The position numbers and the translations under genes were made by a program. The notes below the pieces were generated by a model. That model was not told the DNA's origin and did not search any database. It saw only the letters and a list, made by a program, of their open reading frames with translations. From Bacteroidia bacterium (GTDB lineage: Bacteria > Bacteroidota > Bacteroidia > B-17B0 > Aurantibacillaceae), in assembly GCA_022841465.1 (NCBI GenBank), contig JALHRL010000004.1:1-64000 (forward strand): a stretch of DNA of 64,000 nucleotides, written 5' to 3'. This document shows, one piece after another, positions 1 to 64,000 of the stretch. Within the stretch, counting starts at the first letter, position 1. Every line of letters begins with the position of its first letter.

Positions 1-1801
1 AACCCATAAATTCTTTTAAACCTGCAACATCAGGACACTCATCTTCTTTATCAATAATACCATCTCCATCTTTGTCAGGACATCCTTTAAATTCAATAGG
101 TCCTTTATCATCCGGACAAGCATCCTCTGCATCAGTAATACCATCGCCGTCTTTATCAGGGCAACCTTGTAGCTCTTTTATACCCGGTACTTCAGGGCAT
201 TTATCATCTTTATCAGGAATATGATCACCATCTTTATCAGGGCATCCCATAAATTCCCACACACCCGGCACATCAATACATTGGTCTTTTTTATTAGAAA
301 TACCATCCTTATCTCTGTCTTTAGGATGACCGTAAGGTACCGGAAGTTTTAGTAAAAAGTAAAAATTGGCACCATACAAATCTTTTGTAAAAATTCCGGG
401 GATATTGTTTGAACCAACTAATAATGGCCCTAATCGTAACATGGCTCCTAAATTTATAGGTTCGCCTCTAACAGCGGTAAAAGAACTGTAGGTAATTGGC
501 AATGTTACACCAAACCATTTGTGATCAAAACGAGGTGCTAAACTTATGGTGGTAAAATCATGAACTTGTGCTTCGCGCTTTTTGTGTAAGTTGCAAATAT
601 TTGCGTTTAAGCTTACAAAAAATGGTTTCCAAATATGGTAATCTATTGCGGTATTAATTGAAGTTGGTAAAGCCACTTTAAATGTTGTTTCACTTTCTTT
701 AGAACCAAATAAATTAGTCATTAATGAATCAAAACCATTTACACCGGAAACATTAACTGAATTTAAATCCCATAAACTTACGTCGGCTGTAAAATCGTTA
801 GACAAGATTCCTTTTCTGTAGCGAATCCCTCCAATATCATTAATAGCAAAGCTTACTTTCAATTTATACTTATCTCTGTCTTTTCTCCATAAATTCTTTT
901 CTCCATCCATTTCGTATTTATACTTTTCATATTCCGGTCTAAATTCATAAACCGCCCCAATATCAAAACCAAGTCCGGGATTAGATTCATACTTGTAATT
1001 TTTTTTGAAGGTTCCAAAAACATCATCTGTATTACCAAATGCATTTACCAAGGGGTCTAGGTTTGAACTATGTCCGTAAGAAACATCCGATTTAAAAATG
1101 CTTAAAGTATCGGAGGTTAAAAAGTTATAATCAAAATTATTAATCTTCATGTATACAGCATCTAAACCTTGCAACAACTTAACAGTTACACCTGCTTTTA
1201 AAAAATGTTTTCCTTCATCTTTTAAAACACGCGCATAACTTAAACCGTACTCTGCCCAAAGCATTTGCTGAATGCTTAAATTTTTGTTTGTTAAATTAGT
1301 TACCCATAAGCTAGGATATTTAAACTCTTCGTAAGCTAATTTGGCAAGTTGAGGAGAAATTCCATCAATATTTACATAATTTCGAATTCCCCAATTAAAG
1401 GCAATGGCATTTTTTGAATTAAGAGAAATCATAAAAGATGGAAGCATTATACGGGCTGCCGAATAAATGCTTTTATCTTTAGGACTCACTTTTTCAACAA
1501 TGTTATTTCTCCAATAATACGGCGATTCTCTACGCATGGTATCCCAAGAGTTTCCTTGAAACCAAGTTTTAGGATTACCTTGAATAGAAGAACGTTTAAC
1601 AGCAGCATAATTATTATCGGCAGTAAAATTTAAACCAATTAAAGTCATATCAAACTTCATTCGGTTATCTACAATGTTTGCCGGATTGCTATAAACCCCA
1701 ACAACACCGGCATAATTACTTGTTTGAATGCCTAAAAAATCTTGTGAAAACAGTTGAAGATTGCACAAAATAACAAATAAAAAAAATATTACTTTTTTCA
1801 T
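1..1801 (-). CDS. DUF5723 outer-membrane protein with TSP3 repeats (3' end cut by window edge)
   Basis: I translated this by hand from the minus strand. The ATG at 1801 opens a signal peptide ([20 protein letters not shown]), and the frame stays open for 600 codons to the window edge. The mature start, [26 protein letters not shown], matches the DUF5723 family of Bacteroidota beta-barrel proteins. The last 85 or so residues are thrombospondin type 3 (TSP3) calcium-binding repeats of the form [14 protein letters not shown], at about one per 34 residues. Such proteins usually end in an OmpA peptidoglycan-binding domain, which would lie beyond base 1; that is inference. The likely role is an outer-membrane barrel anchored to peptidoglycan. 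It is divergent from prfA across a 190-base spacer. Confidence 0.85.
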
Positions 1802-1991
1802 ATAAGGTTTTAATTATTGACTTTTAATTGTAACATGATTTAGCCTCTTTTAATATTTAATTTCAAAAAATGTTAATCATGCTATTTCAAATGAATCATT
1901 GGTAAACAAATATAAACTATTTTACCTTTTCTTTTTAAGAATTTCCTAAATTTACACCCTCTAAAAGGCATACATAGACAAACTGGAATTA

Positions 1992-3065
1992 ATGATAGAC
2001 AAACTAGAAGAAATAAAAAGAAGACACAGTGATATTGAACTGAAATTATCAGACCCGAAAACTATTTCGGATATGAAACAGTTTAAAAAATTAAATATTG
2101 AATTTAAGGAATTAGGGAGAATTGTTGAAGCATTTGAAGAATACAAAAAAGTATTATCAAATATTGATCAGGCAAAAGAAGTTTTGTCCAATGAGAAGGA
2201 TAAGGATTTTTTAGAAATGGCTAAGGCGGAGTTAGAAGAAAACCGCACTAAACAAGATGAACTGGAAGAAAAAATTCGTTTGCTTTTAATACCTAACGAC
2301 CCAGAGGATAGTAAGAATTGTGTGATGGAATTGCGTGCAGGTACAGGCGGCGATGAAGCCAGTATTTTTGCAGGTGATTTGTTTGAAATGTACAAACGCT
2401 ATTGCGATAATAAAGGATTTAAAACTGAATTAGTAGATAGTAACCCCGGAACCATGGGAGGTTACAAAGAAATTGTTTTTAAAATAAACGGTGAAAACGC
2501 TTACGGCACCATGAAGTTTGAAAGTGGTGTACACCGTGTACAACGCGTACCTGCTACCGAAACACAAGGCCGGGTGCATACCAGTGCTGCAACTGTAGTG
2601 GTTTTACCGGAAGCAGAAGATTTTGATGTAGAGTTGAAAGATGCAGATATTGATATGGCAACCGCACGAAGTGGTGGTGCCGGAGGCCAAAACGTAAACA
2701 AGGTAGAAAGTAAAGTAATTTTAACGCACAAACCAACCGGAATTGTGGTTACCTGCCAAACAGAAAGAAACCAATTAGGAAACAGAGAAAAAGCAATGCA
2801 AATGTTGCGTTCTAAGCTTTACGATATTGAATATCAAAAACGCATGGAAAGCGTTACCAAAAGAAGAAAAACAATGGTGAGTACGGGCGACAGAAGTGCC
2901 AAAATTAGAACTTACAATTATCCACAAAACAGAATTACCGATCATAGAATAAATTTAACCTTGTACAACTTAGATGATTTTGTTAATGGTGAAATTCAGG
3001 AAATGATAGACAAATTAGCCTTCGCAGAAAATGCAGAAAGAATGAAGGAAGGAATGGCAGAGTAG
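1992..3065 (+). CDS. prfA: Peptide chain release factor 1
   Basis: Class I release factor that recognises UAA and UAG in the ribosomal A site and triggers peptidyl-tRNA hydrolysis. The 357 residues are the normal length. The catalytic GGQ is at residues 231-233 in the context [14 protein letters not shown]. The stop-codon-reading tripeptide is PAT at 187-189, which identifies RF1 rather than RF2 (SPF). The helical domain 1 occupies roughly the first 100 residues. The ATG at 1992 gives the expected N-terminus. The stop codon directly abuts the stop of the convergent gene at 3066. Confidence 0.97.
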
Positions 3066-4391
3066 TTAATCCTTCTTAATAATTACTTTTTTACTTAAAA
3101 ATCTTTTATCACTTTTGAATTGAATAATATAAATGCCTGAAACTAGTTGTGAAACATTTAGTTCACTTATAAAATTTGGTGAAGAAGTTTTCTCGTAATA
3201 AACGTTACCAACTAAATCAATTAACTTTACATTAACATTTTCAAAAAAACCATCTAAAAATTTTATTTTAAGAATTTCATTAGTAGGATTTGGATAAACA
3301 CTGACTTCGGTACTAAGTAGATTGCTTTCATTTAGACTAATAACTTTTGGACCTTTTTTATAAATACCACCACTATTATTTTCTGTTGTAAAATATGATC
3401 CATTATCAAAATCAAATACCTTAATTATTGTATCGTTACACAAAGTACTTTCCTGAACCCAAGTATTTCCTCCATCAATTGACTTTGATAAAAAACAATT
3501 ACTTGATCCAATATATCCAATTGTGTCATTTTTAAATTTCACAACACTTAAAAAACTGTTTGTTGGACTATTAATTTGTGTCCAACTTAAACCACCATTA
3601 AACGTTTTAAAAACTGAACCATTCTTCTTAGAAATATAACCTATGTTACTTGTTGGAAAAGAAAAAGATGTAATTTGATTAACAGAATCAACATATAGCT
3701 CACTCCAATTTGAACCTTTATTATTAGTTGAAATTAATACTGACTTATCTTCATTATTCTTATGCCTATACAATATAAAACCTACACTATCATTTATAAA
3801 CTCCATTTTATCGTTTATAAACCTTGATTTTGAAATGTCACTAATTAATAAATTTAACTCCGCATTCACATCTCCTATTTTAAACCTCTTCAATATAACC
3901 GTATCTAGTGAAGTATTATTATTATACAAGTAATACAAATATTTCGATGTTAAATAATGGGATAAAATTTTATGGCCACCTCCACCAATATTATATGTAG
4001 TATTAAAACCATTAACAGTGTAAACTACTTGATTTGAATTAAACAATAAATAACCATTTAATCCAATTACTGAATCATTGAAACTTGATGCATAATAAAA
4101 ACTTGATGAATATCCCCCTGGAGTTGTACTATTGAAAGCTGTAACCAAATTTCCATAATCATCTCCATAATAAACATTACTTGATGCTGATCCAGAGGGA
4201 GTCATTTTAATGCTCCCTGAATATAATATTTTACCGTTTTTTAAAGGCAATATCTGTTGAGGGAAAACCATATAAATTGGGGTTCCAAAAGATGGCTGAA
4301 GGGGATTGGGAGGATTAGGTATATTAATCCATTGTGCAAAAGATCCAAAAGTAAAAGTGAAAATTAATTTAACTATTAAAATTTTACGCAC
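3066..4391 (-). CDS. Secreted BNR/Asp-box repeat protein with T9SS type A sorting domain
   Basis: Predicted type IX secretion cargo. Asp-box-like blade motifs are visible (SIDGGNTW, TFNGGLSW, STNNKGSNW), as in sialidase/YCF48-type propellers. The C-terminal 80 or so residues form a type A sorting domain: VYPNPTNEILKI, then LIDLVGNVYYEKTS, ending GIYIIQFKSDKRFLSKKVIIKKD. I chose the GTG at 4391 as start because it gives a clean signal peptide (M/V-RKILIVKLIFTFTFGSFAQ). The frame is open to an ATG at 4490, but that longer version would read through the purL terminator at 4447-4479. Substrate is unknown. Confidence 0.8.
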   Translation of the reverse strand: MRKILIVKLIFTFTFGSFAQWINIPNPPNPLQPSFGTPIYMVFPQQILPLKNGKILYSGSIKMTPSGSASSNVYYGDDYGNLVTAFNSTTPGGYSSSFYYASSFNDSVIGLNGYLLFNSNQVVYTVNGFNTTYNIGGGGHKILSHYLTSKYLYYLYNNNTSLDTVILKRFKIGDVNAELNLLISDISKSRFINDKMEFINDSVGFILYRHKNNEDKSVLISTNNKGSNWSELYVDSVNQITSFSFPTSNIGYISKKNGSVFKTFNGGLSWTQINSPTNSFLSVVKFKNDTIGYIGSSNCFLSKSIDGGNTWVQESTLCNDTIIKVFDFDNGSYFTTENNSGGIYKKGPKVISLNESNLLSTEVSVYPNPTNEILKIKFLDGFFENVNVKLIDLVGNVYYEKTSSPNFISELNVSQLVSGIYIIQFKSDKRFLSKKVIIKKD

Positions 4392-4446
4392 AATCAAATA
4401 TATGTAAATATTAAGAAAATATACTAATTGAAGCTCAACATTAACA

Positions 4447-4479
4447 AAAAACCTCAAAGAATAATCTTTGAGGTTTTTT
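4447..4479 (-). terminator. Rho-independent terminator of purL
   Basis: A perfect 9-bp stem (CCTCAAAGA at 4452-4460 with TCTTTGAGG at 4465-4473) closes a 4-base loop. It is flanked by A and T runs, so it could work in either direction. It lies 17 bases after the purL stop codon on the minus strand, in the right place to end purL transcription. Confidence 0.85.
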
Positions 4480-4495
4480 AATGAATTCATTTTTC

Positions 4496-6727
4496 TTAAT
4501 TTAATTTACCTTCAATGGAAGTATTGTAAAGGTTAACAAAATCACTCATCTTTCCGTAATCGTTTCCGTCAACAAAAAACGAATTTCCTTTTACCATACC
4601 AATATTTACAAATGGTGTTTTAGTTTCCAACATGGCCTTTTCAAATGCAACTTGATTTTTTGGATTTACACTTAGCACTACCCTACTTTGTGCTTCACCA
4701 AATAAAAAGGCATCTATTCTAACATCTTTATTGGAATGGATATGAACGCCTAAATTATTCGCCATCCCATTTTCCAATAAATTCAAAAACAATCCACCAT
4801 CACTAATATCGTTTGCGCTTTCAACTAATTTAGCACGAATTATTTTTTGAATGGTTTGTTGTACATCATATTCTTCATCTAAATTAAAATAAGGCGCCGG
4901 GGCATTTTTTATTTTATGGTAAGAATATAAATATTCCGACGAAGCAATATCATTTTTTTGATGACCAATTAAATAAATAAAATCACCTTCGTTTTTAAAA
5001 CTTATAGAAGTTTGTAAATCTTTATCTTCTAATATGCCAATCATACCTATAGTTGGTGTTGGAAATACAGGCCCTTCGTAACTTGATTGATTGTAAAAAC
5101 TAACATTACCTCCCGTTACCGGTGTTTGAAATTTGGTACAAGCCTTGCCCATTCCTTTTATAGAACTAACAAACTGCCAATACACTTCGGGGTTATAAGG
5201 ATTTCCAAAGTTTAAACAATTGGTAACAGCACTGGGTAAACCACCACTACAGGTAATATTTCTGGCTGCTTCGCAAACAGCTATTGCACATCCAACTTCA
5301 GGATCTGCATTTACATAACGACTATTACAATCAACACTCATAGCCAACGCTTTTTTTGTTCCTTTAATATTCACAACTGCAGCAGAAGAAGGGTAATTGG
5401 TGCTTCTGTTAATGGTACCCACCATGCTATCGTATTGGTTGTGCACCCAACGTTTGCTTGCCAAATTTGGATGCCCCGCTAAATGTTGCATTACCGGTTT
5501 TAAATCCTGAGGTAGTTTTACATTATCAATGCTAAATTTTTTATTTTCAGCAAAAGAAGCAGGCTCTTTAAATTCTCTTTTATAAATTGGGGCACCGCCT
5601 CCTAGTACTAATGAAGCTGCAGGTAAATCTGCCACTAAATCTCCATGAAAGAAAAACTTTAATCTATCACCTTTGGTTACTACACCAATTTGCTCGCAAT
5701 TTAAATCCCATTTATCAAATATTTTTAAAATTTCGCTTTCTCTTCCTTTCTTTACAACTACCAACATACGCTCTTGCGATTCACTTAATAAAAATTCAAA
5801 AGGCAACATTCCTAGCTGACGAGCCGGAACTTTATCTAACCAAATTTCCATTCCATGTTCGCCTTTAGCACTCATTTCGCTTGTGCTACAAGCAATACCT
5901 GCCGCGCCCATATCTTGCATACCAACTACGGCGCCTGTTTTTATAATTTCTAAAGTAGCCTCTAACAATAATTTTTCCTGAAAAGGATCACCTACCTGAA
6001 CTGCAGGTAAATCTTTAGCACTGTCTTCGGTAATATCTTTACTGGCAAATGCTGCTCCACCTAAACCATCTTTTCCGGTAGCTGAACCTACAATAAAAAC
6101 CGGATTACCTTCACCATAAGAAATAGCACTCACCATTTCCCCTTTTTTCATAATACCAACGCTCATGGCATTTACCAAAGGATTAACACTAAAGCTTTCA
6201 TCAAAAAATACTTCACCACCAACCGTTGGAATACCAAAAGCATTGCCGTAATCGCCAATTCCCTTTACTACGCCTTTTAATAACCATTTGGTTTTATCGC
6301 TGTTAATATCTCCAAAACGTAATGAATTTAATTGAGCGATTGGGCGAGCTCCCATGGTAAAAATATCTCTATTTATACCACCTACTCCGGTTGCAGCCCC
6401 TTGGTAAGGCTCAATGGCACTGGGGTGATTATGACTTTCAATTTTAAAAGCACAAGCCAAACCATCACCAATATCAACCAAACCGGCATTTTCTTCTCCG
6501 GCTTTTGCCAACATGTGCGGCCCCTCTTTTGGCAAGGTTTTTAACCAGGTAATACTGTTTTTGTACGAACAATGCTCGCTCCACATTACCGAATACACAG
6601 ATAATTCAGTAAAATTAGGAGTTCGTCCCAATATTTCGGTTATTTTATCAAACTCTTCGGGTAATAAACCAAGCTGTTTTGCTTGATCAACGGTGGCCAA
6701 CTGCGCGGCAAATTTATTTGTGCTCAT
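4496..6727 (-). CDS. purL: Phosphoribosylformylglycinamidine synthase, short form (PurL)
   Basis: Converts FGAR, glutamine and ATP to FGAM in purine biosynthesis. The 743 residues match the small PurL that works with separate PurS and PurQ subunits, rather than the ~1,300-residue fused enzyme. Family blocks visible are MWSEHCSYKNS near residue 48, SHNHPSAIEPYQGAATGVGG near 98, GMQDMGAAGIACSTSEM near 270 and a second AIR-synthase-type half with VTGGNVSFYN. There is no C-terminal glutaminase domain, and no purS or purQ lies in the window. A -7-like box TAAATTTG sits at 6751-6744 just upstream, without a clear -33 partner. Confidence 0.96.
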   Translation of the reverse strand: MSTNKFAAQLATVDQAKQLGLLPEEFDKITEILGRTPNFTELSVYSVMWSEHCSYKNSITWLKTLPKEGPHMLAKAGEENAGLVDIGDGLACAFKIESHNHPSAIEPYQGAATGVGGINRDIFTMGARPIAQLNSLRFGDINSDKTKWLLKGVVKGIGDYGNAFGIPTVGGEVFFDESFSVNPLVNAMSVGIMKKGEMVSAISYGEGNPVFIVGSATGKDGLGGAAFASKDITEDSAKDLPAVQVGDPFQEKLLLEATLEIIKTGAVVGMQDMGAAGIACSTSEMSAKGEHGMEIWLDKVPARQLGMLPFEFLLSESQERMLVVVKKGRESEILKIFDKWDLNCEQIGVVTKGDRLKFFFHGDLVADLPAASLVLGGGAPIYKREFKEPASFAENKKFSIDNVKLPQDLKPVMQHLAGHPNLASKRWVHNQYDSMVGTINRSTNYPSSAAVVNIKGTKKALAMSVDCNSRYVNADPEVGCAIAVCEAARNITCSGGLPSAVTNCLNFGNPYNPEVYWQFVSSIKGMGKACTKFQTPVTGGNVSFYNQSSYEGPVFPTPTIGMIGILEDKDLQTSISFKNEGDFIYLIGHQKNDIASSEYLYSYHKIKNAPAPYFNLDEEYDVQQTIQKIIRAKLVESANDISDGGLFLNLLENGMANNLGVHIHSNKDVRIDAFLFGEAQSRVVLSVNPKNQVAFEKAMLETKTPFVNIGMVKGNSFFVDGNDYGKMSDFVNLYNTSIEGKLN

Positions 6728-6850
6728 ATTTAAATAGAAACAACAAATTTAGTGATGTTAGGGGTTTTTAACGATTAATTAATCAACAAAATAAAAACAC
6801 GGTGTTAATTGAATTTGCCTCTATTTTTAGTATTTTTATAAGGTGATTAT

Positions 6851-7588
6851 ATGAAGGGTTTGTTTTTAATTTTTCTTTTTGCATTTAACTGTGTTTTAGG
6901 CCAGCAAACCTTAGACACAAGTAATATTTTACCGAAAAAAATAATTTCTGTTGATTTTTTAAATATAGGAAGTTCTTTCCCAATAGGAAGCTTTAGTAAA
7001 CGAATTAAAACGGGTGAAAATAGCGGTTTTGCAAATGTAGGCATTAAACTTGATGCCGCATTTAATTATCAGATCTATAAAAACCTGGGAGTAAAAAGTA
7101 TGCTAATTTTTCAAAATCACCAAATTGATGATTACAAATATAAAAAAGAATTGTATGCTGAAAATGCTGCTAACTCCTATACTTTAAACACCAGAGGCTG
7201 GACTAATATAAGTGCATTATTTGGTGCATATGCTAAATTTAATGTGGATGAAAATTTATCCATACAACCAAAAATTTTACTCGGCTTTAATTACGGAATC
7301 TCTCCAATTATAAATTTAACAGTAGAAGATTCTTCCAAAACATTGGTAAATATTAGGCAAGATAAAGGAAACGCATTTGCCTTTTGTTATATTTTAGGAG
7401 TAGATTTTAATATTTCGCTTATAAACAATTATCATCTTTTATTAGGATTTGACTCCTTTAATTCTGATTTATTTTTTGAAGACGTAAAAGTAAAAAACAT
7501 AACCTACAATAATAATTCAGAATTTAAATTCAAGCAACCCATACAAACGCTTGGTTTTAAAATAGGAATAGGAAAAATAATTAATTGA
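6851..7588 (+). CDS. Secreted beta-barrel-like protein of unknown function
   Basis: 245 residues with an N-terminal signal peptide (MKGLFLIFLFAFNCVLGQ). The rest alternates polar and hydrophobic residues with frequent aromatic strand ends (FQNHQIDDYKYKKEL, ISALFGAYAKFNVDENLSIQPKILLGFNYG) and ends in a strand, GFKIGIGKIIN. This looks like the 8-stranded porin-like family common in Bacteroidota. I do not recognise a specific family. The stop overlaps the TTG of a likely uvrD promoter (7585-7616). Confidence 0.75.
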   Translation: MKGLFLIFLFAFNCVLGQQTLDTSNILPKKIISVDFLNIGSSFPIGSFSKRIKTGENSGFANVGIKLDAAFNYQIYKNLGVKSMLIFQNHQIDDYKYKKELYAENAANSYTLNTRGWTNISALFGAYAKFNVDENLSIQPKILLGFNYGISPIINLTVEDSSKTLVNIRQDKGNAFAFCYILGVDFNISLINNYHLLLGFDSFNSDLFFEDVKVKNITYNNNSEFKFKQPIQTLGFKIGIGKIIN

Positions 7589-7616
7589 AACTATTAAGTT
7601 TATAAAAAGATATTTG
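7585..7616 (+). promoter_or_regulatory. Probable promoter of the UvrD helicase gene
   Basis: TTG at 7585-7587 and GATATTTG at 7609-7616, separated by 21 bases, resemble the Bacteroidota TTG/TAnnTTTG promoter with one mismatch in the first -7 base. The box ends only four bases before the GTG start at 7621, so the mRNA may be leaderless. The TTG overlaps the stop codon of the preceding gene. Confidence 0.45.
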
Positions 7617-7620
7617 GAGC

Positions 7621-10041
7621 GTGGAGCATTATTTAGACGAACTTAATCCGGCACAAAGAGCCGCAGCTAAAGCAACAGAAGGGCCGGTAATGATTATTGC
7701 AGGTGCGGGCTCAGGTAAAACAAGGGTTTTAACTTACCGCATTGCTTACATTATGGAAAAGGGAATAGATCCCTTTAATATTTTAGCATTAACCTTTACC
7801 AACAAAGCAGCGCGGGAAATGAAAGAACGTATTGCTAAAATTGTTGGGCTAAAAGAAGCAAAAAATATTTGGATGGGAACCTTTCACTCGGTATTTGCAA
7901 AAATATTGCGTATAGAAGCAAGCAAACTAGGTTACCCTGCAAACTTTACCATTTATGATACCGATGATAGTAAAAGTGTTTTAAAGGAAATAATAAAACA
8001 GTTTAATTTAGATGATAAAGTTTACAAACCTTCGTTGGTATTAAACAGAATTTCTGATGCTAAAAACAAATTAATATCGGCACAACAATACAACAATAAC
8101 AGTACTTTTTTAACGGAAGACAGGCAAAGCAATAAACCACTATTAGGCCAGATTTTTGATGCTTACCAAAAAAGAAATTTTAAAGCAGGCGCCATGGATT
8201 TTGACGATTTATTGTTCAACACCAATGTATTGCTTCGTGATTTTCCGGATGTATTATTAAAATACCAAAATAAGTTCAGGTATATTTTGGTAGATGAGTA
8301 TCAAGACACCAACTTTTCGCAATACGTAATTATTAAACAATTAGCTGCCCGCTTTCAAAACATTTGTGTGGTTGGCGATGATGCACAAAGTATTTATGCC
8401 TTTAGAGGTGCAAACATTCAAAATATTTTAAATTTTGAGAGAGATTATCCCGATTTAAGAACTTTTAAGTTAGAACAAAATTACCGTAGTACTAAAACCA
8501 TTGTTGATGCTGCAAATTTTATAATTGCCAATAACAAAGACCAATTACAAAAAACTGTTTTTACCGAAAATGAAGAAGGACAAAAAATAAAAGTAATAAA
8601 CTCTATTACCGATAACGAAGAAGGACAAAAGGTTGCAAATAGCATTGTTGAATTAAAAAATCGAAATCAGTATATGAATAGTGATTTTGTAGTTTTATAC
8701 AGAACAAATGCTCAATCGCGCGCCATTGAAGAAGCCTTAAGGCGATTGAATATTCCTTACAGAATTTACGGTGGTATTAGTTTTTACCAACGTAAAGAAA
8801 TAAAGGATGTATTGGCCTATTTTCGTTTAACCATTAACAATAATGATGATGAAAGTTTAAAACGAATAATAAATTATCCCTTAAGAGGAATAGGCCAAAG
8901 CACTATTGATAAAATTAACGTAGCCGCTGCCGAACATGGTATAAGCATGTTTACGGTATGTGATAATTTAAAAGATTTTAATTTAGGAATAAACAGCGGT
9001 ATTGCGGGTAAAATTGCAGAATTTGTAACCAAAATAAAATCTTACTCGTTGGTACTTACCGATAAAGATGCTTTTGATTTAGGAAATCATATTGCGGTAA
9101 ATAGTGGTTTGGTTAAAGAACTGTATCAAGATAAAACACCCGAGGGCGTTAGCAGGTACGAAAACATTCAGGAACTATTAAACGGTTTAAAAGATTTTGT
9201 AGAACAAGAACGCACACCGCAAGAAGAAGAATTAAACAACATTATAAAAGAACAAATGGGTGATGAAACAAGTTTATTTCAAACACCCGCTAATCCTGAA
9301 TTAAGAACTTTAGACGAATTTATGCAGGAAATTACTTTGCTTACCGATAAAGATACCGAAAAAGAAGATGATGCATCGGCAGATAAAGTAAGTATGATGA
9401 CTATACACGCTGCAAAAGGATTAGAATTTAAAAATGTTTACATAGTTGGGATGGAAGAAAATTTATTTCCATCGCAACTATCGTTAAACAGCCGAACAGA
9501 GTTAGAAGAAGAGCGCAGGTTGTTTTATGTTGCCATTACGCGTGCCGAAAAACAATGTTTTTTAAGTTATGCTAACACACGTTACCGTTTCGGAAATTTA
9601 ATTTATTGTGAGGCCAGCAGGTTTATAGAAGAAATTGATGAGAAGTATTTAGAATATGAAAACATTTCGGGCGATAAGTTATTTAACGATAACCTATTTG
9701 AGAAAATGCGCAATAGCTTTTTTGAATCGAAAAGTAGTTACGGAAATAAAACAGGTTTTAGTAAAAACGAAAGCGAAAACAACAATGGTATAAATTTCAC
9801 TCCGCCAAAAAAATTAGTTAGTATTAACGCCAGGTTAGGAAATATACATGCAGCTAAACCGGTAGATGTAGCTTTAAACAAAGAATTACAAGCAGGAGAT
9901 ACAGTATTGCACGAAAAATTTGGCAAAGGAACCATAAGCGGTATTGAAGGTGTATGGCCCGAAACCAAAGCCGTTATTGTTTTTGAAAAAGCAGGACAAA
10001 AAAGCCTGTTGCTAAAATATGCCCGTTTAGAAAAAATTTAA
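7621..10041 (+). CDS. UvrD/PcrA-type superfamily 1 DNA helicase
   Basis: ATP-driven 3'-5' DNA helicase for repair and replication restart. The 806 residues contain Walker A AGAGSGKT at 27-34, TFTNKAAREMKERI (motif Ia), GTFHS, the DEYQD Walker B, GDDAQSIYAFRGA (motif III), LEQNYRS (motif IV), MTIHAAKGLEF (motif V) and VAITRAE (motif VI). The C-terminal ~50 residues (AGDTVLHEKFGKGTISGIEG) match the Tudor-like RNA-polymerase-contacting tail of PcrA. The start is GTG at 7621, and the N-terminus (EHYLDELNPAQRAA) is the normal family start. Confidence 0.95.
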   Translation: MEHYLDELNPAQRAAAKATEGPVMIIAGAGSGKTRVLTYRIAYIMEKGIDPFNILALTFTNKAAREMKERIAKIVGLKEAKNIWMGTFHSVFAKILRIEASKLGYPANFTIYDTDDSKSVLKEIIKQFNLDDKVYKPSLVLNRISDAKNKLISAQQYNNNSTFLTEDRQSNKPLLGQIFDAYQKRNFKAGAMDFDDLLFNTNVLLRDFPDVLLKYQNKFRYILVDEYQDTNFSQYVIIKQLAARFQNICVVGDDAQSIYAFRGANIQNILNFERDYPDLRTFKLEQNYRSTKTIVDAANFIIANNKDQLQKTVFTENEEGQKIKVINSITDNEEGQKVANSIVELKNRNQYMNSDFVVLYRTNAQSRAIEEALRRLNIPYRIYGGISFYQRKEIKDVLAYFRLTINNNDDESLKRIINYPLRGIGQSTIDKINVAAAEHGISMFTVCDNLKDFNLGINSGIAGKIAEFVTKIKSYSLVLTDKDAFDLGNHIAVNSGLVKELYQDKTPEGVSRYENIQELLNGLKDFVEQERTPQEEELNNIIKEQMGDETSLFQTPANPELRTLDEFMQEITLLTDKDTEKEDDASADKVSMMTIHAAKGLEFKNVYIVGMEENLFPSQLSLNSRTELEEERRLFYVAITRAEKQCFLSYANTRYRFGNLIYCEASRFIEEIDEKYLEYENISGDKLFNDNLFEKMRNSFFESKSSYGNKTGFSKNESENNNGINFTPPKKLVSINARLGNIHAAKPVDVALNKELQAGDTVLHEKFGKGTISGIEGVWPETKAVIVFEKAGQKSLLLKYARLEKI

Positions 10042-10094
10042 TTTATTATGTTATTTTTACACAATAAGCCCTAAAAAATCACGTTTTACTAGAG

Positions 10095-11159
10095 TTGAAA
10101 AAAGCACTTTTATATATAATCTCTCTTCTTTTAATTAACTCTTATGCTATTTCACAAATTGGCGGAACAAATTCACTTCGTTTTTTAAATATACCTATGA
10201 CTGCCCGCGCTGCTGCCTTAGGAGGCAACAACATGAGTGTGTGGGGCGACGACATTAATTTAATTCACTCTAACCCTGCTTTGCTTAACAAGCAAATGAG
10301 TAAACAAACTGCATTAAATTACTGCAATTATGTTAGCAATATGAATTTTGGTTATTTAGCCTATGCCCGGCATTTTGAAAACAAAGGAACTTTTGCAGCA
10401 AGTATGAATTTTTTTAATTATGGTAAATTTAAAGGTTATGACGAGTTTGAAGTGGAAACAAATACCTTTAATGCAAACGATTACTGCTTAAACTTAAATT
10501 ATTCTACCACCTTACCCGAAGACACAAGTTTTAATATTGGAATAAATTTAAAAACAATTTATTCTCAATACGAAGCTTTTAATGCCTTTGCCAATGCAAT
10601 AGATTTAGGAGCAACTTATAGATTTAAAAATAATTTTGTTGTTTCATTAGCTGCTAAAAATGTAGGGTATGTTTGGAAAAATTATACTAAAACGGCAGGG
10701 TCTGAATTAAACTTACCAAACACTGTTCAATTGGGCATCAGTAAAAAATTAAGCAAAGCACCTATACGATTAATTGTAGTTTATGACCAATTATTAAAAT
10801 GGAACATGAGATATGTAAGCGCCATTGATACAGCAGGAAAATCGAACCCATTTGGTGATGCAGAAACAGTTGATTCCACAAGGTTTCAGAAATTTTATAA
10901 AAGATTAGGAAGTAATACTGATAATTTATTTCGTCACTTAACATTTGGCACCGAACTACTGCTTTCTAAAAACTTCACCATCATGCTTGGATATAATTAT
11001 CGAAGACAGCGTGAGTTTACTTTACCGGAAAGGAGAGGCGGAAATGGATTTAGTTTTGGGTTTACTTTTAAAGTTAAAAAATTCAATCTTTCCTATTCAT
11101 TCAGTCAAATGGCATTTGCCGGCAGAAGCAGCATTTTAGGAATTACTTACAGGTTGTAA
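10095..11159 (+). CDS. porQ: Type IX secretion system protein PorQ
   Basis: Outer-membrane barrel of the PorV/PorQ family; in Porphyromonas, PorQ belongs with PorU, PorV and PorZ in the T9SS attachment complex. The 354 residues begin with a signal peptide (KKALLYIISLLLINSYAISQ) followed by the family signature LRFLNIPMTARAAALGG and SVWGDDINLIHSNPALL. It ends in barrel strands (FSFGFTFKVKKFNLSYSFSQMAFAGRSS). The start is TTG at 10095, the only one that gives this signal peptide. It fits the T9SS cargo proteins elsewhere in the window. The family is clear; PorQ rather than another paralogue is my best reading. Confidence 0.87.
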   Translation: MKKALLYIISLLLINSYAISQIGGTNSLRFLNIPMTARAAALGGNNMSVWGDDINLIHSNPALLNKQMSKQTALNYCNYVSNMNFGYLAYARHFENKGTFAASMNFFNYGKFKGYDEFEVETNTFNANDYCLNLNYSTTLPEDTSFNIGINLKTIYSQYEAFNAFANAIDLGATYRFKNNFVVSLAAKNVGYVWKNYTKTAGSELNLPNTVQLGISKKLSKAPIRLIVVYDQLLKWNMRYVSAIDTAGKSNPFGDAETVDSTRFQKFYKRLGSNTDNLFRHLTFGTELLLSKNFTIMLGYNYRRQREFTLPERRGGNGFSFGFTFKVKKFNLSYSFSQMAFAGRSSILGITYRL

Positions 11160-11180
11160 TTAGTTTAGATGATTACAAAG

Positions 11181-11876
11181 TTATATCATCTTCAATAACT
11201 CCGGTTTTAAAACTTGCATGCCTTTACTTGCAAGCTCTTTAATATGAATTAGGTTTTTAATTTTTTCCTTTTCAAAATCTCCCGGATCTACTAACCATTT
11301 ATGAATAGTATCAGGAGAGTAATCAACTATTCCTGCGGCCGGATACACATTTAATGATGTACCTATTACTGTAAATAAATCTGCTCTACTCACGACATCG
11401 ATGGCAACATCCATCATAGGAACCATTTCTCCAAACCATACAATATGTGGCCTTAACTGCGAGCCTAATGAACACTTATCGCCAATTTTAATTTCCCAAT
11501 GCCTTAAATCATACACCAAACTTGGGTTTTTAGAACTTTGTGCTTTCATTATTTCACCATGCAGGTGAATTACTTTTTTACTTCCTGCTCGTTCGTGTAA
11601 ATTATCTACATTTTGAGTAATTACCGTAACATCAAAAGCATTTTGTAATTCAGCAATTATTTCGTGCGCCGTATTGGGTTTAGATTCCATTACTTGTTTG
11701 CGGCGCTGGTTGTAAAACTCGGTAACTAAAGGCATATTTTTTTCCCAGGCTTCAAGGGTAGCAACATCCTCTATTTTGTATTGTTCCCACAATCCACCAC
11801 TATCGCGGAAAGTTTTTATTCCACTTTCTGCGCTAATACCTGCTCCCGTAAATATTACTAAATTCTTTTTGCCCAC
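11181..11876 (-). CDS. Sir2-family NAD-dependent protein deacylase lacking zinc cysteines
   Basis: Sirtuin that uses NAD to remove acyl groups from lysine. Family motifs present are GAGISAESGIKTFRD near the N-terminus, TQNVDNLHERAG, the catalytic-His motif HLHGE, GSQLRPHIVWFGEMVP and GTSLNVYP. It resembles class III (CobB/SIRT5-like) enzymes. The zinc-binding module normally carries four cysteines; here, between HLHGE and GSQLRP, only one cysteine is present (GDKCSLG). The start is GTG at 11876. It lies 9 bases downstream of the DPP-IV gene on the same strand, so the two are probably cotranscribed. Confidence 0.92.
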   Translation of the reverse strand: MGKKNLVIFTGAGISAESGIKTFRDSGGLWEQYKIEDVATLEAWEKNMPLVTEFYNQRRKQVMESKPNTAHEIIAELQNAFDVTVITQNVDNLHERAGSKKVIHLHGEIMKAQSSKNPSLVYDLRHWEIKIGDKCSLGSQLRPHIVWFGEMVPMMDVAIDVVSRADLFTVIGTSLNVYPAAGIVDYSPDTIHKWLVDPGDFEKEKIKNLIHIKELASKGMQVLKPELLKMI

Positions 11877-11885
11877 AAAAATCTA

Positions 11886-14066
11886 TTAAAGCTTTTCTTT
11901 TACAAAAGTTAGCATTTTATTAAATATGTGATAGCGCGTAAAGCCACCTGCAATGCCATGATTTTTATTCGGGTAAATCATAAAATCAAACGGAATATTA
12001 TTTGCAACTAAAACTTTTGCCATTTCCATACTGTTTTGAACATGTACATTATCATCGGCGCTTCCATGAATTAACAATAAATTACCCTTAATTTTTTTAA
12101 CGTGATTTACAGGCGAATTATCTTCGTATCCTTTTTTATTATCTTTTGGTTTTCGTAAAAATCGCTCGGTATAAATATTATCGTAATACTTCCAATTAGT
12201 TACCGGCGCTACAGATATGGCAGATTTTATATATTCGGCCCCTTTACTTATCATTAGTAAAGCCATATAACCTCCATAACTCCATCCCTGAAAACCAATT
12301 CTTCCTTTATCTACGTAATTCAAAGAACCCAAATACTTCGCAAAATCTATTTGATCTTCTGTTTCCAGTTTACCTAAATTTAAGTAGGTGCTGTGTTTAA
12401 ACTGTCTGCCTCTTCCCAGTGTTCCTCTGCCATCTACACAAGCCACTATGTATCCTTCCTGACAAAGTAATTGATGCCACATATATTCAAAGCCTTCCCA
12501 ATTGTTATTACACTCATTTGCGCCCGGACCGTTATAAGCATACATGTATACCGGGTATTTTTTATTTTCATCAAAGTTTGCCGGTTTCATTATCCATGCA
12601 TTTAGTTCTATTCCTTCAGCATTTTTAACTTTAATAAATTCCTTTTTAGCTAAATTATATTCCTTTAATTTTTCTTTTAATACAATGTTATTTTCAAGCA
12701 CTTTAATAACAGCGCCTTTTGCGTCTCTTAACTCATATACTACCGGGGTATTTGCATCGCTATAAGTAGAAATATAAAACTTAAAGCCGGTTGTAAAATC
12801 AGCATCGTTAAAACCATCTTGCTTACTCATTCTGGTTTTTAACTTCCCGTCTAATTTAATGCTATACAAATCGCGGTTAATTGCGCCATTTTCTGTAGAT
12901 ATATAATACAATGTACCCGATTTTTCATCGTATCCCTTAAATGAAATCACATCCCATGGTCCGCTTGTTATTTGATTAATAAGTTTTCCATTTAAATCAT
13001 AATAATACAAGTGATTGTATTCATCCTTTTCACTTGAAATCACAAATCCTTTATCAGAAATAAAAGTTAAATCATCCGTAATATCAACATATGTTTTTGC
13101 TTCATCTGTATAAACAACTTTAGATTGTCCGTTTGATGCATTTACAAAAAGTAACTCCAATTTATTTTGCAAACGATTTAAGCGTTGCAATGATAAAACG
13201 TTATTATCATTGGTGAATTGTAACCGTGGTAAATAAATATCCTTTTCGGTTCCTAAATCAACATTAATTATTTTTTTTGCGCCAAAAGCATTTACATCAA
13301 ATATATGGCAACTTACAATAGAGTTATCTTCTCCGGCTTTAGGATATTTGAAGGTGTATTTTTCAGGATATAATTCTCCTTTGTAAATATCCATTGTAAA
13401 ATCCTTCACTTCTGTTTCATTAAACTTTATGTAAGCCAAGTATTGCGAATTTGCACTCCAAGTAAAATAATCTGCTTTACTAAATTCTTCTTCGTACACC
13501 CAATCGCCCCAGCCATTTTTTATTTTGTTATTTACACCATCTGTTGTAACTGTAATTTCAGTATTAGAAAGCAAATCTCTTATGAAAAGATTATTATCTC
13601 TAACAAAAGCAATTTTTCTTCCATCTGGTGAAAAAGTTGGGAACATAATTTTTCCTTTATCGCTAACCGGCCATGCTAACTTTGTTTTTATATCATACAC
13701 AAAATAATCTGCTTTATATGAGCGTCTGTAAATTGGCTCTGCCCCTTCAGAAAAAAGAAGTTTATCTTCACTCGGACTAAACTGATAATCGCCAATTTCA
13801 ATTGAACGAGTATTGTATTTTACATCTTTAGAGTTTACCAAATCTGCCACTTTCTTACCGGTTTTTATTTGGTATTTAGAAATTACATTGTAACCATCCG
13901 CTTCTTCTATATCCGTATAATGTAAACCATCGCTCATGGCATTAAAACCCTGGGTGCTTTTACCAACAAAAGCATACTTCACCCAAATATCTTCAAGTGT
14001 TACGCGTTGTTGTGCAGTAGAAGCGAATGCAATTACAAGTGCAATAAATAAACTTTTAATTTTCAT
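11886..14066 (-). CDS. Dipeptidyl-peptidase IV-type serine peptidase (family S9)
   Basis: Exported peptidase that trims X-Pro or X-Ala dipeptides from peptide N-termini. It has a signal peptide (MKIKSLFIALVIAFASTAQ), an eight-blade propeller over roughly residues 60-470 and an alpha/beta-hydrolase domain. The catalytic triad is Ser596 in GWSYGGY, Asp671 in HGSADDNVH and His703 in NKNHGI. The DWVYEEE motif in the propeller is the glutamate pair that binds the substrate N-terminus in DPP-IV. The length of 726 is typical. It is divergent from the LytTR regulator across 257 bases. Confidence 0.95.
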   Translation of the reverse strand: MKIKSLFIALVIAFASTAQQRVTLEDIWVKYAFVGKSTQGFNAMSDGLHYTDIEEADGYNVISKYQIKTGKKVADLVNSKDVKYNTRSIEIGDYQFSPSEDKLLFSEGAEPIYRRSYKADYFVYDIKTKLAWPVSDKGKIMFPTFSPDGRKIAFVRDNNLFIRDLLSNTEITVTTDGVNNKIKNGWGDWVYEEEFSKADYFTWSANSQYLAYIKFNETEVKDFTMDIYKGELYPEKYTFKYPKAGEDNSIVSCHIFDVNAFGAKKIINVDLGTEKDIYLPRLQFTNDNNVLSLQRLNRLQNKLELLFVNASNGQSKVVYTDEAKTYVDITDDLTFISDKGFVISSEKDEYNHLYYYDLNGKLINQITSGPWDVISFKGYDEKSGTLYYISTENGAINRDLYSIKLDGKLKTRMSKQDGFNDADFTTGFKFYISTYSDANTPVVYELRDAKGAVIKVLENNIVLKEKLKEYNLAKKEFIKVKNAEGIELNAWIMKPANFDENKKYPVYMYAYNGPGANECNNNWEGFEYMWHQLLCQEGYIVACVDGRGTLGRGRQFKHSTYLNLGKLETEDQIDFAKYLGSLNYVDKGRIGFQGWSYGGYMALLMISKGAEYIKSAISVAPVTNWKYYDNIYTERFLRKPKDNKKGYEDNSPVNHVKKIKGNLLLIHGSADDNVHVQNSMEMAKVLVANNIPFDFMIYPNKNHGIAGGFTRYHIFNKMLTFVKEKL

Positions 14067-14291
14067 ATGTATATCATTATATTTTTAAAGGTGATATGGT
14101 ATAACCTTGTTATTTTTATTTGTTCTTGTGCCATCAGTATCATGATTTTTTCAATAAATAAATGCTTTGTTTTTGTTTCTCAAAATTTACCAAAAAACCA
14201 TTTTTATTGTGTGAATTTACTCATTTACTCGTAAAAAAGATAGTTTTACTCATTTTTTGAAATAAAATTAACCAAATTGGTAATTCGTTAT

Positions 14292-14299
14292 TAAATTTG
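14292..14299 (+). promoter_or_regulatory. Possible -7 box upstream of the LytTR regulator
   Basis: TAAATTTG matches the TAnnTTTG -7 element and ends 24 bases before the ATG at 14324. No TTG is found at the right distance upstream, so this is a half-site only. The rest of the 257-base divergent spacer (14067-14323) is AT-rich with no other clear element. Confidence 0.35.
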
Positions 14300-14323
14300 T
14301 TAGATTAGTAAAAAAATAGCCAT

Positions 14324-15067
14324 ATGCAAAAATACCGCGCATTAATAATAGACGACGAAGAAGATAGCCGCAACAATACCAAAAGTATGTTAGAAAACTA
14401 CTGTCCCGAAATTGAAGTTGTTGGTGAAGCCGGAAACGGAATGGAAGGAAAAGTTAAAATTCAGGAGTTAAAACCGCATGTGGTTTTTTTAGACATTAAC
14501 ATGCCGGGAATGACGGGCTTTCAAATGTTGGAAGGTATTTATAACCGCGATTTTTGTGTTATTTTCTTAACAGCTTATAGCGAGCATGGTATTACAGCCG
14601 TTAAAGCCGGGGCTACCGATTATTTATTAAAACCCTTAATGTTAAGCGAATTACAAGGCGCTATCCGCAAAGTAATTCAGCATTACGAATCAACAGGAAA
14701 AACAAACGGCGCCAAAGCTGAACAAGATAAAAACCTAGTTTTAATTAACCACAGTAAAGGTTTTACTTTGGTTGATTACAAAGATATAATTTGGTTGGAG
14801 GCTAGCGATAATTACACAAATTTATTTTTAGTTGGCGGTAAAAAAATTGTGGCCAGTAAAACATTAAAAGAATTTGAAATGATTTTACCTGACACCATGT
14901 TTTTTAGAATACACCGTTCTGCATTAATTAACGTTGCCTTTGTAAAAGAATACAGCCATAATGAAGGCGGAGTAATTTTAAGCGACGGAACACATGTAAC
15001 TGTTAGCAAAGCGCGTATTCATGAATTCGCTGATTTTATAAAATCGAAATCTGTTTCCCCTAAATAA
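14324..15067 (+). CDS. LytTR-family response regulator
   Basis: DNA-binding response regulator of 247 residues. The receiver domain (1-125) has the acidic pair D10/D11, phospho-acceptor D57 in VVFLDINMPG, a threonine in FLTAYSEH and the lysine in DYLLKPL. A LytTR domain follows from about 145 to 240 (DIIWLEASDNYTNLFL, FFRIHRSALINVAFV). It lies 9 bases upstream of the sensor kinase, so the two form a cognate pair in one operon. Target genes are not evident. Confidence 0.95.
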   Translation: MQKYRALIIDDEEDSRNNTKSMLENYCPEIEVVGEAGNGMEGKVKIQELKPHVVFLDINMPGMTGFQMLEGIYNRDFCVIFLTAYSEHGITAVKAGATDYLLKPLMLSELQGAIRKVIQHYESTGKTNGAKAEQDKNLVLINHSKGFTLVDYKDIIWLEASDNYTNLFLVGGKKIVASKTLKEFEMILPDTMFFRIHRSALINVAFVKEYSHNEGGVILSDGTHVTVSKARIHEFADFIKSKSVSPK

Positions 15068-15076
15068 AACATAACT

Positions 15077-17989
15077 ATGCCATTAAAAAAACAAATTTGG
15101 CTGTTTGTACTTACTTTTCTTTGTTCTAATTTATTCACTCAAAATTCTAATTTTAATTTTCACAAAATTGGTACAGAAGACGGATTAACCAGTCTTAATG
15201 TATTTAATATTGAACAAAACGAAAACGGTGTAATGCATATTACCACCGAAAATGGCGTTTATTTATACGATGGGTATACCTTTAATTTAATAAAAACAGA
15301 TAGTTTAAATCAACCCATTATTATAGGTTCTTCTATTAAAAGTGCCAATGAACTTTTTTTATCAACCAGAGAAAACGGCATTTACGAATTTAATTACAAA
15401 ACAAAAACATCCTTTAATTATAATCCGGATGGTTTAAAAAACACGGCAGACAATATTATAGTTAATGATAATTTTATTTATCTCCTTACCTCACACGTTA
15501 AACTTGAAATAATTGACACCAAAAACAATAAATTAATAGAAGATGAATTAAGAACAAAAAGCTCTAACAACCAAGCATATTGTATTTTAAAAACAAAAAC
15601 AGGTAAAGTTTACATTGGCAGAAGCAATGGCTTATACGAATTAGTTGGTGGCAAACAGGTGAAATTAGATGCACTCAACAATCTTCCTGTTTACTGCATT
15701 TATGAAAACAACAATGGTGAATTAATTGTTGGTTCTTCTTCTAAAATTTATTTTCTAAACAAAAATATAATTGTACGTGAAATTTCACCTTCCTTTAAAA
15801 CCAAAGCAAATACATTTTCTGTTGGAGGTGAAAGAAATATACATAAAATAGTACAAGATAATTTTGGTAAAATTTGGTTTACTACTTACCCTAATGAAAA
15901 CATATTCATGCATCATAACGGAATTACCCATGATGTTTTTGACGAGTTAAACATTACCCCTCTTCTTATTAATTCTATTTATATCGACAAGAATGATAAT
16001 ATCTGGATTGGTACATATGATGACGGGATTTTTGTAATTCAAAACACTTTCTTTAATAACATTAATGTAAACTTCGCAGAAAAAATATTAAGTGTAAATA
16101 AAATACTTTTCAAAAATAATTACATTTTTATTGCCACTAACAATGGTTTTTACGGCTTTAATACCGGCTCTAATGTTTTAAAAGCAATTTCTAAACCCGA
16201 TAACATTTTAATGGAGCCGATAACCGACATACGTGAGTTAAATGATGTAATATATTATACCAAACGAAGCCAGTTTGATATGAACCAAAGCATGTTTATT
16301 GATTCAAAAAACAAATACTTATTTAAACCCATAAATGGAAAACTTGTTCAGCCAATTAATGACAATCAAATGATTTTGTGTGATTGGATGGCAAATGTTT
16401 TATTAACCAATAAAGACGCATCAAAAGTTATTGATACTTTAATCTCATTTCCTGATTACCGCATTAACATAAATGCCATTTATTGTAACAACGATAGCTT
16501 ATTGGTGGCTACCGGAAAAGGTCTTTATTATTACAACTTTAAAACCAAAATTCCTGTTTTAATTTCTAAAAAAGTAAATCAGAAAATAAACGACATTGCA
16601 ATTATAAACAACAATATTTTTATTGCACACGACGAGGGAATAGAAAATTTAAATAAAAACAAAGAATATAAATTTTTAGGAACAAAAGCATTAAATGGGG
16701 TAAAAAAAATATACGATAAAAACGGATATATATGGATTGTAAGTTTAGATGGTTTGTTTATTTGCGACAAGGATTTAAATCCATTAAAAGTGTTTAATAA
16801 ACTAAACGGGCTGCCCTCTAACAACATTAACGATATTTCTTTTAGCGATGGGTACACCTGTATTTCAACATCAAAAGGTATTTCGTATACAAAAACAGAA
16901 AATTTAATTAATAGCGTTACAACCCCTAGTCCGGTTACTATTAATTATATTAAAATTGATAACCTTAACCGTTTTTTTGAAAACAACAGCATTAAATTAA
17001 GTACAGATCAAAATGATGTAAGTATTTATTTTTATAGTCCGCTTTATGCAAAACCAAACAAACAATATTATAAATACAAAATTAACAACGGAAACTGGAT
17101 TTCTATAGAGGGTAATTCATTTAGTTTGCCGGTACTTGAAGGAGGTAAACACAATATTAATATTATTGCTTCTACTGATAATATTAATTGGAGTAATCCT
17201 ACACAATTAGAATTCGACAAAGAAATAAAATTTACAGAAACACAATATTCTTACTGGATAATCATTTTAACTTCATTAGGAATAATTTCTTTTATAAGTT
17301 ATTTAATAATTAAACGTGTAAAAACAAGAGCTTTAAAGCGAATACAAGATGAACAACAAGTAAATATGCTAAAACATCAGGCAATGAACTCCTTGTTAAG
17401 TCCACATTTTATTTTTAACTCCCTTACCTCTATTCAAAATTATATAAACTCTAACAACAGTTTAAAAGCGAGTGAATATTTGGCTAAATTTTCGAGATTA
17501 ATACGAATGATTATAGAAAAAGCTTCGCAAGGTGAAATTTTGTTGCGCGATGAAATAACCCGTTTAACTTACTACTTAGAATTGGAAAAAGAACGATTTA
17601 AAAATAAATTTGATTATGAGATTAAGGTGGATGATGCATTAGATCAAAATTCGGTTACCATTCCTAATATGATTATTCAACCTCATGCAGAAAATTGTAT
17701 CATACACGGGATTTTGCCAAAAATGGAACACGGACATTTGCACATCACATTCAGTAAAACAAAAAACAAAAAACTTTTAATTACCATAGAAGACAATGGT
17801 ATTGGTTTAATTAAGGCGAAAGAACATGCCAAAACAGGACATAAAAGTTTGGGAACAAGCACCATTAAGAACATTTTAGAATTAAATTCTAAGCTTACCG
17901 GTAAAACCCAATCGGTAACAATGCTAGATAAATCAACACTTTCAGCCGATAAAACAGGAACTTTAATAACCATAGAATTAGAACTTTAA
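15077..17989 (+). CDS. Sensor histidine kinase with periplasmic two-component propeller
   Basis: Membrane sensor of 970 residues. After a signal/anchor segment (KKQIWLFVLTFLCSNLFTQ) come reg_prop propeller repeats (for example GLTSLNVFNIEQNENGVMHI and DNIWIGTYDDGIFVI) over about 30-620, then a Y_Y_Y-type immunoglobulin fold (YKYKINNGNWISIEGN). One transmembrane helix follows near 726-750. The cytoplasmic part is a His_kinase (PF06580, LytS/YehU-type) domain with the phospho-acceptor His777 in LLSPHFIFNSLTSIQNYI and an ATPase domain (HAENCIIHGI, IEDNGIGL). It is a cognate partner of the LytTR regulator upstream. The signal sensed is unknown; no polysaccharide-utilisation genes are nearby. Confidence 0.94.
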   Translation: MPLKKQIWLFVLTFLCSNLFTQNSNFNFHKIGTEDGLTSLNVFNIEQNENGVMHITTENGVYLYDGYTFNLIKTDSLNQPIIIGSSIKSANELFLSTRENGIYEFNYKTKTSFNYNPDGLKNTADNIIVNDNFIYLLTSHVKLEIIDTKNNKLIEDELRTKSSNNQAYCILKTKTGKVYIGRSNGLYELVGGKQVKLDALNNLPVYCIYENNNGELIVGSSSKIYFLNKNIIVREISPSFKTKANTFSVGGERNIHKIVQDNFGKIWFTTYPNENIFMHHNGITHDVFDELNITPLLINSIYIDKNDNIWIGTYDDGIFVIQNTFFNNINVNFAEKILSVNKILFKNNYIFIATNNGFYGFNTGSNVLKAISKPDNILMEPITDIRELNDVIYYTKRSQFDMNQSMFIDSKNKYLFKPINGKLVQPINDNQMILCDWMANVLLTNKDASKVIDTLISFPDYRININAIYCNNDSLLVATGKGLYYYNFKTKIPVLISKKVNQKINDIAIINNNIFIAHDEGIENLNKNKEYKFLGTKALNGVKKIYDKNGYIWIVSLDGLFICDKDLNPLKVFNKLNGLPSNNINDISFSDGYTCISTSKGISYTKTENLINSVTTPSPVTINYIKIDNLNRFFENNSIKLSTDQNDVSIYFYSPLYAKPNKQYYKYKINNGNWISIEGNSFSLPVLEGGKHNINIIASTDNINWSNPTQLEFDKEIKFTETQYSYWIIILTSLGIISFISYLIIKRVKTRALKRIQDEQQVNMLKHQAMNSLLSPHFIFNSLTSIQNYINSNNSLKASEYLAKFSRLIRMIIEKASQGEILLRDEITRLTYYLELEKERFKNKFDYEIKVDDALDQNSVTIPNMIIQPHAENCIIHGILPKMEHGHLHITFSKTKNKKLLITIEDNGIGLIKAKEHAKTGHKSLGTSTIKNILELNSKLTGKTQSVTMLDKSTLSADKTGTLITIELEL

Positions 17990-18045
17990 TAATTTAAGAA
18001 TTTTATAAAAAAGGATATTGTTGTATTTACTAAATTTAGGAGTTT

Positions 18046-19035
18046 ATTTATAAGACACTCACATATTTAATACTGTTTACTACAGCTTTTTCATTCGGAC
18101 AAAAAACAAATTATTTGCCCGATACAACAGGCGTATGCTCAAATGATAGTGTTGTTTTAATGCTTCCAAACAATATAGATAAAAAGGCAAAAATCACCTG
18201 GATTACACCACGCAATATAGAATACAACATCAAACGAATTAATGGAGCAAGAAACGCAGGGAAATATTACGTAACGGTAATTGACGGAACCAAAATTATA
18301 AAAGATAGTACTGTAGTTGTTTTTGTAAGCAGGCCAAAATTAAATTTAAAAGACACCACCGTTTGCAAAGGCACCCCAATTTATGTTGACGCCCAAAATC
18401 CGGGAATGAAATACAATTGGAACACCGGTGAAACCTCGCAAAAAATTAAAGTAGAAAGTTCGGGAAAGTATTGGGTAACTGTAAGCAACAGGGGATGCAG
18501 CGCAACAGACACCATTCGAGTAAATTTAGCTGCCGGCATTCAAGTAAATTTTGGAAGCGAGGTTACCTTTTGCCTAAGTGATGAAGTAAAGCAATTAAGT
18601 ATTAAAACACCACCCAACACAAAAACACTATGGAATACGGGAGCAACAACAAACTCAATTAATGTAACAAAAGAGGGGATTTACAAAGTAACAACAAGCA
18701 GTAAAAACTGCGGCTTACGAACAGACAGTGTTTTTGTTAAACTTAAAGCTTGCGATTGTGAAATGATAATCCCGAACTCATTTACACCAAATGAAGATAA
18801 TAAAAACGATTATTTTTTTCCGGTATTGCAATGCGAATACACTTACTACAGTTTTACCATCTTTGATAAATGGGGGAATCAAATATACACCACTAACAAC
18901 CCTAATGGTAAATGGGACGGACGTTTTAAAGGTAATTTGTGTGAAGAAGATATTTACGTTTATAAAATAGAAAGCACAGAAAAAAATTCTGAGAAAAAAA
19001 TGAATCGTTCGGGCAGGGTTTCATTAATTAGATAA
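18046..19035 (+). CDS. Secreted protein with T9SS type B (gliding-motility-associated) C-terminal domain; atypical start
   Basis: The C-terminal ~95 residues match the type B sorting domain: IIPNSFTPNEDNKNDYFFP, FTIFDKWGNQIYTT, GKWDGRFKG and DIYVYKI. Upstream are two Ig-like/PKD-like modules with paired cysteines (TVCKGTPIYV, KYNWNTGETSQKIKV, GKYWVTVSNRGCSATDTI). No ATG, GTG or TTG precedes the signal peptide. The frame is open back to 18040 and encodes YKTLTYLILFTTAFSFGQ directly after an ATT at 18046, which I take as start codon or as a damaged ATG. A TTG at 18115 would give a protein without a signal peptide, which is unlikely for T9SS cargo. Confidence 0.72.
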   Translation: MYKTLTYLILFTTAFSFGQKTNYLPDTTGVCSNDSVVLMLPNNIDKKAKITWITPRNIEYNIKRINGARNAGKYYVTVIDGTKIIKDSTVVVFVSRPKLNLKDTTVCKGTPIYVDAQNPGMKYNWNTGETSQKIKVESSGKYWVTVSNRGCSATDTIRVNLAAGIQVNFGSEVTFCLSDEVKQLSIKTPPNTKTLWNTGATTNSINVTKEGIYKVTTSSKNCGLRTDSVFVKLKACDCEMIIPNSFTPNEDNKNDYFFPVLQCEYTYYSFTIFDKWGNQIYTTNNPNGKWDGRFKGNLCEEDIYVYKIESTEKNSEKKMNRSGRVSLIR

Positions 19036-19049
19036 TGATACTTATCATT
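19034..19049 (+). terminator. Possible weak terminator hairpin after the T9SS type B gene
   Basis: A 7-bp AT-rich stem (AATGATA with TATCATT) around a 2-base loop overlaps the stop codon and is followed by a short T-rich stretch. It is weak and could be chance. Confidence 0.3.
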
Positions 19050-19119
19050 TTAAATTGCCTTTTTATTTTGTTAATTTGAATAGAAATCAATACCCGTCAA
19101 TTCCACTTAATAAATTAAC

Positions 19120-19566
19120 ATGACACACGAATTATTAAAAATGTTTAAAATGGGAAGAACCCGTTTAACAAATCAATTACCGAATATAAAAGAAAGTGAT
19201 TTAATTAAAAAACTACACCCCAACTCAAACTCTATTGGTTTTTTATTACGACATATTGCTGAAGTTGAACACCTATTTGCAAAAAATGTATTTGGATTAG
19301 AAATTAAGGTAATGACTGCAACTATAGGTAAAGAAATTCACGATACAGGTAAGTTTGTTAATTTTCAAGAACTTTTAAGTTTTCTAAGAGATGCCGAATT
19401 GCATTTAGAAAAGGCCATTTTAAATCAAAAAGATACCGACTGGAAAAGTAATATTACTACTGCAGAGTTTGGAACAGTTACAAAAGCGGAAGCATTGGCA
19501 AGAATAATTTCACATAGCGCATATCATGCCGGACAAATTGGATTAATATTGAAATATTCAAATTAG
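19120..19566 (+). CDS. DinB-family protein
   Basis: A four-helix-bundle DinB/YfiT-like protein of 148 residues. The metal-binding histidines are recognisable: RHIAEVEHLF near residues 44-51, and SHSAYHAGQIGLI near the end (HxxxH). The family includes thiol-transferases and metal-dependent hydrolases, often with unknown substrates, so the reaction cannot be named. The ATG at 19120 gives a normal N-terminus. It stands alone between a T9SS cargo gene and the convergent efflux adaptor. Confidence 0.85.
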   Translation: MTHELLKMFKMGRTRLTNQLPNIKESDLIKKLHPNSNSIGFLLRHIAEVEHLFAKNVFGLEIKVMTATIGKEIHDTGKFVNFQELLSFLRDAELHLEKAILNQKDTDWKSNITTAEFGTVTKAEALARIISHSAYHAGQIGLILKYSN

Positions 19567-19594
19567 TAAATAATAAAAAACTATCAATTATAAA

Positions 19595-20749
19595 CTATTC
19601 TTCTTCCTCTTCACTGTTTTTTAACTTTGCTAAAATATCGTACGCTCCATTAATAACAATTTTCTGATCAAGGCTTAGTTCCCCTTCAAAACTAACTTCT
19701 GTGTAATCCAATTCACTTACTCCCTTTTTAACTTCTACCATTCTAAAATGATTCGTTTCTTTTTCAGCAACAAAAACATAATCCTTTCCTTCAAAACTCA
19801 CAATTGCCGCATTTGGTAAAGCACTTACATTTTGAGCACCTGCTTCTATAAATGCACTTAAATACGTTCCGGGCAATAAACTTGCATCTTCTTTGTCTAA
19901 ATGACAATGTACTCGAACAGTTCTATCATTTCCAATTTCTTTACCTATCAAATAAACCGTTGCAGTGCGCACTTCGGTTTCATTTGCCAGTGAAAATCTC
20001 ACCCTCTGCCCTGTTTTAACCTTTTGAATATCTTTTTCAAATACTACTAATTCGGCATGTAAATGCTCTGTATCTACAATCTTAAATAACACATCTGTTG
20101 AATTAACATGCTTTCCAATATTCACATTTACTACCGTTACAAACCCATTGATTGGTGATGTAATTGATATGGTACTTTGAATATTTTTTCCATTTAAATT
20201 ATCTGCATTTATACCAATCATACCCAATTTTTGTTTTAAACCTGAATTTTTTGCCAACATACTTTCATAATTGGATTTTGCTTGCTGAACGGTTTTTTGC
20301 GCATTCACATTTTCCTTTTGCAATTCAAGCTGACGTTTATAATCCAACTCTAGAAACTCTAACTGACTTTTACTTTCTAAAAAATCTTGTTGTATCTGAA
20401 CATAATCAGGATGTTGCATAACAATAAGAACCTGACCTTTATGTACCTTCATTCCTTGCAATAATTCTGTGTTTTTTACAAAGCCACCCATAGGTGCCGA
20501 TATGGTAACCAAATTCTGTGGGGGCACATCCAATATTCCGTTTACCTTTATTGCACTACTCAGGTTTTTCATTTCTATCTTTCCCAACTTAAGATTTACT
20601 GTTGTTACTTGTTCTTGGGTTAATTCCACAACATTCTCAACTTCTTTATGATGGCTAGATTGAGAACTATCAGTATTATTTCTACAAGATGTTATCACCA
20701 ATAAGAATAACAGCGGTGTAATTATTTTATTTATTTTTTGCTTGTTCAT
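19595..20749 (-). CDS. RND efflux periplasmic adaptor (membrane fusion protein), lipoprotein
   Basis: Adaptor linking the inner-membrane pump to the outer membrane, CzcB/CusB type. I chose the ATG at 20749, which yields a lipoprotein signal (NKQKINKIITPLLFLLVITSC with Cys22) and lies 13 bases after the pump gene. An ATG at 20779 would overlap the pump gene. Visible are a lipoyl-like half (ISAPMGGFVKNTELLQGMKVHKGQVL), a coiled hairpin (residues ~110-160), the second half (ITSPINGFVTVVNVNIGKHV) and beta-barrel parts. The C-terminus is an acidic EEEEE tail. It is the last gene of the metal-efflux operon. Confidence 0.92.
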   Translation of the reverse strand: MNKQKINKIITPLLFLLVITSCRNNTDSSQSSHHKEVENVVELTQEQVTTVNLKLGKIEMKNLSSAIKVNGILDVPPQNLVTISAPMGGFVKNTELLQGMKVHKGQVLIVMQHPDYVQIQQDFLESKSQLEFLELDYKRQLELQKENVNAQKTVQQAKSNYESMLAKNSGLKQKLGMIGINADNLNGKNIQSTISITSPINGFVTVVNVNIGKHVNSTDVLFKIVDTEHLHAELVVFEKDIQKVKTGQRVRFSLANETEVRTATVYLIGKEIGNDRTVRVHCHLDKEDASLLPGTYLSAFIEAGAQNVSALPNAAIVSFEGKDYVFVAEKETNHFRMVEVKKGVSELDYTEVSFEGELSLDQKIVINGAYDILAKLKNSEEEEE

Positions 20750-20762
20750 ATAGCGTAATTTT

Positions 20763-23700
20763 TTAATTATTTTTTCCAATAATATATTCTATGTATATTA
20801 TATTTTGATTGTATTTATTTAAACTACTTAAATAATTGTATTTAATCACCAATGCACTTTTAATTGCCTGCAAATACTCTACATATCCAATTTCTCCACT
20901 TTTAAATCCGGTGATAGCCTGCTTAATTATTACGTTTGCATTTGGTAATGCGTTTTCTTCATAATAAGTAAGCGTATTGTTGTTTTGAGTTAATTCCTGA
21001 ATACTTTGTAAATACAAATTTTGCCAATTTATCTGTTCTTGCTGAAGATTACTTTCGCTTACCTTTTGCTGGTAATTTGCAGCTTTTACTTTTGAGGTAT
21101 GAGGTAAAAACCAAAGTGGTAAAGCGATTCCAAACTGTAAACCGGTAAATCGCTTTGATGAATTAAAATACTGATCGGTGCCATTTATATTTTGGTAACC
21201 AATTAAACTCTGGTTAAAATAGCCAATCATAAAATCAGGGAGCGCTTTATTTGATTCAACTGATTTTTGCCTTTTACTTATTTCAACTTGCTGTTTTAAA
21301 TACAATAAAAAAGGGTTTGAATTATATGCGCCACTATCTGCGGGTAAATCAATTTCCCACTTTTTAAACTCTTTGTTCTCAATTTTAACCGGTAATTTGC
21401 TATTCATAAGAGACAGTAATTGCAACTGATACATTTTTATTTCGGTTTGATTTTGTTTTAATAAATTACGTACTTCCATCAGTTGGGTTTCGGCTGTTGT
21501 TTTTTCTAAAAAATTACTTTCGCCCGATTTAAAACGAGCATTGGCTGCATTTGAAAAAGAACTGAAAATACTGTCTTGCTGCATTAATAAAACGTTTTGC
21601 GCATTCAGAAACTCTAAATAACAATAAGTTTGCTTTATTTCACTTAATAGTTCATTTTTAGAAACTTCTAATTTTAATTCACTTCCTTTTGTATGTGCTT
21701 TGTATAAATTACCGGTGGCACCAAACAATGTAGGAAATGGTATTGTTTGCGTAATGCTAATATTATTATCGGTATTTAAAGAATTATACTGACCGTACAT
21801 AAAGTTCACATTAGTTTTACCAATTTCAGTAGCTGTTTTTTGTAAAGTGCGATTGTAATTTACCTCATAAGTGTTTGCTTTAATTTTACCATTGTTTTTT
21901 AAAGATATATCAATAGCCTGTTGTAGAGTTATATAATTATTAGGTACCTGTGCATTACTTAAAATGGGAAAAAGCAAAATTCCCATTACTAAACCATTTA
22001 TTGTTTTACTTACTTTTAATTTTCCCATTCTTTCAAAATAACAATAAAGTATCGGTAATATTAAAAGGGTTAACAAAGTGGCTGTTATTAAACCTCCAAT
22101 AACAACGGTGGCCAAAGGTTTTTGTACTTCGGCACCCGAACCGTGCGAAAGCGCCATGGGTAAAAAACCTAATGATGCCACCAGAGCAGTCATAATTACC
22201 GGGCGCAATCTTACCAATGTTCCTTCTTTAATTATTTCATTTGTATCAGTCATACCTTCTTTTTTTAATCTATTAAATTCAGCAATTAATACAATTCCGT
22301 TTAATACTGCTACACCAAATAAAGCAATAAAGCCAACTCCTGCTGAAATGCTAAATGGCATGTCTCTTAACCACAATGCAAAAATTCCGCCAATTGCAGA
22401 AAGTGGAATAGCAGTAAATATTAATAAACTTTGTTTAAAGGAATGGAATGTAAAATACAACAACATAAAAATTAATAGTAAAGCAACAGGTACAGCAATA
22501 GACAAACGCTGACGAGCTTCCATTAAATTTTTAAATGTTCCGCCGTACGTAGGATAATATCCACTTTTAAACGTAATCTTTCTTTCAATTTCGTTTTGAA
22601 TTTCTTTTACTACACTTTCTATATCGCGTTCTCGTACATTAAAACCAACTGTAATCCTTCGCTTTGCATCATCGCGCTGAATTTGATTAGGGCTAATTTT
22701 AAATTCTACTTCTGCCAATTGCGAAATTGGTACTTGATTTCCGTTTGGCGTAGAAACAAATAAATTTCTAACATCCTCAATTCCTGCTCTATTCTCCTTT
22801 TCTAATCTAACAACCATGTCAAATCTTTTTTCCTCTTCATACACATAACCCGCAAAATCACCAGCAAAACCAGCTTTAATCACTCGATTTACATCTTCTA
22901 TATTCAACCCAAACTGAGCAATTCTATCTCTATTAAATTTTACAACAATTTGCGATTGACCGGTAACTTCTTCCACGTATACATCTTGGGCGCCTTTTAT
23001 TTTTGAGGCAATTTTACCTACACTATTAGCGTAATCGGTTAAGGCATTTAAATCTTCACCATAAATTTTAATTACCACATCTTGTCGGGCTCCTGTCATT
23101 AATTCATTAAACCGCATTTGTATGGGTTGCTGAAAACCAAATGTAACACCCGGAATTACTTTTAATGCTTCACCCATTTTTTCAGCTAACTCCTCTCTAT
23201 TGGAAGCACTTGTCCATTCCGATTTATCTTTTAAAATTATCATTAAGTCGCATGCTTCCACCGGCATGGGGTCTGTAGGAATTTCACTTGAACCCACTTT
23301 GCCAATTACTTCAATTACTTCCGGAAACTTTTCTTTCAAAACTTTTGCGCCTCTTAAAGCTGCTTCAATTGTTTTAGAAATAGAACTTCCTTGCAATGTT
23401 CTGGTTTCTACTGCAAAATCACCTTCATCTAAAGTTGGTATAAATTCACCACCCATTTTATTAAACACTAACAAACTCGCCACTAATAAAACAACAGAAC
23501 CAATTAAAACCATCCCTTTTTTATTTAATGCAAACATCAACATAGGTTGGTAAATTTTTTGTAATTGTTCCATAAACCTATCGGATATGTTTCGTTTGTG
23601 AGCCGTTTTTTTACTTAGAAATAAAGAAGAAATCATAGGAACATAAGTTAGAGACAAAATAAACGCGCCAAGGATAGCAAATGAAACTGTTTGCGCCATG

Positions 23701-25142
23701 GGTTTAAACATTTTTCCTTCTACACCTACCAATGCAAGTATTGGTAAATAAACAATTAAAATTATTATTTCACCAAAGGCCGCAGAATTCCTGATTTTTG
23801 ATGCAGATTCATAAACCTCTTGATTCATTTCCTTTTGCGTAAGCTGTTTACCACCAAACTTTAAAAACATACTTTTACCGGTCATATGATGTAAAGTGGC
23901 TTCTACTATAATTACAGCGCCATCTACAATTAAACCAAAATCAATTGCTCCTAAACTCATTAAGTTGCCGGATACTCCAAATAAATTCATTAAAGAAATT
24001 GCAAACAACATTGCTAAAGGAATTACAGATGCAACAATAATTCCTGCTCTAAAATTTCCAAGTAACAAAACCAAAACAAAAATTACAATTAAAGCTCCTT
24101 CTGCTAAATTTCTTGTAACCGTATTAATGGCATTATTAACCAACTTCGTTCTGTCTAAAAAAGGTTCAATAACCACTCCTTTGGGTAATGTTTTTTCTAT
24201 TTGCTTAATTTTCTCCTTTACATTTTTAATTACCTCCGATGAATTGGCGCCTTTTAACATCATAACAATTGCTCCAACCACTTCCCCTTCATCATTTCTA
24301 GTCATAGCTCCGTAACGCGTTGCATGTCCAAGTTTTATATCGGCTAGATTTCTAATTAATACAGGAATACCATCCGAATTAAGTTTTACAACAATTTTTT
24401 CAATATCTTCTTTCGATTCAATTAAACCTTCACTTCTTATAAAATATGCGTTTGGATTTTTATCTATATATGCTCCGCCGGTATTTTGATTGTTTTTTTC
24501 AAGCGCAATAAAAACATCATTAATACTTATGTTCATGCTACGGAGCTTATCAGGGTTTAATGAAATCTCGTATTGTTTTAAATATCCCCCAAAACTACTC
24601 ACCTCGGCCACTCCTTCTGTTCCCAAAAGTTGCCTGCGCACAATCCAATCTTGAATGGTTCTTAAATCCATTGGTGAAAATTTTTCCTCATAACCTTTTT
24701 CTGTATGAATTACATACTGATAAATTTCACCCAATCCGGTTGTGAGCGGTGCTAATTCGGGCACACCAACTCCCGCTGGTATTATTGTTTTTGCCTCAAT
24801 TAATCGTTCGTTTACCTGTTGCCTAGCCCAATAAACATCAACACTTTCTTTAAAAACAATGGTTACTACCGATAAACCAAATCGTGAAAAAGAGCGAACT
24901 TCTTCTATTCCGGGAATTGTAGCCATGGTTTGCTCAACCGGAAATGTTACCAACCTCTCAATATCTTGAGCAGCTAAAGATGGCGAAACTGTGAGAATTT
25001 GTACTTGATTATTTGTAATATCAGGAACAGCATCAATTGGAAGCTTTGTTACAGAATAAGTTCCCCAAGCTATTAATGCCAGGGTAAATAAACCAATAAT
25101 AAACTTATTGTTTATAGAAAAGTGAATTACTTTATCTAACAT
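20763..25142 (-). CDS. CzcA-type heavy-metal RND pump fused to a TolC-like outer-membrane factor
   Basis: Proton-driven divalent-metal efflux pump of 1,459 residues. Residues 1 to about 1030 are an RND transporter (starts MLDKVIHFSINNKFIIGLF). The TM4 motif is DFGLIVDGAVIIVEA, the DFGxxxDGA form of the divalent-metal (CzcA) subclass rather than the CusA Cu/Ag form. From about 1060 a second module begins with its own signal-like segment (GLVMGILLFPILSNAQVPNNYITLQQAIDISLKNN) and continues as a TolC-type channel with long helices. The fusion puts pump and outer-membrane factor in one polypeptide. The metal is inferred only to class. Confidence 0.93.
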   Translation of the reverse strand: MLDKVIHFSINNKFIIGLFTLALIAWGTYSVTKLPIDAVPDITNNQVQILTVSPSLAAQDIERLVTFPVEQTMATIPGIEEVRSFSRFGLSVVTIVFKESVDVYWARQQVNERLIEAKTIIPAGVGVPELAPLTTGLGEIYQYVIHTEKGYEEKFSPMDLRTIQDWIVRRQLLGTEGVAEVSSFGGYLKQYEISLNPDKLRSMNISINDVFIALEKNNQNTGGAYIDKNPNAYFIRSEGLIESKEDIEKIVVKLNSDGIPVLIRNLADIKLGHATRYGAMTRNDEGEVVGAIVMMLKGANSSEVIKNVKEKIKQIEKTLPKGVVIEPFLDRTKLVNNAINTVTRNLAEGALIVIFVLVLLLGNFRAGIIVASVIPLAMLFAISLMNLFGVSGNLMSLGAIDFGLIVDGAVIIVEATLHHMTGKSMFLKFGGKQLTQKEMNQEVYESASKIRNSAAFGEIIILIVYLPILALVGVEGKMFKPMAQTVSFAILGAFILSLTYVPMISSLFLSKKTAHKRNISDRFMEQLQKIYQPMLMFALNKKGMVLIGSVVLLVASLLVFNKMGGEFIPTLDEGDFAVETRTLQGSSISKTIEAALRGAKVLKEKFPEVIEVIGKVGSSEIPTDPMPVEACDLMIILKDKSEWTSASNREELAEKMGEALKVIPGVTFGFQQPIQMRFNELMTGARQDVVIKIYGEDLNALTDYANSVGKIASKIKGAQDVYVEEVTGQSQIVVKFNRDRIAQFGLNIEDVNRVIKAGFAGDFAGYVYEEEKRFDMVVRLEKENRAGIEDVRNLFVSTPNGNQVPISQLAEVEFKISPNQIQRDDAKRRITVGFNVRERDIESVVKEIQNEIERKITFKSGYYPTYGGTFKNLMEARQRLSIAVPVALLLIFMLLYFTFHSFKQSLLIFTAIPLSAIGGIFALWLRDMPFSISAGVGFIALFGVAVLNGIVLIAEFNRLKKEGMTDTNEIIKEGTLVRLRPVIMTALVASLGFLPMALSHGSGAEVQKPLATVVIGGLITATLLTLLILPILYCYFERMGKLKVSKTINGLVMGILLFPILSNAQVPNNYITLQQAIDISLKNNGKIKANTYEVNYNRTLQKTATEIGKTNVNFMYGQYNSLNTDNNISITQTIPFPTLFGATGNLYKAHTKGSELKLEVSKNELLSEIKQTYCYLEFLNAQNVLLMQQDSIFSSFSNAANARFKSGESNFLEKTTAETQLMEVRNLLKQNQTEIKMYQLQLLSLMNSKLPVKIENKEFKKWEIDLPADSGAYNSNPFLLYLKQQVEISKRQKSVESNKALPDFMIGYFNQSLIGYQNINGTDQYFNSSKRFTGLQFGIALPLWFLPHTSKVKAANYQQKVSESNLQQEQINWQNLYLQSIQELTQNNNTLTYYEENALPNANVIIKQAITGFKSGEIGYVEYLQAIKSALVIKYNYLSSLNKYNQNIIYIEYIIGKNN

Positions 25143-25160
25143 AATTTATTCAAATAAACA

Positions 25161-25185
25161 TAAGCAATGCATAAGGCAATGCTTA
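25161..25185 (-). other. Hairpin between the leader gene and the CzcA-type pump gene
   Basis: TAAGCAATGC at 25161-25170 and GCAATGCTTA at 25176-25185 form a 10-bp stem with one A-A mismatch and a 5-base loop. It lies in the 107-base spacer within the operon, 18 bases before the pump start codon. No T-run follows, so it is not a normal terminator. It may influence mRNA stability or pump translation; this is inference. Confidence 0.5.
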
Positions 25186-25249
25186 CAGTGTTAATACTAT
25201 TAAAAAATAACAAGAGAGATTTTGCGAAAATTAAATTCGCTTAAGAAAA

Positions 25250-25657
25250 TTAAACAAGCTTTGGGGGTTGCCAAATGGTACAAATATCAAGACTTTCAAT
25301 ACGTTCGTTTTCATTTACAAAACCAACATTAATTATTTGCACATAATTAAAACATGAGTTTATGTTATTAGAAATAAAACCAATTATTGGCATATGAACA
25401 CTAACACAACAATTTCCGCAATGCTTAAAAGGAAGGTTACAATCATCGTCATCGTATGACTCTTGCTCACCTTGCATTTCATTTTGATGATTTGAATAAT
25501 GTTGCTGTAAAAAATCTATAAAATCATGCACATCTCGTTTCTCTTCTGCATGATGAAAATAATGTGTAAACAAACGAGGGATTTTTACCAATTCTTCGGC
25601 AAAAACACTATTTGTAACAATTTGAAGCAGTAAAAATATAGCAATAATTTTCCTCAC
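25250..25657 (-). CDS. Small secreted His/Cys-containing protein heading the metal-efflux operon
   Basis: 135 residues, not assigned to a named family. The GTG at 25657 gives a clean signal peptide (M/V-RKIIAIFLLLQIVTNSVFA). An upstream TTG at 25693 is also in frame but coincides with the -33 promoter element, so I rejected it. The mature protein is rich in possible metal ligands: HYFHHAEEKRDVHDF, HYSNHQ, the acidic run YDDDDC, then CNLPFKHCGNCC. It ends IWQPPKLV. Position as first gene before the CzcA-type pump suggests a periplasmic metal-binding or sensing role; this is inference. Confidence 0.8.
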   Translation of the reverse strand: MRKIIAIFLLLQIVTNSVFAEELVKIPRLFTHYFHHAEEKRDVHDFIDFLQQHYSNHQNEMQGEQESYDDDDCNLPFKHCGNCCVSVHMPIIGFISNNINSCFNYVQIINVGFVNENERIESLDICTIWQPPKLV

Positions 25658-25662
25658 TATTC

Positions 25663-25693
25663 CAAAGGTACATTTTTTTAAGTTAGCTGTCAA
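25663..25693 (-). promoter_or_regulatory. Promoter of the metal-efflux operon
   Basis: On the minus strand TTG (25693-25691), 20 bases, then TACCTTTG (25670-25663), a full match to the Bacteroidota TTG/TAnnTTTG promoter. The box ends five bases before the GTG start at 25657, leaving almost no 5' UTR. Confidence 0.65.
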
Positions 25694-25753
25694 GAGACGC
25701 TGATATCTATCATTTTACCATAAAACAGCATTTTCTGTTAAGAAAATTTACGT

Positions 25754-26449
25754 TCACTCCTTGCGCTCGTTATAAATATAATTAATAATGGTTCCTTCGT
25801 TTGATTCAGAGTCTTCACTTTTCGGGAATTCATCATCTTCTTTTTCCTCTTCCCATTCAAACTTTTTTGGTTGCGGACCCTCTTTTCTGTAATTAAAAGC
25901 AACCAATAAGCCGGAAATAGCCCCAAATAAATGTCCTTCCCAACTCATCTCTTTTTTTAAGGGGAAAATTCCCCACATAATACTGCCATACAAAAACACC
26001 ACCAAAGCAGAAACCACCATTAAGTTGCGATGTTTACGAAATACTCCGCTAAAAAATAAAAATGTTGCCAAGCCATAAATTAAGGTGCTTGCGCCAATAT
26101 GGTAAACAGGGTAATATTCATTGTTTCTTCCTCCAATCCACAACCATAAACCGCTAATTAACCAAATCCAAACAAAAGCTTGTTTTGCAATTGGTTTGTA
26201 AAAGAAAAACAATATCATTCCTAAAACCAACAACGGCAAACTGTTTGAAGTAATATGATCTATATCACCGTGAATAAAAACAGACAAAAATATTCCTTTT
26301 AATCCGCTTAGGGTACGCGGCAATACACCAAATTCTGAAAAACGTATTCCGCTGCTGTTTTCTACCCAAAAAACCAACCACAATACCGCTATAAAACATA
26401 ACGGATAAATAGAAATACTAAAGATTTTTTTTAGGAGATAATTTTTCAA
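25754..26449 (-). CDS. Rhomboid-family intramembrane serine protease
   Basis: Polytopic membrane protease of 231 residues that cuts within or near transmembrane helices. The catalytic Ser121 lies in HIGAST (GxS form) and His173 in GHLFGAISGLL. The oxyanion-side HxxxN motif is HITSN (His65, Asn69). Six hydrophobic helices are visible, and the C-terminal ~45 residues are charged and cytosolic (EWEEEKEDDEFPKSEDSESNE). The start is TTG at 26449; the nearest ATG is out of frame. Substrates are unknown. Confidence 0.9.
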   Translation of the reverse strand: MKNYLLKKIFSISIYPLCFIAVLWLVFWVENSSGIRFSEFGVLPRTLSGLKGIFLSVFIHGDIDHITSNSLPLLVLGMILFFFYKPIAKQAFVWIWLISGLWLWIGGRNNEYYPVYHIGASTLIYGLATFLFFSGVFRKHRNLMVVSALVVFLYGSIMWGIFPLKKEMSWEGHLFGAISGLLVAFNYRKEGPQPKKFEWEEEKEDDEFPKSEDSESNEGTIINYIYNERKE

Positions 26450-26507
26450 GATAAAATTCTAAAACATGAAGTTAAAGAATTAAAATAAAGGGTAGATTAA
26501 TTTAAGA

Positions 26508-27140
26508 TTATTTCACAGGAACCATAATTCTGGTTAACCATTTCGATTCGTCTTTTTCAAGAGTGGGATCGGTAATGTAATACTCGCGCATGGGCCCGCT
26601 TTGATCCATCTTTACTTTAGCTAAATAAGCTTTAATTTCATCATAAGCCGTATATAAATTGTAATAAGGGCCGTAATAATTATAAATTAACATTTTATCT
26701 TGCTCTAACACCACAATTTTGCTGTGCTTGGGTTGTTTCTTGGGAACTTCCTTTATGGGTATTATACACTCAAAAACAAAATTTGATGTATCGTTATTAT
26801 AATATATTGCACCGGCAGCTCCATCTACCACTAATTTTAAATCATCAATATCTTTTTGAACTAAGGCAAACGAGTTGGCTAAAACTTTTGGAACGTTTCT
26901 TAATGGTGCTGAATCTCCACGTAAAATGGTTAACATTTCCGGCACATCAAAAACACCAAGTATTCCTTTATTATTGGTTAAATGCTCAAAGCTTTTTATT
27001 TTTTTATGCAAGGGTTCAATATTTACGGCATCAATAGTATCAATATCTACTATTTTGTTATTATTAACTGATTCTTCATCTGAAGAACAAGAAACAATTG
27101 TTGCTGCAACTACTAAAAATAAAAAAAGCTTCTTCATCAT
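26508..27140 (-). CDS. Lipoprotein with GyrI-like effector-binding domain
   Basis: 210 residues beginning with a lipoprotein signal (MMKKLFLFLVVAATIVSC). The C-terminal ~150 residues resemble the GyrI-like/SOUL-type small-molecule-binding fold: ALVQKDIDDLKLVV, then IVVLEQDKMLIYNYYGPY, a helix (YDEIKAYLAK) and GPMREYYITDPTLEKDESKWLTRIMVPV, the characteristic end. That domain is usually cytosolic and attached to AraC-type regulators; here it is predicted to be anchored in the cell envelope. The start codon abuts the aminotransferase stop, so the two are cotranscribed. Ligand unknown. Confidence 0.8.
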   Translation of the reverse strand: MMKKLFLFLVVAATIVSCSSDEESVNNNKIVDIDTIDAVNIEPLHKKIKSFEHLTNNKGILGVFDVPEMLTILRGDSAPLRNVPKVLANSFALVQKDIDDLKLVVDGAAGAIYYNNDTSNFVFECIIPIKEVPKKQPKHSKIVVLEQDKMLIYNYYGPYYNLYTAYDEIKAYLAKVKMDQSGPMREYYITDPTLEKDESKWLTRIMVPVK

Positions 27141-28340
27141 TTAAATTGTTTTACCCGGATATACTTTCAATGCCTCTTCTAAGCATGTTACGGCATTCTT
27201 TAAATCACTTGTGTTTAAAACGTATGCAATACGAACTTCATTATGTCCTGCTCCCGGCGTAGAATAAAAACCTGCTGCAGGAGCTAACATTACTGTTTGT
27301 TGGTTGAAATTAAAATCCTCTAGTAACCATTGGCAAAATTTATCTGCATTATCAATTGGTAAACGTGCAATACAATAAAATGCACCGCTTGGTTTTGGAC
27401 AAAACACACCCGGAATTTTATTTAAAGCATCAATTACAAAATCTCTACGTGCAATGTATTCCTTTTTTACTCCTTCAAAATAACTTTTTGGTGTTTCTAA
27501 AGCTGCCTCTGCGCCTATTTGTCCATAGCTTGGGGGACTTAATCTTGCCTGTGCAAATTTTAAAGCCGCAGCCATTACCTCTTTATTTTTACTAATCATA
27601 GCCCCAATACGCGCTCCACATGCGCTGTAACGTTTACTGATAGAATCTAATAATATTACATTGTTTTCAATTCCCGGCAAATGCATTACACTCACATATT
27701 CTTTACCATCATAACAAAACTCGCGGTACACTTCATCACTCAATAAAAACAAATCATATTTTAAAACCAATTCGCGTAAGGCATTTAATTCAGCCTTGGT
27801 ATATAAATAACCCGTAGGATTTCCCGGATTACAAATCATTATCCCTTTTGTTTTGGGTGTAATTAGTTTTTCAAATTCTTCAATGGGCGGTAAAGCAAAA
27901 CCACTTTCAATATAACTGCGAATAGGTTTTACGGTTACATCGGCAGAAGTAGAAAACCCATTGTAGTTTGCGTAAAAAGGTTCGGGTATAATAACTTCAT
28001 CACCTGCATTAAAGCAAGTCATCATAGCAATTTGAATGGCCTCACTTCCTCCATTGGTAATAATAATATCGCTAGGGTCTATGTTAATATTATATTCTTT
28101 ATAATATCCGCATAATTTAGTTCTGTAACTAATATTTCCGGCACTGTGCGAATACTCTAAAACCTTAACATCTGCGTTTTTAACTGCATTTAAAAAGCTC
28201 GGAGGGGTTTCAATATCAGGTTGACCTATATTTAGGTGGAATATTTTAATTCCTTTTTTCTTTGCTGCATCTGCAAAGGGTACCAACTTCCTTATTGGAG
28301 AAGAAGGCATTTGTGTAGCTTTAGATGAAAGTTTTGGCAT
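27141..28340 (-). CDS. Pyridoxal-phosphate aminotransferase (class I/II, fold type I)
   Basis: Aspartate-aminotransferase-like enzyme of 399 residues. The start ATG at 28340 gives the family N-terminus MPKLSSKATQMPSSPIRKLVPFADAAKKKGI. A longer ATG at 28394 lies upstream of the -7 box and is unlikely. PLP-site features: FHLNIGQPDIETPP, TNGGSEAIQIAM, CNPGNPTGYL, SDEVYREFCYDG, the lysine region LLDSISKRYSACGARIG (SxSKxxxxxGxRxG) and the C-terminal arginine block NEVRIAYVL. Which amino acid it transaminates is not clear. Confidence 0.92.
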   Translation of the reverse strand: MPKLSSKATQMPSSPIRKLVPFADAAKKKGIKIFHLNIGQPDIETPPSFLNAVKNADVKVLEYSHSAGNISYRTKLCGYYKEYNINIDPSDIIITNGGSEAIQIAMMTCFNAGDEVIIPEPFYANYNGFSTSADVTVKPIRSYIESGFALPPIEEFEKLITPKTKGIMICNPGNPTGYLYTKAELNALRELVLKYDLFLLSDEVYREFCYDGKEYVSVMHLPGIENNVILLDSISKRYSACGARIGAMISKNKEVMAAALKFAQARLSPPSYGQIGAEAALETPKSYFEGVKKEYIARRDFVIDALNKIPGVFCPKPSGAFYCIARLPIDNADKFCQWLLEDFNFNQQTVMLAPAAGFYSTPGAGHNEVRIAYVLNTSDLKNAVTCLEEALKVYPGKTI

Positions 28341-28361
28341 TATTTCTAAAATAAAAAACAA

Positions 28362-28369
28362 CAAAGATA
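28362..28369 (-). promoter_or_regulatory. -7 box upstream of the aminotransferase gene
   Basis: TATCTTTG on the minus strand matches TAnnTTTG. It lies downstream of the alternative ATG at 28394 and 21 bases before the ATG at 28340, which supports the shorter start. A TTG is present 15 bases upstream of the box, closer than the usual spacing. Confidence 0.45.
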
Positions 28370-28450
28370 GTGAAAATTTGTTGGCAATTTTCATGGATTT
28401 GTGGGTATCAATACCATTAAAAATCCCTTATATTTGAAGGTTACATTTTT

Positions 28451-29965
28451 ATGGATAATACCGCAATAGAAAGCTCAACAGAACAACGCAAACTATACCC
28501 GTTTCAGGAAGATGCCGTAAACAACATCTTTAATAAATTGGTTACTATGCCTCCAAACGCCAATTTATTATTTCAATTACCTACGGGCGGTGGAAAAACA
28601 ATCATTTTTAGCGAAATTGCCCGCCGTTATATAGAGCAGTTTAACAAAAAGATTTTAATTCTAACCCATCGAATTGAGTTAAGCCGACAAACACACGATG
28701 TATTAACAGAGCTTGGCATTAAAAACAAGGTTATTAATAGCGAAGTAAAATTATTACCATCACAAAACGAATATCAAAGCTTTACAGCGCTAGTTGAAAC
28801 TTTAAATAATAGACTTCAAGAAAACGATAATTTTTTGGAAGACATTGGATTGGTAATTGTTGATGAAGCGCACAATAATTCATTCCGAAAAATCTTTCAT
28901 TACTTTAATGAAGTAAACATTTTAGGAGTTACCGCAACACCTTTAAGTAGCAACAAAAAACTTCCTTTATATCAAACATACAACGATTTAATTATTGGCG
29001 AAAGTATTGCCACTTTAATTGAAACCGGGTTTTTATGTGAAGGCATAACTTACTCGTACGACGTTAATTTAAGTAGTTTAAGAGTTGGAAATAATGGTGA
29101 ATTTACGGTTGGTTCGCACGAATTATTGTACACACAAGCCATTATGCAAAGTAAGTTGTTAGAAGCTTACGAAGAAGTTGGAAAGGGAACTAAAACACTT
29201 ATATTTAATGCCGGTATTTTAACCAGCCGGGCAATTTACGAAACCTTTAAAAAGAAAGGTTACCCTGTTAGGCATCTTGACAGTACCTTTAGCGACAAAG
29301 AACGGGCAGAAACGCTGGAATGGTTTAGAAAAACCAAAGACGGGATTTTATCTTCGGTTAGTATTTTAACTACAGGTTTTGATGAACCGGAAGTAGAAAC
29401 GATTATGCTAAACCGGGCAACCAAATCATTAACACTTTATCATCAAATGATTGGAAGAGGAAGTCGTGTTTTACCAACTAAAAAACAGTTTAAAATAATT
29501 GATTTAGGAAATAATTCTCGTCGCTTTAATCTTTGGCAATATCCGATAGATTGGAAACACGTTTTTGCTGCTCCGCATTTATATTTAGAACAACGCTACA
29601 AAGATGAGTGGGATTATGAATTGGAAAATGATTATGATTTGCCTCCGGAAATTAAAGAGCGCTTTTTAAATTCAAGTGCCGAATCGTTTATTGTACGCGA
29701 CAGGTATTTACTGGCCATAAGAAAAGGTTTAAAACCAAACATTGTTCTTGAGGAAAGTTTAGAAGATCATTTTAATAGAATAAAAGATAATGCAGCAGAA
29801 TACGCCGAAGCAATGGAGCTCTACAACTTACTGAACGAAGAAATGAGGTACCGCGTAAAACAATTTGGAAAGTGCATTAATGCCACCAATAATTACATAG
29901 ATTGGCAATATCAGAATTACAGCAGTAAATTAAGAAGGAAACTAGGTAACTTTTTTGTAGAATAA
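28451..29965 (+). CDS. DEAD/DEAH-box superfamily 2 helicase
   Basis: 504 residues. Motifs: Q-like YPFQEDAV, Walker A PTGGGKT, ILTHRIEL (Ia), VDEAHNN (DEAH), GVTATPL (III), ILTTGFDEPEVE (V) and HQMIGRGSRV (VI). This is a RadD/SSL2-like superfamily 2 arrangement with a short C-terminal helical tail. A -7-like TATATTTG sits at 28429-28436, 14 bases before the ATG. The substrate (DNA or RNA) and process are not determined by sequence alone. Confidence 0.92.
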   Translation: MDNTAIESSTEQRKLYPFQEDAVNNIFNKLVTMPPNANLLFQLPTGGGKTIIFSEIARRYIEQFNKKILILTHRIELSRQTHDVLTELGIKNKVINSEVKLLPSQNEYQSFTALVETLNNRLQENDNFLEDIGLVIVDEAHNNSFRKIFHYFNEVNILGVTATPLSSNKKLPLYQTYNDLIIGESIATLIETGFLCEGITYSYDVNLSSLRVGNNGEFTVGSHELLYTQAIMQSKLLEAYEEVGKGTKTLIFNAGILTSRAIYETFKKKGYPVRHLDSTFSDKERAETLEWFRKTKDGILSSVSILTTGFDEPEVETIMLNRATKSLTLYHQMIGRGSRVLPTKKQFKIIDLGNNSRRFNLWQYPIDWKHVFAAPHLYLEQRYKDEWDYELENDYDLPPEIKERFLNSSAESFIVRDRYLLAIRKGLKPNIVLEESLEDHFNRIKDNAAEYAEAMELYNLLNEEMRYRVKQFGKCINATNNYIDWQYQNYSSKLRRKLGNFFVE

Positions 29966-29966
29966 A

Positions 29967-30233
29967 ATGCGTACACGCCTCATATACAAAGTAAGCGGTT
30001 TGCTTTCTGTTATTATCGGAATTATTTGCACCCTTTCTATTTATCAATTAAGATATATTTTTTACGGAGTAATTCTTTCTGTACTAGGTTTTATTTTAGC
30101 AGGAATAAATATTTTTTTAAACAATAAATATGAATTTGATGAAGAAAAATGGCCAAGAGGTTACTTTGGCATGTTACTTTCTTCAATACCGGTATTATTT
30201 ATGCTTTTTGTAGTCTTCAAATTCAAAAAATAA
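29967..30233 (+). CDS. Small membrane protein of unknown function
   Basis: 88 residues with three predicted transmembrane helices (VSGLLSVIIGIICTLSIY, YIFYGVILSVLGFILAGINIF, YFGMLLSSIPVLFMLFVVF). The ATG follows the helicase stop after one base, so the genes are probably coupled. I do not recognise a family. Its last 85 bases overlap an alternative longer start of the next gene. Confidence 0.65.
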   Translation: MRTRLIYKVSGLLSVIIGIICTLSIYQLRYIFYGVILSVLGFILAGINIFLNNKYEFDEEKWPRGYFGMLLSSIPVLFMLFVVFKFKK

Positions 30234-30328
30234 CCACCATAGGATTTAAAGAAAAAATATCCTTCAAAGAACTTCGGAAAATTGCGAAAGTAAAGAACGA
30301 ACGTAAACTTTCGGGCTTTAATAAAATA

Positions 30329-31393
30329 ATGCTATGGATAAACTACATTGCCATTATTTGCTTGTTTCTTGCCGAAATTGCAAAACACATATCACCTTCA
30401 CTTTTTTGGCCAATGGCGTTTTTTAGCTTAGGATTTCCTATTTTATATTTGATTGTTTTACTGTTTTTAATTTATTGGTTAGTGCAATTTAAACGCACTT
30501 TCGTTTTTTCTTTAGCTATATTAATAATAACCTTACCTACGGCTTTTAAGTTTATACAATTTAATAAGCAAACCTCCGAATCAGTAAACAGCAGTTTAAA
30601 GCTAACTTCCTTTAATTGTATGTTGTTTGATTTATATAACTGGAAACACAATAAAGAAACTAGGGAAAAAATGTTTGAAGAGTTGGTTGAGTTAAACTCG
30701 GATGTATATTGTTTTCAAGAATACTACACTTCCGAAGAAAAAGGAGATTTTAATAACACCGATACTTTAACGGAACTTCTAAAATCACCATACATTCATG
30801 TTGATTATACAACCACCTTAAGAGAATTGGATCATTGGGGAATTGCCACCTTTAGCAAATACCCCATTGTAAACAAAGGAAAAATTGTATTTAATACAAA
30901 GAAAAACAACATTTGTATTTATACAGATATTGTAAAAAATAAAGATACAATAAGAATTTACAATGTGCATTTACAATCTATCAGCTTCAGTAAAAACGAT
31001 AATAAATATTTACAAGAAATTAAACAAGGCTCAGATGCTGATAATGATATTGAAAAAAGTAAGAACATTCTACGTCGTTTAAAAAGAGCCTTTGTTAAAC
31101 GTGCCGAACAAGTGGAGGCTATAAAATTACATATGAATTCTTGTAAATATAAATATATTATTTGCGGTGATTTTAATGATACACCTGCCTCTTATGCTTA
31201 TTACACGTTTACTAAAAACTTAAAAGATGCCTTTTTAGAAAAGGGAAATGGTTTTGGTAAAACCTATGCCGGCCCATGGCCACAATTTAGAATAGATTAT
31301 ATTTTATTTCATAAAAAATTTAAGTGCGTAAAATTTATTAGGGCCGATGAAACCTATACCGACCACTACGCTATTACAGCTTATTTGCAGTAA
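30329..31393 (+). CDS. Membrane-anchored endonuclease/exonuclease/phosphatase (EEP) family hydrolase
   Basis: EEP-fold metal-dependent phosphodiesterase. Two to three N-terminal helices (INYIAIICLFLAEIAKHI, WPMAFFSLGFPILYLIVLLFLIYWL, FVFSLAILIITLPTAF) precede the catalytic domain with SFNCMLFDLYNW, CFQEYY, IYNVHLQSI, CGDFNDTPAS and TDHYAI, which carry the catalytic Asn, Glu, His and Asp residues. The start is uncertain. ATG 30329 is the first that does not overlap the preceding gene, but the upstream in-frame KLSGFNKI looks like family sequence. A start at 30149 would overlap that gene by 85 bases. The substrate (lipid, nucleic acid or other) is unknown. Confidence 0.82.
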   Translation: MLWINYIAIICLFLAEIAKHISPSLFWPMAFFSLGFPILYLIVLLFLIYWLVQFKRTFVFSLAILIITLPTAFKFIQFNKQTSESVNSSLKLTSFNCMLFDLYNWKHNKETREKMFEELVELNSDVYCFQEYYTSEEKGDFNNTDTLTELLKSPYIHVDYTTTLRELDHWGIATFSKYPIVNKGKIVFNTKKNNICIYTDIVKNKDTIRIYNVHLQSISFSKNDNKYLQEIKQGSDADNDIEKSKNILRRLKRAFVKRAEQVEAIKLHMNSCKYKYIICGDFNDTPASYAYYTFTKNLKDAFLEKGNGFGKTYAGPWPQFRIDYILFHKKFKCVKFIRADETYTDHYAITAYLQ

Positions 31394-31498
31394 ATTTTAA
31401 TTTACCTGTTAATAACCTCCTAAATTTTGACGTTTATTTAGCATTAATAATTTTTTATTTCCTTTTAATATTTCTAATTTTCCTAAAATTTAAATCAC

Positions 31499-32107
31499 AT
31501 GAAAAAACTATTATTTTTATTAGGAGTTGCAGGGTTAATTTTCTCATCCTGCACTGGTAGCTACACCGTAGCAAAAAGAAAGTATAACAAGGGCTTTTAT
31601 GTAAATGTAAACCATGGGAACAAAACCAATGCAGTGGCAACAAAAAACACCACAGTCGCAAAAGCAGTTTCTGAAAAAGAAGAAGTTTTGGTTGAAAAAG
31701 TTGTTGCACAAAGCTTTGCTGAATCATCTGAAAACAACAATCAGGTGGCGTTTACAAACAATGAAATAGTGTCTGTAAATAATGTAAAAAAGGAAGAAAC
31801 TACTCCTAATACAAAGCAAGCGTCAGTTCTTTTAGCTTCTACTGAAAAGAATGTTGATTTAAACAGCCAATCTGTAAAAATTAAACCAATTGACATAAAT
31901 AAAAACGCAAAAAGCGCTAAAAAAGGTGATACAAATCTAATAGTTCTTGTAATTTTGTCGCTTTTTCCAATTTTAGCCTTAATAGCCGTCTATTTGCATG
32001 ATGGTGATATTACACTAAATTTTTGGATAGATTTAATTTTACATTTTATATTACTTTATTGGTTATTTGCTCTTTTAGTTGTTTTAGATGTTATTGATTT
32101 AGGTTAA
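31499..32107 (+). CDS. Lipoprotein with C-terminal YqaE/Pmp3-type membrane domain
   Basis: 202 residues. A lipoprotein signal (MKKLLFLLGVAGLIFSSC) is followed by a low-complexity, Lys/Asn/Glu/Val-rich linker of about 120 residues. The tail has two hydrophobic helices, LIVLVILSLFPILALIAVYLHDGDITLNFWIDLILHF split by the Pmp3-like AVYLxDGxxxxxFWIxL motif. Pmp3/YqaE proteins are normally ~55-residue inner-membrane stress proteins, so a lipid-anchored version with a long spacer is an unusual architecture. Function is not established. Confidence 0.78.
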   Translation: MKKLLFLLGVAGLIFSSCTGSYTVAKRKYNKGFYVNVNHGNKTNAVATKNTTVAKAVSEKEEVLVEKVVAQSFAESSENNNQVAFTNNEIVSVNNVKKEETTPNTKQASVLLASTEKNVDLNSQSVKIKPIDINKNAKSAKKGDTNLIVLVILSLFPILALIAVYLHDGDITLNFWIDLILHFILLYWLFALLVVLDVIDLG

Positions 32108-32205
32108 ACCTAAGTAACAACAAGGGTTTGAAAAAATTCCCAATTTTTAACAATTAAAACGGGTATTATTTCGTAACTTTATAGAAACAAATTAACAAAA
32201 CAACT

Positions 32206-32454
32206 ATGAAAAAGGCATTATTAATGTTAGCGTTAACCGGTTTAATGACAGGTACTGCATTAGCAAATACAGGTGACGATAAAGACAAGGCAAAATCTAA
32301 GAAAGAATGTTGCAAAAAAGGTGAAGCAAAATCTTGTGCTGGCGAGAAAAAAGAATCTTGCGCTAAAGGTGAAACAAAATCTTGTTGCAAAAAGAAAGCA
32401 GAAGCTTCTACCGCTTCAACTGATGTAAAAACTACAGAAGTAAAAGGTAACTAA
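32206..32454 (+). CDS. Small secreted Lys/Cys-rich repeat protein
   Basis: 82 residues with a signal peptide (MKKALLMLALTGLMTGTALA). The mature part contains two 16-residue tandem units, KKECCKKGEAKSCAGE (32-47) and KKESCAKGETKSCCKK (48-63), with six cysteines in all at 35, 36, 44, 52, 60 and 61. It is strongly basic in the repeats, with an acidic start (DDKDK) and a Thr/Ser/Val tail. It is followed by a strong terminator, so it is a genuine short transcript. I do not recognise a family; metal binding or disulfide-linked structure are possibilities. Confidence 0.78.
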   Translation: MKKALLMLALTGLMTGTALANTGDDKDKAKSKKECCKKGEAKSCAGEKKESCAKGETKSCCKKKAEASTASTDVKTTEVKGN

Positions 32455-32471
32455 TTTTAGTTTTAATGTTT

Positions 32472-32503
32472 AAAAAGGCTGTCATAAATTGGCAGCCTTT
32501 TTT
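32472..32503 (+). terminator. Rho-independent terminator after the Lys/Cys repeat gene
   Basis: AAAAAGGCTG and CAGCCTTTTT pair in a 10-bp stem, with a closed inner wobble region and a T-rich tail. It lies 17 bases after the stop codon. Confidence 0.85.
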
Positions 32504-32553
32504 ATTTTATATAACTTTAAACCGAATTAAATTACAATTGTTTACCTATTATA

Positions 32554-33702
32554 ATGAACATAAATTCAAGTACCTTAAATAAAGTTCCCGGTTTTTTAAA
32601 TTCCCCTTTGCTATCTCCGGATTTAAAAATAATTGCAGATAAAATTTATAATGGAACACGCCTTTCTTTTGAGGACGGTACATTACTTTATAAAAAAGCT
32701 TCTTTGGGTTTTGTTGGAGCTTTAGCTAATTATGTGCGCGAAAAAAAGAATGGTAAATTCGTTTACTTCAATCACAACTTTCATGTAGAACCAACAAATG
32801 TTTGCGTTTACAGTTGCTCGTTTTGTTCCTACTCTCGCTTAATTAAACAACGAGAACAAGGTTGGGAGCTTTCTGTTGATCAAATAATAGATATTATTAA
32901 GAAATACGATGATAATCCAAACATTACCGAAGTACATATAACCGGCGGTGTTGTTCCAAAACAAGATTTAGCTTTTTACACAGAATTATTTAAACGCATA
33001 AAACAACATCGCCCCGGCCTGCACATTAAAGCATTAACCCCTGTTGAATTTCACTATATTTTTAAGAAAGCCAAAGTAAGTTACCAAGAAGGTTTAAAAA
33101 TATTTCAAGAAGCCGGATTAAACAGTTTACCCGGTGGAGGTGCTGAAATTTTTGATAAAGACATCCGCGATCAAATTGCAGGAGGAAAATGCAGTGCCGA
33201 AGAGTGGTTAGAATTACACGAAATTTGGCATAAAATGGGTAACCACTCTAATGCTACCATGCTTTACGGACACATTGAAACATTTGAACACAGAATTGAT
33301 CACATGAACAGATTGCGTGAATTGCAAGATAAAACAAATGGATTTAACGCGTTTATTCCTCTAAAATTCAGAAATAAAGAAAATCAAATGGCGCACGTAC
33401 CGGAAGTAAGTGTAATTGAAGATTTAAGAAATTATGCCATCAGTAGATTATTCTTAGATAATTTTCCGCACATAAAAGCATACTGGGCCATGATAGGAAG
33501 AAAAACAGCACAGCTTGCTTTAAATTTTGGAGCCGATGATTTAGATGGAACAATAGATGATACAACAAAAATATACAGTATGGCTGGTGCCGAAGAACAA
33601 AACCCTAAGTTAACAACCGCACAGTTGGTAGATTTAATTAAAGGCGTTGGTAAAATACCGGTTGAACGCGATACACTATACAATATTGTTAAGACATATT
33701 AA
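32554..33702 (+). CDS. mqnE: Aminofutalosine synthase (radical SAM), futalosine menaquinone pathway
   Basis: Radical SAM enzyme that adds a carbon unit from enolpyruvyl-benzoate onto SAM-derived adenosine to form aminofutalosine in the alternative menaquinone pathway. 382 residues. The 4Fe-4S cysteines are C84, C88 and C91 in TNVCVYSCSFC. Other family blocks: EVHITGGVVP, LHIKALTPVEFHYIFKKAK, GAEIFDKDIRDQIAGGKC, NATMLYGHIE and DLDGTIDDTTKIYSMAG. It is the best MqnE match of the MqnC/MqnE pair because of the IKALTPVEFHY and DLDGTI blocks. It sits near a UbiX-type gene. Confidence 0.93.
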   Translation: MNINSSTLNKVPGFLNSPLLSPDLKIIADKIYNGTRLSFEDGTLLYKKASLGFVGALANYVREKKNGKFVYFNHNFHVEPTNVCVYSCSFCSYSRLIKQREQGWELSVDQIIDIIKKYDDNPNITEVHITGGVVPKQDLAFYTELFKRIKQHRPGLHIKALTPVEFHYIFKKAKVSYQEGLKIFQEAGLNSLPGGGAEIFDKDIRDQIAGGKCSAEEWLELHEIWHKMGNHSNATMLYGHIETFEHRIDHMNRLRELQDKTNGFNAFIPLKFRNKENQMAHVPEVSVIEDLRNYAISRLFLDNFPHIKAYWAMIGRKTAQLALNFGADDLDGTIDDTTKIYSMAGAEEQNPKLTTAQLVDLIKGVGKIPVERDTLYNIVKTY

Positions 33703-33781
33703 CAGCAATTCTGAAAAACATTTTAATTTATAAAAATCATAAACAATAATATTCCGCTAGTTTTACAAAAAATTAAAAAAA

Positions 33782-34771
33782 ATGAAATTATTAATTTCAC
33801 TTATCGCAACAATTTGTTGTTATACCATTTCTGCCCAAGATAGCAGCAATGTAAAAGCCGCAGTAAAAGACACATCTTGGAAAACAACCGGTTATTTTGG
33901 TTTAAACGCCAGCCAAACTGCGCTTTACAATTGGCAAGGAGGTGGCCAGGAAAACGTTGCCGCTAACGCCATACTAAATGGCGAAGCCGTTTACAAAAAG
34001 GGAAAAACCACTTGGTTGAATAAATTAGATGCCCAGTATGGTATCATTAAATTAGGTACTGCAACCATTTACGATAAAAACGACCGAAGAAGATTTAGAA
34101 AAAACATAGACCAGCTTTTTGCCTTATCTAAATTAAACATTGATGCCTTTGCGAAAAATTGGTTTTATACAGCCCAAGCCGATTTTAGAACGAACATGGC
34201 CCCTGGCTACAATTATGTTGGAGATACTGTTAGTGGCCCTGCCACCTCCGATTTTTTATCACCCGCTTATATTCAGTTAGCAATAGGTTTAGATTACAAA
34301 CCCGTTCCCTACTTTTCCGCATTTATTGCCCCTGCAGCCGGAAAAATTACCATGGTTAACAGACAATACTTGGCTGATGCCGGTGCTTATGGTGTTAATG
34401 CAGCCAAGTTTGATGATAGCGGAAACATGATTCAAAAAGGAGAAAAAGTTAGATTTGAGTTTGGAGGAAGGATTGTTTTAAAATTTAAAAAAGACTTAGC
34501 TAAAAATGTAAACTTAGATTCTTACTTAGATTTATTCTCTAACTATTCGCAAAAACCGGAAAATATTGATGTTGTTTTTAACAATCTATTAACTGTTAAA
34601 ATTGCTAAATACATTACCTTAAATATTATTACACAAATGATTTACGATGATGATATTATCATAAGAAAAGATAAAACCGGTGATGGTTTGTTTGACGACC
34701 CAAAAGATATTAACGGGCCTCGCTTGCAACTACTAAATACTACTGCAATTGGATTTGGTTATAAGTTTTAA
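33782..34771 (+). CDS. DUF3078 secreted/outer-membrane protein
   Basis: 329 residues with a signal peptide (MKLLISLIATICCYTISAQ). The start of the mature domain, WKTTGYFGLNASQTALYNWQGGGQENVA, is the DUF3078 signature. Predicted beta strands continue to the end (LLNTTAIGFGYKF), consistent with an outer-membrane barrel. Function is unknown. A terminator follows the stop, so the gene is transcribed separately from the porin-like gene. Confidence 0.85.
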   Translation: MKLLISLIATICCYTISAQDSSNVKAAVKDTSWKTTGYFGLNASQTALYNWQGGGQENVAANAILNGEAVYKKGKTTWLNKLDAQYGIIKLGTATIYDKNDRRRFRKNIDQLFALSKLNIDAFAKNWFYTAQADFRTNMAPGYNYVGDTVSGPATSDFLSPAYIQLAIGLDYKPVPYFSAFIAPAAGKITMVNRQYLADAGAYGVNAAKFDDSGNMIQKGEKVRFEFGGRIVLKFKKDLAKNVNLDSYLDLFSNYSQKPENIDVVFNNLLTVKIAKYITLNIITQMIYDDDIIIRKDKTGDGLFDDPKDINGPRLQLLNTTAIGFGYKF

Positions 34772-34792
34772 TACAAAATTATTGAGTAAATT

Positions 34793-34821
34793 AAACCAAC
34801 CAAATAAGGTTGGTTTTTTTT
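34793..34821 (+). terminator. Rho-independent terminator after the DUF3078 gene
   Basis: An 8-bp stem (AACCAACC with GGTTGGTT) and a 6-base loop followed by a run of eight or more T, 22 bases after the DUF3078 stop. Confidence 0.85.
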
Positions 34822-34838
34822 GGTATAAACAAATTAGA

Positions 34839-35510
34839 ATGTTTAAATACTTATCAATTTTTATATTTATTTTTTCGTTTTTTAAATCGTTTTCTCAAAA
34901 CGAAAAGAAAAACATTTTTAGCTTAAAACCATTTGCTGGACTAAATGCTTGCCAAATACATGGCGATAATTTTAGTGGTTACAAAAAACTAGGTGTAACC
35001 GGTGGAATAATTTTAAATACTACTTTAAACAAAAGAGCGTCAATAGATTTAGGATTTACCTTTAGCCAAAAAGGATCTCGCAAAAACCAAAATCAAGAAA
35101 AAAATGATTTCACTTTTTACAGGGTAAATTTAAACTATATTGAAATTCCTTTGTTGCTAAACTATAAGCTTAACGAAAAATATTTTGCTACTTTGGGCCC
35201 ATCTCTTGCTTACTTAATAAATTATACAGAAGATACTGAAATTGGAAATTGGAATGATGTGTATCCCTTTAATAAATTTGAATACGGAGTAAACGTGGGC
35301 TTAGGAACAACTATTAAAAACAAAGTAGATATTGAGGTACGTTCTGCCAATTCCTTTTTACCAATACGCAATTATGGTGTTATTGCAAATAAAGTTTTCT
35401 TTCCCAACGCAGTGGCGCGCTTTTTTAACAAAGGACTTTACAACAATGTTTTAAGTGTTCTTTTAATTTACAAAATAAAACCAAAGCCAAAAAGTGAACC
35501 CAAACAATAA
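34839..35510 (+). CDS. Porin-like outer-membrane beta-barrel protein
   Basis: 223 residues from ATG 34839, which yields the signal peptide MFKYLSIFIFIFSFFKSFSQ. An upstream in-frame ATG would read through the terminator just before it and is not used. The mature part resembles the Bacteroidota outer-membrane beta-barrel family (LKPFAGLNACQIHGDNFSG..KLGVTGGI, FRVNLNYIEIPLLLNYKL, FATLGPSLAYLINY) with eight or so strands and ends in LLIYKIKPK. It overlaps the start of the UbiX-type gene by 17 bases. Confidence 0.85.
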   Translation: MFKYLSIFIFIFSFFKSFSQNEKKNIFSLKPFAGLNACQIHGDNFSGYKKLGVTGGIILNTTLNKRASIDLGFTFSQKGSRKNQNQEKNDFTFYRVNLNYIEIPLLLNYKLNEKYFATLGPSLAYLINYTEDTEIGNWNDVYPFNKFEYGVNVGLGTTIKNKVDIEVRSANSFLPIRNYGVIANKVFFPNAVARFFNKGLYNNVLSVLLIYKIKPKPKSEPKQ

Positions 35511-36063
35511 AATAATAATTGCTGTAACAGGTGCCAGTGGAAGCATTTATGCTAAATCGTTAATTGATAAATTAACTGCATTAACCCACCAAGTACAAGA
35601 AATTGCGCTGGTATTTAGCGATAACGCCAAAGAAGTTTGGAAACTAGAATTAGGCAATGAAGATTTTAAAAATTATACTTTTAAAACCTATTCTAAAAAC
35701 GATTTTATGGCACCTTTCGCTTCGGGTTCCGCTAAGTTTAATACTATGATTATTTGCCCGTGCAGCATGGGAACTATGGCAAGAATTGCTCAAGGTATAA
35801 GCAACGATTTAATTACCCGTGCAGCCGATGTAATTTTAAAAGAAAGAAGAAAACTTATTTTAGTTACCAGAGATACTCCCTTAAGTTTAATTCATATTAA
35901 TAACATGAAAACAATAACCGAATCCGGTGGTATTATTTGTCCGGCCTCCCCTTCTTTCTACTCTCAACCAAAAACGTTTGAAGATTTAGCTGCAACCATT
36001 ACAGATAGAATAATAGACTTAGTTGGCTTAACACACAATACTTACAGATGGAATGAAAAATAA
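35494..36063 (+). CDS. UbiX-type flavin prenyltransferase
   Basis: Produces prenylated FMN, the cofactor of UbiD-family decarboxylases. 189 residues from a GTG start at 35494. FMN-site motif IIIAVTGASGSIYAKSLI at the N-terminus, CPCSMGTMARIAQGISNDLITRAADVILKERRKLILVTRDTPLS in the middle (UbiX family) and the C-terminal ICPASPSFYS. No UbiD partner is in the window. Because mqnE is close, a role in quinone biosynthesis is plausible: UbiX/UbiD homologues are proposed for late futalosine-pathway decarboxylation. That link is inference. Confidence 0.92.
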   Translation: MNPNNKIIIAVTGASGSIYAKSLIDKLTALTHQVQEIALVFSDNAKEVWKLELGNEDFKNYTFKTYSKNDFMAPFASGSAKFNTMIICPCSMGTMARIAQGISNDLITRAADVILKERRKLILVTRDTPLSLIHINNMKTITESGGIICPASPSFYSQPKTFEDLAATITDRIIDLVGLTHNTYRWNEK

Positions 36064-36814
36064 AACTTATCTATTTATAGTAGTTAGCTTATTTCTCTCT
36101 TACAAAAGTTATGCTTGGGGAGAAAGAGGACATTCCATTGTTGCCTCTATTGCTAAAAAAACTTTAAATAGCAACATCATAGATTCGGTGCAATTTTATT
36201 TAGGAGAAACCACTTTTAAAGAGGCAGCTTTGTGGATGGATGAAATTAAAAGCGATAAAACATATAAGCATTTAAACAACTGGCACTACATTAACTTAGA
36301 AAAAAATCAACTTTACGAAAAAAATTCAGAAGCCAATATTGTAAATAAACTGGAAGAAGCCATTGATGTTATCAAGAATAGAAAAAAACACCCTAAAAGT
36401 GAAATTGAATTTTATTTAAAAGTTATTTTTCATTTAGTAGGAGATATTCACCAACCATTGCACGCAGGCTATGCATCCGATAAAGGTGGCAACACGGTTA
36501 AAGTTGATTTTTTTGGAAGATACAGTAACTTACACCGTGTATGGGATACCGATTTAATTCAGCACAACAAAATTGGCGTTAAAAATTGCTACGAATTAGC
36601 AAATACTTTGTCTGAAAAAGAAAAAAAAGAATATCAAGAAATCAATGTAGTAGCCTGGATGGAAGAATCTAGAGCTTTGCTTCCTTTGGTATACGATGTA
36701 AAAGATAATACCATTACTTTACCATACGCTAACCAAAACTCTGAAGTAATAAAAAAACAATTGGTTAAAGCGGGTATTCGCTTAGCTTATGTTCTGCACC
36801 AGGCTTTTAGCTAA
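36053..36814 (+). CDS. S1/P1-type zinc nuclease
   Basis: Secreted single-strand nuclease with a trinuclear zinc site. The signal peptide ends at Ala21, so the mature protein begins with Trp22, the family's N-terminal zinc ligand, followed by GERGHSIVASIA. Further ligand motifs are HLNNWHYINL and LVGDIHQPLHAGYASDKGGN, with later HRVWDTDLI. 253 residues is normal. It overlaps the UbiX-type gene by 11 bases. Probably releases nucleotides or phosphate from DNA or RNA outside the cell. Confidence 0.93.
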   Translation: MKNKTYLFIVVSLFLSYKSYAWGERGHSIVASIAKKTLNSNIIDSVQFYLGETTFKEAALWMDEIKSDKTYKHLNNWHYINLEKNQLYEKNSEANIVNKLEEAIDVIKNRKKHPKSEIEFYLKVIFHLVGDIHQPLHAGYASDKGGNTVKVDFFGRYSNLHRVWDTDLIQHNKIGVKNCYELANTLSEKEKKEYQEINVVAWMEESRALLPLVYDVKDNTITLPYANQNSEVIKKQLVKAGIRLAYVLHQAFS

Positions 36815-36876
36815 GAAATTAACATCTCTTGGTATAAAAAGAGTAAAAAAACCTTAAAAGCAAGTCATCTTAGTAT

Positions 36877-36901
36877 TAAATTTGATAGTATACTTACTAT
36901 C
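36877..36901 (+). promoter_or_regulatory. -7 box plus 7-bp inverted repeat before the OmpA gene
   Basis: TAAATTTG at 36877-36884 matches the -7 element. Immediately after it, GATAGTA (36884-36890) and TACTATC (36895-36901) form a perfect inverted repeat with a 4-base gap, ending one base before the ATG at 36903. It is either an operator or a hairpin at the mRNA 5' end. No clear -33 element was found. Confidence 0.45.
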
Positions 36902-36902
36902 T

Positions 36903-38957
36903 ATGAGCGGCAAAAACCACCTTATAAAATACATTATTTTACTTTTATCCTTATTATTAAGCAATGCTTCATTTGCGCAAGATGAAGATGAAGCTCCGAA
37001 AGCTTTTTGTGTAGACATAGATAATAAAAAAGCAATTAATCTTTACAAAAAGGGAATTGATAAAAAGAAATTTAAAAAACCGGAACGCCTTGCTTTTTTA
37101 AACCAATGTTTAGAAATGGAGCCCGATTTTGCAGAAGCTAACCTAGCTGTAGCAAATGAAATTATTGTTCATTGCTTATTAGAAAACAAACCTTTTACCC
37201 CTGCCGTTCCGTTTTTTATGAAAGCTATTAAAGCCTGTCCGCAAATTCACAGCGAACCCTATTATTACATTGGTGTAGATTTTTTTGAAAGATACTTAAA
37301 TGATTCTGCTGCACGTTATTTAAATTTATTTATAAAGTTTAAAGACGATAATGAAAAAAAGTTCAGTAAAAAATACGACGAACAACTTAATGACGCGAAA
37401 GCAATTATTAGAACAGCTAAAAAAGAAAATTCTCTAAAAAAGAATGTACCTTTTGATCCTAAGGTAGTGAAAGGTGTTTCAACAGAACGAGATGAATATT
37501 TGGCTTATATTTCACCTGATAATAAATTTTGCTACTACATCCGAAAAATGCCGGCTAAAACAATGGATAAAGTTTATACCAGCGATAAAGAACGTGAGGT
37601 GTTTTACATATCAAAACGCGATGCCACAGGCGAATTTAATAAAGGTGATTTAATGTATTACCCTTTTAACGAAACAGAAGAAAACCAAGGAGGGTGTACC
37701 ATTTCAATTAACAATAAATCACTCTACTTTGCAATGATGCGTAATGAAGGCGGAATGCAACCCAATGTTGATTTATATGTAGTTGATAATATTGGGGAAT
37801 ATGTTAATGATAGCTGGACAGAAATTAGAAAATTAAGTCCTGTGGTTAACGACCCTAAATATTGGGATAGTCAACCTAGTATTGCATCTGATGGGGTAAC
37901 ATTGTATTTTGCAAGTGACAGGCCGGGAGGATATGGAGGTACCGATTTATACGTTACAAAAAAAGACCCTAAAACCGGACAATGGAGTGTTCCAAAAAAC
38001 TTAGGACCTAATATTAATACCAAAGGAAATGAACGAACTCCTTTCATTCATAGTGATAGTGAAACCTTATATTTTAGCAGCGATGGGCATTTTGGTTTCG
38101 GTAAATTTGATATTTTCTTTGTAAGAAAAGATGAAAAAGGAGAATGGAAAGAACCCGAAAATATTGGATCTCCAATTAACGGCGCTTCTGATGATTTAGG
38201 ATTTTTTGTTAGCAGCGATACCAAAACAGGTTACTTTTTTAGTTTTGAAGATGAAAAAGTAAGAGGTCGTGGTATAGGCAGATATGACCTTTACAGTTTT
38301 GATTTATACAAAGAAGCTCGTCCGCAACAAATTTCTTTCTTTACAGGTAAAGCTGAAGATAAAGACGGAAATCCGGTTACAGGCGCCATTGTTGAAATTA
38401 AAAATACAGTAACCAAAGAAAAAACCTATGCAACGGTAGACAGTACAACAGGTGAGTTTATGGGTGTAATAAATTTAGAAAAGAAAGATAAAATTACCAT
38501 TACGGTAAAAAAAGACAGCATGGCCTTTAACTCTACCCTTATTGATGTAAAAAATGTTACCTACGAAAAACCACCTGCACCCATTAAAGTAAAAGTTGAA
38601 AAAGCAGAAAAAGGAAAAAGCTTTGTAATTAACAACATTAACTACAATACAAATAGTGCCGAAATTGCAGAAGAAAGTAAAATTATTTTAAAGTCATTTG
38701 CTGATTACTTATTGGAAAATCCTAAAATAATAATAGAAATTCAAGGACATACCGATAATGTAGGTAACCCTAAAGATAATGATGCTTTAAGTAGTAATCG
38801 CGCATACTCTGTAAAACAATTCTTAGAAGAATGTAAAGTAAGCGGTAAACGAATAACTGCCAAAGGCTACGGAGCTTCAAAACCTATTGCTGATAATAAA
38901 ACAGAAATTGGAAAAGCGAAAAACAGAAGAACAGAGTTTTTAATTTTACAAGATTAA
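36903..38957 (+). CDS. OmpA-family protein with TPR, PD40 propeller and CarboxypepD_reg domains (PorE-like)
   Basis: 684 residues from ATG 36903. Signal peptide SGKNHLIKYIILLLSLLLSNASFAQ. Then a TPR-like helical region (residues ~30-160), PD40/WD40-like blades (about 190-445, e.g. DSQPSIASDGVTLYFASDRPGGYGGTDL), a carboxypeptidase-regulatory-like fold (about 455-530) and an OmpA peptidoglycan-binding domain (about 570-684: NINYNTNSAEIAEESKIIL, QGHTDNVG, SNRAYSVKQFL). That order matches PorE of the T9SS, but paralogues with the same order exist in the phylum. Likely envelope anchoring to peptidoglycan. Confidence 0.87.
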   Translation: MSGKNHLIKYIILLLSLLLSNASFAQDEDEAPKAFCVDIDNKKAINLYKKGIDKKKFKKPERLAFLNQCLEMEPDFAEANLAVANEIIVHCLLENKPFTPAVPFFMKAIKACPQIHSEPYYYIGVDFFERYLNDSAARYLNLFIKFKDDNEKKFSKKYDEQLNDAKAIIRTAKKENSLKKNVPFDPKVVKGVSTERDEYLAYISPDNKFCYYIRKMPAKTMDKVYTSDKEREVFYISKRDATGEFNKGDLMYYPFNETEENQGGCTISINNKSLYFAMMRNEGGMQPNVDLYVVDNIGEYVNDSWTEIRKLSPVVNDPKYWDSQPSIASDGVTLYFASDRPGGYGGTDLYVTKKDPKTGQWSVPKNLGPNINTKGNERTPFIHSDSETLYFSSDGHFGFGKFDIFFVRKDEKGEWKEPENIGSPINGASDDLGFFVSSDTKTGYFFSFEDEKVRGRGIGRYDLYSFDLYKEARPQQISFFTGKAEDKDGNPVTGAIVEIKNTVTKEKTYATVDSTTGEFMGVINLEKKDKITITVKKDSMAFNSTLIDVKNVTYEKPPAPIKVKVEKAEKGKSFVINNINYNTNSAEIAEESKIILKSFADYLLENPKIIIEIQGHTDNVGNPKDNDALSSNRAYSVKQFLEECKVSGKRITAKGYGASKPIADNKTEIGKAKNRRTEFLILQD

Positions 38958-38973
38958 CATGGTAATTAAATAA

Positions 38974-39897
38974 ATGATTAACGTTTTAATTTTTATTGCA
39001 GCATTAAGTCTTCTTTTATTATCCGCTAACTTTTTTACCAAAGCAGCCGAAAAAATTGGGGCACATTTTAATTTGCCACAATTTGTAATTGGCGTTTTTA
39101 TTGTAGGAATTGGTACTTCTTTACCCGAATTGGTTTCAGGAATTTTATCTGTTAAACTAGGTACTTCAGAAATTTTGCCGGGCAATATAATTGGTGCTAA
39201 TATTTCTAATTTACTTCTGGTAACCGGTTTAGTAGTTATTATTAATAAAAAAGAAATAAACTTAGGCAGCGCTTATATTTATATTGATTTGCACTTTTTA
39301 ATTGGCAGTATATTATCTTTTTACATAATAGCTTACGACGGAATCATTACGTTTTCGGAGGCATGGGTTGGATTACTAATTTTTTTAGTTTACAGTTTTT
39401 ACTTAATAAAAAGTGGAAGTATTAAAATACAATCAAATGAAAAAGTAAAAGAAAAATTCCCTTTTGTTTCACTATTAATTTTATCAATATCCTCATTAGG
39501 CATTTATTTTGGAGCAGAATATACTGTTAAATCAGTTACAGAAATAGCTACCCTGCTCTTTATTCCACCCTCAGTAATAGCATTAACCGTTTTATCATTA
39601 GGAACCACCTTACCTGAAATTGTGGTTAATATTGTTGCTATTAAACAAGGTAAGGGCGAAATGGCCATAGGAAATGTGCTTGGTTCTTGTATTTTTAACA
39701 CATTAATGGTTGCAGGAATTTCTTCCATGTTTGGTAACATTACCGTTCCTAATGAATTAATATCTTTTGCACTTCCGGTAATGGCAGGGAGTGGCTTACT
39801 TTTCTATCTCCTGAAACAAGATAAAAAGCTCTCTGTTTGGGAAGGTATATTATTTGTTTTATTATACATTTTGTTTTTATTAAAAATTGCCTCATAA
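38974..39897 (+). CDS. Calcium/sodium antiporter of the CaCA family (YrbG-like)
   Basis: 307-residue inner-membrane exchanger with about ten helices. The two CaCA alpha repeats are visible: GIGTSLPELVSGILSVKLGTSE near residue 45 and LGTTLPEIVVNIVAIKQGKGE near 210, each with acidic residues for cation binding. The ATG lies 16 bases after the OmpA gene stop on the same strand. Confidence 0.92.
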   Translation: MINVLIFIAALSLLLLSANFFTKAAEKIGAHFNLPQFVIGVFIVGIGTSLPELVSGILSVKLGTSEILPGNIIGANISNLLLVTGLVVIINKKEINLGSAYIYIDLHFLIGSILSFYIIAYDGIITFSEAWVGLLIFLVYSFYLIKSGSIKIQSNEKVKEKFPFVSLLILSISSLGIYFGAEYTVKSVTEIATLLFIPPSVIALTVLSLGTTLPEIVVNIVAIKQGKGEMAIGNVLGSCIFNTLMVAGISSMFGNITVPNELISFALPVMAGSGLLFYLLKQDKKLSVWEGILFVLLYILFLLKIAS

Positions 39898-39953
39898 AAG
39901 CATTTTTATAACTAAAATTCACAACTCAATTTCGTTTTTTGGCCTTGAAATCG

Positions 39954-39984
39954 TTTGATAAAAGATATTAATACAGTATATTTG
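39954..39984 (+). promoter_or_regulatory. Strong promoter of the second RND efflux operon
   Basis: TTTG (39954-39957), 19 bases, TATATTTG (39977-39984): a perfect fit to the Bacteroidota TTTG-N19-TAnnTTTG promoter. The ATG of the first gene follows the -7 box after nine bases, leaving a 5' UTR of only a few bases. Confidence 0.75.
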
Positions 39985-39993
39985 ACCTGGAAA

Positions 39994-40371
39994 ATGAGAA
40001 AACGATTACGATATATATCCAAAAAATTTGTATTGTTTCTATTATTGTTTCAATTTTTAAACGTTTCTTTAATTTGTACACAACAATTTCATTCAGGTAA
40101 ATCAGGTCATCGTCACAAAATAAATTTTTCTTCAACAAGTGTAAAAAAAATATTGGAGGTTATTTTAGTAGATTTACTTAGTAACGATACCGACGGATGC
40201 ACTGATTTTTCTAACGAAGAAATTCTTGAGAATTTTGAATTGAGTTGCAATGGATCCTCACCCATTTTTAAAATTCAACTTAATTTTACCGGCCCAATTA
40301 ATGCAATAATTAAGCTTGGAATTAATAATTACCTGCCAGAATTAACGTCCCCTCCGCCAAAACAATCATAA
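39994..40371 (+). CDS. Small secreted/membrane-anchored protein heading the RND efflux operon
   Basis: 125 residues from ATG 39994 (an in-frame TTG at 39955 lies inside the promoter and is not used). N-terminus MRKRLRYISKKFVLFLLLFQFLNVSLIC is a signal peptide or anchor, followed by HSGKSGHRHK (a His cluster), KKILEVILVDLLSNDTDGCTDF, paired Cys, and the end TSPPPKQS. No family recognised. It occupies the same first-gene position as the protein at 25250-25657 in the other RND operon, and both end in a proline-lysine motif (PPK), suggesting comparable roles. Confidence 0.7.
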   Translation: MRKRLRYISKKFVLFLLLFQFLNVSLICTQQFHSGKSGHRHKINFSSTSVKKILEVILVDLLSNDTDGCTDFSNEEILENFELSCNGSSPIFKIQLNFTGPINAIIKLGINNYLPELTSPPPKQS

Positions 40372-40407
40372 CTTTTGGTTGTTTAGTTTTATTTAATCCT
40401 ATTTTTT

Positions 40408-41526
40408 ATGAAAATTAATTTGTCCGTACAAATTTGTACGTTAATATTATTTATAAGTTCTTGTGCAAATAAACAAGAAACCATTGCAGAAGAATCATTT
40501 CCTGTAACAAATCCTATAATTAAAGACACTACGCTCATTTCAGAATATATAGCAGAAATTCAATCGTCGAGAAATGTAGAAATAAGAACGCGTATAAATG
40601 GTTACTTGGATAACATTCATGTAGATGAAGGAAAGTATGTAACAGAAGGGCAATTATTATTTAGTATAAATAAAAAAGGTTATGAAGAAGAGCTACAAAA
40701 GGCTAAAGCAATGGTAAAAAGTGCAATTGCAGATGCAAAAGAAGCAGAAATTCAATACCAAAATACTAAAAAACTTTTTGAAAAAAATATTGTTTCTGCG
40801 GCTGAGCTGGAAATGCTTCAGTTAAAACTAGATGCTAAAAACGCCATAGTTGAAGAAGCAAAAGCACATGAATCTTCGGTTGCGCTTAATTTATCATACA
40901 CTTCCATTCACGCACCATTTTCAGGTAAAATAGATCGTATCCCTTATAAAAGTGGCAGCTTATTAAATGCAGGTGAATTATTAACCAGTATCTCAGATAA
41001 TAATGAAGTGGTTGCTTATTTTAATGTTTCAGAAGAAGAATATTTAGAATTAGCACAAAATAAAAATGATTCTACTTTAAATAAAAGTGTTGAGTTAATT
41101 TTAGTAAATGATAAATTATTTCCTTACAAAGGAAAAATTGAAACTTCAGAAAGTGAGTTTGATAAAAACACAGGAAATATTGCATTTAGGGTAAGATTCC
41201 CCAATCCTGAAAAACTACTTAAGCATGGTTCAAGTGGTAAAATTAAAATGGCTAAAAAAATCCCTAATGCTTTAATTATACCTCAAAAATCAACGCTTGA
41301 AGTGCAAGATAAAATTTATATATATACAGTAAACGATTCTAATATAGTTAAATCAAAAATCATACAAGTTTTATACCAATTACCACATTTATATATTATA
41401 AAAGGTAACTTAAATACAAATGAAAAAATTTTACTAGAAGGGGTGCAATCGGTAAAAGAAGGTTCAAAAATTAAACCCATATATCAAAGTCCGGAAAAAG
41501 TATTTACAAACCTTTCTACGTTATAA
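40408..41526 (+). CDS. RND efflux periplasmic adaptor (AcrA/MexA type), lipoprotein
   Basis: 372 residues. Lipoprotein signal MKINLSVQICTLILFISSC. Adaptor features: RTRINGYLDNIHVDEGKYVTEGQLLFSI (lipoyl half), a helical hairpin (about 95-150), second lipoyl half LSYTSIHAPFSGKIDRIPYKSGSLLNAGELL, then beta-barrel and membrane-proximal parts. It links the RND pump gene 2 bases downstream to the outer-membrane factor. Confidence 0.94.
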   Translation: MKINLSVQICTLILFISSCANKQETIAEESFPVTNPIIKDTTLISEYIAEIQSSRNVEIRTRINGYLDNIHVDEGKYVTEGQLLFSINKKGYEEELQKAKAMVKSAIADAKEAEIQYQNTKKLFEKNIVSAAELEMLQLKLDAKNAIVEEAKAHESSVALNLSYTSIHAPFSGKIDRIPYKSGSLLNAGELLTSISDNNEVVAYFNVSEEEYLELAQNKNDSTLNKSVELILVNDKLFPYKGKIETSESEFDKNTGNIAFRVRFPNPEKLLKHGSSGKIKMAKKIPNALIIPQKSTLEVQDKIYIYTVNDSNIVKSKIIQVLYQLPHLYIIKGNLNTNEKILLEGVQSVKEGSKIKPIYQSPEKVFTNLSTL

Positions 41527-41528
41527 TT

Positions 41529-44500
41529 ATGTTTAATGTTTTTATAAACCGACCCATTTTATCCATCGTTATTTCCATTTTTATAACGTTATTGGGTTTA
41601 ATATCTTTATCTCAATTACCTGTTACACAATACCCAAATGTGGAGCCTCCTTCTGTTACAGTTACTACACAATATACAGGAGCTAACGCTGAAGTATGTG
41701 CAAAAGCCGTTGTAACCCCGCTTGAAAGAGCCATTAATGGCGTAGCAGGTATGAAATACATGACTTCCGTTTCGGGTAATGATGGTAGTAGCATTATTAC
41801 AGTATCTTTTAAATCCGGAATTGATCCAAATGTTGCAGCTGTAAACGTACAAAACAGAGTAAATACTTTTCTTGATGAATTACCGGAAGAAGTAGTTAAA
41901 GCAGGGATTATTGTAGAGAAAGAAGTGAACAGTATGCTTTTGTATATTAATATTTTAAGTGATGATACTACGTTAAAAGAAAAATTCCTGTACAACTTTG
42001 CCGATATTAATATTATAAAAGAACTAAGAAGAATTGATGGTGTTGGGTATGCTGAAATTATGGGACATAGAGAATATGCAATAAGAGTTTGGCTCGACCC
42101 TAATAAACTTGTGCAATACAAATTATCATCAGAAGAAGTTATTCAGGCTTTAAGAAATCAAAACATTGAAGCAGCTCCCGGAAAAATAGGTGAAAGTTCA
42201 GGAAAAAAGGCACAAACATTTCAATATGTTATTAAATACACCGGAAAATTTAATACCCCGGAATCATATGAAAATATTCCAATAAGATCAGAAAGTGATG
42301 GACTAATACTACGATTAAAAGATATTGCTACAATAGAACTTGGTTCAGAAGATTACCATGTGCTATCAAAAGAAAACGGCAAACCATCAGCTGCAATTGT
42401 ATTAAAGCAACGCCCGGGTTCAAATGCAAACGAAGTAATTAAAAATGTTAAGCAAAAGATGGAAGATTTACAAGAAACTTCCTTTTTACCAGGAATGAAA
42501 TATACATTAAGCTATGATGTTTCTAGATTTTTAGATGCATCTATTCACGAAGTAATTAAAACATTAATTGAAGCATTTTTATTAGTTGCCTTTATTGTAT
42601 TTGTTTTTCTTCAAGATACACGTGCAACAATAATAACGGCAATATCTGTTCCAATTTCAATTATAGGAACATTTTTATTTATGAATTTATTTAGTTTTTC
42701 TATAAACCTATTAACCTTATTTGCTTTGGTACTTGCTATAGGTATAGTAGTTGATAATGCTATTGTAGTTGTGGAAGCTATTTTTTCTAAAATGGAACAA
42801 GAGAATGTGGACTCTAAAACTGCAACCTTACTTTCTATGAAAGAAATAAGCAGCGCTATTATTTCTATAACCTTGGTAATGTCGGCCGTTTTTATACCTG
42901 TTGCATTTTTAAGTGGTCCTATTGGAATTTTCTATAGGCAATTTTCAGTAACCCTTGCTATTTCAATTGTTATTTCCGGATTAGTTGCCCTTACTTTAAT
43001 ACCGGCACTATGTGCATTATATTTAAAACCGCACAAACATGCCTCATCTAACGGTAATTTTATTCAAAAAATATTTTCAAAATTTAATTCAGGTTATCAA
43101 AAAATAGAAAACAAATTTATTCGTATTGTAGAAAAAATAATAAATAGAACAGTAATTACTATTGGCATTCTTTTATTGTTCTTTGGTTTAACAATAGGCT
43201 TTGGTAAATTAATTCCAACTGGTTTTATTCCAACAGAAGATCAAAGTGTATTTTATGTTCATATTTCTACTCCTTCTGGTTCTAGTTTAGAGCGAACAGA
43301 AAAAATCACCAATGAAATTGAAAAACTATGCAATCTGCATCCGGATGTTGAAGGTATTTCTACTCTTACAGGTTTCAACATGTTAACAGATGGTTACGGT
43401 ACATCTTACGGAATGTGTATGATTAATTTAAAACCATGGGAAAATAGAAAAAATTCAGTTTCAAAAGTAATAGACGAAATAAAAGCAAAAACAGAAAATA
43501 TAAAAGATGCCACCTTACAGTTTTTTCCGCCACCACCTATTCCGGGTTATGGAAATGCAAGTGGATTTGAATTAAGAATTTTAGATAAAAGTGGAAAAGA
43601 TAATCTAAAAAAATTGGAATTAGTTGCTTCTGAATTTGCAAAAGAACTTAACAAACAACCGGAAATGAAAAACACTTTTAGTAGTTATGATGCAAGCTTT
43701 CCTCAATTTCTTATAAAAATTGATTACGATAAAGCTGCACAAAAAGGTGTAGATGTAGAAACAGCAATGAGTAATTTACAATCATTAGTAGGTAGCTTTT
43801 ATGCTACAAACTTTATAAAATTCGGACAATTATATAAGGTTATGGTACAGGCCTTGCCAATTTACAGAGCTTTACCAAATGATATTTTAAAACTTCACGT
43901 GAAAAATAATGAAGGCGAAATGGTACCTTATTCTTCGTTTGCGAATTTAGAGAAAGTATATGGCCCGGAGCAACTTACTCGCTACAACATGTACTTATCT
44001 GCGATGATTAACGGAGAACCTAAGGAAGGGTTTAGCAGTGGTGATTGTATTGCTGCAATTAATAAAATTGCTAAAGAAAAATTACCAAAAGGTTATATTT
44101 ATGAATGGTCAGGTTTTACTTTAGATGAGGTTGAATCGAGTGGTCAAACAATTTATATTTTTATTATTTGTTTACTATTTGTTTATCTTTTGCTTTCAGC
44201 GCAATACGAAAGTTTCATTCTACCATTACCGGTGCTTCTTTCACTTCCTACAGGTATTTTTGGCGTTTTCTTATTACTTATGTTGTTTGGATTAGAAAAT
44301 AATATATATGCACAGGTAGCAATGATAATGCTAATTGGATTACTTGGTAAAAATGCTATTTTAATAATTGAATTTGCCAACCAAAAAAGAAAACAAGGTT
44401 TAAATATAACTGCTGCGGCTTTGGAAGCTGCAAAACTACGTTTACGACCAATAATTATGACCTCCTTAGCATTTATTGCTGGTTTAATTCCATTAGCCAT

Positions 44501-44669
44501 GGCTACAGGTGCCGGAGAAATTGGTAATAAAACCATAGGTTCTGCTGCTATTGGAGGTATGTTATTCGGAACTGTTTTTGGTTTACTAATTATTCCCGGA
44601 TTATACGTATTGTTTGCCAACATAGAAAAGAAAATCAAATCTAAAAAAGTAACGGATGAAATCATTTAA
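41529..44669 (+). CDS. HAE-type RND multidrug efflux pump (AcrB-like)
   Basis: 1,046-residue proton-driven tripartite efflux transporter, the normal length. Twelve transmembrane helices with two large periplasmic loops. N-terminus FNVFINRPILSIVISIFITLLGLISLSQLPVTQYP and the TM4 stretch AIGIVVDNAIVVVEA. The first proton-relay Asp is D409 and the second position is Asn410, where AcrB has a second Asp (D408). The TM10 Lys is kept in GKNAILIIEFANQ. Substrates are not deducible. It overlaps the outer-membrane factor gene by 14 bases. Confidence 0.94.
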   Translation: MFNVFINRPILSIVISIFITLLGLISLSQLPVTQYPNVEPPSVTVTTQYTGANAEVCAKAVVTPLERAINGVAGMKYMTSVSGNDGSSIITVSFKSGIDPNVAAVNVQNRVNTFLDELPEEVVKAGIIVEKEVNSMLLYINILSDDTTLKEKFLYNFADINIIKELRRIDGVGYAEIMGHREYAIRVWLDPNKLVQYKLSSEEVIQALRNQNIEAAPGKIGESSGKKAQTFQYVIKYTGKFNTPESYENIPIRSESDGLILRLKDIATIELGSEDYHVLSKENGKPSAAIVLKQRPGSNANEVIKNVKQKMEDLQETSFLPGMKYTLSYDVSRFLDASIHEVIKTLIEAFLLVAFIVFVFLQDTRATIITAISVPISIIGTFLFMNLFSFSINLLTLFALVLAIGIVVDNAIVVVEAIFSKMEQENVDSKTATLLSMKEISSAIISITLVMSAVFIPVAFLSGPIGIFYRQFSVTLAISIVISGLVALTLIPALCALYLKPHKHASSNGNFIQKIFSKFNSGYQKIENKFIRIVEKIINRTVITIGILLLFFGLTIGFGKLIPTGFIPTEDQSVFYVHISTPSGSSLERTEKITNEIEKLCNLHPDVEGISTLTGFNMLTDGYGTSYGMCMINLKPWENRKNSVSKVIDEIKAKTENIKDATLQFFPPPPIPGYGNASGFELRILDKSGKDNLKKLELVASEFAKELNKQPEMKNTFSSYDASFPQFLIKIDYDKAAQKGVDVETAMSNLQSLVGSFYATNFIKFGQLYKVMVQALPIYRALPNDILKLHVKNNEGEMVPYSSFANLEKVYGPEQLTRYNMYLSAMINGEPKEGFSSGDCIAAINKIAKEKLPKGYIYEWSGFTLDEVESSGQTIYIFIICLLFVYLLLSAQYESFILPLPVLLSLPTGIFGVFLLLMLFGLENNIYAQVAMIMLIGLLGKNAILIIEFANQKRKQGLNITAAALEAAKLRLRPIIMTSLAFIAGLIPLAMATGAGEIGNKTIGSAAIGGMLFGTVFGLLIIPGLYVLFANIEKKIKSKKVTDEII

Positions 44670-46134
44670 AAAAATACTTCAACTTATTTTTCATAAAAAA
44701 ATTGCTTTACTTTTATTTTCATCAACGCTACTAAGTGTTACTGTTTCATCTTGTAAAAACATTCAGTCAACACAAAAAAATGATTTAAAAAAAACACCCG
44801 ATAATTTTGGTGTTAATGCAGATACTACTAATATGGCTGCTACACCATGGAAAACATTTTATGATGATGAAAATTTAAATGAGCTAATTGAAACAGGCAT
44901 AAAAAATAATTACGACTTACTTACTTTAACGCAGCGAATTGAAGCATCTGCTGCTGAATTTAATTTTTATAAGAAGGATATTTTACCAAAATTAGATGTA
45001 TTTGCAAATGTAGGTCAATCTCGATTTGGAAATTATACTATGGATGGCGTTGGTAATTACGATACTAATTTTTCACCAAACATAAAAAAAACGCAAAAAA
45101 TGAAGCCGGATTTATTAGACTTACACACCGGCCTGCAGTTTTCGTGGGAAATAGATATTTGGTCGAAATTAAGAAACAAAAAGAAAGCCTCATTTGCAAG
45201 ATTTTTAGCAAGCGTTGAATGGAAAAATTTATTGCTAACTCAATTAATATCACAAATTTCATTACTGTATTATGAATTAATTTCATTAGACAACTCTCTT
45301 CAAATTATAGAAAAATCAAACGATTTATTAAAAAATGCCTTAGATATAATTATTGCTCAAAAAGAAGCCGGCTTTGCAACTGAATTGGCGGTACAACAAT
45401 TTCAGGCTAGTTTACTTAATTCTGAAACTATGGAAATTCAGATAAAACAATCTATTCTTGAAAATGAAAATAATTTAAACAATTTACTGGGTCGTTTTCC
45501 GCAAACTATTTCTCGTAAAAATATTGCTTCACTTAAAATAAACAAACTTAATTTGCAAGTAGGAACACCACAGCAATTAATGAAATTTAGGCCCGACATT
45601 AAACAAAAAGAATTGGAATTAGCCGCCGCCAAGGCCGATGTAAAATCTGCAAGGGCTGCTTTTTATCCAAGTCTTGGAATAAATGCCGGTACAGGTTTTC
45701 ATTCGTTTAATCCTGCATTTTTTTTAAGTCCCGAAGCCTTGGTTTACAATATTATTGGTGGCTTATCTGCCCCTTTGTTTAACCGAAACTATATTAAAGC
45801 TGAATATAAATTTGCCAATGCAAAACAACAAATAGCCTTTTATGAATACCAGCAAACTATTATTATGGCTTACTTAGAAGTAAATACCATATTAAATAGT
45901 ACCAAAAACTTAAATGCCATGGAAGAGTTAAAACGAAAAGAAACAGAAACGCTTGATAAAGCCATTGAATCGTCTACCGAATTATACAAATCAGGCAGAG
46001 CAGGATACATAGAAGTATTATTTGCACAAAAAAATGCTTTAATAGGAAAAATGGAACTAAACGAAATTCAAAAAAAATTAAAACAAAGCGAAGTTAACTT
46101 ATACAAAGCGTTGGGTGGTGGCTGGAAAAATTAA
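44656..46134 (+). CDS. RND outer-membrane factor, NodT/OprM-type lipoprotein
   Basis: 492-residue TolC-superfamily channel. Lipoprotein signal ending ...LLSVTVSSC near residue 33. Two homologous halves with long helices; typical motif DLLTLTQRIEASAAEFNF in the first half and FRPDIKQKELELAAAKADVKSARAAFYPSLGINAG in the second, with the C-terminal EVNLYKALGGGW. Last gene of the operon; its stop abuts the stop of the convergent gene. Confidence 0.93.
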   Translation: MKSFKKILQLIFHKKIALLLFSSTLLSVTVSSCKNIQSTQKNDLKKTPDNFGVNADTTNMAATPWKTFYDDENLNELIETGIKNNYDLLTLTQRIEASAAEFNFYKKDILPKLDVFANVGQSRFGNYTMDGVGNYDTNFSPNIKKTQKMKPDLLDLHTGLQFSWEIDIWSKLRNKKKASFARFLASVEWKNLLLTQLISQISLLYYELISLDNSLQIIEKSNDLLKNALDIIIAQKEAGFATELAVQQFQASLLNSETMEIQIKQSILENENNLNNLLGRFPQTISRKNIASLKINKLNLQVGTPQQLMKFRPDIKQKELELAAAKADVKSARAAFYPSLGINAGTGFHSFNPAFFLSPEALVYNIIGGLSAPLFNRNYIKAEYKFANAKQQIAFYEYQQTIIMAYLEVNTILNSTKNLNAMEELKRKETETLDKAIESSTELYKSGRAGYIEVLFAQKNALIGKMELNEIQKKLKQSEVNLYKALGGGWKN

Positions 46135-47070
46135 TTACTTAACTTTTGTTTTAAAAGCCGCTTCCAACTTTTTCCAATCAAACTTACTTAAAAATAAATT
46201 AATGGATTCTTGGTGACCTACTAATTCTAATATTATATGATCTATTCGTTTAAATTGTTTATCGTTATTATCAGGGTACCCTAGCATTTTGTACTCAACA
46301 ACTTCATCCGTAATTCCCTTTGTAAATCCAATTGAATCGTGTTCTCCAATAACAATGTACATGGTGTTTTTTTGATACTTCAAACTACTTGGATCAAGTT
46401 CTCTTTCATCTTCATTTTTGTACCAAATTGAATCGTTGCGCTTAAATACTTTGTACTGTAACTTGGTTTTATATTTCATATCCATTTCTACAAATTCAGA
46501 AACCGAAGTAACTTTTAAAAGATGGTTTATATGAATGGTCATGTCTAATCGAGGTGAATTGTTCTCGTAATTTTGCACATTCATTAAATGTTTTTCCGGG
46601 TTATTTACGCTGTTTGCGGGGTTGTACAAACTATCATTCATTTTTAAAAAGTAAGCATACAATGGGTGTCCTTTTCCGGGCAAAACGGTGTTATTAATTA
46701 CAAAAGTATTGGGTGCACCATCTTCGTCTTGCTTTTTTGTTCTGTACAAACCATTGGTTATTTCTTCTCCGTACTTCCAATCGTATCTTTTTTTCCAATT
46801 AGGGCTGTTAATCCAACCGGCATCCATAGCGGCAACCACATTTTCAATTACCGTTTTGTAATAAACATATTCCTTTCCGGTTAAAGCTCGCTTTAAACCC
46901 TTATCACCTTGCACATAGTTAACAGGTGTACCATCATCTGCTTTACCGGTTTCTACAACTGTTAAATCTAAAAAATCAGAATTTTTAATTTGAGCCAAGG
47001 CGGCTCCACTAAATAAAATAACAGTAATTAAGGTAACAACTAATCTCATACTTCTTGCTTTCATTATCAA
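46135..47070 (-). CDS. Secreted protein of unknown function
   Basis: 311 residues with a signal peptide ending in GAALAQ (Met1, Met3 and Met8 are all possible starts). The mature part is mixed alpha/beta, with conserved-looking stretches RALTGKEYVYYKTVIENVVAAMDAGW, KYGEEITNGLYRTKKQDE, LDPSSLKYQKNTMYIVIGE and a C-terminal FKRIDHIILELVGHQESINLFLSK. I first considered GldN but its hallmark motifs are missing. It lies 72 bases after the small cytochrome c gene on the same strand and may belong to the peroxidase cluster. Confidence 0.7.
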   Translation of the reverse strand: MIMKARSMRLVVTLITVILFSGAALAQIKNSDFLDLTVVETGKADDGTPVNYVQGDKGLKRALTGKEYVYYKTVIENVVAAMDAGWINSPNWKKRYDWKYGEEITNGLYRTKKQDEDGAPNTFVINNTVLPGKGHPLYAYFLKMNDSLYNPANSVNNPEKHLMNVQNYENNSPRLDMTIHINHLLKVTSVSEFVEMDMKYKTKLQYKVFKRNDSIWYKNEDERELDPSSLKYQKNTMYIVIGEHDSIGFTKGITDEVVEYKMLGYPDNNDKQFKRIDHIILELVGHQESINLFLSKFDWKKLEAAFKTKVK

Positions 47071-47142
47071 AAGATAAAAGTAAAAAAATAATCGACCAAA
47101 AAAGTGATAGCTAGAAATTGTTAAAAAAAATTGAGTAAGTAC

Positions 47143-47523
47143 TTACTTTTTTGCAGTTTCGTTCGGTTTCTTGTAGCGTAAAAAGGTCATAATTAGTCCT
47201 AATTCCTCTTCCGTAACAAGGGTATCCGGCAAGCTTGCTTCGTGTTTTGCATTGGTAATTCGTAACTCATATCCTTTTAATTGCTCTTCTCTAAAATCAG
47301 GGATTATTACCCTCTTCTTTTCTTTAATAGTGTGGCACTTGGCACAATTTAATTCATACAAAATCTTGCCTTTTTCCCACTGCACCTTATACTGTTCCTT
47401 TACGTGTGGCAACATGGCATCAGGAAAATGGGCAGTTACAGCACTTTTATTTCCGGCACAAGTGCTTATTAAAAAAGCAATAATTATTAAGCAACTTACT
47501 TTATTAAATTTAATATTCTCCAT
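47143..47523 (-). CDS. Small mono-haem cytochrome c, lipoprotein
   Basis: 126 residues. Lipoprotein-type signal (LIIIAFLISTCAGN) and one haem-binding CAKCH motif in ELNCAKCHTIKEKKR. The remainder is short and helical, with the end EEELGLIMTFLRYKK; methionine in GLIMTF is a possible haem ligand. It overlaps the peroxidase gene upstream by 14 bases, so translation is likely coupled and it could be that enzyme's electron donor (inference). Confidence 0.87.
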   Translation of the reverse strand: MENIKFNKVSCLIIIAFLISTCAGNKSAVTAHFPDAMLPHVKEQYKVQWEKGKILYELNCAKCHTIKEKKRVIIPDFREEQLKGYELRITNAKHEASLPDTLVTEEELGLIMTFLRYKKPNETAKK

Positions 47524-49441
47524 TTACTTTTCTTTTGTTTAAATTTTTTATACGCGAAGCCGATAACTTATCCGGAACTTCTTCAAAAATAATTTCCTCT
47601 GTTAATGATTCTATAAATTTTATAAGCAAGCGCTTTTCCTCTGTATTTAAATGAATAGAATCAGATGAAAGCGTTTGATTAGGAACATTTAATCCCCTTC
47701 CTAACCCACCGCCACCATTATAAAATTCAATCACTTCTTCCATTGTTGTAAAAACACCATTGTGCATATAGGGCATGGTTTTCATGGCATTGCGTATAGT
47801 TCCTGTTCTAAAGGCATTCAGTGTTTCCTTTGCTTGATTTATCTCATATCTTCCTCTATCTTTACTTAACTCTTTGTAGTTTTTATCAGCCGGAACTCCT
47901 AAAACTTCAAATTCAGAACTAACATAAGGCGGTTTTACACCATTAAACTGCGGTGCAAAATGGCAGGTAGCGCATTGTGCTTTGCTCATGTATATATTAA
48001 ATCCTTGTTTAATTTCTTCATTCACCACTACCTTATTGTTCATCATCTCATCAAAAGGTGAATAATATTTACTGAATTTTGAATAGTAAAAAGTAAGTGC
48101 AGAGGAAACATGTTCAATAGTTATTTCTTTTTCCTGAGGCGTAAACTTTACTAATTTTTTTAAACTTTCTTTATAAATTTTGCAACTCATTACTTTTTTC
48201 ATCACTTCTTCTTCATTGGCGCCCATTTCAACAGAATTTGTAATTACTGCTTTTGCTTGGTTTTGTAATGAAATATGAAATCCATCTAGCATTAAAAGAT
48301 GATTAAACTGAGAATTCACAAGTGAAGGTGTGTTTCGTTGTAAATAATCTACCCGATTGAATTGAAGTGAATTAAAACTTGAAGTATCTGCAAAATAATT
48401 TTCCGGTTTATGGCACGAGGCACAACTTCGCTGATTATTTCCTGATAGTATAGGGTCGTAAAATAAGTTTTTACCCAATTGCTCTAATTCGTTTAATACT
48501 TCTTTATCTGTAACTCTTAAAAACAAGCCTTTGGTATTTTGACCATTATATAAATTTTTACTGAAAATTGAAATTGCTTGCTTGTTTAATGAAAAATCTA
48601 CATAACTTTTACTTACTACTTTGTATTCAATAATCATTTTTTGATTTAAGGCAAACAAAGGATTTATATAATCTTTTATAAAAGTAAAATGATCAAATTT
48701 TTCAAAATCATTGGGTTGGTTCATTAAATATTGAAGCGTTTTTTCATATAAGTTTAAATATTCATCTTTTAATTTTAATTCAAACGAGGTATTAAATGCT
48801 TTGTAAATTGTTTTAACACCTTTCATCATTTCCTTTAGTTCGGGAATAATATTTTCGGGTGTTGGACACTCAAAACCTGTTGTATAAATGGTTGCTAAAT
48901 TTAAAAGATACAAACGATTGCATAAATAAAAATGATCGGCTGTTTTTAAATGAATAGTAATTGAATCTTCGTTAAATACTTTAATTGCATTCTTACTCTT
49001 TTCAATTAAGTTAATTAGTTCTGCCTTTTCAACCACATCTTCTTCTAAATACAGCGCAGTAAGCGTTAAACCCGCACCTTCCCTTTTGTAAGGTTTTTCA
49101 AATTTTTCAAATACTTCTGTTTCCCACTCAACCGGTAAGGGCCCGTTAATTAGCTTATAACTTATGGGCTCTAAATAACGAAGCCAAATATCAACAACTT
49201 TTAATTTGCTTCTTACTTCATTTATTTTTTGCTGAATAACTTCCTTATCTTTTTCAGTTATTTTATTTAGAAGATTAACTTCATTTAATAAAGTTTCATT
49301 CGCTTTTTTTAAATCATTCAATCCCAATTCGTATAAATTAAAATACGAATTAGCTTCCTTTTTTACTTTAAACGAGTAAACTATTAAAATACAACAACAA
49401 ACAATCCTTAAAACAATCTTAGTTCTCTTAGTTCCTTTCAT
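47510..49441 (-). CDS. Cytochrome c peroxidase/MauG-family di-haem protein with helical N-terminal domain
   Basis: 643 residues. The C-terminal half is a di-haem cytochrome c peroxidase: two CxxCH motifs, CASCH near residue 340 and CATCH near residue 490, with FYDPILSGNNQRSC and RGRYEINQAKETLNAFRTGTIRNAMKTMPYMHNGVF. The first ~320 residues are a largely helical domain following one N-terminal transmembrane/signal helix, with an imelysin-like stretch (RYLEPISYKLINGPLPVEW..., ADHFYLCNRLYLLNLATIY). Such fusions occur in Bacteroidota. Substrate could be peroxide or another protein. Confidence 0.88.
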   Translation of the reverse strand: MKGTKRTKIVLRIVCCCILIVYSFKVKKEANSYFNLYELGLNDLKKANETLLNEVNLLNKITEKDKEVIQQKINEVRSKLKVVDIWLRYLEPISYKLINGPLPVEWETEVFEKFEKPYKREGAGLTLTALYLEEDVVEKAELINLIEKSKNAIKVFNEDSITIHLKTADHFYLCNRLYLLNLATIYTTGFECPTPENIIPELKEMMKGVKTIYKAFNTSFELKLKDEYLNLYEKTLQYLMNQPNDFEKFDHFTFIKDYINPLFALNQKMIIEYKVVSKSYVDFSLNKQAISIFSKNLYNGQNTKGLFLRVTDKEVLNELEQLGKNLFYDPILSGNNQRSCASCHKPENYFADTSSFNSLQFNRVDYLQRNTPSLVNSQFNHLLMLDGFHISLQNQAKAVITNSVEMGANEEEVMKKVMSCKIYKESLKKLVKFTPQEKEITIEHVSSALTFYYSKFSKYYSPFDEMMNNKVVVNEEIKQGFNIYMSKAQCATCHFAPQFNGVKPPYVSSEFEVLGVPADKNYKELSKDRGRYEINQAKETLNAFRTGTIRNAMKTMPYMHNGVFTTMEEVIEFYNGGGGLGRGLNVPNQTLSSDSIHLNTEEKRLLIKFIESLTEEIIFEEVPDKLSASRIKNLNKRKVNGEY

Positions 49442-49455
49442 ACCTTAAATACAAA

Positions 49456-49484
49456 AAACCAGGTGTATAAACTACACCTGGTTT
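49456..49484 (-). terminator. Rho-independent terminator after the PhoX-like gene
   Basis: A 12-bp perfect stem (AAACCAGGTGTA with TACACCTGGTTT) around a 5-base loop and a T-rich run on the minus strand, in the 61-base gap between the PhoX-like gene and the peroxidase gene. It implies that the peroxidase is not simply cotranscribed with the PhoX-like gene. Confidence 0.85.
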
Positions 49485-49502
49485 TAATTAATTACTATTC
49501 TA

Positions 49503-52500
49503 TTAATGCTGAATTAATAATTTTACATTATTACTCTTATCAGCAGTTAAAATTCTTACAAAATATTCGCCATTCGCTAATTTACTTGTGTTAAGCTGAA
49601 TGGTTTGTTCACCTGCGCTTAAGTTATAGTTATTTGCATATACAACTTTCCCTAATAAATCAACAATAGTAACTTGTACTTTTTCTGATTTACTTAAGTT
49701 AAGTTTTAAATTCGCAACATTATCAGTAGGATTTGGAAATAAAACAGTAGAAATTTTCTCGTTCTCCATTTCTTTAATATCTACTGTAGAAACTCCGTTA
49801 CCTTCAATTTTATATTGATAATAATCTTCATCAAAATCGTTGCTCATTAAAACAATTGTTGTTGTTCTAGCCCCAACAGCTGATGGAGTAAACTGTACAC
49901 TAAACGTAATTGAACCACTTGGTGCAATTGTAAAAGGTACAGAAGGAGGATTAATTAGAGAATAATCTCCAGAATTACCGCCAACAAAATTTAAACCACT
50001 AACAGTTAATGCTCCAGGCCCTGCGTTATTTACAACAAATGTTTTTACAACACTTGCAAGCATAATTACCGAACCAAAATTGGTATTGTTAGTGGTAGCA
50101 GTTGCAACTGAATTGTTTGTTATGTTGTTTGAATTTCCGGTTACGTTAATTTCCGGGCTGCCACTTGCGGTTGAAGGATTGTAAAACGCTAACAACTGAC
50201 CCTTTTCTACCATTGGTGAAGGTAATGAAGAATGTGCTTGATCATACATTATATACCAACCTGTATTCATAATTCCTTGCATATCAACAGCTCCACTCGA
50301 CTCTTCGTCTTGAGTAATAAATTCAGAGCCACCAGTAATAAATTTATTTGGATCTTGATCAGCAACCGGAGATAACATATCAGTTGCTACATCGTATTGC
50401 CACAACATAGCCGTGTGTGCCTGATTACCCGGATCTTCTTGTAATAATATGTGTCCAGAATTATCAAACACCATATTGTCAAGCATTTTTTGTGATTCGG
50501 TTCCATCTAAAACTGCCGCAATAGTTCCACCAGTTTGTGGGTTATTAATATCGTGCAATCTTAATCTCCATAAACGACTTGGGCTAGTAAATGAATTAGT
50601 AGTTACAAAATAAAAATCACGCGGATTCTTTGGGTCCCAAGCACCATCTTCAGGTCTGAAAAATGCAGTAACACCTAAATTATTACTCATTGTTTGTAAT
50701 GATGAACCTGTTATTGCAGATACGTCACCTAAATTAATTAATGAAAAAGTTGTGTTTGCAGCCGGAACACTTGTATTTGTTTCAGCAACTAAACCAGTTA
50801 CAGCCACACCGTATAAATTACCATTGGTTAAACCTGCTTTATCCACATCGCTACCTGAATTTGTTTTGGTTCCAACATAAAAATAAACTTGTCCTCCACC
50901 TGAATCATCTAAACCAACAACAATTGTTTTATCACTTTTGTATGGGCTAGCAACTTGATTCTCACATGAAAATCTTCCAAGACGAGGCAATTGGTAACTT
51001 GTTCCTGCATTTGTCCCGGTTGCAATATGCGCAAACATTCTGCCCTCAGATCCAATTTCCTCACCGTTTAACAACATACGAGCATTCGTTCCATTCCCGC
51101 TTAAATTATTAAAATATGCAGTTTGTTTAGGCATATCAGCAGCACAAAAACGTCCGAATGCAGTTAGTGTAGATGGATTTGAAGCATTATATAATGTGTA
51201 ACCAGTGCCATTCCATATATTCACATTTTGAATTAAATCTGCACCACTAACAACAGCTAAAGTGTTTTTGTTGATTATCCATTTTGATACAAACGCTCCT
51301 GCTTGTCCGTGAGCATGAATTGCACCTGCAGTTGCTTGCATTTCATGATTTAGTAATGCAGTAAATGTAGCATCTCCGTTATCAAACACTCCCATACCAT
51401 CGCCTAAACCACATAAAGTATAACCGCCAACAGATTCACCCGCTGTTAAAATAGATGTTACTGTAACGCTTGGAGCTGCAGGTACCATATAAGGAGTAAC
51501 TGTAGTACTAGGCCCTGTAACAATTGCATTTGCATTTGCGGTTGCGGGATTATAAAATGCTAGTAACTGACCACCTTGTACCATAGGTAATGGTAATGTA
51601 TTATGCACTTGATCATATAACAAAAACCAACCGGTTTTAAGCATACCCTGCATATCAATAATTCCTGATGACTCTTCATCTATCGTTAAAAAATTTGGGC
51701 CGGCAGTTACAAAACGTGCCGGATCTTGATCCATTACTAACGTTAAAACATCTGTATCTACATTATATTGATAAACTTTAGCAGTGTGTGTTTGTCCACC
51801 TGGATCTTCTTGCAAAAGAATATGTCCATAATTATCAAAAACCATATTATCTAGCATTTTTTGTCCTTCTGTTCCATCTAAAACAGCAGTAATAGTACCA
51901 CCATTTTCAGGCATGTTCACATCATTTAATCTTAATCTCCATAAACGACTAGGACTTGAAAATGAATTAGTAGTTACAAAATAAAAATCTTCAGGGTGAC
52001 GAGGATCCCATGCGCCATCTTCAGGGCGGAAAAATGCTGTTACTCCTAAATTATTACTCATTGTTTGTAACGAAGCGCCTGTAATAGCAGAAACATCTCC
52101 CAAGTTAATTAATGAAAAAGTTGTGTTTGGAGCAGGTACACTAGTATTTGTTTCAGCAACTAAACTTGTTACAGCAACACCGTATAATGAACCATTTGTT
52201 AGTCCTGCTCTTTCAACTTCTGTACCTGTATTTGTTTTTGTACCAATATAAAAATAAACTTGTCCACCACCTGAATCATCTAAACCTACAACAACAGTTT
52301 TATTTCCTTTAAATGAACGAGCTACTTGATTTTCACATGAAAATTTTCCTAAGCGAGGTAATTCATAAGAAGTTCCGGAATTAGCTCCACTTGCAATATG
52401 TGCAAACATTCTTCCTTCAGCACCACTTTCTTCACCATTCATAAACATTTTTACACTAGATCCAGTTCCTGCAGTAGGATTGTAAAACGCAAAAGTTGCA

Positions 52501-52979
52501 GGTAAATCAGCTGCACAAAATCTACCGAATGCAGTTAAAGCAGAAGGGTTAGAAGAGTTGTAGGTTGTATAACCTGAACCATTCCATAAATTTACATTTT
52601 GAATTAAATCGGCACCACTAACTACTGATAAGTTTGATTTATTAATGATCCATTTAGATATAAATGCACCAACTTGACCATGGGCATGCACAGCACCTTG
52701 TGTACTACCCATTTCATGATTCATTAGCAGGGTAAAAGTACCATCGCCATTATCAAAGGCGCCCATACCATCTCCTAAACCACACATGGTATAACCACCA
52801 ATTGCCTCACCTGCAGTTAAAACAGAAGTAACAGTAGCATTAGAAATTGTAGGGAACATGTAGGGCGTAACTGTTGTGCTTGGTCCGGTTACTACAGCCG
52901 TAGCTGTAATTTGACCAAAACTTTTAAATGCAAAGGTGCTTAACAAAAAGCATCCTGCATAGTGTAAAATTTTTTTCAT
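49503..52979 (-). CDS. Tandemly duplicated PhoX/DUF839-like protein with choice-of-anchor and T9SS type A domains
   Basis: 1,158 residues, signal peptide MKKILHYAGCFLLSTFAFKSFGQ. Residues ~25-478 and ~480-930 are two copies of one domain: both open VTGPSTTVTPYM, and share GRFCAADLP/GRFCAADMP, FSCENQVA, VVGLDDSGGGQVYFY, NNLGVTAFFRPEDGAWDP and DNMVFDN.GHILLQEDPG. The fold resembles the PhoX (DUF839) family of secreted phosphatase-like propellers. Then a choice-of-anchor D (ASH-like) Ig domain (about 945-1065) and a type A sorting domain from ~1085 (LFPNPTDNVANLKLNLSK, GEYFVRILTADKSNNVKLLIQH). Exported by T9SS. Enzymatic activity is unproven. Confidence 0.87.
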   Translation of the reverse strand: MKKILHYAGCFLLSTFAFKSFGQITATAVVTGPSTTVTPYMFPTISNATVTSVLTAGEAIGGYTMCGLGDGMGAFDNGDGTFTLLMNHEMGSTQGAVHAHGQVGAFISKWIINKSNLSVVSGADLIQNVNLWNGSGYTTYNSSNPSALTAFGRFCAADLPATFAFYNPTAGTGSSVKMFMNGEESGAEGRMFAHIASGANSGTSYELPRLGKFSCENQVARSFKGNKTVVVGLDDSGGGQVYFYIGTKTNTGTEVERAGLTNGSLYGVAVTSLVAETNTSVPAPNTTFSLINLGDVSAITGASLQTMSNNLGVTAFFRPEDGAWDPRHPEDFYFVTTNSFSSPSRLWRLRLNDVNMPENGGTITAVLDGTEGQKMLDNMVFDNYGHILLQEDPGGQTHTAKVYQYNVDTDVLTLVMDQDPARFVTAGPNFLTIDEESSGIIDMQGMLKTGWFLLYDQVHNTLPLPMVQGGQLLAFYNPATANANAIVTGPSTTVTPYMVPAAPSVTVTSILTAGESVGGYTLCGLGDGMGVFDNGDATFTALLNHEMQATAGAIHAHGQAGAFVSKWIINKNTLAVVSGADLIQNVNIWNGTGYTLYNASNPSTLTAFGRFCAADMPKQTAYFNNLSGNGTNARMLLNGEEIGSEGRMFAHIATGTNAGTSYQLPRLGRFSCENQVASPYKSDKTIVVGLDDSGGGQVYFYVGTKTNSGSDVDKAGLTNGNLYGVAVTGLVAETNTSVPAANTTFSLINLGDVSAITGSSLQTMSNNLGVTAFFRPEDGAWDPKNPRDFYFVTTNSFTSPSRLWRLRLHDINNPQTGGTIAAVLDGTESQKMLDNMVFDNSGHILLQEDPGNQAHTAMLWQYDVATDMLSPVADQDPNKFITGGSEFITQDEESSGAVDMQGIMNTGWYIMYDQAHSSLPSPMVEKGQLLAFYNPSTASGSPEINVTGNSNNITNNSVATATTNNTNFGSVIMLASVVKTFVVNNAGPGALTVSGLNFVGGNSGDYSLINPPSVPFTIAPSGSITFSVQFTPSAVGARTTTIVLMSNDFDEDYYQYKIEGNGVSTVDIKEMENEKISTVLFPNPTDNVANLKLNLSKSEKVQVTIVDLLGKVVYANNYNLSAGEQTIQLNTSKLANGEYFVRILTADKSNNVKLLIQH

Positions 52980-53321
52980 TTTTGGTTAGAGTTGTTTAAT
53001 TGTTCGAGACAAAATTACAGGCGAATGAAAGGAATAATGTTATGTTAATTTGATATGTGTATGAAATAAAAAAACAATGTTTGTTGCAAAAAAAGAATTA
53101 AAACACAAACAGTTTACATACCAGTAACATTACAGCGAAAAATAATTTACATTAGATTCTAAAATAATTTACCAATTTTAAAGCCAAGAAATGTAAATTA
53201 CCGTTGAGGGTGATTAAAAACTCGATAAAACAATAAAAAACACAATTAAGGGAAAGTCACACGAGAATTTAATTTTATTAAATTCATTGTAAACTTTTTC
53301 GGAAAAAAATCTTAAATCACC
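52980..53321 (-). other. 342-base intergenic region
   Basis: Apart from the terminator at 53304-53333, I see no gene or RNA in this AT-rich stretch. A -7-like CAAAATTA (TAATTTTG on the minus strand) at 53010-53017 is correctly placed to serve the PhoX-like gene, but no TTG at the right distance was found. Confidence 0.5.
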
Positions 53322-53333
53322 TTAAGATTTTTT
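53304..53333 (-). terminator. Terminator overlapping the stop codon of the RNA helicase gene
   Basis: A 12-bp, AT-rich stem (53304-53315 with 53322-53333) and a 6-base loop on the minus strand. The stop codon of the helicase (53322-53324) forms part of the stem, and a short T-run follows. Confidence 0.7.
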
Positions 53334-54566
53334 ATTTTGATTGTTTGGTTTACTTCGTTTATTAAAATTTTTGTTTTTATTAAAACTTGGTTTACCATTT
53401 TGTTTTCTTTTCTGCGCTTCAGGATTATACTCCGGTGCTTTTCCAAATTCATCAGGCACAGTTACCTTTTCTACATCTCTACCCATTAAAGCTTCTATTT
53501 GCGCAAATTTTAATTGATCGCGTTCATTAATAAAGGTAATGGCAACACCGGTTTTTTCTGCGCGGGCAGTTCTTCCAATGCGGTGTATGTAATCTTCCGG
53601 ATCGGGCGGTGCATCAAAATTCACCACCAAACTAATTCCGTCTACATCAATACCACGCGATAAAATATCTGTTCCTATTAAAATCCTTAAGTTTCTGCTT
53701 TTAAATTTTCGCATTATTTCTTCGCGTTCGTTTTGATCTAAATCAGAATGAAAAGCGCGTAAAGACGGTTCGTGTTTGATTAAACTTTTTTCTAAGGCCT
53801 TTACCTTTTCTTTAGTAGACGCAAAAATTATAACCGATTTAAAATCTTCATTCTCTAATACTTTTTTTAATATCGGCTCCTTTTGGCTATCATAAACTAC
53901 ATACGCTTGTTGTAAAATTCCTTCGGCCGGTTTACTAATAGCTATATTAATACTTTCCGGCTCATGCAAAATTTGATTTGCCAATAACCGCATTTTTGGA
54001 GGCATGGTGGCAGAAAATAAAATGGTTTGTCGCTTTTTTGGTAAATAATTAATTATGTTTTTAATATCATCAAAAAATCCCATGTCTAACATCCTATCCG
54101 CCTCATCTAAAATCAAATGCTGTAAGTGTGTAAAATCAATACCTCCACTTTGCAAAAGCGCTTTTAATCTTCCTGGTGTTGCCACAATAATATCTGCCCC
54201 GTTTTCTAGAGAGTGCTTTTGTTGTTCCCAGGCAAAACCATCATTGCCTCCGTATATGGCTATTGAACTTACTCCCGAAAAATAACCTAATCCATCAATT
54301 TGTTGGTCAATTTGCAAAGCTAATTCTCTTGTGGGAGCAATAATTAAGGTGTTTAAATATCGTGTTTCCGATTTTAAAATATGTTCTATTACGGGAATTA
54401 AAAATGCTGCTGTTTTACCTGTACCCGTTTGGGCGCAAGCCACCAAATCTTTATTACTTAAAATAACGGGTATGGCCTGCTCTTGTATTGGCGTTGGGCC
54501 TTTATACCCCATACTATATAAGCCTTCAAGTAATGTACTGTTGAGTTTAAAGTCTTCGAAGTTCAA
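53322..54566 (-). CDS. DEAD-box RNA helicase (RhlE-like)
   Basis: 414-residue RNA helicase of superfamily 2. Motifs: Q-motif GYKGPTPIQEQAIPVI, Walker A AQTGTGKTAAFL, PTRELALQ, TPGRL, DEAD (LDEADRMLD), SAT, GTDILSRGIDVD and HRIGRTARAEK. A basic, low-complexity tail (KRKQNGKPSFNKNKNFNKRSKPNNQNKKS) follows the helicase core. RhlE is a good fit for the length and tail, but paralogues are common. Start is TTG at 54566. Confidence 0.94.
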   Translation of the reverse strand: MNFEDFKLNSTLLEGLYSMGYKGPTPIQEQAIPVILSNKDLVACAQTGTGKTAAFLIPVIEHILKSETRYLNTLIIAPTRELALQIDQQIDGLGYFSGVSSIAIYGGNDGFAWEQQKHSLENGADIIVATPGRLKALLQSGGIDFTHLQHLILDEADRMLDMGFFDDIKNIINYLPKKRQTILFSATMPPKMRLLANQILHEPESINIAISKPAEGILQQAYVVYDSQKEPILKKVLENEDFKSVIIFASTKEKVKALEKSLIKHEPSLRAFHSDLDQNEREEIMRKFKSRNLRILIGTDILSRGIDVDGISLVVNFDAPPDPEDYIHRIGRTARAEKTGVAITFINERDQLKFAQIEALMGRDVEKVTVPDEFGKAPEYNPEAQKRKQNGKPSFNKNKNFNKRSKPNNQNKKS

Positions 54567-54650
54567 TTTTACTAGTTTTTGCTAAGTTACTACTAAATAT
54601 GCTTATATTGCTAAATAGGCAATTTTTATCATGTTTTTTAGTGATAAATA

Positions 54651-54683
54651 TTGCTGTTATCAATAGGTTAATTTATAATTTTG
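54651..54683 (+). promoter_or_regulatory. Probable promoter of the ABC exporter operon
   Basis: TTG (54651-54653) and TAATTTTG (54676-54683) separated by 22 bases match the Bacteroidota promoter. Its box ends nine bases before the ATG at 54693, the same distance as in the second RND operon. Confidence 0.5.
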
Positions 54684-54692
54684 CAGCTAATC

Positions 54693-55769
54693 ATGAATAA
54701 ATACATTTTCCTATTAAGTACGCTTTTAGTTGCTTGCGGTAAAGAGGTTGAAAAAATAAAACCAAGCACAGAATCAATTACAGAGTCTATTTACGCGTCA
54801 GGTATAATTAAAAGTAAAAACCAATATCAGGCTTATGCCACTGTTAACGGAATTATAGAAAATATTTTTGTAACAGAAGGCGATTTTGTAAAAAGAGGAG
54901 ACCCCATTTTATCAATAGCCAACGAAGCCCAACGTTTAAGCAAAGAAAATGCAGAATTAGCAGCCGAATTTGCAAGTTATAATTCTAACCAAGGAAAATT
55001 AAACGAAGCAAAACTAATGGTTGAATTAGCAAAAAATAAAATGAAAAACGATTCTGCTTTGTTTTTCCGGCAAAAATTACTTTGGAAAGAGAACATTGGT
55101 ACTAAAGTTGAATTAGAACAACGTGAATTAATATACCAAAATTCAAAAACCGCCTACTTTTCATCGCAAGTAAAATACGAGGATTTAAAAAGACAGCTCG
55201 ACTTTACCTCTGCACAATCTTCTAAAAATTTATTAATTTCCAGCAAAATGGAAAGTGATTTTACTTTAAAAAGTGAAATAGACGGAATTGTTTACAGTAT
55301 AAATAAAAAGAAAGGTGAAATTGTTGGTATTCAAACACCATTAGCAGTTATTGGAGATGGAAATAATTATGTTTTAGAATTACAAGTAGATGAATACGAT
55401 ATTTTAAAAATAAAAAAAGGGCAAGCTGTAATGGTTTCAATGGATAGCTATAAAGGGCAGGTATTTGAAGCAACGGTAACTAAAATAAATCCTCTAATGA
55501 ATGAACGAAGTAAAACCTTTTTAGTAGAAGCAGAATTTGTAAAAACACCAAAAGTAATGTACCCAAATATAACCTTTGAAGCTAACATTGTTATAAGTAC
55601 AAAAAATAATGCTTTATTAATTCCAAGAAACTTTTTATTAAACGATTCTACTATTGTAAAAGCAAATGGTGAAAAAGTAAAAGTTAAAACTGGTTTAAAA
55701 GATTACAAAAAAATTGAAATCATTTCCGGAATTAGTTCTACCGATGAACTTATTAAACCTATTGAATGA
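54693..55769 (+). CDS. ABC exporter periplasmic adaptor (MacA/DevB-like), lipoprotein
   Basis: 358 residues from ATG 54693 (an in-frame TTG four codons upstream overlaps the -7 box). Lipoprotein signal MNKYIFLLSTLLVAC. Adaptor features: a lipoyl half (AYATVNGIIENIFVTEGDFVKRGDPIL), a coiled-coil hairpin (about 80-180), second half (LKSEIDGIVYSINKKKGEIVGIQTPLAVI) and beta-barrel parts. It overlaps the permease by 4 bases (stop within the ATG), so translation is coupled. No outer-membrane factor is in the operon. Confidence 0.92.
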   Translation: MNKYIFLLSTLLVACGKEVEKIKPSTESITESIYASGIIKSKNQYQAYATVNGIIENIFVTEGDFVKRGDPILSIANEAQRLSKENAELAAEFASYNSNQGKLNEAKLMVELAKNKMKNDSALFFRQKLLWKENIGTKVELEQRELIYQNSKTAYFSSQVKYEDLKRQLDFTSAQSSKNLLISSKMESDFTLKSEIDGIVYSINKKKGEIVGIQTPLAVIGDGNNYVLELQVDEYDILKIKKGQAVMVSMDSYKGQVFEATVTKINPLMNERSKTFLVEAEFVKTPKVMYPNITFEANIVISTKNNALLIPRNFLLNDSTIVKANGEKVKVKTGLKDYKKIEIISGISSTDELIKPIE

Positions 55770-57025
55770 AATATAAATTAATACTAGACGTTTCTAAAGC
55801 CTTATTACTTGCCCGTTGGCGGCAAACTATGATAGCGGCTGTAGGGGTGGCATTTAGTATTACCATGTTTATTACTTTATTAAGTTTTATGTCGGGTTTA
55901 AACGATTTACTAGATGGTTTAATTGTAAACAGAACACCTCATGTTAGATTGTATAATGAAATTGAGCCATCTAAAATACAACCACTTACGCAATCAGAAA
56001 AATATAAAAACCATTATAATTTTATTAGCTCCGTTAAACCCAAAAACGAACGCCAGGAAATTTACAATAGTGGTGCCATTATAAAAGCCTTAAAAAACGA
56101 TTCCCGCGTATTGGGTGTAGCTCCAAAAATAACTGCTCAAGTTTTTTACAATGTTGGCGCTGTAGATTTAGCCGGTGTTATAAACGGAATAGATGTGGAA
56201 TCAGAAAACAAATTGTTTATGTTTAGCAATTATGTTACAAAGGGAAATTATATTGATTTAAAAAATACTCCAAATAGTATTGTTTTAGGTAAAGGTGTAG
56301 CCGAAAAAATGTTGGCAGAAATAGGCGATATTATTCAAATTACAACCAGTAAAGGAGAAAGAATTCAATTAAAAGTAGTGGGTTATTTTCAATCCGGATT
56401 AATGGATATTGATAAAGTACACAGCTACGCATCTATATCAACTTCGCAAAAATTAATGGGCGTATCTAACAACTATGTAACCGATATTCAAGTAAAGTTA
56501 AAGGATATACTTTTGGCACCGGAGTTGGCAAAAGAATTTCAAACCATTTATGGTGTAGAAGCGATAGATATTCAAACGGCTAATTCTCAATTCGAAACCG
56601 GAAGTTCTGTTAGAACCATCATTTCATTTGCAGTTGGCATTACTTTGCTAATTGTTGCCGGCTTTGGAATTTATAACATTTTAAACATGATGATTTATGA
56701 AAAAATGGATTCTATTGCTATATTAAAAGCAACCGGTTTTTCTGGAAAAGATGTAAATTTCACTTTTATTTCCATTGCCTTAAGCATTGGAATTTTTGGA
56801 GGAATGCTTGGTATGGTATGCGGATTAGGTCTTTCAGCTCTAATAGATACCATTCCATTTAATACTGCAGCCTTGCCCACTATTAAAACCTATCCAATAA
56901 ATTATAATCCTCAGTTTTATTTAATAGCAAGCATATTTTCTTTGGTTACCACTTATTTCGCGGGATTTTTTCCGGCACGTAAAGCAAGTAAAATAGATCC
57001 TGTTGTTATTATACGAGGGAAATAA
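55766..57025 (+). CDS. ABC exporter permease (FtsX/MacB-type)
   Basis: 419 residues with the FtsX/MacB arrangement: one transmembrane helix near the N-terminus (MIAAVGVAFSITMFITLLSFMSGL), a periplasmic domain (about 45-275), then three helices (IISFAVGITLLIVAGFGIYNIL, FISIALSIGIFGGMLGMVCGLGL, FYLIASIFSLVTTYFAGFFPARKAS). The end, SKIDPVVIIRG, is the usual FtsX-type permease tail. It acts by mechanotransmission with the adaptor and the ATPase. Confidence 0.92.
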   Translation: MKYKLILDVSKALLLARWRQTMIAAVGVAFSITMFITLLSFMSGLNDLLDGLIVNRTPHVRLYNEIEPSKIQPLTQSEKYKNHYNFISSVKPKNERQEIYNSGAIIKALKNDSRVLGVAPKITAQVFYNVGAVDLAGVINGIDVESENKLFMFSNYVTKGNYIDLKNTPNSIVLGKGVAEKMLAEIGDIIQITTSKGERIQLKVVGYFQSGLMDIDKVHSYASISTSQKLMGVSNNYVTDIQVKLKDILLAPELAKEFQTIYGVEAIDIQTANSQFETGSSVRTIISFAVGITLLIVAGFGIYNILNMMIYEKMDSIAILKATGFSGKDVNFTFISIALSIGIFGGMLGMVCGLGLSALIDTIPFNTAALPTIKTYPINYNPQFYLIASIFSLVTTYFAGFFPARKASKIDPVVIIRGK

Positions 57026-57026
57026 T

Positions 57027-57707
57027 ATGGAAAATAAAATTCTAGAGGCCATAAACATTTCAAAATACTTTCATGACCCAATAACCATGCAAGTACTAAA
57101 AGAGGTAAGTTTTTCTATTCAAAAAGGAGAATTTGTTTCTGTTATTGGAAAATCAGGCTGCGGAAAATCAACTTTACTTTACATACTTTCTACCATGGAT
57201 ACTGATTTTGAAGGCGATTTAATAATAGATGGAGTTAGCATGAGAAATAAAAAAGAAGAAGAATTAGCCAAAGTGCGAAATGAAAAAATTGGCTTTGTTT
57301 TTCAGTTTCATTATTTATTAAATGAATTTACCGTTTTAAAAAATGTAATGCTTCCGGGTTTAAAATTGGGTAAATACAGTACAAAAGAAGTTGAGCACCG
57401 CGCTTACGAAAAATTAAAAATATTAGGTATAGAAAGTGAAGCTTTAAAAAAACCAAATCAACTTTCGGGCGGGCAAAAACAACGTGTGGCAATAGCACGC
57501 GCTTTAATAAACAATCCTGTTTTAATTATGGGCGATGAACCAACGGGTAATTTAGATAAAAAAAATAGTGAAATCGTATTTGGTATTTTTAAAGAACTGG
57601 CTTCCGAATTTAATCAATCGCTTTTAATTGTCACGCACGATAATGAATTTGCAGAACGTACCAACAGAATTATTGAAATGGAAGACGGAAGAATAATTAA
57701 AATGTAA
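57027..57707 (+). CDS. ABC exporter ATP-binding protein (MacB/LolD type)
   Basis: 226 residues from ATG 57027, one base after the permease stop (an earlier in-frame start at 57003 overlaps it). Walker [11 protein letters not shown]-loop ([18 protein letters not shown]), signature [15 protein letters not shown], Walker [13 protein letters not shown] and the switch His in VTHD. It energises the adaptor/permease pair upstream; gene order adaptor-permease-ATPase matches DevBCA. Confidence 0.95.
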
Positions 57708-57709
57708 TG

Positions 57710-60280
57710 CTATTTAATTATGATTTTTTGCGTTTCTCTTTCACCATTACTAAGCAAAGTAACAAAGTATACACCAGCGGCAAATTCTGAACAATTTATT
57801 TGAATTTGATCATTCGTTACTGAAATTGTTGTAGGCAACACTATTTCACCCAATATATTTCTAACAATTAATTCACTTCCTTCGTTAAAAAAACCACTTA
57901 AATAAAATTCATTTTTTGCAGGATTAGGATATAATGAAAAAATCATATTGTTCGCTTCGTTAAAATTAACTGTAACCATTGGCGAATAATAAAAGTCCTT
58001 GTTTTTATCGTGTTGTTTTAATCGATAATAAGAAATACCCATGTAAGGCTTTTGATCTATTGTATTATAATTCATAGTTGTATTTGAATTACCACTACCG
58101 TGACTTTTTATTATACCAACAAACTCAAATGTAACCCCATCCTTTGATTTTTCCACCTCATAATAATCAACATCTTTTTCAGTAGCAGTGCTCCAGTTAA
58201 TCCTAACATTTTTACCAGCAGGAACTGCTGTGAATGTTAATAGTGTAATAGGTAATGGATTAATGTTACCGGCTGTTTTAGAACCAAAGGTAAACGGACT
58301 AAAGGCAGTTAAAGCAGCATTGGTAGTTACACTACCAGCACCTGTTCCTGAACAAGTACCCGCTGCTGTGCCAGGCCGTTCATCCCAAGAAGTACCGTTC
58401 CATCTTGCAATTGTTAAATCTGTACAAGTGGTAATTCCACTTAACGAGGCATCTTCCCAGTATAAAGTAAGATTCGCATTACCTGTTCCTGTTCTATCGC
58501 ATTGCCAATATTCTACTAAACTCACATTGGTTAACGGGGCATTCACCGGCGTGGTGCTAACGTAAGGAGTATTAAAATATTCTGCAGTAAATGTTGATGC
58601 AGCTGTTATGTTTGAAATACCACAACGTCTCCATCTATTTCCTTTTCCTACCGGAAAAACAAAATCAGCGTTTCCGCTTTTTGACATTGGCCCTGACACA
58701 AAACTTGCTGCAGATCCGCTTGCTGATGTAGCAGTACTGCTTAGTGCTAAAATATTTGTATTTGATGTATATACAATTCCTGAATTTAAAACCAGATTAC
58801 CGTCTACATTAACATCTTTCAATAAAATAATACTAGGGTTAACTGAATAAGTATTGTTGATATTGAAATTATACAAATTATAATTACCTGAGCCCGATAT
58901 ATATTGATTTTGAATAAAATTAGAAGTACTATTACATCTTATTCTACCCGTATTTCCGGTAATAGTTCCACAATTAGTTATATCAAATCGAGCAGATAAT
59001 CTAAAGGTAGACAATGACAATGTTGCCCCTGATCTTATCCAGATACTTCCTACTTGTACATCTGATTGCAAGGTAGGTTGATTGGTACCGTTATTAATTA
59101 TTACATCTTCCTCATCAATTGGTGCTGACGATCCCAACCAATTTGATGCAGTATTATAATTGGTATTAGTACCACCTACCCAAACTTTTGGTTGTGCGGA
59201 TACCGTATAAAATGTCGCCGGTGAATTTTGATTGTTGTATTCGGTTAAAATCCAATCTGCGCTTAATGCTCTATTGGCAACTCTTACTTCATCTAGCCTC
59301 CCTTGAAATCTATTAGCTGTTTCCGGCGAACCGGCGGGCTCTCCACCTATAGAGCAGTTTCCATTATCTGTTCCCCAAGCGTTTACAAAAGTTCCGGTTG
59401 CGGCTTGCACACCATTCACATATATGGTTTTTCTTCCATTGGTTATATCTGCCACCGCAGTTACATAATACCAGGTATTGTTAGCAATTTGATTTGCTGG
59501 GCCATCTAAAATAACAGGGTTTGAACCTCGAGAGAAAAAACGAAGCCTACCTGTTCCACCATCACCTAAACTTAATGCGTAGCCACCATTATCATTTCTA
59601 TCATCACAAAAAACGCGTTGACCAGCCTTTGTATTAAGAGTTGTATAAATCCAACCAGACATGGAAAAATTTGTTGTAATATTTGGAAACGTATTTGAAA
59701 CTTCTAACCATTGATTTGTTCCGCTTAATGCTCTACCATCATTAATAAACGCAGGCGATTGGTTGGTTGTTGCATTATTGGTTGTGTTGTATCCATTACC
59801 TGAATTGTCACTAAAATCATTGTTTTGTAAATGCCAAACTCCATGATAATTATTCCAAACAGTATTAACCGATTGATTAGTTATTATTGTAGAATTACCA
59901 TAGTACATATAAATAAACGTTTTTTCTGATGTAGAAAGATTTGGAATTTTTACCCAAGCTGTTATTGCTCCGGTTGTAGAAACATAATATTCAAGTTGGT
60001 GTTCTAGCAAAGTTACACCATCTGCTGCTGTAAAAACAATGTCATAACCATCGGCACTGGTTACATATCCACCACTACTTATAACCCTCAAATCATTATC
60101 CGAATTTATCTTAATCATCGCCGGAAAATTCACTAAATCAATTGGTCCGGCAACTTGAGCAGGATCGAAAGTGATTCGTTTTCTATAACCATAATTGCAT
60201 ATAGCAGACTGAGAGAAAGCCTCTGTGGATAAAATCAGAAAACTAAGAACAGCCAGAAGTTTAAATAATTTTCTTTTCAT
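57710..60280 (-). CDS. DUF2341/LamG-domain T9SS type A cargo protein
   Basis: 856 residues, signal peptide MKRKLFKLLAVLSFLILSTEAFSQ. DUF2341 domain from ~25 to 135 (YGYRKRITFDPAQVAGPIDLVNFPAMIKI, TFIYMYYGN) followed by a LamG-like concanavalin fold (about 140-335: GVWHLQNNDFSDNSGNGYN, GWIYTTLNTKAGQRVF, GRLDEVRVANRALSADWILTEYNNQ). Later there are beta-helix-like and Ig-like regions, then a type A sorting domain (SLYPNPAKNEFYL...VYFVTLLSNGERETQKIIIK). Probably cell-surface or extracellular; ligand unknown. Its end nearly touches the convergent ABC ATPase stop. Confidence 0.87.
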   Translation of the reverse strand: MKRKLFKLLAVLSFLILSTEAFSQSAICNYGYRKRITFDPAQVAGPIDLVNFPAMIKINSDNDLRVISSGGYVTSADGYDIVFTAADGVTLLEHQLEYYVSTTGAITAWVKIPNLSTSEKTFIYMYYGNSTIITNQSVNTVWNNYHGVWHLQNNDFSDNSGNGYNTTNNATTNQSPAFINDGRALSGTNQWLEVSNTFPNITTNFSMSGWIYTTLNTKAGQRVFCDDRNDNGGYALSLGDGGTGRLRFFSRGSNPVILDGPANQIANNTWYYVTAVADITNGRKTIYVNGVQAATGTFVNAWGTDNGNCSIGGEPAGSPETANRFQGRLDEVRVANRALSADWILTEYNNQNSPATFYTVSAQPKVWVGGTNTNYNTASNWLGSSAPIDEEDVIINNGTNQPTLQSDVQVGSIWIRSGATLSLSTFRLSARFDITNCGTITGNTGRIRCNSTSNFIQNQYISGSGNYNLYNFNINNTYSVNPSIILLKDVNVDGNLVLNSGIVYTSNTNILALSSTATSASGSAASFVSGPMSKSGNADFVFPVGKGNRWRRCGISNITAASTFTAEYFNTPYVSTTPVNAPLTNVSLVEYWQCDRTGTGNANLTLYWEDASLSGITTCTDLTIARWNGTSWDERPGTAAGTCSGTGAGSVTTNAALTAFSPFTFGSKTAGNINPLPITLLTFTAVPAGKNVRINWSTATEKDVDYYEVEKSKDGVTFEFVGIIKSHGSGNSNTTMNYNTIDQKPYMGISYYRLKQHDKNKDFYYSPMVTVNFNEANNMIFSLYPNPAKNEFYLSGFFNEGSELIVRNILGEIVLPTTISVTNDQIQINCSEFAAGVYFVTLLSNGERETQKIIIK

Positions 60281-60413
60281 GTTGAAAGTAAAAATAAGAA
60301 AAAAAACAACCTAAAACAATACAAACCAATAATTTATGTATTTAACAATTCAAGATTCAAATTATTGTAATTTATAAAAATTACTGATTCAATTTAAGTG
60401 AATAACCTTGAAA

Positions 60414-61175
60414 TTAGTACTCTTTTTCTACTAAAGAATTATAATACTTCTCACACGAAATAAATTCAGGCACTTCTTTTACACCTTTGAGTTGAAGAAA
60501 ACCTATTAACTCACTCTCTTTATTAAATTTTTGAATTTCTTTCGAATCAAAATCATAGGCAAAATAAATACGTTTCGATTTTTCGCCAATCAACTCTAAA
60601 TAAGTACCAAATAAATAATTTTCATTAAACTGAAATGCTGTAATATTAGTTAAACCGCATAATAATTCTCCGTTATTACTAACATCAAATTCACTAACCG
60701 CACTTTCATCAAACAATTCTGCCGCATCTAAAATCTCGTTACAATGCAAAGAAAAAGGATATCTAAGTGGCATACGATAATAATCTCTAAAACCTAAATA
60801 AGTGTAAAAATCATTTGGCACCATGCCCTTTACTTCCTTGGGTTCCATTTCAATTAATTGTAAAATTTGTGGATTGTTTGTGGTAGTTGCCGAATTGTAT
60901 TTATCTCCCAACGAATCCATCATTTGCAATTTTTTTAAAGGTGTAGCCATTACCTCTTCTGTAACTTCTTGTATTTTCCCTACTGCCTTTCTTACTCCAT
61001 AATAAATGGTTGCAATTAAAAAAATTAAACTTAGCAACCCGGCTAATAACCATATTATTGCTGTTTTATCTTTTTCTGGTTTACTAAATTTTACTAATGC
61101 TAAAATAAATGAAAGCAACATAAATGCTCCAAATAGAATTGCTAAAATTATTATTAAAAAGCCGTTTAGTATCAT
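60414..61175 (-). CDS. Membrane protein of unknown function
   Basis: 253 residues. Two hydrophobic helices (residues ~5-27 and 38-62) are followed by a soluble domain of about 180 residues with mixed alpha/beta character (FQFNENYLFGTYLELIGEKSKRIYFAYDFDSKEIQKF and so on). No family recognised. It starts 21 bases after nhaA on the same strand, suggesting cotranscription. Confidence 0.7.
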   Translation of the reverse strand: MILNGFLIIILAILFGAFMLLSFILALVKFSKPEKDKTAIIWLLAGLLSLIFLIATIYYGVRKAVGKIQEVTEEVMATPLKKLQMMDSLGDKYNSATTTNNPQILQLIEMEPKEVKGMVPNDFYTYLGFRDYYRMPLRYPFSLHCNEILDAAELFDESAVSEFDVSNNGELLCGLTNITAFQFNENYLFGTYLELIGEKSKRIYFAYDFDSKEIQKFNKESELIGFLQLKGVKEVPEFISCEKYYNSLVEKEY

Positions 61176-61196
61176 TCAATTATTTTTTGTTTAAAG

Positions 61197-62411
61197 TTAA
61201 TTATTTGTTTCTTTTTCTGTTACAGCAATTTCTTGTACTTGTTTTAATAAAACAAAATTTAAAATCAAATAACCAATAGCACCTGAAAGAATAGATGCAA
61301 GAAGAATAGCGATTTTTGAACCGTTAATTACATTGCCTTCATTAAAAGCTAAAAGCGTAATAAAAATTGACATTGTAAATCCTATACCACCTAAAAAACC
61401 AACTCCAACAATATTGCTCCATTTTAAATCAGCAGGTAAAGTGCATAATTTTAGCTTTACTCCTAATAATGAAAACAACCATATACCTAAGGGTTTTCCA
61501 ATAAACAAACCAAAAATTATTCCTAAACTATAAGGCTGCATTAAGCTTTCCATTAAATTTCCTTCAATAGAAAAACCGGCATTGGCTATTGCAAATAAAG
61601 GCAGCACAATAAATGCAACCGGTTTATGAAGAAAATGTTGCAATTTATAAGATAGTGAGTTTTCTGAACCATCGCCAAAAGGTATAGCAAAGGCAAGTAA
61701 AACGCCTGCTATTGTTGCGTGTACCCCCGAGTTAAGCATAAAATACCACATTATAATTCCGCCCAATAAATAAATAATTAAGCTTTTAACTTTTAACCTG
61801 TTTAATAATAGTAAAACAAAAAAAACACCCAGTGCAATAAATAAATTAGTATAATACAAAGTGCTGGTATAAAAAATAGAAATAATAACAATGGCAGCTA
61901 AATCATCAACTATAGCCAATGCAACCAAAAACACCTTTAAAGATGCCGGTACTTTTGAACCTAATAGAGAAAGCAAAGCAACAGCAAACGCAATATCTGT
62001 TGCCGTCGGAATTCCTGATCCACTAAGGGTGCTTTCTCCGAAATTAAAAATAAAATAAATGAGTGCCGGCGTTACCATTCCGCCCAATGCGCCAAAAAAA
62101 GGCAAACTGGCTCTTTTTAAATTAGACAACTCTCCTACATAAACCTCTCTTTCTAACTCTAAGCCAATTAATAGAAAAAATATTGCCATTAACCCATCGT
62201 TTATCCATTGAGCAACCGTATGGCTACCCAAGGAATAAGACCAAATTGAAAGATATTCAGTATCCCATTTTGAATTAGCAAGAAGTAAAGAAATAATGGT
62301 TACCACAAACAAAACAATGCCTGCTGTTTTCTCATTCTCAAAAAAATCATTAAACAATTTTGTTAATCGAAAATAAAAAACCTTGCCCGTTATCGTAAAA
62401 TCATTCTTCAT
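61197..62411 (-). CDS. nhaA: Na+/H+ antiporter NhaA
   Basis: 404-residue inner-membrane Na+/H+ exchanger with about twelve helices. The ion-site pair of aspartates is VDDLAAIVIISIFYT, matching D163/D164 of the E. coli enzyme. Other family blocks: GLELEREVYVGEL, GGMVTPALIYFIFN, GIPTATDIAFAVALLSLLG, LPLFAIANAGFS and GFLGGIGFTMSIFI. It is on the minus strand, divergent from rpsO. Confidence 0.96.
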   Translation of the reverse strand: MKNDFTITGKVFYFRLTKLFNDFFENEKTAGIVLFVVTIISLLLANSKWDTEYLSIWSYSLGSHTVAQWINDGLMAIFFLLIGLELEREVYVGELSNLKRASLPFFGALGGMVTPALIYFIFNFGESTLSGSGIPTATDIAFAVALLSLLGSKVPASLKVFLVALAIVDDLAAIVIISIFYTSTLYYTNLFIALGVFFVLLLLNRLKVKSLIIYLLGGIIMWYFMLNSGVHATIAGVLLAFAIPFGDGSENSLSYKLQHFLHKPVAFIVLPLFAIANAGFSIEGNLMESLMQPYSLGIIFGLFIGKPLGIWLFSLLGVKLKLCTLPADLKWSNIVGVGFLGGIGFTMSIFITLLAFNEGNVINGSKIAILLASILSGAIGYLILNFVLLKQVQEIAVTEKETNN

Positions 62412-62533
62412 TTTTTACCTCCTGTTAAGTGGCAAAAATACATAAATGTGCTTTATAATTGGGCTAAAGACAATACTTTGGTAAGGTTTTATAGCTTTTA
62501 ACCACAAAAAAACTGTTTTTTGACCTATTTTTA

Positions 62534-62563
62534 TTGCTTGGGCACAAAAATTTATTATCTTTG
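62534..62563 (+). promoter_or_regulatory. Promoter of rpsO
   Basis: TTG (62534-62536), 19 bases, TATCTTTG (62556-62563) is a full match to the TTG/TAnnTTTG promoter. It leaves a 5' UTR of about 20 bases before the ATG at 62588, unlike the near-leaderless genes elsewhere in the window. Confidence 0.7.
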
Positions 62564-62587
62564 CTGTCCGATTTAAAAGATAAAATC

Positions 62588-62857
62588 ATGTATTTAACAT
62601 CACAGGTAAAGAAAGAAATTTTCAAGAAGTTCGCAGGAAACGATAAAAACACCGGTTCTTCAGAAGCTCAAATTGCGTTGTTTACTCACCGCATCGACCA
62701 TTTAACCGGTCATTTAAAAAATAATAAGAAAGATTTTGGCACTCAGCGTGCTTTATTAAACTTAGTTGGTAAGCGTCGTGCGTTATTAGATTATTTGAAA
62801 AAGAATGATTTAATGCGTTACCGTGCTATCATTAAAACATTAGACATCCGTAAATAA
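62588..62857 (+). CDS. rpsO: 30S ribosomal protein S15
   Basis: 89 residues, the usual length, from ATG 62588 (a longer in-frame start at 62534 overlaps the promoter). Contains the S15 signature HRIDHLTGHLKNNKKDFGTQRALLNLVGKRRALLDYLKK. It binds 16S rRNA in the platform of the small subunit. The position before pnp is conserved in bacteria, and S15 often represses its own translation. Confidence 0.98.
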   Translation: MYLTSQVKKEIFKKFAGNDKNTGSSEAQIALFTHRIDHLTGHLKNNKKDFGTQRALLNLVGKRRALLDYLKKNDLMRYRAIIKTLDIRK

Positions 62858-62884
62858 TTTGCGGTTGAATTTTATTAAAAGGGG

Positions 62885-62914
62885 GGCAATTCGATTGAAG
62901 TCGAGTTGCCTTTT
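62885..62914 (+). terminator. Rho-independent terminator between rpsO and pnp
   Basis: A 10-bp stem with one T-G wobble (GGCAATTCGA with TCGAGTTGCC) around a 6-base loop, followed by TTTTGTTTTG, 27 bases after the rpsO stop. It probably limits read-through into pnp. Confidence 0.82.
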
Positions 62915-62948
62915 GTTTTGTTATAACAAAGAATAAATATATAAATCA

Positions 62949-62966
62949 TCCCGAAATACGTCGGGA
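62949..62966 (+). promoter_or_regulatory. Hairpin in the leader of pnp
   Basis: TCCCGA and TCGGGA form a perfect 6-bp inverted repeat around AATACG, 15 bases before the pnp ATG. In E. coli the pnp leader hairpin is a target of RNase III and PNPase autoregulation; whether this one plays that role is inference. Confidence 0.45.
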
Positions 62967-62981
62967 ATAAAAAACACACAA

Positions 62982-64000
62982 ATGTCAAAAATAGGAATCA
63001 CACACACATTTGATATTGGCGATGGCCGTATCATTTCAATGGAAACAGGTAAATTAGCTAAACAAGCAGATGGATCGGTTGTTGTACGCTTAGGCGATAC
63101 AATGATTTTAGCTACTATTGTTAGCAATAAGGATGCAAAAGAAGGAGTAGATTTTTTACCCTTAACTGTAGATTATCAAGAAAAATATGCATCAACCGGT
63201 AGATTTCCCGGAGGATTTTTTAAGCGCGAAGCTAAATTATCTGATTACGAAGTTTTAATTTCTAGAATTGTTGACCGCGCTCTTCGTCCGCAATTCCCTG
63301 AAGATTACCATTCAGATACGCAATTAATGCTTTCACTTATTTCATCCGATAAAGAAAACATGCCCGATGCATTGGTGGGTTTAGCTGCCTCTGCTGCTAT
63401 AGCTGTTAGCGATATTCCTTTTAATGGTGCCATTAGCGAAGTGCGTGTTGCAAAAATAAACGGGAAATTAGTGATTAATCCTACCAAGTCTCAAATGGCT
63501 GAAGCTTGCACCTTGGAAATGATAGTTGCCGGAAACGCTTCGGATATTGCAATGGTAGAAGGTGAAATGAGCGAAGTAAGTGAAGATGAAATGTTGGAAG
63601 CCATTAAGTTTGCACACGATGCTATTAAACTTCAAATAAAAGCGGTAAATGAATTTGCGGTTAAAGCAGGATTAAAACCAAAACGCGAATATTGCCACGA
63701 AATTAATGATGCTGATTTAAAAGCAAAAGTATTTAAAGAAACGTACGATGCCGTTTATGCAGCTGCAAAAAAATTAGATCCAAATAAAAACAATCGTAAA
63801 GACAATTTTAAAAAACCATTAGAGGAATTTAAAAAACAATTTACAGCAGAAGAATTAGCTACACGCGAAGCCTTAATTAATAAATATTATCACGAAGTAG
63901 AATATACTGCCGTTCGCAGATTAGCAATTGACGAAAAAGTTCGTTTAGATGGTAGAAAAACTACCGACATTCGTCCTATTTGGGCAGAAGTTGGTTACTT
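62982..64000 (+). CDS. pnp: Polyribonucleotide nucleotidyltransferase (3' end cut by window edge)
   Basis: 3'-5' phosphorolytic exoribonuclease of the RNA degradosome. The ATG at 62982 opens MSKIGITHTFDIGDGRIISMETGKLAKQ, the usual start. First RNase PH-like domain blocks seen are LGDTMILATIVSNK, FLPLTVDYQEKYASTGRFPGGFFKREAKLSDYE and ISRIVDRALRPQFPE. The frame stays open to base 64000 (about 339 codons) and includes the helical linker and the start of the second RNase PH-like domain (DEKVRLDGRKTTDIRPIWAEV). KH and S1 domains lie outside the window. Confidence 0.97.
   Translation, partial: MSKIGITHTFDIGDGRIISMETGKLAKQADGSVVVRLGDTMILATIVSNKDAKEGVDFLPLTVDYQEKYASTGRFPGGFFKREAKLSDYEVLISRIVDRALRPQFPEDYHSDTQLMLSLISSDKENMPDALVGLAASAAIAVSDIPFNGAISEVRVAKINGKLVINPTKSQMAEACTLEMIVAGNASDIAMVEGEMSEVSEDEMLEAIKFAHDAIKLQIKAVNEFAVKAGLKPKREYCHEINDADLKAKVFKETYDAVYAAAKKLDPNKNNRKDNFKKPLEEFKKQFTAEELATREALINKYYHEVEYTAVRRLAIDEKVRLDGRKTTDIRPIWAEVGY

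Follow-up and report, generated by a model that had tools for sequence, protein, structure and literature searches.

What does a small gene placed directly before a heavy-metal efflux pump do? The case considered here lies in a stretch of 64,000 nucleotides (hereafter the window; contig JALHRL010000004.1 of the Bacteroidia bacterium assembly GCA_022841465.1), in which a 135-aa ORF on the reverse strand (25250..25657; GTG start at 25657, TAA stop at 25252-25250) is followed after 107 nt by the gene of a CzcA-TolC fusion (20763..25142, reverse strand), an RND heavy-metal efflux pump with an outer membrane efflux domain (TIGR00914, 1192 bits; OEP domain). The next gene of the operon encodes a CzcB-like RND periplasmic adaptor (19595..20779, reverse strand). 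An earlier note on this DNA had placed the ORF correctly and had pointed to HYFHHAEEKRDVHDF, HYSNHQ, an acidic run, and CNLPFKHCGNCC, all of which are found in the translation (the acidic run as ESYDDDD), and had proposed a periplasmic metallochaperone or sensor delivering metal to the pump; it missed the C-terminal IWQPPK, a promoter box 5 nt 5′ of the start codon, and the structured intergenic RNA. We argue that the small gene is probably an export-coupled, metal-sensing nascent-chain leader that acts in cis on translation of the pump, the proposed regulated gene.

Read from its N-terminus, the leader consists of a hydrophobic putative export signal (residues ~1-21), a putative His sensor (H32, H36, and H53), LPFK (75-78), an unconserved tether (~79-127), IWQPPK (128-133), and two more residues before the stop. 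Upstream of it, on the same reverse strand, lies a rhomboid-family gene (25754-26449; Pfam Rhomboid, E = 5.7e-16).

The leader ORF and its product

Alignment A1 holds 29 relatives with 22-60% identity to the window protein, aligned over its length, so that the ORF is to be taken as coding and not as a chance reading frame. The protein had been called unassigned, and rightly so: the best matches in Pfam and NCBIfam (E = 0.024 and 0.032, respectively) fall far below cut-off, and PADLOC returned no match. Plasmids searched at the protein level gave no match, and the leader-family profile found nothing significant among PDB sequences (best E = 0.56).

The N-terminal half is helical in the AlphaFold2 model of the window protein (helices at 2-14, 17-24, 26-39, 46-55, and 58-61; mean pLDDT 69.7), with residues 21-50 the most confident (block means 89-91); the confident part amounts to a few short helices, and no structure is assigned beyond residue 74. 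A hydrophobic 12-residue stretch (mean hydropathy of at least 1.6) lies near the N-terminus in 173 of 177 leaders, and by such a stretch the window leader looks exported. The count of K and R at the leader N-termini is uninformative, since the start-codon rule itself demanded K or R.

Recurrence before CzcA in Bacteroidota

The first search covered 60 related genomes and found matches in 41 (E up to 1, weak matches counted), and the 30 loci that it gave were aligned. CzcA is encoded downstream on the same strand in 28 of these 30 (gap 39-582 nt); as to the remaining two, the sequence of L026 ends 93 nt past the leader, and L028 has no CzcA within 1491 nt. Of 392 genomes sampled from the phylum, 95 contained a match to a leader profile at E = 0.01. 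The small leader recurs before czcA in Bacteroidota, a point that the earlier note had proposed to check: a same-strand CzcA lies downstream in 123 of 137 leader loci (within 300 nt in 114 of the 137), where the 137 count one place twice (L028 = L045) and include 20 DUF6660-like loci (L123-L142) matched only by the C-terminal half, L031-L035 having been dropped before the counts as not being leader loci.

Named genomes were scanned with alignment A2 of eight relatives, since a scan of them with the single protein found no relative. This gave 69 further named loci (Flavobacterium, Mucilaginibacter, Pedobacter, Myroides, and Chitinophaga among them), with CzcA within 300 nt in 63. Since the pattern used to find these loci included IWQPPK, their C-terminus cannot count as independent evidence; their last 60 residues are not identical to those of the earlier leaders, and some of the loci may be close relatives.

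The link to RND pumps made at the outset holds for most homologues, which precede CzcA, and fails for some, which by reading of the sequence precede receptor-like genes (L125, L133, and L138), thioredoxin-like genes (L028 and L046), or others. A small membrane protein stands behind the leader in six loci, with CzcA then following in L021, L048, and L079 and with no nearby CzcA in L076, L081, and L114; in all six it has an HLxLxxHxP-like start. L109 has a small membrane protein plus one more gene between leader and CzcA. At L129, the leader precedes a TolC-adaptor-CzcA operon.

A reverse test took the pumps as its start. Of the 86 CzcA-family genes listed for 61 genomes of the phylum, we used the first 70 (the 16 lowest-scoring were omitted) and called a pump fused when its reading frame exceeded 1300 codons, the window's own pump being among the 31 so called. 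A small ORF stands before 24 of these CzcA-TolC fusions with its PP no more than 8 residues before the stop, and before four more with PP at 9-22, whereas a PP-ending small ORF stands before 3 of the 39 unfused CzcA genes; one of these three (L328) overlaps the pump start and is probably due to chance. Among the 70 pump genes examined, the leader goes with the fusion-type pump (28 of 31 fused vs. 3 of 39 unfused; Fisher P ~6e-13).

The window contains a second small ORF before RND genes (39955-40371, forward strand), which is exported by its look, ends in ...LTSPPPKQS, and stops 36 nt 5′ of an adaptor and an AcrB-like pump. A search of 60 genomes gave it no clear relative (best other E = 0.012), and it may represent a further PP-ending leader or merely resemble one by chance.

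Conserved residues, tether, and C-terminal PP

Conservation and spacing were assessed in 177 leaders, a set from which L045, L057, L086, L096, L117, the DUF6660-like loci, and four loci without a rule-based start were excluded. Among the best conserved columns are H32 (1.00), H36 (0.95), H53 (0.98), Y54 (0.95), L75 (0.96), P76 (0.99), F77 (0.89), and both P131 and P132 (1.00). Cys is kept at the four Cys columns of the window in all seven of L001-L007, the window's own subgroup, but its frequency over the 177 leaders is 0.05 at C73, 0.06 at C80, 0.32 at C83, and 0.09 at C84. The His/Cys ligands suggested in the earlier note are thus borne out family-wide for H32, H36, and H53, and for Cys in L001-L007 but not in the family. 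Being unconserved beyond that subgroup, the cysteines of CNLPFKHCGNCC are ruled out as the metal site of the family.

The conserved C-terminal motif, [WF]QPP[KR], adjoins the stop codon (the commonest ends are WQPPK, FQPPR, and WQPPR). PP ends at most seven residues from the stop in 134 of 137 loci (two residues in 39, three in 70), and PP lies within 15 residues of the C-terminus in 135 of 137, the window included, vs. 4 of 328 control genes, which were called by a crude longest-ORF rule with approximate starts. The distance from P76 to P131 has a median of 53 (n = 177) and is kept within two residues in 93% of leaders. The tether from LPF to PP keeps its 52-54 residues and not its sequence, mean column identity being 0.22 in the tether (80-126) vs. 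0.49 in the sensor (25-55). The acidic linker from H53 to P76 varies fairly little in length too (within two residues in 81%), so that this property by itself does not set the tether apart. A nascent chain that reaches from the ribosome through the Sec channel would need just such a combination of conserved head, tether of constant length but free sequence, and fixed end.

The proposed pause site in the window, judged by sequence and codon counts, comprises the codons ATT TGG CAA CCC CCA AAG (IWQPPK; 25259..25276, reverse strand), the first Pro codon being CCC, vs. CCG favoured in the family. W[QHE]PP leaders (n = 142) use CCG as their first Pro codon in 60% of cases (20% expected) and CCA as their second in 49% (28% expected). 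Local RNA energy at the motif is -3.83, whereas synonymous codons chosen at random give -2.12 (the native value is the lower one in 107 of 147), which favours a small hairpin. With the codon bias of these leaders, TTTGGC-AACC-GCCAAA can fold back on itself across the motif; in the window, the two codons are CCC CCA. Leaders that do not end in W[QHE]PP (n = 53) keep PP without codon bias, which speaks against conservation of the motif merely for a hairpin in the RNA and argues that PP is conserved for its own sake.

Predicted pairing between leader stop and pump start

We computed pairing between the interval -8 to +14 around the leader stop codon (5′ arm) and the interval -26 to -4 of the czcA ATG (3′ arm). 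The set of 110 loci is without L045, L057, L086, and L117 (repeat, odd or broken C-terminus), without gaps below 35 or above 300 nt, and without loci lacking a clear pump start. Arms from the same locus pair at a mean of -7.13 kcal/mol, vs. -3.57 kcal/mol for arms from mismatched loci (n = 110), and a separate scoring agrees. With one locus per cluster, the permutation z is -15.7 (87 clusters) and -8.6 (40 clusters), and sliding either interval by 14-22 nt abolishes the difference between matched and mismatched arms (n = 101). The pattern was repeated in 63 further loci (-7.75 vs. -4.80, z = -10.6; five off-position controls, -1.4 to +0.7), a set from which L280 was omitted because the filter found no PP-ending ORF there.

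The 18 loci with a non-CzcA next gene show weaker pairing (-5.52 vs. -3.22, t = -3.4). Ordinary neighbour gene pairs (102, from twenty 20-kb stretches plus the window) gave -4.25 vs. -3.74 (t = -1.7), and those with gaps of 60-130 nt (n = 53) gave a weak effect of the same sign (-4.78 vs. -3.59, t = -3.0). Leader pairing is itself weak at gaps above 130 nt (t = -1.9, n = 25) and at 35-59 nt (t = -1.6, n = 9). At gaps of 60-130 nt, the minimum-energy fold joins both ends with at least six pairs in 62 of 76 loci, vs. 34% of dinucleotide shuffles. When the RNA through the leader's stop codon was made unavailable, the mean unpaired probability of -24 to -4 rose from 0.391 to 0.522, and it was 0.405 with a control block of 20 nt placed mid-intergenic (76 loci in both cases). 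The masking stands for a ribosome stopped at PP, which would sit on the 5′ arm. No Shine-Dalgarno-like site precedes czcA in any of the 110 loci, and Rfam gave no match in the eight loci searched.

In the window itself, the 5′ arm around the leader stop codon (CTTGTTTAATTTTCTTAAGCGA; 25237..25258, reverse strand) is predicted to pair at -10.7 kcal/mol with the 3′ arm just 5′ of the czcA ATG (ATTGCTTATGTTTATTTGAATAAA; 25145..25168, reverse strand). Against all 3′ arms this arm pair takes rank 8, and against all 5′ arms rank 16, of 111 with its own pair counted (7 and 15 of 110, respectively). The minimum-energy fold for the region as a whole (-26.0) instead pairs 25249-25259 with 25129-25140, which comprises the final base of the czcA ATG and the codons downstream; its z-score is -1.54, and 15 of 200 shuffles fold equally well. 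Removing the 5′ arm barely changes the predicted accessibility of the start region (from 0.311 to 0.320). In the four loci whose pumps are most similar, pairing is good in L003 and poor in L006, L010, and L025. Fold prediction also gives two inner hairpins on the reverse strand, GCGAA-TTTAATT-TTCGC (25224..25240) and TAAGCATTGC-CTTAT-GCATTGCTTA (25161..25185); the second overlaps the 3′ arm and would thus compete with the arm pairing. Support from RNA pairing is moderate in the window, weaker than in the family.

Start of the message

The promoter box TACCTTTG (25663..25670, reverse strand), a match to the Bacteroidota -7 element TAnnTTTG, ends 5 nt before the GTG. Of 115 full-length leaders, 71 have such a box 1-9 nt ahead of the start (50 of them at 4 or 5 nt), vs. 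12 of 328 control genes and none of 110 CzcA starts. The start codons of the 115 leaders, chosen by rule and hence approximate, are ATG in 51, GTG in 35, TTG in 22, and CTG in 7. Predicted leaderless or near-leaderless leaders (L001-L122) have non-ATG starts (GTG, TTG, CTG) in 64 of 115. Leaderless messages are generally considered to prefer AUG.

The promoter element of Flavobacterium johnsoniae is described as spanning -12 to -5 (PMC6847099), so a box 4-5 nt off places the first base of the transcript at the start codon or 1 nt before it. For the window, this predicts a nearly leaderless transcript beginning 1 nt before the start codon. Leaderless messages are described as uncommon in F. psychrophilum, making up 5.5% of the mapped ones (PMC9723704). 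The proposed lock requires that mRNA structure around a start codon can tune initiation, and such tuning has been reported for F. johnsoniae (PMC6847099).

Sister families and known systems

By sequence models, the window protein is not a member of DUF2946, HYC_CC_PP, or DUF6660. DUF6660 (PF20365) resembles the C-terminal half of the leader family, with which it shares an IWQPP-like end, a similar spacing, and the position before CzcA, and several matches to the C-terminal half of the leader profile overlap DUF6660 matches; it differs in having, typically, a Cys-rich C[ST]PFCxCxCC sensor instead of HxxxH...HY. The window protein lacks C[ST]PFCxCxCC, and the DUF6660 model has no match in the window protein and matches one of 30 members of the leader family at E = 0.47. 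All 20 DUF6660 loci looked at end in PP, 19 preceding CzcA and one a receptor-like gene. Their arms pair at -7.60, vs. -4.34 for permuted pairs (n = 19; next-gene starts were set by a crude rule and are wrong for some loci, e.g., L179 and L181). Of 32 DUF6660 and DUF6660-like sequences, 29 have 48-52 residues between PF and PP, and three lack the motif.

HYC_CC_PP (NF047658) is likewise a small Bacteroidota protein with conserved His/Cys and PP; unlike the window family, the members read continue for ~15 residues past PP. Sequence reading of 12 loci places it before an RND pump gene in four (L163, L164, L165, and L168) and before other genes in the rest. Its model (cut-off 28 bits) has no match in the window protein and none in the 30 members at E = 1. 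The window's genome has a separate HYC_CC_PP member (G000:C1:219128-219469; L195:2119-2515), which by sequence reading precedes AraC-like, heavy-metal-domain, and multicopper oxidase-like genes and is perhaps a copper version of the same device. A literature search by name, with most subscription papers outside its reach, found no paper on HYC_CC_PP or DUF6660 and no title about the window's leader family.

Among known systems, CutF of Rhodobacter capsulatus (DUF2946) is described as a copper sensor that is exported and that, as a nascent chain, uses a Cys motif and a C-terminal proline motif to open a stem covering the start of the next gene; in a LepB fusion test, the proline motif gave no strong stalling (PMC9973294). 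From the same account, CutF and CutF-like leaders share with the window family a small exported protein (putatively exported in the window family), a metal-ligand motif, PP near the C-terminus, metal genes downstream, and an intergenic stem that shields the next gene's start, and CutF must sit immediately upstream to work (PMC9973294). The window protein (135 aa) falls within the size of CutF-like leaders (<150 aa), and a stem closing the start region of the next gene is predicted family-wide. The CxxC/CxxxC-type Cys motif of CutF-like leaders is present as a pattern in L001-L007 and not family-wide; since His-only CutF-like clusters are reported (PMC9973294), a Cys motif is not a strict feature of the type. 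CutF has CxxxC with a 45-residue spacing (PMC9973294), whereas the window family has His family-wide and ~53 residues from LPF. Unlike CutF, the window family has a stem that joins the leader stop codon to the pump start region without a Shine-Dalgarno-like site. Models of DUF2946, CopL, and CzcI have no match in the window protein and match one each of the 30 members (E = 0.053, 0.0083, and 0.022, respectively). List D of PMC9973294 has Bacteroidota proteins and RND neighbours and may already include relatives.

CruR of Bordetella pertussis (DUF2946), described as acting via Rho-dependent termination, likewise involves a metal-sensing upstream ORF with PP three residues from its end and a conserved spacing to the metal site, DUF2946 leaders being reported to keep 45 residues from CXXC to RAPP (PMC9426467). 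It differs in CXXC and RAPP, in its mode of termination, and in a 162-nt intergenic region, and it controls a copper-repressed TonB-dependent transporter (PMC9426467), whereas the window leader precedes a pump. RAPP/RGPP is, in the sources as available, the C-terminal PP type with shown arrest. Leaders of this type are reported absent before copper genes in Bacteroidota (PMC12992588), which fits a different motif there; an R[AG]PP tail was found in none of the 137 loci. Proline-ending leaders of Bacteroidota are reported before secDF and, by cluster name, secA (PMC10987492). SecM, MifM, VemP, and ApdP share an exported or membrane leader with a C-terminal arrest motif (PMC10987492) and a stem over the next gene's start (as described in PMC9973294), but they are described as monitoring protein localization and not metal.

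Proposed mechanism and alternatives

Because PP adjoins the stop codon, the tether keeps only its length, and the leader stop region pairs with the pump start region, we favour regulation in cis; the leader looks as if it works like CutF and CruR, but with a His sensor and another C-terminal motif. The same three features speak against a metallochaperone delivering metal in trans. What stands of the original interpretation is that the protein is exported by its look, sensor-like, and tied to a metal RND pump.

In the mechanism that we propose, transcription would begin at or beside the leader's start codon, judging from the promoter box, so that czcA transcripts from this promoter would carry the leader. 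The N-terminal signal would bring the nascent leader to the Sec channel. When the ribosome reaches PP, three residues before the stop, ~53 residues would separate PP from LPF, and LPF and the His site (H32, H36, and H53) would then lie at or beyond the periplasmic mouth of the channel. The ribosome would pause at PP, and periplasmic metal, perhaps Zn, Co, Ni, or Cd, would bind the His-type site, to which the four Cys may add in the window's subgroup. With metal bound, the pause would be longer, the stop-codon region (the 5′ arm) would stay covered, no pairing would form before the czcA ATG, and the pump would be translated; with no metal, the leader would be finished and released, and the stem would form and close the start region of the pump. 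That metal turns the pump on by longer pausing is the direction toward which we lean slightly. Several observations weigh against the mechanism: none of the 137 loci has the R[AG]PP tail, CutF's own proline motif did not stall strongly, RNA support in the window is moderate, ordinary gene pairs show a weak effect of the same sign, pairing is weak at short and at long gaps, and the acidic linker also keeps its length fairly well.

Transcription attenuation as in CruR, in which the PP pause would protect against Rho or another intergenic terminator and the sign of the metal response may be reversed, is unlikely but deserves weight, and it overlaps our explanation in that both are metal-sensing arrest leaders acting in cis. 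It has a precedent in CruR as described (PMC9426467), and receptor-like genes also follow some leaders here; yet the 3′ arm lies directly before the ATG and rarely leads into a T run (at least six T in -20 to -1 in 8 of 110 loci), and arms that pair with the start region better fit control of initiation.

A periplasmic metallochaperone or buffer resembling CusF or CzcI, whose His site binds metal, whose IWQPPK docks, and which hands the metal to the pump, seems to us distinctly improbable. The export-like look, the conserved HxxxH plus H, the position mostly before metal pumps, and a His segment within the confidently predicted helical part would suit such a protein, but a docking motif leaves unexplained why it sits 2-3 codons before the stop, as it does the tether kept in length and not in sequence and the RNA pairing of stop codon and pump start, and the same C-terminus is found before non-pump genes. 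The CusF model has no match in the window protein or in the 30 members.

Plain translational coupling would have translation of the leader disrupt the stem, the pump being made in proportion, with no arrest and no metal sensing. It draws on the stem and its position, the best supported part of the evidence, but it has no need for an invariant PP, an invariant His, or a kept tether length, and the gaps, mostly 60-130 nt, seem long for re-initiation; we give it little credence. That the intergenic inverted repeats are operators of a DNA-binding metal regulator, the leader being incidental, is scarcely believable: some inner hairpins are near-palindromic, but the paired arms lie tens of nt or more apart, and their sequence varies between loci while complementarity stays.

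Implications for metal efflux in Bacteroidota

The cis-acting, metal-sensing leader can be placed in a broader proposal, on which we hold the scales evenly balanced. Metal genes of Bacteroidota would share a widespread modular device made up of exchangeable sensor heads (His here, Cys in DUF6660), a tether kept in length, and [WF]xPP at the stop, on a leaderless or near-leaderless message often starting with GTG, TTG, or CTG, with the stop codon within the 5′ arm of an RNA lock to which the position of the ribosome on the last codons would be the key; this would be the usual control of CzcA-TolC fusion pumps. If this is true, Bacteroidota would govern metal efflux by probing the periplasm with a nascent chain. 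Control of metal efflux operons is commonly ascribed to DNA-binding sensors or two-component systems; in the present case, the unfinished leader would itself serve as the sensor and would detect periplasmic metal by way of the Sec channel. The proposal would offer a likely function for the unnamed leader family and for DUF6660, and would extend the metal-sensing leaders by a class that uses His ligands and precedes RND pumps, and by a further C-terminal PP motif. It would also explain the conserved structured RNA before CzcA-TolC pumps, and it would make two sensor heads on one chassis directly comparable.
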